Source: Candidatus Ancillula kalotermitis (GTDB lineage: Bacteria; Actinomycetota; Actinomycetes; Actinomycetales; Bifidobacteriaceae). Taken from it: 32,041 nt of DNA. The stretch spans positions 1 through 32,041 of the forward strand of contig JAISRT010000001.1 of NCBI GenBank assembly GCA_031273495.1. The letters run 5' to 3'. The notes beneath the pieces were generated by a model. That model worked only from the letters and a program-made list of their open reading frames with translations. It had not been told where the DNA came from and did not search any database. Within the stretch, counting starts at the first letter, position 1; the number at the start of each line of letters is the position of its first letter. The position numbers were made by a program, and so were the translations under genes. Positions 1 to 32,041 of this stretch are shown in pieces.

Positions 1-69
1 CTCTCCAGAGCCTAAAAACTCCTCGACGATTGTTTGCTTATATTCATTTGTGTAGTGCCTGTATGACAT
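1..69 (-). mobile_element. N-terminal fragment of an IS3/IS911-like transposase OrfA, cut by the window edge
   Basis: Reverse complement from ATG at 69 reads MSYRHYTNEYKQTIVEEFLGSGE, like the HTH N-terminus of IS3-family OrfA (Y-T-x-E-[YF]-K-x-x-[IV]-V). SD-like GGAAAGGA lies just upstream. Too short for the ORF track. Confidence 0.55.
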
Positions 70-144
70 TTTGATCCTTTCCGATCAAAAAACTACGGAT
101 TTTGCACCCCACCGCCAAAAAGGAGATACCAGCCGAAGTTAACG

Positions 145-1365
145 TTAGCCACGTGCCTCCAGAATCGCCAAGCACTCGATATGGGCAGTTAGCGGGAAGA
201 AGTTGAAGATGTGGCTTTCGGAGACTGAATAATGCCCCGACGCGAGTAGCAACTTAACATCTCTGGCGAATGTTGCGGGGTTGCAGCTCAGATAGCATAT
301 AGTTTTCGGCACTTGTTCTAGCAGTTTTGCCACCACTTTTGTCTCGATACCAGCGCGCGGTGGGTCAAGCACCACTAGATCTGCCGCTTCGATATATTCA
401 AGTGCCCGGCTAGAGTTCGTACTCAAGTGCTTGATATTCGCAGTTTTGAAGAGCTTTAAGCAGTTCTCCAGGTTGTTTTGTGCATATTGCGCATTCTTCT
501 TGTCGATGTCAACTAGTGTCAAACTACTGCACGCTTCGTCAAAACAGGACAGACCGATTGCGCCAACTCCAGAATATAAGTCGAGCACATTGCCCTTGAA
601 GTGCGGCTGAATGTATTCGAGTGCGCGACCGAACATCGGCTGGTTAACTTGCCAGAATGAGTCGACGCCATATTGGAATTCACGAGCGTTTATGACATCA
701 ACAAGGACTGCATTCGGCGCACTGGACATCTCGGCTAGCGTTTTCTTCACTTTCGCAGTGGCTAGACTGGTTGGAGTGATTTTTAATACGTAATTTCCAG
801 CGTTGTCAATGCGCACGTTCAGGTGGTCGAGCATTTTGGGTGGAACTGCACGTCTCTCAAGCTCAGCTAGTGTGTCTTGAGCCACCTCAATAATTCGCTC
901 GTCAGGTAAGATAAAATCCTGCTGGGGCACTCTAACGCTGCTTAACGGCTCTATGAACGCGAACCCATACTCTTCCTGGTCGAAGTAGAAGCGGTATTTA
1001 TTGCGGTAATGCTCGGACACTCCATTAGTCTCGACTTTAGCATTATCGGCAAACACTGCGGAATACTCAATGCGGTTCAATGCGAAGGCGTCCTTAACAA
1101 GCACAAGTTTCAACTCATTCTCGTAGGCAAAATCACAGCAAGAGAACGAAGCGTTGCTCTCAACATCCCCAGAATCACGGACTCGCCTGGGGGACTTTTC
1201 CAGCACTTCAAGCACTCTAGCATTTGCGAACTTAGAGCGGTCCTTGAAAACTTCCACGCGCACCTTCTCGCCAGGCAGACCGCCCGAAACGAACACCTTT
1301 TTGCCAGAATCCGCAGTGGCTACGCATGCCCCAGTGTTAATTATTCGTTCAAGTTCTAGTATCAT
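145..1365 (-). CDS. Class I SAM-dependent RNA (uracil-5)-methyltransferase, TrmA/RlmC/RlmD family, with N-terminal TRAM-like domain
   Basis: Motifs LDLYSGVGAIGL, VVLDPPRAG and LSCNPATFARDV; TRAM-like N-terminus. 4-nt ATGA overlap with the upstream antiporter gene. Confidence 0.85.
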   Translation of the reverse strand: MILELERIINTGACVATADSGKKVFVSGGLPGEKVRVEVFKDRSKFANARVLEVLEKSPRRVRDSGDVESNASFSCCDFAYENELKLVLVKDAFALNRIEYSAVFADNAKVETNGVSEHYRNKYRFYFDQEEYGFAFIEPLSSVRVPQQDFILPDERIIEVAQDTLAELERRAVPPKMLDHLNVRIDNAGNYVLKITPTSLATAKVKKTLAEMSSAPNAVLVDVINAREFQYGVDSFWQVNQPMFGRALEYIQPHFKGNVLDLYSGVGAIGLSCFDEACSSLTLVDIDKKNAQYAQNNLENCLKLFKTANIKHLSTNSSRALEYIEAADLVVLDPPRAGIETKVVAKLLEQVPKTICYLSCNPATFARDVKLLLASGHYSVSESHIFNFFPLTAHIECLAILEARG

Positions 1366-3005
1366 GATGTGAAACTCGCCAGCCTTAAGTCAAGCCTATT
1401 GATGAACTCCCTGGCGACGTCAGTATGAAGATCCCCAGTCTCGCTCGCACGCAGAATGTCTTCACGCTGCGCCTCCACTATAGCGCTAAACATACCAGAA
1501 ATGAACGAGATGTCGCGCTTGTCTTTGGCTATAGTCGCTGCGTCAAGGCTTTTATACACGTTCAACAGGTGGTTTTTGTCGAAACTGGGGTCTGCGGCAT
1601 ATTCGTCTTCGATAATGCGTATGGCTGCGTCGTCAACTATTTCGCGCGCCTTGCGCCACTGACCTGCAAGTGGGTCGATCTCATTACGTTTTTCACCGAG
1701 AAGCAGTTTAATCAGGATAGGTAGGGTCAACCCCTGAAGCAGTAGAGTTCCAAAAGTCACGACAACTCCTGCAACTTGGATGAAGACGTGGATTTTGAAC
1801 GCATCGCTAGAGTAGTCAATCGGGTCATCACCGAAAGCGAATGGGACTGAAGAGGCAGTAGCAAGCGTCACCACACCTCGCATACCAGTCCAAGACAAGA
1901 TCAGATACTCGCGCCAAGAAATCGGAGCGTCAATCAAATTATCACGTGCTTTTGTGTTAATCTGACGGTTCCGACTAGAAGAGCGGACGAAATGGGAGAG
2001 ATGTCGATATTGCATTCGGTACCATATAATTCTCGTGGCGTTGAAACCCAGGACACCAATTGGACGCACTAAGATTATTGTCAAGAACACTGCGCAGCCA
2101 TACAGAATAGTTGAAAGCACGTCTAGTTCAGATTCGACGAGTTGAAAGACGATAGTGTGCAATTGTAGCCCAATATAACAGAAGACGAACGAGTCCAGCA
2201 GTGTCTCAATTGAGTGCCAAAGCGACTTTTCCTGCAAGCGCGTAGTATGACTACTCTTCAGATTACCCTTCTCGATTATGAAACCAGCCACGACTACTGC
2301 AAGAACTCCCGATGCCAGCAAATGCTCAGCAATGATATAGATGCCCCAGGGTGAGAGTGCCGTGAACACCGCGACGATATTGGCATCGTTAAGCAGTTTC
2401 CGCGCGATGACGCAGACCGCACCGAACACAACACCCACCAGAATACCCACTACGCTAGTCCAGGCAAGCAAGATTGCAGGATGTTCAAACACAGCATCTT
2501 GCCGATAAGTTACTGCAACCGCAAAGGAAAAGAGTGTCAACGCAGCGGCGTCATTAATCAAGCTCTCCCCTGTCAAGATCGTCATAACGCGGTCTGGCAG
2601 CCCCAACTTCTTACCGATTGAAACCGATGAAACTGCGTCCGGGGGTGCAACAACAGCGCCAAGAATTAAGCCTGCGCCAAAAGTCATAAAACCGACCGTC
2701 AAATTCACGAAGAACGCGACTGAGAGTGCAGTAATGAAAATCAGCCCAAACCCAAGCCATATAATAGGGTTCTTCATCTTCTTGAACTTGTAGCCAGAGA
2801 GATTGCGGGCTGCTGAAAAAAGCAGAGGTGGCAGTATAATCATCAAGAGCAGATGTCCTTCGACCTCAATTTCGGGGACAAACGGCAGGAATGATATAGC
2901 GCCGCAGACTATAACTAGCAGCAGTTCCGAGCTGAAGTGGATTTTTTTGGCAACAGAGGTTAATATCAACCCCAGGAAGGCGATTATTAGCACTTCGATT
3001 ACCAT
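1362..3005 (-). CDS. Na+/H+ antiporter, CPA1/NhaP family
   Basis: Multi-TM protein with GAVVAPPDAVS and GESLINDAAALTLFSFA motifs; hydrophilic C-terminal tail. Confidence 0.85.
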   Translation of the reverse strand: MVIEVLIIAFLGLILTSVAKKIHFSSELLLVIVCGAISFLPFVPEIEVEGHLLLMIILPPLLFSAARNLSGYKFKKMKNPIIWLGFGLIFITALSVAFFVNLTVGFMTFGAGLILGAVVAPPDAVSSVSIGKKLGLPDRVMTILTGESLINDAAALTLFSFAVAVTYRQDAVFEHPAILLAWTSVVGILVGVVFGAVCVIARKLLNDANIVAVFTALSPWGIYIIAEHLLASGVLAVVVAGFIIEKGNLKSSHTTRLQEKSLWHSIETLLDSFVFCYIGLQLHTIVFQLVESELDVLSTILYGCAVFLTIILVRPIGVLGFNATRIIWYRMQYRHLSHFVRSSSRNRQINTKARDNLIDAPISWREYLILSWTGMRGVVTLATASSVPFAFGDDPIDYSSDAFKIHVFIQVAGVVVTFGTLLLQGLTLPILIKLLLGEKRNEIDPLAGQWRKAREIVDDAAIRIIEDEYAADPSFDKNHLLNVYKSLDAATIAKDKRDISFISGMFSAIVEAQREDILRASETGDLHTDVAREFINRLDLRLASFTS

Positions 3006-3011
3006 TTATAT

Positions 3012-3017
3012 AGTGTA
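3012..3017 (-). promoter_or_regulatory. Extended -10 (GTGC-TACACT), 6 nt from the antiporter ATG
   Basis: Reverse complement GTGCTACACTATATAAATG. Confidence 0.5.
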
Positions 3018-3220
3018 GCACATCCCGCACCCCAAATGCAGGTGTCACAAACATGTATTTATAATCCTCTGTCACCGAATGCAAGTGTCAGAAATGCGAT
3101 TTACGCCCTCCAAGCCGGACGGCGAAACTACACTGCGCTCCGTTTCGTCCGATTGCCCATAAATCGTTTCTGCCACTTGCATTCTACACGCGTAGACTGC
3201 CCTGCACCCTCACCCCTCAT

Positions 3221-3404
3221 GTCATCCTTGGGCGGGGTGTGTCCGTCCTCATGTCATCCTTGGGCTTGTCCCGAGGATCCACGCAAACGATGTCAACTGG
3301 ATCTTCGGCATAAAGCCAAAGATGACACAAACACACCGACCCCTCATGTCATCCCTCGGCATAAAGCCAAGGGCAGGCGCGGGCTTGTCCCACGCTGCGC
3401 TGGA
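3221..3404. repeat. Intergenic palindromic repeat cluster A (REP/BIME-like)
   Basis: Units TGTCATCCTTGGGCTTGTCCCGAGGATCCA and TGGATCTTCGGCATAAAGCCAAAGATGACA, plus TGTCATCCCTCGGCATAAAGCCAAGGGCAGGCGCGGGCTTGTCCC. Units form a 7-bp stem (with G-U) and a 5-nt loop. Confidence 0.9.
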
Positions 3405-3424
3405 TACATAGCCGCGCAGTATGC

Positions 3425-3453
3425 AAAAAAGGGAGCCGAAGGCTCCCTTTTTT
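3425..3453. terminator. Bidirectional intrinsic terminator
   Basis: AAAAAAGGGAGCCGAAGGCTCCCTTTTTT: perfect 7-bp GC-rich stem flanked by A and T tracts, just downstream of the phosphoketolase gene. Confidence 0.9.
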
Positions 3454-3483
3454 ACGAGACGGAATATTGCTAGTTAGACAAGC

Positions 3484-5961
3484 CTATTCGTTATCGCCTC
3501 CAGTGAACACTGTAGCGTTGACATCAAGGCCATTTGCTTTATCAGCAGCATCATGCCAAACCCAGTCGCGAACTGACGGAATGTCATCACCGTTGAGTGT
3601 GTATTCTTGCGCCTCGATGCGTGCCTTCTCAAAACGACGGCGTGCATAAAGATGCGGAACACTCAAATGTGGAACATGATCCAGGACAGTCATCGCTAAA
3701 TGGAAACGGTCAAGGTTGTTCAACATCACCATATCAAATGGAGTTGTAGTTGTCCCCTTCTCGATGAAACCACGAACATGGATGTTTGCGTGTCCATGAC
3801 GACGGTATGTCAAGCGATGGATTAGCCAAGGATAACCGTGGTAAGCGAAGATAATCGGCTTGTCTGCTGTGAAGATCTCATCAAACTCGGCGTCAGTCAA
3901 ACCATAAGGGTTCTCGCGACGATCCTGAATCTTGAGAAGGTTCACAACATTAACGAAGCGTATCTTGATTTCTGGGATTTCCGTAATTAACAGCTCAACT
4001 GCGGCTAGTGCCTCCTGAGTTGGAACGTCACCCGCCGATGCAATCACAACGTCTGGCTCAGACTTGTCGGCACCATTAGTCGACGCCCAGTCCCAAATCG
4101 AAATGCCACGCTTGAAATGCTTGAGCGCGTCGTCGATGTTCAGGTATGTCGGTGCTGGCTGCTTGCCGGCAACAACTACGTTGATCCTGTCCTTCTGCTG
4201 TAGAATGTGCTCCCAAGTTGCAAGAAGCGTGTTACCGTCCGCAGGTAAATAAACCTGAATCAAGTCGTCAACTTGCTTGTTAAGAACATGGTCGATGAAC
4301 CCTGGATCCTGATGAGAGAAGCCATTGTGATCCTGGCGCCAAACATGCGACGACAGTAGATAGTTCATTGACGGGATCGGTTTACGCCACTCAATATGAC
4401 GGCTAGTGCGAATCCACTTTGCGTGCTGGTTGAACATCGAGTCAATTACATGGATGAACGCTTCATACGATGAGAAGAGACCGTGGCGACCTGTTAAAGT
4501 ATACGCCTCAAGCCACCCTTCGCACTGATGCTCGGAGAGTTGAGAGTCAACGACATGACCTTCACGTCCAAGAAACTCGTCAACGCGAGGTGAAATATAG
4601 TCACCCTGCCACACCTTGTTCGTGACCTCAAAAGTAGCTTGTAAGCGGTTTGAGGCAGTCTCGTCTGGGCCAAACACACGGAAGTTACCAGGGTTCAACT
4701 TCGCAACGTCGCGGATATATGAACCAAGAACACGTGTTGCCTCACGAATCGAGCCACCATGTGCATCAACTGGAACTGCATACTCTTTGATGTTAGGCAT
4801 CTTGAGGTCTTTGCAGAGAACTCCACCGTTTGCATGAGGATTGCCCGACATCCTTAACTCACCCTTAGGCAAGAATGACGTCACTTCAGGACGCACTGCG
4901 CCGGCTTCGTCAAACAACTCGTTAGGCTTATATGACTCCAACCACTGCTTAAGAGTTTCGAAATGCTCTTGCGTGTCGCGGGCCGAAGCGAGCGGAACTT
5001 GGTGCGAACGCCAAGACCCCTCAGTCTGCTTGCCATCGATCTCTTTCGGACAAGTCCAGCCCTTCGGAGTGCGCATAATGATCATTGGCCAGTTTGGACG
5101 CTCAGCTTGAGACGCGTCGACATCAGCAACACTAGCCTTAATCTGTGCGATTTCATCCATAACAACATCAACTAGCTCTGCGAAACGGCGATGAATTGAG
5201 ATATGGTTCTCATCATCAAAACCAGCAGTGAACACATATGGATTGTGCCCGTAGCCCTTGAATAGCGAGATTAACTCTTCTTCAGGGAGGCGTGCTAGAA
5301 TTGTTGGGTTAGCGATCTTGTAGCCATTAAGATGAAGGATAGGAAGAACCACACCGTCAGTCTTAGGGTTAATGAACTTGTTGGAATGCCAAGCCGTCGC
5401 TAAAGGTCCAGTCTCAGCCTCACCGTCACCGACAATACAAGCAACGAGCAAGTCTGGGTTGTCCATTGCCGCACCATAAGCGTGACTCAAAGAGTATCCC
5501 AACTCGCCGCCCTCATGGATAGAACCAGGAGTCTCCGGCGCAACATGCGAAGGAATTCCACCTGGGAAGCTAAACTGACGGAATAACTTTGACAAGCCTT
5601 GTTCATCCTTGGTCATCGCAGGGTAGGTCTCAGTATAAGTGTCCTCAAGATATGAAGCAGCAACGAGTCCAGGTCCGCCGTGTCCAGGTCCGATAATGTA
5701 AATTGTAGACTGGTTACGCTCAGCAATCATGCGAGAAATGTGTGCATAGATGAAATTCAAACCAGGAGTAGTTCCCCAATGCCCTACCAAACGGTGCTTA
5801 ACATCCTCACGAGAGAAGTTGTTGCGCATCAGTGGGTTCGACAGTAGATAAATCTGCCCAACGCTCAAATAGTTAGCCGCTCGCCAATATTTCTCGATAG
5901 ACTCAAGAGTTTCGTCGCTAATTCCAGTCGACGACCGCATCTGCCATGTTGTTCCTGCCAT
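3484..5961 (-). CDS. xfp: Xylulose-5-phosphate/fructose-6-phosphate phosphoketolase
   Basis: Phosphoketolase sequence throughout ([56 protein letters not shown]). Start moved from 5991 to ATG 5961 (MAGTTWQ), which has SD AAAGGAG. Confidence 0.95.
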
Positions 5962-6014
5962 AATTACTCCTTTGTTTAGTGGGGTTCTCACCCGTTAATG
6001 ACATTATTATCACT

Positions 6015-6042
6015 AGTATAGCACAACTCCAGTTAAGGTTAA
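6015..6042 (-). promoter_or_regulatory. Promoter for the phosphoketolase gene
   Basis: Reverse complement TTAACC-16 nt-TATACT with extended TGC. Confidence 0.6.
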
Positions 6043-6086
6043 ATTGCCTAGTGGCGGCGTGTATAAAATACAGAACGCCCCGCGGA

Positions 6087-7046
6087 CTACTTCACGAATC
6101 CCAATACTTCCTGCGCAATCGGCATCTTCACTCCGAGCAGGTTAGCGAGCTTGACAACGACTTCTACAGTGGGCACACCTTCAGACACACCATTTGAAGA
6201 CTCGGACGCTTGCAGCACGCTCAGCCCCTGCCCCAGCTTGAATCCGAAAGAGTGGTTCCTTGAGAGCGGTGAACAGCAGGTGGCAATCATATCACCAAGT
6301 CCAGCGTATGTCAAAATTGTGTCCCTCTTGCCACCGACCGCCTTCAGCAACTCAGTTGACTCCTTGAGCGCGCGTGTAATAATAGTAGCAATTGTAGATG
6401 AGCCGTAACCTTGCCCAGAATAGTAACCTGCGGCGAGTGCGTAGACATTTTTCAGGCAACTCAGTAGTTCAACCCCCTTGATATCGTCGGACACCTCAGC
6501 GTCAAAGTATTCAGAATTCGCGAACAACTCTGCGACCGATTCGGCAACTTCTATACTGCTCGCTGCCACAGTAGTCGACGCTGGCATCCGCTTCGCGACT
6601 TCGAGTGCAAGATTTGGACCCGCAATACACGCCACTTTCACCTTGTCAATCTCAAGCACCTCGGCAATCATTTCGCCCATCATTTTTCCAGTAGACTGCT
6701 CCATACCTTTCATAACTGAGATAAATACAGGCCACTTTTGCCTATCCTTGCCCCACTTCTGCTCGAACTGTGGTAGTAAATTGAGTAATGCGGAACGTGC
6801 ATGCTGTGCGGCAATCGCCAGGATGAAGAACTTCGCCCCAAGGACATCTTTAATCTCTGTCGTCGCGGTGAGCTTTTTGGGCAGTTCAATGCCAGGGAGG
6901 CGTCCTTCATAAGAATGGTGCTTGTTTATCTCGCCGACAATCTCAGACTCGATGCCCCAAATCTTCACATTCTGCCCAGATTCAACGAGAACCTTGCCGA
7001 GCGTAGTCCCCCACATCCCCGACCCTAAAATTGCAACATCAGCCAT
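6087..7046 (-). CDS. gpsA: NAD(P)-dependent glycerol-3-phosphate dehydrogenase
   Basis: ILGSGMWGTTLGKVL Rossmann motif; GPNLALEVAKRMPAS; KNVYALAAGYYSGQGYGSSTIA; GLGDMIATCCSPLSRN. Confidence 0.93.
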   Translation of the reverse strand: MADVAILGSGMWGTTLGKVLVESGQNVKIWGIESEIVGEINKHHSYEGRLPGIELPKKLTATTEIKDVLGAKFFILAIAAQHARSALLNLLPQFEQKWGKDRQKWPVFISVMKGMEQSTGKMMGEMIAEVLEIDKVKVACIAGPNLALEVAKRMPASTTVAASSIEVAESVAELFANSEYFDAEVSDDIKGVELLSCLKNVYALAAGYYSGQGYGSSTIATIITRALKESTELLKAVGGKRDTILTYAGLGDMIATCCSPLSRNHSFGFKLGQGLSVLQASESSNGVSEGVPTVEVVVKLANLLGVKMPIAQEVLGFVK

Positions 7047-7878
7047 TTACACCCCGTTCCGCGCGTTTCTTTAACCTGTCATCCCACCTTTTAGGAGCGT
7101 TCACGCCGCGCGACTCCTCGACGATTCTTGTGAGAGTGTCTTCAATCCGCTCATTAACCTTTCTGATTATCTCTGAGTCAGGACTACTGACTTGCCCCGA
7201 GAAGATGTCGGAAAAATCAATTGCTGGATACGCTTTCAAGTGGACCAGGACGCGGTTTCCACTGTGATACCGCTTAAACCATGGCAGTTCGGTGCGGTTG
7301 GCGTTCTTTTTTAATAGAAATTGCTCGCCGTCTTGAAGTATTGGGACCACAGGGGCGCCGGAAATTAGTGCGAGTCGTGCTGCCCCCGTTTTGCAGGTCA
7401 TAGGCCACGAGTCGGGGTCTTTAGAGTAGGTGCCCTCGGGAAATATGAACACAGTGTCACCATTTTTCAGTGCGATACGTGCCTCTTCGAGTGAGTCTTG
7501 CGCAGTGCCAGAGCGGTCGACTTGAATTAACCTACCGGAATTGAACGCTTGTTTGACGATTGGGATGTTCCAGAGGCTCTTTTTCGCGAGTATTCTGGGC
7601 ATCCTGCCGCGCCGAGTGACTAATTCTGGCGCCAAGACTGCGTCGATTGACCCTAGATGAGGTGCTATAATAATCGCTGCTCCACTCTCGGGCACATTCT
7701 CTTCGCCTTCGGAAAAGCGGTCGCACTTGAGATAGATGAACATCCGAATGACATACACACAGAAGCGGAAAAACCTAGTAGACTCGTTAGTATCTTTCAG
7801 CCTCCGAATATAGCGGATGCGTTGACGGGCATTGAAGTTGGGGTTGAACCCAAGGCACTCAGCACTTTTTTCAGCCAA
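7039..7878 (-). CDS. 1-acyl-sn-glycerol-3-phosphate acyltransferase (PlsC-like)
   Basis: HxxxxD motif (HLGSID), FPEGTYSKD motif; overlaps both neighbouring genes by 8 nt. Confidence 0.85.
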   Translation of the reverse strand: MAEKSAECLGFNPNFNARQRIRYIRRLKDTNESTRFFRFCVYVIRMFIYLKCDRFSEGEENVPESGAAIIIAPHLGSIDAVLAPELVTRRGRMPRILAKKSLWNIPIVKQAFNSGRLIQVDRSGTAQDSLEEARIALKNGDTVFIFPEGTYSKDPDSWPMTCKTGAARLALISGAPVVPILQDGEQFLLKKNANRTELPWFKRYHSGNRVLVHLKAYPAIDFSDIFSGQVSSPDSEIIRKVNERIEDTLTRIVEESRGVNAPKRWDDRLKKRAERGVNG

Positions 7879-9226
7879 TATTCGCCCCTAGCGCAGTAAG
7901 TTTTTCCCGGAAGAACTCGTAGCCCCGGTCAATCAGCGAAATACCATACACTTTCGACTCACCTTCCGCAGCCAGGGACGCAATCAAATAGGAGAACCCA
8001 CCGCGCAGGTCAGGCACAAGAATGTTAGCGCCATGCAGTTTAGTTGGACCAGATATCACCGCAGAGTGCTCAAAGTTCCTCTCGTTGAAGCGGCACTTCG
8101 TCGGGCCTAGACACTCCTTATATCGCTGAATTGACGCGCCCATTCTGGTCAAGGCCTTAGTGAACCCCAAGCGCTCTTCATAAACGGTTTCATGCAGAAT
8201 AGACAGACCATGTGCTTGGGTCAGTGCCACGACTAGCGGTTGCTGCCAATCGGTCGCGAAGCCAGGGTGCACGTCAGTTTCTAGCGCGATCGGGTTCAGT
8301 TTGCCGCCTGGATGGTAAAAGCGAATACCGTCGTCATGTATGTCAAACTCACCGCCAATCTTGCGGAAAGTGTTCAGGAATGTCGTCATATGGGACTGCT
8401 TGGCCCCACGTAAAAATACATCACCGTGAGTAGCAAGTGCCGCACAAGCCCAAGATCCAACTTCAATACGGTCAGTTAAGGCAATATGTTCATAAGGACG
8501 CAGAGACTTTACGCCCTCAATATGTATCGTGCGGTCAGTGTCTATCGATATTATAGCACCCATCTTCTGCAAAACGTCAATCTCATTAAGTATCTCTGGT
8601 TCCACTGCCGCGTTGCTCAATTCAGTCTTCCCGTCCACGCAGACTGCAGTCAAAAGAACCTGTTCAGTTGCACCCACCGAAGGATACGGGAGGTTAATCT
8701 TCGCCCCTTTCAGACCATTCGGTGCCGTGATTTTAACGCCGTCCTCTTGAACATCAATTTCCGCTCCGAACCTGCGCAGTGCCTCAAAATGAAAATCAAC
8801 TGGACGCCCCCCGATTACACACCCGCCAAGGTTAGGGATAAACGCAGACTTCAGACGGTGCAGGAGTGGCCCGCAAAACAATATCGGGATACGGGAACTC
8901 CCCGCTAGTGTCTCAACATCGGCAATCTCAGGCTGAACGACTTGCGATGCATCAATTTCGAGCACACCATTTTCTTCATCATATTCGATTGCGCAGCCGT
9001 GCAGGCGTAAAAGTGACGAGACGATTTGGACATCGCGTATTTTGGGAACATTCATCAAGACTGACTTGCCGGGGGCTAATATCGCTGCCACCATCACCTT
9101 GCTGACGAAATTTTTGGCGCCACGAACCGTGAACTCCCCGTTTAATGGGATGTCTCCTGTTATCGAGATGAAGTCACCTGCTTCGTGCAGCTTTAACATC
9201 TCTTGTGCAATGCTTTGTTGAGTCAC
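7871..9226 (-). CDS. murA: UDP-N-acetylglucosamine 1-carboxyvinyltransferase
   Basis: EPSP synthase fold; GEFTVRGAKN and LGGCVIGGRPVDFH (catalytic Cys) motifs. The tracked start (GTG 9232) lies inside the tRNA-Arg gene. GTG 9226 or the internal ATG (MLKLHEAG) is more likely. Confidence 0.92.
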   Translation of the reverse strand: MTQQSIAQEMLKLHEAGDFISITGDIPLNGEFTVRGAKNFVSKVMVAAILAPGKSVLMNVPKIRDVQIVSSLLRLHGCAIEYDEENGVLEIDASQVVQPEIADVETLAGSSRIPILFCGPLLHRLKSAFIPNLGGCVIGGRPVDFHFEALRRFGAEIDVQEDGVKITAPNGLKGAKINLPYPSVGATEQVLLTAVCVDGKTELSNAAVEPEILNEIDVLQKMGAIISIDTDRTIHIEGVKSLRPYEHIALTDRIEVGSWACAALATHGDVFLRGAKQSHMTTFLNTFRKIGGEFDIHDDGIRFYHPGGKLNPIALETDVHPGFATDWQQPLVVALTQAHGLSILHETVYEERLGFTKALTRMGASIQRYKECLGPTKCRFNERNFEHSAVISGPTKLHGANILVPDLRGGFSYLIASLAAEGESKVYGISLIDRGYEFFREKLTALGANIG

Positions 9227-9227
9227 G

Positions 9228-9301
<74 letters not shown>

Positions 9302-9332
9302 TAGTATCAATATTTAGTTGTTGTTGCCCTGC

Positions 9333-9455
9333 AACTCAGACTTCTAATCCCAAAAAATCTGCATTAGAAGTCCGTTGCGAAGCCGTTCGCCGCTGAGTCT
9401 GTCGAAGACTTGACGAAGCGCTAGCGAACTGATCGCCAACTGAACTACGGGTGGT
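9333..9455 (-). pseudogene. Truncated tRNA-Arg copy with structured insertion and fold-back
   Basis: Reverse complement holds CCACCCGTAGTTCAGTTGG, an insert, GCAACGGACTTCTAATGC, then inverted GATTAGAAGTC. 5' half of the adjacent tRNA-Arg with no T-arm or 3' acceptor. Confidence 0.7.
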
Positions 9456-9460
9456 TAGCG

Positions 9461-9534
9461 TCCCCCCACTAGGACTTGAACCTAGGACACAAGGATTATG
9501 AGTCCTCTGCTCTAACCAACTGAGCTATAGGGGG
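9461..9534 (-). tRNA. tRNA with CAT anticodon (elongator Met or lysidine-modified Ile2)
   Basis: Reverse complement CCCCCTATAGCTCAGTTGGTTAGAGCAGAGGACTCATAATCCTTGTGTCCTAGGTTCAAGTCCTAGTGGGGGGA: full cloverleaf, anticodon loop CTCATAA. Confidence 0.93.
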
Positions 9535-9549
9535 GTCAATATTCAATTT

Positions 9550-9636
9550 TTGCAGTTGGTTAGAGCATCGTTCCTCTGCTCCTATTTTGCGGGAGACCCG
9601 CACCCCTGCCAACTGAGCTATAGGGGGGTCAATATT
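9550..9636 (-). pseudogene. Truncated copy of the CAT tRNA with structured insertion and fold-back
   Basis: Reverse complement CCCCCCTATAGCTCAGTTGG then CAGGGGTGCGGGTCTCCCGCAAAATAGGAGCAGAGGAACGATGCTCTAACCAACTG. Shares the 5' flank ATTGAATATTGA with the intact copy. Confidence 0.7.
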
Positions 9637-9658
9637 CAATTGTTTTACCAATTATCAC

Positions 9659-9664
9659 AGTATA
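9659..9664 (-). promoter_or_regulatory. Extended -10 (TTGC-TATACT) for the tRNA cluster
   Basis: Reverse complement TTGCTATACTGTGATAATTGG, directly downstream of the hppA terminator. Confidence 0.5.
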
Positions 9665-9666
9665 GC

Positions 9667-9693
9667 AAAAACCCCGCCAGAAGTATAGCGGGG
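9667..9693 (-). terminator. Intrinsic terminator of hppA
   Basis: Reverse complement CCCCGC-TATACTTCTG-GCGGGG-TTTTT. Confidence 0.85.
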
Positions 9694-9713
9694 CTCTTGT
9701 CAAAATGGTCTGC

Positions 9714-11798
9714 CTAGTGGAAGAAGATTCCTCCAGTTGAATATAGCGTAATTGTTAGGATTGACACCATATTCACAACTTTAATCAGAGCGTTCAAGCC
9801 AGGACCAGATGTATCCTTAGTTGGGTCACCGACAGTGTCACCAACAACTGCAGCTTTGTGCGCTTCAGAACCTTTTCCGCCGTAGTTACCCTCTTCGATG
9901 AGCTTCTTAGCGTTATCCCAAGCACCACCAGCATTGTTCAAAGTCATCGCAAGCATTAACCCAACGACAATGATGCCGATTAGAGTTCCCGCTAGTGCAA
10001 GTGACCCGAAGAAAAGACCAACTAGAACTGGAACAACAACTGCCATCAGTCCAGGGACAATCATCTCTTTAAGTGCTGCACCAGTAACAATCGATACGCA
10101 TTTACCATACTCTGGCTTATTCTTGCCCTCAAGTATACCCAACTCGCGAATTTGGCGACGAACTTCCTCGATAACCGCAGATGCAGCCTTCGAGACCGCG
10201 CGCATTGTCACAGACGTGAAAGCGAAAGGTAGAACTGCACCAATCAAAAGTCCGACTAGAACAAGTGGATTGTCGATTGAGAACTGCGCCAAGGCATTTG
10301 CATGGTTATACGCATCTTTTCCAGCCGCAGAAGTGATAGTCTTCACTGCCACTGGAGGAACTGTATTGATAACCTTGTCGTGGAACTCAGCAAAAAGTGC
10401 AAGTGCACCGAGTGCCGCAGAACCAATAGCATACCCCTTCGTGACTGCCTTAGTGGTGTTACCGATTGCGTCAAGTTCATCAGTGATAACACGAACCTCT
10501 TTAGGCTGCTCACTCATCTCAGCGATACCACCAGCGTTGTCAGTGATTGGGCCGTAAGAGTCAAGCGCGACGATCATTCCAGTAGTCGAAAGCATCGCAA
10601 CTGCAGCAATTGCAATCGCGTAAAGACCTTGAGATGGAGTAGCAAATCCGCCACCAATTGAGTAGGAAATCAAGATACCAGCAATAATGATGATCACTGG
10701 GAGAATTGTTGACTCGAACCCGAACGAAAGACCAGAAATGACATTTGTTCCAGCACCAGTTTCTGACGCCTTCGCAATTTCCTTAACTGGACGGTATTTT
10801 GTCGAAGTGTAGTATTCTGTGAAAATCACCATCAGCACTGTAATTGCAATTCCGACCAGCGAAACCCAGAAGTATTTTAGGTCACCCATGCCGAATAGAA
10901 TCACAAAGAAGAACAGCACTAGCGAAATGATTGACGCTGCACCGACACCCTTATAGAGCGCTTGCATTATCTTGTTGTTTGACCCAAGCCTAACGCAGAA
11001 GATTGCCGCAATAGACGCCAGAATCGCAACAGACCCGAGCACTAACGGCAAGGCCACGAAACGACCACCACCAATAGTAACACCAATCATCATAGCAGCA
11101 AGCAAAGTTACAGCGTAGGTCTCGAACAGGTCAGCACCCATGCCAGCGCAGTCACCCACATTGTCACCCACATTGTCCGCGATAGTCGCAGGGTTCCTTG
11201 GGTCATCCTCATTAAGGTTTGACTCAACTTTTCCGACGATGTCAGCGCCGACGTCAGCAGCTTTTGTGAAAATACCTCCGCCAACACGTGCGAACAGCGA
11301 AATCAACGATGCACCGAAACCGAAGCCTACAACAAACTGCACATTGCCGCCGAAGATTAAATACATTCCAGAAACGCCAAGCAAAGATAGTCCAACAACA
11401 GCAAGACCAGTCACGGCACCGCCACGGAAAGCAACGTTTAGCGCATCCTTAAGGCTCTTCTTCGCCGCAGCCGCAGTGCGCACATTAGCACGGACTGAAA
11501 CATTCATGCCAGTATATCCAGCAACACCAGAGAAAATAGCACCAACGATAAAGCAGAGAGTAGTCTGCCATCCGATGAAGATACCAATCAAGATTGCAAG
11601 AACCACTCCAACAATTGCGATAACAGAATACTGCTTGTTAAGATACGCCATAGCGCCTTCTTGAACTGCCGCAGCAATTTCCTTCATCTTATCGTCGCCA
11701 GCATCCTTCTTCAACACATCTTTTGCGATGATTCCAGCGGCAACAATCGACAATACGCCTGCAACTGGTGCAAGCCAAATCAGGGATGTTAAATCCAT
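9714..11798 (-). CDS. hppA: Membrane-bound proton-translocating pyrophosphatase
   Basis: GGGIFTKAADVGADIVGKVE, NPATIADNVGDNVGDCAGMGADLFE and GNTTKA motifs; about 16 hydrophobic segments; SD AAGGAG before ATG. Confidence 0.95.
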   Translation of the reverse strand: MDLTSLIWLAPVAGVLSIVAAGIIAKDVLKKDAGDDKMKEIAAAVQEGAMAYLNKQYSVIAIVGVVLAILIGIFIGWQTTLCFIVGAIFSGVAGYTGMNVSVRANVRTAAAAKKSLKDALNVAFRGGAVTGLAVVGLSLLGVSGMYLIFGGNVQFVVGFGFGASLISLFARVGGGIFTKAADVGADIVGKVESNLNEDDPRNPATIADNVGDNVGDCAGMGADLFETYAVTLLAAMMIGVTIGGGRFVALPLVLGSVAILASIAAIFCVRLGSNNKIMQALYKGVGAASIISLVLFFFVILFGMGDLKYFWVSLVGIAITVLMVIFTEYYTSTKYRPVKEIAKASETGAGTNVISGLSFGFESTILPVIIIIAGILISYSIGGGFATPSQGLYAIAIAAVAMLSTTGMIVALDSYGPITDNAGGIAEMSEQPKEVRVITDELDAIGNTTKAVTKGYAIGSAALGALALFAEFHDKVINTVPPVAVKTITSAAGKDAYNHANALAQFSIDNPLVLVGLLIGAVLPFAFTSVTMRAVSKAASAVIEEVRRQIRELGILEGKNKPEYGKCVSIVTGAALKEMIVPGLMAVVVPVLVGLFFGSLALAGTLIGIIVVGLMLAMTLNNAGGAWDNAKKLIEEGNYGGKGSEAHKAAVVGDTVGDPTKDTSGPGLNALIKVVNMVSILTITLYSTGGIFFH

Positions 11799-11855
11799 TG
11801 TTTCTCCTTATTTTAACCAAAAGCCCGAGACGCTTGTCGCGAGCACGATTTCATA

Positions 11856-11884
11856 AGTATAGCGCAACCTGTAAGAAATGTTAA
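11856..11884 (-). promoter_or_regulatory. Promoter for hppA
   Basis: Reverse complement TTAACA-17 nt-TATACT. Confidence 0.6.
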
Positions 11885-11885
11885 A

Positions 11886-12053
11886 TCAGGACCAATGAGG
11901 TGGACGTTCGGTCAGTATTTCCCGCTCTCTGGCGCTCTGTTCTTTAAGTTGCTGCTTGGACATATTCCGCTTGCGCAGTGCCTCACGCTCCCTAGCACTC
12001 AATGTATGTAGTGCACGCTCCTTATCTGGATTATGCGCAGTCACTGGCTCCAT
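11886..12053 (-). CDS. Small highly charged protein of unknown function (55 aa)
   Basis: MEPVTAHNPDKERALHTLSAREREALRKRNMSKQQLKEQSAREREILTERPPHWS. ATG one nt after the leuB stop (TAACATG). Tracked start 12083 lies inside leuB. Confidence 0.6.
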   Translation of the reverse strand: MEPVTAHNPDKERALHTLSAREREALRKRNMSKQQLKEQSAREREILTERPPHWS

Positions 12054-12054
12054 G

Positions 12055-13128
12055 TTAGATTCTACTGAGTATTGAGTCACCAATTTGAGTGGTGGAACGC
12101 CCTTTCGCAGTTCCGAACTCTAAGATGTCTGCGTCAATTGCCTCACGGATTTTTGCACCAGCATCGTTCAAGCCAAGGTGTTCAGCGAGCATCGCGGCAC
12201 TTAATATTGCGGCACGTGGGTCTGCTAGGTTTTGTCCCGCTATGTCAGGTGCCGACCCGTGCACAGGCTCAAACATTGAAGGATTACGCCTACTCGCATC
12301 AATATTCCCACTAGCGGCGAGCCCAATGCCACCTGAAATCGCACCAGCCTCGTCAGTTAATATGTCACCGAAGAGGTTGTCCGTCACAATCACATCAAAG
12401 CGCTGCGGGTCAGTCACTAGAAATATGGTCGTGGCGTCAACATGCAGATAATCCGTTGAGACATCTGGGAACTCTGGTGCCACTTTTTCGACAGTCCGGC
12501 GCCAAAGATGCCCTGCGTTTACCAGCACATTATGCTTATGAACCAGAGTCAACTTCTTGCGTTCGCGGGTGTTTGCGAGTTCGAAAGCATAACGCACCGT
12601 GCGCTCGACGCCATACGCTGTGTTGATTGAAACTTCGGTTGCTACTTCATTTTCACTCCCCGTGCGCACGCTGCCACCAGCGCCACAGTATAGCCCTTCA
12701 GTCCCCTCGCGAACCACTATGAAATCCACTGGTCCCCTGCCAAGAATCTTGTCGCTTAGCGGTGAGTCAACATTTGGGTATATTTTACTCGGGCGCAAGT
12801 TGATGTAATGATCAAGGCCGAAGCGCAACTTCAGGAGCAAGCCACGTTCAAGAACACCACTGGGAACGCTCGGATCACCAACTGCACCGAGCAGGATAGC
12901 GTCATTTTTGCGTATCGCCTCCAAGGTTTCATCAGTAAGAACTTCACCGCTTTCAGGATGTTCAAAAGTGCCACCAGTCGCCGCCCAATGTTCCGCACCA
13001 AGCTCAAAATGCTCCTCAACGAATTCTGCAACGCTATTTGTCGCCTTCTTCAAGATTTTAAGTGCCACAGGGGTCACTTCACGCCCGATGCCATCTCCCG
13101 GTATTACTGCAAGCTTGTAGGTTTGCAC
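12055..13128 (-). CDS. leuB: 3-isopropylmalate dehydrogenase
   Basis: [64 protein letters not shown] start overlaps the ilvC stop by 1 nt (TAGTG). Confidence 0.92.
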
Positions 13129-14153
13129 TATCTCTGCGCACTCCCCTCTTTGTAGTCATCATCTAGCGTGCGCCACGAATACATTTTACGCAGCTCTTTA
13201 CCGACCTTTTCGATTGGATGATTTTCACCTTTTGCCCGTAATGCCTTGAACTCTGGGGCACCGGCATCTTGGTCATCAATAAACCGCTTCGCAAACGCAC
13301 CAGACTGGATGTCCGCAAGCACTTCTTTCATATGCTGTTTGACGTCAGGCGTGATCACACGTGGTCCCGAAACGTAGTCACCATACTCAGCAGTGTCCGA
13401 AATCGACCACCTCTGCTTTGAAATGCCACCCTCATTAATTAGGTCTACAATAAGTTTGAGCTCGTGGCACACTTCGAAGTATGCAATCTCGGGCTGATAT
13501 CCTGCTTCAACTAGAGTCTCAAACCCGTACTGGATCAACTGAGATACACCTCCACACAACACGGTCTGCTCACCGAATAAATCGGACTCGGTCTCTTCTT
13601 TGAACGTCGTCTTGATGCCACCCGCACGCAACGAACCGAGTGCCTTGGAATATGCAAGAGTGACCTGCTCAGCTTCACCTGACGCGTCCTGGAACACTGC
13701 CCAAACCACTGGAACTCCGCGGCCGATTTCAAACTCGCGACGCACTGTGTGTCCAGGGCCTTTTGGCGCAATCATTATGACGTCATTAGTTGCTCGTGGC
13801 TTAATGTATCCGAAATTGATGTTGAAACCGTGCGCGAACGCGAGCGTGGCATTTTCCTTCAAGTTGGGCTCAATCTCATCTGCATAAAGTGACCGCTGAA
13901 CTTGGTCTGGAGCCAAAATCATCACTAAATCGGCTGCCTTGGTCGCCCCAGCAACGTCAAGCACTTTCAGCCCCTGCTCCTTAGCCTTCTCGGCAGACTT
14001 CGACCCCTCACGGAGCCCCACTACCACATCCACACCAGAGTCCCGAAGGTTTAGTGCGTGCGCGTGGCCTTGCGAGCCATAGCCAATTATTGCAACAGTC
14101 TTACCTGCGAGGTATTTCAGGTCTGCGTCTTTCTCATAGCGAATATCTACCAT
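13128..14153 (-). CDS. ilvC: Ketol-acid reductoisomerase
   Basis: [63 protein letters not shown]. Confidence 0.95.
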
Positions 14154-14167
14154 AGTGTGCCTTTCTT

Positions 14168-14449
14168 TTAGTATTTGTCTCGGTTACGTTCTTTTTCGCG
14201 CTGTTTTCTCCAGTATTTGAAACCATTTTTGGGCGAGAATATGAGCTTAAAAGCACTTGACACCCTTGATTCGCGGACATACTCTATTGCGTCCGTTGCT
14301 TCATCAAGTATATTGCCAGCCTTTTCACCGAGTTGCTCTGCGCCACGTTTAAGCCCCAGTATTAGTGCTATTAATGCGACGAGTAATACAACAAGTAGGA
14401 CGTCAACTATGAGCTGACTGATCGCTAATATCCATAACGGCGTTTCCAT
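14168..14449 (-). CDS. Small single-TM membrane protein (DUF948-like topology)
   Basis: [43 protein letters not shown]... The tracked start (14494) reads through tRNA-Ala (MQAVGQGFESPYLH), so ATG 14449 is used. Confidence 0.6.
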
Positions 14450-14453
14450 CGTG

Positions 14454-14526
14454 TGGAGGTAAGGGGACTCGAACCCCTGACCCACTGCTTGCAAAGCAGT
14501 TGCGCTACCAGCTGCGCCATACCCCC
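14454..14526 (-). tRNA. tRNA-Ala (anticodon TGC)
   Basis: Reverse complement GGGGGTATGGCGCAGCTGGTAGCGCAACTGCTTTGCAAGCAGTGGGTCAGGGGTTCGAGTCCCCTTACCTCCA; loop TTTGCAA; no encoded CCA. Confidence 0.96.
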
Positions 14527-14577
14527 AGAAATTTTCCTGCGCCAGAAGACACTTGTCCTCAACGACGCTACATCAGT

Positions 14578-14606
14578 AGTATAGCATCTAGATGTGAAAA
14601 AGTTAA
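14578..14606 (-). promoter_or_regulatory. Promoter for the tRNA-Ala/ilvC/leuB unit
   Basis: Reverse complement TTAACT-17 nt-TATACT. Confidence 0.65.
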
Positions 14607-14625
14607 ATCGTGCTAGACTGGTAGT

Positions 14626-15672
14626 ATTCGTAATCGGGCAGTACAAAAAGCACTCGGGGAACTCAAGCGGTTCGCCAAGGTGTTGGACGCTGCGGAAAAT
14701 CTAGTTGTTGGCGTCTCGGGAGGTGCAGACTCAGTAGCGTTGCTGAAAGTGTTGAGCATTATGCACCACGGTAAACTTAAGGCTGTAATAGTTGATCACG
14801 GGGTGCAGGAGGGCTCGGATGAAGTGGCGGACAATGCTGCACAGATTGCGGCTGAGCTAATTGGTGATCCAGATGCAGTAGTAGTTAAAAGAGCGCTAAT
14901 TGATGCGCATCGGAACTTAGAAGCGAACGCTCGTGAGGCCAGGTTTCGACTATTATTCGAGGAGGTTGGAGATGATGACATTCTGCTACTTGCGCACACT
15001 TTGAATGACCAGGCGGAGAGCGTCCTGTTGGGGCTCGGGAGAGGCTCGGGGCTGAGTGCAATTTGTGGAATTCGTGAGGACTGTTACATGCGGGACGAGT
15101 ATGGGGCCCAGAAGCGAATAGTGCGACCATTTTTGAGGAGTATTGAGCGTAAGGACACTGAGGAAATTTGTGTGAGTTCTCGCATTGAATACTGGAACGA
15201 CCCGACGAATGGGGCACATGACGTAAAGTGCGACGCTACGTTTCCGCGGCGCTCTCAGATCCGGTCTGAACTGCTACCAGTTTACGATAAGTTCTTCCCT
15301 GGCATTGTGAAGAATTTGGCGCGCAGTGCCACTATCGCTCGCGACGAGAACGACTTCTTGGACACTTGCGCTAGCGAGCACTACATATATTGCGTGGATG
15401 AACTTGGCACTCTTGACACCGCGAAACCGACGTTATTTAGGAGTAAAGTCGCAACGGAGCACCCGGCATTGCAGCGGAGAATTATTCGCATCTGGTTAGA
15501 GCGCTGCGGGGTCAAGAATTCGCGGGCGCTAGAATATGCCAAGATTGAGGAGATTCGCACTAGACTAGTTAATGTCACTGGGGTCGGAGGCACCACTATT
15601 CAGCTTGACAATCATTGTTCCGCTGTCCGCACTGGTGACACCATCACACTTTCTGCACGCCACGCGGGGTGA
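14626..15672 (+). CDS. tilS: tRNA(Ile)-lysidine synthase; 5' end uncertain (ATT 14626 or GTG 14680)
   Basis: PP-loop VVGVSGGADSVALL; AHTLNDQAESVLLGLGRGSG; RPFLRSIERKD; WNDPTN. Upstream in-frame residues RNRAVQKALGEL resemble TilS N-termini. Confidence 0.88.
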   Translation: MRNRAVQKALGELKRFAKVLDAAENLVVGVSGGADSVALLKVLSIMHHGKLKAVIVDHGVQEGSDEVADNAAQIAAELIGDPDAVVVKRALIDAHRNLEANAREARFRLLFEEVGDDDILLLAHTLNDQAESVLLGLGRGSGLSAICGIREDCYMRDEYGAQKRIVRPFLRSIERKDTEEICVSSRIEYWNDPTNGAHDVKCDATFPRRSQIRSELLPVYDKFFPGIVKNLARSATIARDENDFLDTCASEHYIYCVDELGTLDTAKPTLFRSKVATEHPALQRRIIRIWLERCGVKNSRALEYAKIEEIRTRLVNVTGVGGTTIQLDNHCSAVRTGDTITLSARHAG

Positions 15673-15682
15673 CCTCCCCGCA

Positions 15683-15887
15683 TCATCCTTGGGCTTGTCT
15701 GTCCCATGTCATCCTTGGCTTTATGCCGAGGATCCATCACGCACACATCGCACCCCGCGTCGCCCCCGCCCGCCCCTTCATGTCATCCTTGGCTTTATGC
15801 CGAGGATCCATACATCAAGCCACCCTGGACCCTCGGGACAAGCCCAAGGGTGACACGGGAACGGACACCCCGCGCCCAAGGATGACA
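15683..15887. repeat. Intergenic palindromic repeat cluster B
   Basis: Two copies of TGTCATCCTTGGCTTTATGCCGAGGATCCAT and an inverted 62-bp composite module at 15826-15887. Confidence 0.9.
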
Positions 15888-15953
15888 TTTGCCACACTGG
15901 GCACCATGCGAATGAAGTCAAATATGGTCAAACTCGCTTGCGAGTTTGGCAAT

Positions 15954-16043
15954 TGGCGGAAGGTGGGGTTTGCGCCCACCCGCGCTAGCGCGCGGGACCC
16001 TGAGACGCACCCGCCCGCCCGCGAGCGCAGCGGTACATCCTCC
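15954..16043 (-). pseudogene. Possible degenerate tRNA-Ser-like remnant
   Basis: Reverse complement begins GGAGGAT and ends ...GTGGGCGCAAACCCCACCTTCCGCCA, about 90 nt. T-loop lacks TTCRA, and acceptor and T-arm registers conflict by 2 nt. Confidence 0.25.
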
Positions 16044-16077
16044 CCATAATTAATTTGTTATGAATAGCACTTACTGA

Positions 16078-16464
<387 letters not shown>

Positions 16465-16581
16465 TCAAGCCCCACCGCAGTCAGTAATACTGTTTTCCTA
16501 CACTTCGCAGTGTAGGAGGTTTGTGCATGCAAATTCTAGTGTTGCATAGTGTTTTCTGCGCGGTGAACTTCTCAAATGTTG

Positions 16582-19500
16582 CTATAACTTCTGTGAGATG
16601 ACCTGTGTCACACCATCGTTGCGCATAGTGATTCCGTAGAGCGAGTCGGCGACCTCCATTGTCCGCTTCTGATGCGTGATGATAAGCAGTTGTGAACTCG
16701 ACTTGAGGTCCCGGAATATCTTCAGCAGCCGAGAAAGATTAACGTCATCTAGCGCCGCCTCGACCTCGTCCATAACGTAGAATGGTGACGGGCGTGCCTT
16801 AAAAATGGCAACCAACATAGCGACCGCGACCAACGACCGCTCGCCTCCTGAGAGCAATGACAGCCTTGAAATGCGCTTCCCCGCTGGAGTGGCTTGAATC
16901 TCAATACCAGTGTTTAGCAGGTCATTCTCGTCGACAAGTTTCAAGTGCCCCTTACCACCTGGGAATAGCGTGGCGAACACCTTCTCGAACTCCGCCGCAG
17001 TGTCGTCAAATGCTGCCTTAAACGAGCTCACAGTCTTGTCGTCAATAGTCGAGATCATCTCCAGCAAGTCTTTCCGTCCCTTTTCCACGTCCTCAAGCTG
17101 ACTGGATAAATGCTTATAACGCTCCTCAAGGGCCTCAAACTCCTCCATTGCAAGCGGGTTAACCTTCCCAAGCGCCCTCAGATCGGATACCGCCTTAGCA
17201 TGCCTCGCCTCCTGCTCCTTGCGATTAAAAGGCACCTCAACAATCTTGGTGTTGTCATTCGGGTCAATCTTTTTCACGGGAACACTCGCATTAAATTCGC
17301 GCAGTAACTCAGCAGGCTGCAGATACACCTCATTCAGGATACGCTCGTGTAGGTTCTCGATTTTGGAGTCGATCGCTACGCTTTCAAGCTCAGTATTGTG
17401 CAACTTGTCACTAACTTTGTGTAGTTCACTCGCCGTCAGCTTGAGAACTTGCCGCGCCTTGAGCAACTGCTCATTAGAGTCAGTCTGCGCCGCGATCAGT
17501 TCATTCTTCACGTTGACGGCAGCCGCATAAGAGTCGAATATGTATTTCAGCACGGTCTGTGCAAGCGTTTCGACCTCTTTAGCTTTGTTGAGTTTCACTT
17601 TTTGCGCTTTCTCGTGCTCCAGTGCGTCTTTCCGTGCCTTTTCTTCAGCCTCCGCTTGTTGTTTTAGTTCACTGAAACGCTTCTTGAGCTCCTCGTTTTG
17701 CGTTTTCTTCACGGCGAGGTCATTATACAAGTCTTGGAACTTACTCCGCGCTTCCTCTAGTTTAACGTCCGCTACAGCCGCCAACTCGACAGCGTCCTCA
17801 ACACTCTGCTGGTTGTCCTCGGAGTTCTGGAGCTGCTTAAACTGTTCGCGCAATACTAATTCACTACTTTCGGCAGCCGTAATGCGCTCTGTTGTGGACT
17901 CGATTTGATTCTCGAGGCGCTTTTTCTCCACGTCAATCTGATTCATCTGGCTCAGTAGTATCTGCCTCTTATGGTCAACTTGCTGCGCGCCCATCCTGTG
18001 CTCATTTAACCGCTGCCGCGCTACTTTAGATGCCTCTTGCGACTTCTCGACACTTTGCAACTTCTTCTCTAAGTCCTTTTTGAGTTTAACCACATCTTTC
18101 GACTCATGCTCAAGCTCAGTTTCGGCTTCGCGGATTTGCTCGCGTATCGACTTCTTCACGTCATTTGACGCATTGTTGGCATTCTTCTTTTCGTGGTATA
18201 ATAACTCACCGTCTAGGTTTAGCACTGAGAAATCTGACGCTGTTTCTGCGAGGAGGTTCGCCAACTTCTCGGAACTTGCTAGGGCGAAATCAGACCCCAC
18301 TTCTTTGCACAACTCTGCGACGCTATCCTTAACTTTGCGTAAATGCTGAATCGATGTGGCAGTTTTGAGCTTGCGATTCTTGAGGACCACATCTTCGCCC
18401 AACTGCTGTTGTAGCAGCCCTTTAAGCGTATCTATTGTCCCCGAAATCGTGGCAGTCTTCTGCATCTTATCGTTCAAGACCCTCTGCGCCGACTCTAAAT
18501 CTGCGCTGTTCTTCATCTCAAACACTTCCGCATTTTCAAGTTCGGCCTCAACTATTTCGCCGTGTTTTTTGAGTTTCTGTAACTCTTTTTCGACTGTGGC
18601 AATGTCCTTCGTGAACTCTTGAACCTCGAACATAATGCGATTTAGGTGTTCCTTGTCATTCTTCAAGTTCTCATTTGAGTTAGCCATCAACTTCTTGTTT
18701 GCGTCAATTTGCGTCTCAATCTTCGCCATCTCAGTCTGCTTTTCATTCGCCGTCTGCGTGATAATCTGGACTTGGTGCGCCTTCACCTTCGCGTCCTCGT
18801 CCGCTTTAGTCAATGCAGTTTTCGCATCGTCCACCTTTTTCGCTAGTGAGTTAAGTTCAGCTTCAAAAGTTTCCTGTTCTAGTCGGGCTTTCTCGGCACT
18901 TTTTAGCAACTTCTCAGGATCTTGCCCTTCATAAAGCAGTGACGACTCACTCAAGAAATTCTGGCGCTGTATGCTGAGACTGATTAATGACTCAAACCGC
19001 TGCTGCAGTGAGTCCAGGCGATGAATTTTGTCAGTTATCTCCTGCACGCTCTTTGATGTCAACTGTTGCTCTAATTTTGTTATACCACTCTCAACATTTT
19101 TGACCTCTACACCGAGTTCGCCACGTTTACGGCGCAATTCGTCAACAATTTTGGCGCTGTTCTGTTTAACACTGTATAGCTGTTGTAGATCATCCGCTAG
19201 AATACGGCACAACGAGTCCTTGAGATCAGCTTGAATACTGTTTGCCCGCTTCGCAACATTCGCCTGCCTACCGAGCGGTCCGAGCTGGCGTCGCACCTCA
19301 AAAATCAAGTCATTCAGCCTGTCGAGGTTCCCCTTCATCGAGTCAAGTTTACGCACCGCCTTCTCTTTGCGCTGGCGATGTTTCAGCACACCTGCCGCCT
19401 CCTCAATAAACCCACGTCTGTCCATAGGCGTAGCGTTCAAGATTCGGTCAAGGCGCCCCTGACCGACAATAACATGCATTTGCCTGCCGAGCCCAGTGTC

Positions 19501-19890
19501 ACTCAGCAACTCTTGAATATCAACCAGCCGGCAAGACTCACCGTTAATCTCATATTCACTACCACCACCACGGTACATAGTCCGCTTTATTGTAACTTCA
19601 GTGTATTCAATCGGCAGCGCACCGTCACTATTATCAATCGTCAACGATACTTCTGCACGCCCCAACGCTGTGGTCTTCCCATCGCTTCCGGCAAATATAA
19701 CGTCGTCCATTTTGTTACCGCGCAAAGTCTTTGCACCCTGCTCCCCCATCACCCAGCTCAAAGCATCGACAACATTTGACTTACCCGAGCCGTTAGGCCC
19801 GACGATACAAGTGATGCCTGGCTCAAGGATTAACTGAGTTTTCGACGCAAAAGACTTGAAACCTCGCAACGTTAGGTTTTTCAGATACAT
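16582..19890 (-). CDS. smc: Chromosome segregation protein SMC
   Basis: Walker A [44 protein letters not shown], C-terminal [37 protein letters not shown]; long coiled coils. Confidence 0.95.
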   Translation of the reverse strand: [1102 protein letters not shown]

Positions 19891-19916
19891 TTCACGCCTC
19901 CTGTTAGGATATGACT

Positions 19917-19922
19917 AGTATA
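19917..19922 (-). promoter_or_regulatory. Extended -10 (GTGC-TATACT) for smc
   Basis: Reverse complement GTGCTATACTAGTCATATCCTAACAGGAGGCGTGAAATG (-10, then SD AGGAGG, then ATG). Confidence 0.6.
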
Positions 19923-19943
19923 GCACTTTCCAGTCCGCAAAGT

Positions 19944-22157
19944 TTAGCCACTACACCCGTTACGCCCCGCTACTTTGTCCTCGTCGCTACAAGTGTGGTT
20001 CGGGTTTGTTGGGTCGGAGTCCTTAGCGTCATCTGATGCATACGACCTACCCGTCAAGAACGACTTGTCAGCGTCCGGTATTGGCTTAGGTTGCGCACCA
20101 GTAGCCTGTAGCATATCCTTCATATACGGTTGAACCAAATATTGTGCAATCGCTCCAGAAGTCCACCGCCGCATATACCGACCGTTCATACTCATATTCG
20201 TCAACGGAACGTCCCCTTGTGCATTTCCAACCCATCCCGCAGTGCACGCTTGAACCACACATGCTAGCGTCCAGAGGTGAAACTCATTCTCGGAGGTCCC
20301 AGTCTTCGCCCCGACGTCCCACCCCGAAATACGGGCTTGATTTGCCACGCCTTGTGTAACATTAGTCTTCAGTGCCCAAAACGCAGTGTTCGCCACTTTC
20401 TCGTCAAGCACCCGTTCGCAGTTCGCACTCGGCGGTTCATATTCCTTCTCGGACTGATCAACTATTCGCACTATGCCCACAGGAGAACAGTGTATTCCAC
20501 CAGATGCCACGGTTGCGTAAGAGTTCGCCATAGTCAGTGGAGAAACATTTTCAGTACCAATCACCATTGCAGGCCCTAAATACTTCGGATCCGAGATGTC
20601 ACCATGCAATTCATCCACAATACCCATCATCTTCGCAGTGTCCCCCCAAGAGCACATACCATCAATTCCCGCCATCTGAATCATCGGGATGTTGAGCGAC
20701 TGGTTAAACCCGTTTAGCGGAGTTGAAGACCCTGTGTCGCCATTGTAGTTTTTGGGAGTCCAAGGGTTAAACGGCGCGGCACAAGCGAACTGAGAAGCGA
20801 TGAATGGATACTTAATCTTGCCGTAAAGCGAGTCGTAGAGCCCGTGCCCGTTGCGCAGCCAATCAACTAGCACCACCAATTTTATTGAGGAACCAGGCGA
20901 AAAGCCATTACTCCCGCCCTCGGAGCGCCCGACAGCGTAGTTCACAGCAGTATCAATCGCATTTGGGTCGGTCTGGGCACCATTATATGGCCTGTTCTGC
21001 GCCATGGCGATCACCTTACCAGTCCCAGGCTCGACAGTGACTAATACATCTTCCATTCCTGACTTATCATCCGCTGGCACCATATCTACAACATGTTCCG
21101 CCGCCGCATTCTGTGCTGCCATATTGAGCGTCGTGTAGATTTTCAGCCCAGACTGGTATAAAAAGCGCTTCCGGTCGTCAATCGTTATTCCATACTGCGG
21201 ACTGTGCAGGATTTGGTTGACCACATAGTCGCAGAAGAACGCAGCGTTTTTCGCAGACTGGCACCCTACTGGGACATCTGTGACGTGCAACATATCCGCT
21301 AGTTTCGTTGACACTGCCTCGTCGTGTTGCTCTTTTGTTATGAAGTTCTGCTCCAACATCAAGTCTAGGACTATATTACGCTGTTTCACTGCCTCCTCAG
21401 GATAAGTTAGCGGGTCATACATGACGGGAGACTTGGTGGTCCCTGCAATCAGTGCGGCCTCAGCGATAGACAGGTCTTTGGCGTCCTTGTTGAAATACTT
21501 TTTGCTACTCGACTGCGCACCGTACACATTAGGTCCAAACGGCGCTACGTTCAGATACCCTTCAAGAATTTGCTCCTTGCTCATCTTCTTCTCGATGTCA
21601 AACGCAGACTTGGCCTCCTTGAGTTTTCGGTAAATGGTCTGCTCCTTCGCGTGATAAGCAGCGATTGGGTCTGCCTCCTGCAACGCATTGTCAATCAACA
21701 GGTTCTTCACGTATTGTTGGGTTATCGTCGACCCACCTTGAGTGTCCGCGCCGTCAGAAGAATAGGTTTTGAAAAAGCCACGCACCATCCCCATCGCGTC
21801 AATTCCATCATGTTCATAAAATCGCTTGTCCTCGCGTGCAATCACGGCATTCTGCAAGTTCTTCGATATTTTGTCGAGTGGCACCACTATACGGTCCTGG
21901 GCGTAGAACTTGGCAATCTCAGTCGTCCCGTCCGCGGCATACATAATAGTCTCGGTCGAAAGGCTATTATTATACTGGTCAGTCTCAATGTCATTAAATG
22001 CGTTGTCTGCCACATCTTTGAACTGGTTAAGGCCATACGCAAGTGGCAAAAGCGTCGCACCAGCAACAACCCCAGCAACTGCGGCAAGTAGAATCATCGA
22101 TGCAAAAGTCCCCAACTTGAACCTAGACTCAAGTTTTACACCATCTTTTGCACTCAT
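19944..22157 (-). CDS. Class A penicillin-binding protein (transglycosylase/transpeptidase)
   Basis: GT51 motifs AREDKRFYEHDGID and GGSTITQQYVKN; transpeptidase motifs SSIK, SLN, KTG. Start moved from 22193 to ATG 22157 (MSAKDGVK), since the promoter lies inside the longer ORF. Confidence 0.93.
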   Translation of the reverse strand: MSAKDGVKLESRFKLGTFASMILLAAVAGVVAGATLLPLAYGLNQFKDVADNAFNDIETDQYNNSLSTETIMYAADGTTEIAKFYAQDRIVVPLDKISKNLQNAVIAREDKRFYEHDGIDAMGMVRGFFKTYSSDGADTQGGSTITQQYVKNLLIDNALQEADPIAAYHAKEQTIYRKLKEAKSAFDIEKKMSKEQILEGYLNVAPFGPNVYGAQSSSKKYFNKDAKDLSIAEAALIAGTTKSPVMYDPLTYPEEAVKQRNIVLDLMLEQNFITKEQHDEAVSTKLADMLHVTDVPVGCQSAKNAAFFCDYVVNQILHSPQYGITIDDRKRFLYQSGLKIYTTLNMAAQNAAAEHVVDMVPADDKSGMEDVLVTVEPGTGKVIAMAQNRPYNGAQTDPNAIDTAVNYAVGRSEGGSNGFSPGSSIKLVVLVDWLRNGHGLYDSLYGKIKYPFIASQFACAAPFNPWTPKNYNGDTGSSTPLNGFNQSLNIPMIQMAGIDGMCSWGDTAKMMGIVDELHGDISDPKYLGPAMVIGTENVSPLTMANSYATVASGGIHCSPVGIVRIVDQSEKEYEPPSANCERVLDEKVANTAFWALKTNVTQGVANQARISGWDVGAKTGTSENEFHLWTLACVVQACTAGWVGNAQGDVPLTNMSMNGRYMRRWTSGAIAQYLVQPYMKDMLQATGAQPKPIPDADKSFLTGRSYASDDAKDSDPTNPNHTCSDEDKVAGRNGCSG

Positions 22158-22163
22158 ACCTAT

Positions 22164-22169
22164 AGTATA
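22164..22169 (-). promoter_or_regulatory. Extended -10 (GTGC-TATACT), 6 nt from the PBP ATG
   Basis: Reverse complement GCGAATGAAGTTATGTGCTATACTATAGGTATGAGTGC. Confidence 0.6.
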
Positions 22170-22200
22170 GCACATAACTTCATTCGCGTGCACGTCCCCA

Positions 22201-22357
22201 TGTCACCCTTGGGCGCGGTGGGTTCGTCCCATGTCACCCTTGGGCTTGTCCCGAGGGTCCACACTGGCGCGGGGTGTCCGATGGATCCTCGGCATAAAGC
22301 CAAGGATGACAATAATGTAAAGCCAAGGATGATAATAATGCAATGCCAAGGATGACA
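22201..22357. repeat. Intergenic repeat cluster C; left flank of the helicase operon
   Basis: Composite module (22201-22261), then TGGATCCTCGGCATAAAGCCAAGGATGACA and a 23-bp tandem GCCAAGGATGACAATAATGTAAA starting at 22299, 22322 and 22345. Confidence 0.92.
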
Positions 22358-22379
22358 CATTATCGCATTGTCCCTCAGG

Positions 22380-25300
22380 TCATGGCGTCACTCCCGCGGT
22401 GAGGCTGACCAGTTCGAAGTTGTCCCCGATCTTCTCGCGGGTGCTGATGTCTTTGATGAGCAGTGCCAACGCTTTCGAATACTTTTGCATGTCGCGTCCC
22501 TCACTCGTCTGGGTGTTGAAACGGCTGACCGCAGCGCCTATTGCCTGTTCATGCTCCCGACAAGTTTCCCGCATTTTCGTTAAGCTCGCACGCGGGTCGT
22601 CGAACCCGATGAGCGTCTCACCTGCCGAGTCAGTGGTTATGAGGTAGTGCGGGTGCAGCCACTTACCCCTCTCAGACTCACTCGCGCCAGAGTCAGACGG
22701 TGCCGAATAATGCCTTAGCGTCCAGAAGGTCAAGTCTTCATCAAGTGCGCAATGTAATCCAAAAGGTTTCCGGTCAAGCTCAATGCGCTCTTGGGGAGTC
22801 AAACTCTTGATGAACCGCATTAAGTCAGCGCGGAAATCCCCGAGCCCAAGGTCCATAATCGAAATCCCTGCCCCCATCTCCTCAAGGTCAACAATCTCAT
22901 TCTGGAGCCGTTTAAGTTGCGTGGCGCGAAACTGCAAGTCCTGGTCATCCTGGTTCAGCAAATTGTCGTCACCAGTTGCGGAGAGACTCAGTATTTTCAT
23001 GCGCCGTTGAACCCTTTCTTGAAGGTTGAGATACTGGTCAAGGTCACTTTCCGGCCAGAAGTTCACCATTTGCACTTGAGTATTTGGCGACCCGATACGG
23101 TCAATGCGTCCAAATCGCTGAATAATGCGCACCGGGTTCCAGTGGATGTCGTAATTGACCACAAAATCGCAGTCTTGAAGATTCTGTCCCTCCGAAATGA
23201 CGTCAGTAGTCACCAAAATGTCAATGTCACGCCCAGAATCCTCACCCCTCATCTTCGCCACCGGTGCGAAATCGCGTAGTAATTCGTTGAAGCCATCATT
23301 TTTTACAGGACTTGTGCACTGAGTTTGTTGCCCTGTGATGAGTGCAAGTGTGAAATCGCTAGACAGACTACTGGATAAATTGTGGTAAAGATATTGGGCA
23401 GTGTCGGCGAATGCGGTGAAAATCAGCACTTTACGATTCTTGGCGTTAATGGGATGCTTAATCTTCTTGGCGATGATCCTCTGCAACTCTTGAAGCTTAT
23501 TGTCATATTCATCTCGCAATTCAACAGTCTGAGATAGAATTTCGGACAGACTCGTAATGTCTAACTCTAAGTCGTGCAAATACATTTTAACGTTCATATC
23601 ACCCATCTCGATCGGATTGTGTGCACTGGAACTCTTTTTCTGGTTCATTGTAAAACTCTCAACCAGTTCAAAATCGTCGCTACTAAAGTCTTCTGTGGGG
23701 TCAAACTCAACCGCTTCAAGTGTAGTACTGTAATTCTGGTTATGCTCGAGAAAACCTGTGAGCCTCTTCTCAACGTAGCGGTAATACTCTAAAACTCTAC
23801 TAACAGTCTTGACAAATGCGTCCGTTGAACTTTCGAGCCTCTTAAGCATATTGACGCGCATAAAATTCTGCACACCGCGCTCACGACCACGCCGTCCCGC
23901 CCCTGAAAACTCGTCTGACACTTCATACTTCACCAACTCATCTTCATAGACATAGTTAATCGGGGCATACGCACTCATATTCAAAGACTCCAACCGGTCA
24001 AAAAGCTCGTGATATGACAAGCCGTCACCGATTTTGGGGGCAACTGAAATGGGTGCAAGTCGCTCGGGGAACTTCCCCACTGCGTCGATATCATAACTGT
24101 TCTCAATGTGGCGCCGACTCCTCGCAATTGTCACTGAGTCAAGGAGCTCAAAAAACTCGTCAGTGAGCAGGTGTAAAAGGTTCTTCGTGGTCTGCTCGTC
24201 TGGTGTGAAAGTCTTCCACTGGGAATACGCCGCCTGTGCCTGTTTGAAAATGTGTTTGACTGAACTGTTGAAGTCTGTGAACTCGTTCAGGCGCTCAAGG
24301 TCACCATAATGTGCAATCGCTAGTTGATTCGCGAGGTCTGAGAAATTGTTGTTCACTGGTGTCGCCGAAAGCATGAGCACCCGACTGGGAACGCCTTTAG
24401 AAATAACCTTCTCAATCAACTGTTCGTAGCGCCCCCCGTTGCCGTTGCGGAAATTGTGCGACTCGTCAATGACCACCAAATCGTAGTTCCCCCAGTTGAC
24501 TCGACTGAGATCGATACCGTTACTAATGCCCTTCTCGCGCGTCAAATCGGTGTGAAAGAGGACATCATAATTGAAGTGGTCCTCCTGCAAATTGTTGCTA
24601 GTATAGTTCGAACGCCAAGTGTTCCAGTTTTCGGCAAGTTTCTTCGGGCAAAGCACTAAAACATTCTTGCCGCGGTCCTCATAATATTTAATCACACTGA
24701 GCGCTGTGAAAGTTTTACCGAGCCCAACGCTGTCTGCAAGTATACAGCCTCGGTATTTCTCGAGCTTCTTGATGATGATTTTCGACGCGTCCTCTTGGAA
24801 GTCATAGAGCATTTTGAACACTTTCGAGCTCTGATACTGGTCGAGGTTCGTGTCGTCAAGTTCGCTTTCAATTTCGTCGAGATAGTTCTGGAAGATGTGA
24901 TATAATGTGAAGTAGTAAATGAATTGGGGAGAGTTCTCCTTATAGGCGTAGTCAAGTGTTGTTGCCAGTTCCTCGGTAACATCAGTGGTTTTGTCGTGCC
25001 GGTCACTGAAAATCTGGTCAAAAGTGTCCTTAAGGTGCGGCACTATTTCGTTACTCTCTTTGGTGATAATATTACTGATTGCATTGGTGTGGGTCCGCTT
25101 AAGGTTCGAAGTCGTGAAGCCATTTATTGGCCAGTAGGTCGCCGTATCGGTTGAAATCATCGTGTTGATTGGGGCGTTCTCGAGCAGGGATTTGAACTGT
25201 GTCCTCTCGCGCACCCATTTTGCACATCGTTTCGCCAGGTCAGAGCTTTGTAAATCGTTCTTGAGCCTCAACTCGAACATATCGCCAAAAATTTCACGTT

Positions 25301-25529
25301 CACGCAGTATTTGGAACTCCTTATCGGGCTTCGACTTCTCAAGGACGTCAATAAATGTCGGCTCAGTGAAGAGGAATTGGAACTTTTGCACACTTTCTAG
25401 CTCGGCGTGCAGTGCTTGGTAAGTGTAAATTGAGAAGCGTGGTGCCGCCACTTGTAGGACTTTCGACTGCGTTAAGGCGCTCTTTAAATCGTCGAGTACA
25501 CAGTTGTTGACCTGATCAAAAACTTCCAC
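22380..25529 (-). CDS. SNF2-type SF2 helicase with possible degenerate PLD-like N-terminal domain
   Basis: ADSVGLGKTFTALSVIKYY (Walker A), VVIDESHNFRN, MLSATPVNN, VLIFTAFADTAQYL, TTDVISEGQNLQDCDFVVNYDIHWNPVRIIQRFGRIDRIGS. GTG start. Confidence 0.88.
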   Translation of the reverse strand: MEVFDQVNNCVLDDLKSALTQSKVLQVAAPRFSIYTYQALHAELESVQKFQFLFTEPTFIDVLEKSKPDKEFQILREREIFGDMFELRLKNDLQSSDLAKRCAKWVRERTQFKSLLENAPINTMISTDTATYWPINGFTTSNLKRTHTNAISNIITKESNEIVPHLKDTFDQIFSDRHDKTTDVTEELATTLDYAYKENSPQFIYYFTLYHIFQNYLDEIESELDDTNLDQYQSSKVFKMLYDFQEDASKIIIKKLEKYRGCILADSVGLGKTFTALSVIKYYEDRGKNVLVLCPKKLAENWNTWRSNYTSNNLQEDHFNYDVLFHTDLTREKGISNGIDLSRVNWGNYDLVVIDESHNFRNGNGGRYEQLIEKVISKGVPSRVLMLSATPVNNNFSDLANQLAIAHYGDLERLNEFTDFNSSVKHIFKQAQAAYSQWKTFTPDEQTTKNLLHLLTDEFFELLDSVTIARSRRHIENSYDIDAVGKFPERLAPISVAPKIGDGLSYHELFDRLESLNMSAYAPINYVYEDELVKYEVSDEFSGAGRRGRERGVQNFMRVNMLKRLESSTDAFVKTVSRVLEYYRYVEKRLTGFLEHNQNYSTTLEAVEFDPTEDFSSDDFELVESFTMNQKKSSSAHNPIEMGDMNVKMYLHDLELDITSLSEILSQTVELRDEYDNKLQELQRIIAKKIKHPINAKNRKVLIFTAFADTAQYLYHNLSSSLSSDFTLALITGQQTQCTSPVKNDGFNELLRDFAPVAKMRGEDSGRDIDILVTTDVISEGQNLQDCDFVVNYDIHWNPVRIIQRFGRIDRIGSPNTQVQMVNFWPESDLDQYLNLQERVQRRMKILSLSATGDDNLLNQDDQDLQFRATQLKRLQNEIVDLEEMGAGISIMDLGLGDFRADLMRFIKSLTPQERIELDRKPFGLHCALDEDLTFWTLRHYSAPSDSGASESERGKWLHPHYLITTDSAGETLIGFDDPRASLTKMRETCREHEQAIGAAVSRFNTQTSEGRDMQKYSKALALLIKDISTREKIGDNFELVSLTAGVTP

Positions 25530-25536
25530 ATTAAAC

Positions 25537-27072
25537 CTAACGATACCTTGAGCGCATAGTCCTTCTCCGGCGCATCAGCTTAGTATTAACCCCCGCCTCA
25601 ATTGTGAACGTCACATCTTCGAGATAGTCAAAATGCTCGAGCAGACGCCTACTATAACGCATAATTTGGGGTATTGTCAAAGCGCCCTCAGTGTACAAGT
25701 CCTCATCGATTTGGATAAAGTCACGCATCTCATTGTATGTCGAGTCGAACAAATAGCGCTTCGTTTGCCCTGCACCCGCGGTCCAGTTGTCACTTTGGAA
25801 GCAGTCTGCGAAGAACTTCTCAGTCGAGTTTTGGTAGACGATGTGCACCAGTATTTTCCAGAACTCCCGCCAACTGCCGATCCAAACTGCGTTATCCTGG
25901 AGCCAAACGCCCTCTGGTGTGCGTCCAGTGAAGTTAATCTCATTGTCGAAGTAGTATCTCGTCCCAGACTTGCCCAGTTTCGTCTGTATTTTGCGCACCT
26001 TCGGCTTAGCGTTTTGCGGCTTGTCAGTGTGGGCACCTGATTCCGTCTCACTCCCGTAGATTTTGGCGGCGTCAATCATCAAGTTCCAGAAGTCTTCCTC
26101 AGTCAAATTGGCGTCAAGCACACTAAAATACAGTTTCTTGATGTAGAAGTAGACCTCATCTTTTCGCAACGTCCGCTCTCGCTCAAGTAATTTTCGGTGC
26201 TTCAACTCGCGCATTGCAAACTCGCGCAAGAACTCGTCTAGGGTTGACTTTTCACGGCCACTTTCAAGGGTTTTAGTGCAGAGTTTTATCAACTCTAGCC
26301 AGTATTTTTCGTAGTATTGAGTCTGCTCGTCTAGTGATTTGCTCATCAACAAAAAGTTCCGCACCATATCGCTACTTGAGAGGTTTAAGCCAGTCGCATT
26401 TATCGACTCGAAGACATCTTGAGGGTTCTCGTAGGCCTTATTTTTGTCGAGCTCTATCACCACGAAGTTGACATTTTCAAGCGCACTAAATATCTGTTCA
26501 ATTGTGAAGTGGGAACGGCGAAGATGAGTCTGAAAGGCGCGGAAAGCTTTGGCAACCAGATTGCGAGTGGTCCCCTCGTCAGCGGCATAATATTTCCGGT
26601 ACGCATTAGTGAAGAAGTTCAAATACTTGTCGTCATCATTTTGAAGTTGTAGCCTTAACTTTATCTCGTTGTCACTGATAACCTCCTGCACCAGAAGCTT
26701 AACCATCTGCGCGCGGAACTTTTTCTCACGGGACGCTTCAAGTAGGGCAATGAGCAAAATGTAGAGTGAGGTGAGCCTCTGCTGGCCGTCCACGATTAAG
26801 TACTGCTCATGGCGAAACTTCAACTCTTGCGGTATCAAGACGATAGTCCCGAGAAAGTGCTCCCACTCTTGATCTTCAGCCATCTTCTCGCAGAGCTTCG
26901 TCACGTCTGCGAACAATTGCTCAATTTGTTCACGCTTCCAGGAGTAGGGGCGCTGATAAACGGGCACTAGAAACTGTCGGTCACCATCACCTGGCAACAA
27001 CAGCTCAAGGAAGTTCTTCTGATATGCTCTAATTCTCAGCCACTTTCCACTCCCCTGGTATTCGTTTGTCAT
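25537..27072 (-). CDS. DUF262 (GmrSD N-terminal-like/ParB-fold) protein
   Basis: FLVPVYQRPYSWKREQIEQLFADV and IVDGQQRLTSLYILLIALLEA motifs. Start ATG 27072 (MTNEYQGSGKW), since residues before it in the tracked ORF lie out of frame within the upstream gene. Confidence 0.82.
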   Translation of the reverse strand: MTNEYQGSGKWLRIRAYQKNFLELLLPGDGDRQFLVPVYQRPYSWKREQIEQLFADVTKLCEKMAEDQEWEHFLGTIVLIPQELKFRHEQYLIVDGQQRLTSLYILLIALLEASREKKFRAQMVKLLVQEVISDNEIKLRLQLQNDDDKYLNFFTNAYRKYYAADEGTTRNLVAKAFRAFQTHLRRSHFTIEQIFSALENVNFVVIELDKNKAYENPQDVFESINATGLNLSSSDMVRNFLLMSKSLDEQTQYYEKYWLELIKLCTKTLESGREKSTLDEFLREFAMRELKHRKLLERERTLRKDEVYFYIKKLYFSVLDANLTEEDFWNLMIDAAKIYGSETESGAHTDKPQNAKPKVRKIQTKLGKSGTRYYFDNEINFTGRTPEGVWLQDNAVWIGSWREFWKILVHIVYQNSTEKFFADCFQSDNWTAGAGQTKRYLFDSTYNEMRDFIQIDEDLYTEGALTIPQIMRYSRRLLEHFDYLEDVTFTIEAGVNTKLMRRRRTMRSRYR

Positions 27073-28627
27073 TGTCGAAGACGCAGCCGATTTTGAACAC
27101 TTTTCGCGGGTCGGACTTAAATTGCTCAGTGTAGCCCTGCTCCTCAATCTGCTGCAACGCGTCGTCAGCAGTCCCGTTGCCATCTAATTTGAACTCGAAG
27201 ACGAAGATTGCTCGCTTGGTTTTCATGACAAGGTCAGTGCGCCCCCTAGAATTCTTGACCTCGCTCTCGATATTGCGCCCGAGAAGTGTGAAGAGTAGGA
27301 AGAATATGGTCTGGTAATGTTTCTCCTGCTTGTTGTTCAAGTCGTAGGGAATTGCCGCGTAGAATGACTGAAGTCGAGTGAAAAAGCTGTCGAAGTCCTC
27401 GCTGTCAAGGTCGTAGAGAAATAAGTGGTAGTTGAATGATGCCAAATTCGCCTCGTAACGCACTTCGGCTAGTAAATTCTCGATGAACCCGAACTTGACC
27501 TCCTCGTTGGGGAACCCTAGAAGCAGACTGCCGTAGTCGTCAACACCTTTAATTGTCAGGTACCCCGTCTGATACAGTAATGCAATTGGGACATCTTGCC
27601 CGATCCGATACAGGTCAATATCATCGGGCATAAGTGGTATTAGTTTCTCGAAGTTCCCGAAGTCATACTGCCGCTCGCGCAACTCTTCCACAAGGAATGT
27701 CGGCGTTCCAGTCTCGTACCAGTAGTTTCTGTACATGTGACTGCTAAAAGTGTTGATAGTGCTGAACGGGTTGTAAACACTCACGCTCAAGTCCTCGGAG
27801 AAGTGGTAGCCGTTATAATGCTTCCTCAACTTTTCTAGTGCCTCTTCTTCGGTCTGCTTATTATACTCGGCGAGCAGTTTAATCTCGGGCTTGAAGTTCT
27901 CCTCGAGTTCTTCTTGCATAATGCCACAGATTCCCGCATATTTCGGCAACATCGAGATGTCACGGAGCTGGTTTAGATCGCTAAAAATTGACACTTTGCT
28001 GAATTTGGACACGCCAGTCAAGATTGCGAACCTGATGTAGGCATCTGAACTCTTGAGGACGACGTAGAAACTCTTCAGGAGCATTAACATATCGATGTTA
28101 TCAGTCTTCGCCTCCACTTTACCCAGGAGTGGCTTATCATATTCGTCGATGAGCACAACCACCTGCTGCCCTGTCTGCTCGTATGCCCTGCGGATGAGCC
28201 CCTCAAGACGAGTTCCGTATGCACTTTCAGCATTATCACTGCCGTAAATCTTCTCGTATCCTGAAAGTATAGTGTCAAGGCGGCCTTCAAGTGCCGAAAT
28301 CCCCTCGAAATACTGGCCAACGTTGAAGTCAAAGTGCAGAACAGGGTGCTTGACCCACTCGGACTCCAATTTCTCAATCTCGAGCCCCGCGAACAGGTCT
28401 TTATTCCCCTCGAAATACTCGCGCAGAGTGCTGATTAACAAGGATTTACCGAAACGTCGGGGGCGCGCCAAGAAGTTGAACCTGGCGTCATCATTCGCCA
28501 AAGCATACACAAGCGCAGTCTTGTCCACATAGACATTTTCACGCCTCCTGATCACGGAAAAAGTCTGAATGCCCAGCGGCATCCTACGCTTTATTGTCCC
28601 GTCCGAAGTGTTGATACTGTTGGTCAT
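27029..28627 (-). CDS. AAA-ATPase-like protein with C-terminal PD-(D/E)XK nuclease domain (PF09820/PF08011-type)
   Basis: IQTFSVIRRRENVYVDKTALVYAL, FLARPRRFGKSLLISTLREYFEG, VVLIDEYDKPLLGK; C-terminal GRTDLVMKTKRAIFVFEFKLDG (D...ExK). Confidence 0.88.
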   Translation of the reverse strand: MTNSINTSDGTIKRRMPLGIQTFSVIRRRENVYVDKTALVYALANDDARFNFLARPRRFGKSLLISTLREYFEGNKDLFAGLEIEKLESEWVKHPVLHFDFNVGQYFEGISALEGRLDTILSGYEKIYGSDNAESAYGTRLEGLIRRAYEQTGQQVVVLIDEYDKPLLGKVEAKTDNIDMLMLLKSFYVVLKSSDAYIRFAILTGVSKFSKVSIFSDLNQLRDISMLPKYAGICGIMQEELEENFKPEIKLLAEYNKQTEEEALEKLRKHYNGYHFSEDLSVSVYNPFSTINTFSSHMYRNYWYETGTPTFLVEELRERQYDFGNFEKLIPLMPDDIDLYRIGQDVPIALLYQTGYLTIKGVDDYGSLLLGFPNEEVKFGFIENLLAEVRYEANLASFNYHLFLYDLDSEDFDSFFTRLQSFYAAIPYDLNNKQEKHYQTIFFLLFTLLGRNIESEVKNSRGRTDLVMKTKRAIFVFEFKLDGNGTADDALQQIEEQGYTEQFKSDPRKVFKIGCVFDNDKRIPGEWKVAEN

Positions 28628-28633
28628 ACCTCC

Positions 28634-28639
28634 AGTATA
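28634..28639 (-). promoter_or_regulatory. -10 (ATGC-TATACT), 6 nt from the ATPase ATG
   Basis: Reverse complement ATGCTATACTGGAGGTATGACC. Confidence 0.55.
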
Positions 28640-28650
28640 GCATAACCCCG

Positions 28651-28955
28651 TGTCACCCTTGGGCGGCGGTGTCCGTCCCGTGTCACCCTTGGGCTTGTCC
28701 CGAGGGTCCAGGGGGGGTCAGTGTGCACTGGATCCTCGGCATAAAGCCAAGGATGACAATAATGCAAAGCCAAGGATGACAATAATGCAAAGCCAAGGAT
28801 GACATGAGGGCGCGGTGCGTTTGTGTCACCCTTGGGCGGCGGTGTCCGTCCCGTGTCACCCTTGGGCTTGTCCCGAGGGTCCAGGGAGGTCAGTGCGTTT
28901 GTGTCACCCCTCGGCATAAAGCCAAGGGCAGGCGCGGGCTTGTCCCGAGGGTCCA
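28651..28955. repeat. Intergenic repeat cluster D; right flank of the helicase operon
   Basis: Composite module twice (28651-28710, 28824-28883), 23-bp tandem GCCAAGGATGACAATAATGCAAA at 28746, 28769 and 28792, and the variant TGTCACCCCTCGGCATAAAGCCAAGGGCAGGCGCGGGCTTGTCCCGAGGGTCCA at 28902-28955. Confidence 0.92.
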
Positions 28956-29653
28956 GTGAGGCAGGGTACCACCTCCGGTCGGGCTTTCTTCGCGAACTCG
29001 ATGATGAACATGAGGAGGACCGCGACTAAGATGAAGATCACCGCCCAGAAGAGTTGTGGTGCAATTGCATCATTAACGAACGCCTCAACAATGCTTTTGA
29101 GTGCCTGATTTTGCTCCGGCTCTAAATAGTTGCCGACAACATGGTCAGAATACGTCCTGAACCCGTCGAAGAACTTGAAGAAGACTGCGGGAACCAGTAG
29201 CACGAGCCCCGAGGCGAGCGTAACGTTCTGGATAAGTCGCATCATCCGCACCTTTGACCCCCAGGAGATGTGAATGAGCAAGAATGTGAGCAGTAACACG
29301 GCAATAATCAGCACCTCGTTAAGAAGGTTGAGCTCCTGGACCTCGTCTTGTATTGTCAGCACAAAGCCTATTAACTCGGACGGTAAGCGTTCCTGGGCGA
29401 TAAGGCGATCGTAGGAATCGGGGTCATTATACAGTTCCCAGACGGCGTCATTAACCATCTCTTCGCAGTGCTCAATCTCGACAGTTTCACAATAATGCGC
29501 ACTCTCAATCAGGTAAACCGTGTGGTCAAGCGATGTTGTGGTCGAAATCAGTGAACTCGAAAATATCAGCATCGGTATGCAAATTGTCAGCGCGATAGCA
29601 ATGAGGAACTGGGAAACGCGGGGGTCTGGCTGCTTGGCCTCAATATACTCCAT
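28904..29653 (-). CDS. Multi-pass membrane protein (DUF1461-like topology), C-terminus encoded by a repeat
   Basis: About four hydrophobic segments; ATG 29653 one nt after the GT2 stop (TAGAATG). C-terminal LTGPSGQARACPWLYAEG is a translation of the repeat. Confidence 0.65.
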   Translation of the reverse strand: MEYIEAKQPDPRVSQFLIAIALTICIPMLIFSSSLISTTTSLDHTVYLIESAHYCETVEIEHCEEMVNDAVWELYNDPDSYDRLIAQERLPSELIGFVLTIQDEVQELNLLNEVLIIAVLLLTFLLIHISWGSKVRMMRLIQNVTLASGLVLLVPAVFFKFFDGFRTYSDHVVGNYLEPEQNQALKSIVEAFVNDAIAPQLFWAVIFILVAVLLMFIIEFAKKARPEVVPCLTGPSGQARACPWLYAEG

Positions 29654-29654
29654 T

Positions 29655-31868
29655 CTAGCCACCTGCCCTTCCTGCCGTGACGAAATAGTAGTTCGGGTCA
29701 CCGGGCATTGGACTTTTCGCGAACATCACTAGAGTGTCCCATGAGCGCGCATTGTCAACAATAGACTTAATGTCGGTCGCGGCACCAACGTCAAGCACAG
29801 TATACGTGAATTTCGCAGTGTTCGTCGCGATTTCAACCGCGTCACCCTTCTTGAGTTGGTTAAGCTTTATGAACTTCGTGGGGTCATCAGTACTAATCAC
29901 TGTCGCGTCAGGCTCACCAGGGTCAGCGGAGTTCTGCACAATATAAGCAGTGGACGCCTTCTTATACATTAACGGCTCCTCAATATCAATACTCGGGAAT
30001 TTGATAGCACCGATAATATGCCCTGGGATGTATTTCTGCGTCTCCTCAGGCGGTTTCTCGGCATCTGGTGCACTTGAATCAATATAATTGCGCAGGTTAA
30101 AGCTCTCCATCACGTCATCGAGCACACGGTCAGACTGCAAATGTGGGAAAATGTCATTGTGAATCTTGCTCTCGAGATAACGTGAACCGAAACTATACAC
30201 TGACACACTTGCGAGCGCCGCGATTAGCAGTGGTGAAACGACATAGCGCACAATACGCAGCCCCCGTTTGTGATTCGCCTCCCAACTTTGCAATGTCGAC
30301 AACTTCTCCGCGGGTTTATTGCTCAGTAACATCAGTTTGAAGCCCATTAAGCTCGGGAAAACAATGAGGAACACCGGCAGAATGCTCTTGTCAAGCACTG
30401 TGGAAATGACTATCAGGGTGACTGCGAAAACAATCTCTTGACGCGTGGACCAGATCGCCGCCCAGAGCGAAACGTGGTGGGATTCCTTCGGCGTGACGAT
30501 GAACTTGGCTTTGCGCCCCAGTAGTGAAAAGAAGGACGCCTTGAGCGAAATGTAGAACATCGAACCGTAGAGCAAGAAGACGTAGAACAGGTAGTACAGA
30601 ATTGGCATCGGACGCATCCAGCGGCTGTGGAAAATCGCGTCGTTGACCATCGGTGCGCAGAGGAATATTATCGTCGGAATCAACATCCACACCGGGTAGT
30701 GCAGAGAGTAGCCGTCCGCGGGGTAAATGATCACGTTCATAATCACATACAGGAAGAAGAATGTTGTCAGTGGTAGTGAATACGTGAAGAGCACAATGTC
30801 AAGCTTCTCGAACCAACTCATCCGCGACTTGATGATCTTGCCAGTGTAAGTCTTGATGAATTCCATATTGCCCTGAGTCCACTTCGAATGCCGCTTTTTG
30901 AACGCCTCATAGTCCACCGGATACTGCTCCTCACACTCGATTGACTCCGCGAACCCCACGAAATAGCCCTGCTCACGCGCCTCGATTGAGAAGCACAAAT
31001 CTTCTGCCACAGTATGCGGGAAGCGACCAACCGCCTCATAACACGCTCTCGAAATCATAGCACCGTGCCCTAGCAGGCTGAGGAACCCGGAATCAGTCTT
31101 GATGCTCTGGTATACTGGCCAGTGCGAATCCACACCTTTGGCGAACATTGACATAAAGCGGTTCTCATTACGGGTGGCGATGTGATTGCACTGCAAAATC
31201 CCGAGGTTGTCATAGTGCTCGAAGTATTTTAGGCAGTTCGTCACGAAGTCATGCGGCAAAATCTCGTCCGAGTCGATAATTGCGAAATAGTCGTAGTCGG
31301 TGCGGTGTTGCAAGTAATTGTTCAAGTTCCCGGCCTTGAAACCACTGCGATCCTTGCGCCGGTAGACCTCAAGATTATGCTCAAGAGCGAAGGCGTCGAC
31401 GCGCGCTAAATACTCCGGGTCAGAACTATCGTCTAGTATCACAGTCTTCACATTCTCATAGTCCTGCACCATTGAACGCGACAGGGAGTCCTCAATAATG
31501 TCATCGCATGTTGTGTAAACTAGGACGACGCGCTTACCTTGTGGGGTTGGGGTGTTCATAATCAACTGCTCCGTGGAACTTATTTTGCGCCGACGGTTGA
31601 GCCAGTAATTGAACACGTAGAGAATGTCCTTAATGCCGTTGAGCCAGAAATACGAGATGAACAGTGCGTTGAAAACTAGCAGGACATCCAACCATAACTG
31701 GTGCTCCTCATAGTCGGCATCAAACACTTCAGCGACGAACGGCACGAATGTGAACCCGATTAGCACTGCCCAGAGAATGACCAATATCACATAAAAGCGG
31801 GGGTCCTTGCGGATCCTCGCACCTCCAGGCACGAACTGTCTGTCGAATTCTTGCGGTGCCATTGTCAT
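29655..31868 (-). CDS. Membrane-bound processive GT2 glycosyltransferase (cellulose synthase-like) with extracytoplasmic sortase-like C-terminal domain
   Basis: VILDDSSDPEY, FAIIDSDEILPHDF, AEDLCFSIEAREQGY, KRHSKWTQGN; multiple TMs; C-terminal GAIKFPSIDIEEPLMYK...PGEPD...LKKGDAVEIAT...FTYTVLDV. Confidence 0.85.
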   Translation of the reverse strand: MTMAPQEFDRQFVPGGARIRKDPRFYVILVILWAVLIGFTFVPFVAEVFDADYEEHQLWLDVLLVFNALFISYFWLNGIKDILYVFNYWLNRRRKISSTEQLIMNTPTPQGKRVVLVYTTCDDIIEDSLSRSMVQDYENVKTVILDDSSDPEYLARVDAFALEHNLEVYRRKDRSGFKAGNLNNYLQHRTDYDYFAIIDSDEILPHDFVTNCLKYFEHYDNLGILQCNHIATRNENRFMSMFAKGVDSHWPVYQSIKTDSGFLSLLGHGAMISRACYEAVGRFPHTVAEDLCFSIEAREQGYFVGFAESIECEEQYPVDYEAFKKRHSKWTQGNMEFIKTYTGKIIKSRMSWFEKLDIVLFTYSLPLTTFFFLYVIMNVIIYPADGYSLHYPVWMLIPTIIFLCAPMVNDAIFHSRWMRPMPILYYLFYVFLLYGSMFYISLKASFFSLLGRKAKFIVTPKESHHVSLWAAIWSTRQEIVFAVTLIVISTVLDKSILPVFLIVFPSLMGFKLMLLSNKPAEKLSTLQSWEANHKRGLRIVRYVVSPLLIAALASVSVYSFGSRYLESKIHNDIFPHLQSDRVLDDVMESFNLRNYIDSSAPDAEKPPEETQKYIPGHIIGAIKFPSIDIEEPLMYKKASTAYIVQNSADPGEPDATVISTDDPTKFIKLNQLKKGDAVEIATNTAKFTYTVLDVGAATDIKSIVDNARSWDTLVMFAKSPMPGDPNYYFVTAGRAGG

Positions 31869-31876
31869 ACCTCTTG

Positions 31877-31882
31877 ATTATA
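31877..31882 (-). promoter_or_regulatory. Extended -10 (GTGC-TATAAT), 8 nt from the GT2 ATG
   Basis: Reverse complement TTAACAAAGCGTGGCGCAGTGTGCTATAATCAAGAGGTATG. Confidence 0.6.
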
Positions 31883-31988
31883 GCACACTGCGCCACGCTT
31901 TGTTAAATTTGGTGGGCGGTGGCCCGAGTTTGACACTTCGTTTTAGACCGATTTCACAAAAACTCCTTATTTTCTCGGCGTTAAATGC

Positions 31989-32016
31989 TTAACTTTCGCA
32001 AAAATTATGCTATAAT
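31989..32016 (+). promoter_or_regulatory. Promoter for a gene beyond the right edge
   Basis: TTAACT-16 nt-TATAAT with extended TGC, plus strand. Confidence 0.5.
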
Positions 32017-32041
32017 ATATAATGTATACAATATAAACGAA

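Follow-up and report, generated by a model that had tools for sequence, protein, structure and literature searches.

One reading frame in the stretch of DNA that we analyzed (32,041 nucleotides, here called the window) encodes a GT2 synthase with intact motifs and, behind it, a domain that is homologous to sortases but has lost all three catalytic residues. With modest confidence, we favor a reading in which the glucan synthase was acquired horizontally and then joined to a complete class-D-like sortase, whose catalysis was lost and whose fold took on a new use in binding or assembly.

A synthase and a sortase-like domain in a single gene

The features discussed below are listed in Table 1. 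The initial annotation had drawn attention to the stretch KYIPGHIIGAIK...FVTAGRAGG, and the coordinates it gave are exact: this stretch forms residues 612-737 (window 30035-29658) of an intact 737-aa open reading frame.

TABLE 1 Positions in the window of the fusion gene, its parts, and the downstream gene
Feature	Position	Strand	Basis
GT2 synthase-pseudosortase fusion gene	29655..31868	(-)	737 codons plus TAG stop, no internal stop; open reading frame; Pfam GT2 and Sortase in one frame
Putative GT2 beta-glucan synthase core, residues ~20-530	30279..31811	(-)	Alignment to relatives and to L. brevis Gtf-2; AlphaFold2 model; Foldseek
Extra region, residues ~531-611: predicted transmembrane (TM) helix ~539-561 and helical linker	30036..30278	(-)	Absent from closest GT2 relatives; hydropathy
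Sortase-like domain, residues 612-737, catalytic residues lost	29658..30035	(-)	Pfam, HMM, hhalign, Foldseek, no Cys
Orphan membrane protein, 249 aa, ~4 TMs by eye, one probable outside loop of ~90 aa	28904..29653	(-)	Sequence

The fusion is known from one genome, a MAG of 81% completeness (1.07 Mb in 62 contigs). A single MAG could hold a chimeric contig that joins two separate genes, but the join lies exactly in frame between two complete modules and the codon usage of the C-terminal part resembles that of the window, and we consider such an assembly artifact highly improbable. The GC3 of the synthase part is 0.69, that of the C-terminal part is 0.53 to 0.56, and that of the window genes is mostly 0.44 to 0.65; the gap between the two parts of the gene fits two origins.

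The synthase core

Pfam assigns residues ~20-530 to GT2 families. The core consists, in order, of two N-terminal TMs, a cytosolic GT-A domain, and further TMs with a gating-loop motif, and the expected motifs are all intact: DD146-147, DSDE199-202, AEDLC288-292, RHSKW326-330, and the gating loop FIVTPK456-461. The AlphaFold2 model of the core has pLDDT values mostly between 66 and 95, and its best match in Foldseek is the cellulose synthase BcsA (E, 1e-19).

The core is 47 to 59% identical to its 15 closest aligned relatives, which come from Saccharibacteria, the Actinoplanes group, Clostridia MAGs, and one viral contig. The best relatives are taxonomically scattered and also include Planosporangium, a Solirubrobacterales MAG, and a copy in Streptococcus sp. 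596553 that is interrupted. We found no strong relative in our samples of the host's class or phylum, or among its nearest relatives. These comparisons point to horizontal acquisition of the synthase, and we infer that the gene fusion came after the transfer.

Two observations on the relatives may be recorded here. One IMG/VR viral contig carries a GT2 synthase that belongs to the same branch (L101 2-1186; 61% identity over residues 149-528), which suggests carriage by phage or prophage. In one Saccharibacteria genome an in-frame stop splits the synthase gene, and the copy in Streptococcus sp. 596553 is broken by stop or frame changes (loci L033 8001-9515 and L042 8001-9370).

The only characterized homologues that we found are plasmid glucan synthases of lactic acid bacteria (Pediococcus and L. 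brevis), with ~35% identity over residues 20-530 (E, ~1e-88). Over the full core length, identity to L. brevis AZI09_12770 (CP016801) is 36%, and DSDE, AEDLC, RxSK, and FIVTPK are common to both proteins. AZI09_12770 is described as a transmembrane Gtf-2 beta-1,3-glucan synthase, of a kind to which pneumococcal Tts is related (PMC8951740). By its full-length homology and its catalytic and gating motifs, the core falls among the Gtf-2/Tts-type GT2 enzymes; it is probably a processive membrane beta-glucan synthase of the Gtf-2/Tts/Dps kind, and its product would be a glucan. The initial annotation had recognized a GT2 polysaccharide synthase, correctly, but not this particular kind.

Predicted topology of the C-terminal region

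The aligned relatives end at the core or within ~60 residues after it, and none has a further TM or a sortase match there. Among the aligned sequences, the window protein is the only one that continues, with a further TM helix, a linker of ~50 residues, and the sortase-like domain. The extra helix, predicted from hydropathy, follows a stretch rich in K/R. The chain of BcsA-like enzymes lies in the cytosol once it has left the last core TM, so that one additional TM would place the domain outside the cell. An outside C terminus had been proposed before; it is supported by the extra TM after a BcsA-like membrane domain and by the charge distribution. What had been described, however, was a bare C-terminal domain: the TM and linker, and with them the whole look of a membrane-anchored sortase, had been missed. 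Membrane sortases are built of a TM, a linker, and a barrel, and this shared layout suggests that an entire sortase gene, not a loose domain, was added to the synthase.

Because one TM would put the domain outside beside the exit of the channel, the domain might also be a structural or regulatory cap that stabilizes or gates the channel and has no ligand of its own. The closest synthases, however, are entirely without such a domain, and we regard a cap as improbable.

Homology of the domain to sortases

The isolated C terminus matches the Pfam family PF04203 (Sortase) with an E value of 8.4e-7 and 29.2 bits, above the curated cutoff of 26.6; the score is 27.3 bits for the full protein and 28.7 bits in a genome-wide search. 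An independent HMM built from intact sortases gave 26.0 bits, while 488 shuffled sequences gave at most 7.1 and the reversed sequence gave about 0. In hhalign, the probability was 91.6%, versus at most 1.4% for 40 shuffles. The core motifs PGE, FxxLxxLKKGD, and TYTV are kept. Thus, the sortase-like domain of the initial annotation holds up at the level of profiles.

In NCBIfam, the domain comes closest to class D sortase (30.8 bits; cutoff, 165) and SrtD (32.7 bits; cutoff, 140), with scores far below both cutoffs. Among 189 genomes of the host family, the nearest sortase is class-D-like, with His, Cys, and Arg intact (L054/L097); even this intact relative (L097) reaches just 61.7 bits against the class D cutoff of 165. 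Another class-D-like sortase of the family (L098 8889-10253), also with an intact triad, is likewise unusual in architecture: it has an extra N-terminal region with several TMs and an outside segment.

The structural evidence for a sortase is weaker. The model of residues 605-737 has a pLDDT of 44 and was built from an alignment in which one real sortase was the sole other row. The top 27 PDB hits of this low-confidence model in Foldseek were all sortases (probability, 0.66 to 1.00), but with E values of at least 0.03. At a pLDDT of 44, the assignment of a sortase fold rests mainly on the sequence profiles. These weak models, and their dependence on one real sortase, speak for some other beta fold that resembles sortases by chance; given that the Pfam cutoff was passed and that the HMM and hhalign results were far above those of the shuffles, we find this very hard to credit.

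Loss of the catalytic residues

Sortases need catalytic His, Cys, and Arg (PMC5148588). Aligned to intact sortases, the window domain has D661 (in STDD) in place of the His, F716-K718 in place of the Cys (a register uncertain by two residues), and Y727 in place of the Arg, which bears out the earlier claim that all three were lost. Without the residues of a transpeptidase, sortase chemistry is impossible. An active sortase that uses other residues is unlikely, since residues 531-737 contain no Cys at all; this idea shares the very low probability that we gave to an assembly artifact. The host genome still encodes one ordinary sortase of class E, in which the triad is complete.

Distribution of the fusion and the possibility of decay

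We found no other fusion among 395 genomes of the class, 397 of the phylum, and 343 of the Saccharibacteria class, in searches that required a strong match to the synthase, or in a scan of genome contigs, viral contigs, plasmids, and phages. In the open-access literature we found nothing relevant on inactive or pseudoenzyme sortase domains and no sortase-synthase fusion; the initial annotation's remark that no such described fusion was known to it agrees with both searches. In two Saccharibacteria, an intact sortase lies 0.8 to 3.4 kb from the synthase. The fusion might then reflect a conserved pairing of synthase and sortase genes, but the case is weak: the two sortases are unlike each other, and no such pairing occurs in the other genomes checked.

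The main rival to our reading is that the domain is a decaying passenger: loss of a stop codon in an eroding genome would have joined the synthase to a downstream sortase gene, and the sortase part would be under no selection and have no role. The host genome is small, all three catalytic residues are gone, and the fusion occurs in no other genome searched, all as expected of a passenger; genome erosion is also seen in termite-flagellate Bifidobacteriaceae (PMC11707648), which bears on the host if it belongs to that group. But the 207 codons past the synthase contain neither a stop nor a frameshift, and the core sortase motifs have been retained. In a neutral model, the joint probability that the triad is lost and 149 codons stay open is at most 0.6% at any divergence, although the model is a rough one that does not count indels, and the catalytic change may have been quick. 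We judge decay to be rather unlikely and prefer the reading in which the domain is reused.

The downstream gene and its neighborhood

The downstream gene begins, with its ATG, one base past the fusion gene's TAG, so translation of the two genes is probably coupled and their products made together. The downstream open reading frame has no convincing homologue in 189 host-family genomes, and no Pfam or NCBIfam family reaches its cutoff. We considered whether it corresponds to the small membrane protein found beside a family sortase, but there was no significant similarity. Its last ~28 residues (window 28907-28990) match an interspersed repeat with 13 other matches across the genome; a copy of the repeat seems to have entered the gene at its 3' end.

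Elsewhere in the window, three genes side by side at 22380-28627 (-) form a possible defense island. They encode an HKD plus Snf2-type helicase (PADLOC C3a139; E, 2e-114), a GmrSD_N/DUF262 protein, and a protein with AAA-ATPase_like and PDDEXK_9 domains. Xfp is also encoded in the window; together with the size of the genome and the structure of the family, it would fit a host among the termite-flagellate Bifidobacteriaceae, such as Ca. Ancillula (PMC11707648).

Proposed function and comparison with known systems

In the mechanism that we propose, a complete class-D-like sortase, with TM anchor, linker, and beta-barrel, would have been added to the 3' end of the synthase gene. The synthase would polymerize glucose from UDP-glucose at the cytosolic side and extrude the chain, and the extra TM would carry the sortase fold to the outer side, close to where the glucan channel opens. 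There the catalytically dead domain would most likely act as a noncatalytic binding or assembly module. Its ligand might be a sorting-signal peptide, a wall peptide, the emerging glucan, or the coupled downstream membrane protein, and binding would hold the polymer, or a partner, on the surface. A more specific version, possible but doubtful, is that the domain is a domesticated pseudoenzyme that serves as an outside receptor, binding a peptide signal or wall peptide and coupling polymer export to a surface protein or the cell wall. If the domain is used, a sortase barrel serves as a binding module, which suggests a way to tie a single-gene glucan synthase to the cell surface; if the receptor version is true, a naturally inactive sortase has taken on a new task.

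The window protein resembles the Gtf-2/Dps/Tts synthases (L. brevis AZI09_12770, the Pediococcus plasmid genes, and tts of pneumococcal type 37) in its homology over residues 20-530, motifs, membrane layout, and core length, with the likeness to Tts drawn through the literature. These synthases end after the core, whereas the extra TM and sortase-like domain belong to the window protein. Its own branch (Saccharibacteria and Actinoplanes; about 50 to 60% identity), which is uncharacterized, is closer to it. With class D sortases (SrtD; NF033746 and NF058671) and the intact class-D-like sortase of a family relative (L054/L097), the domain has in common the profile, the PGx turn, FxxLxxLKxGD, TYxV, and an N-terminal TM plus linker; unlike them, it lacks the His/Cys/Arg triad and sits behind a polysaccharide synthase. 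The GT-A core and TM arrangement (by Foldseek) and the VT(P)K gating-loop motif are like those of the cellulose synthase BcsA. The C terminus of BcsA is a cytosolic PilZ domain, whereas that of the window protein is an extra TM leading to a domain predicted to lie outside the cell.
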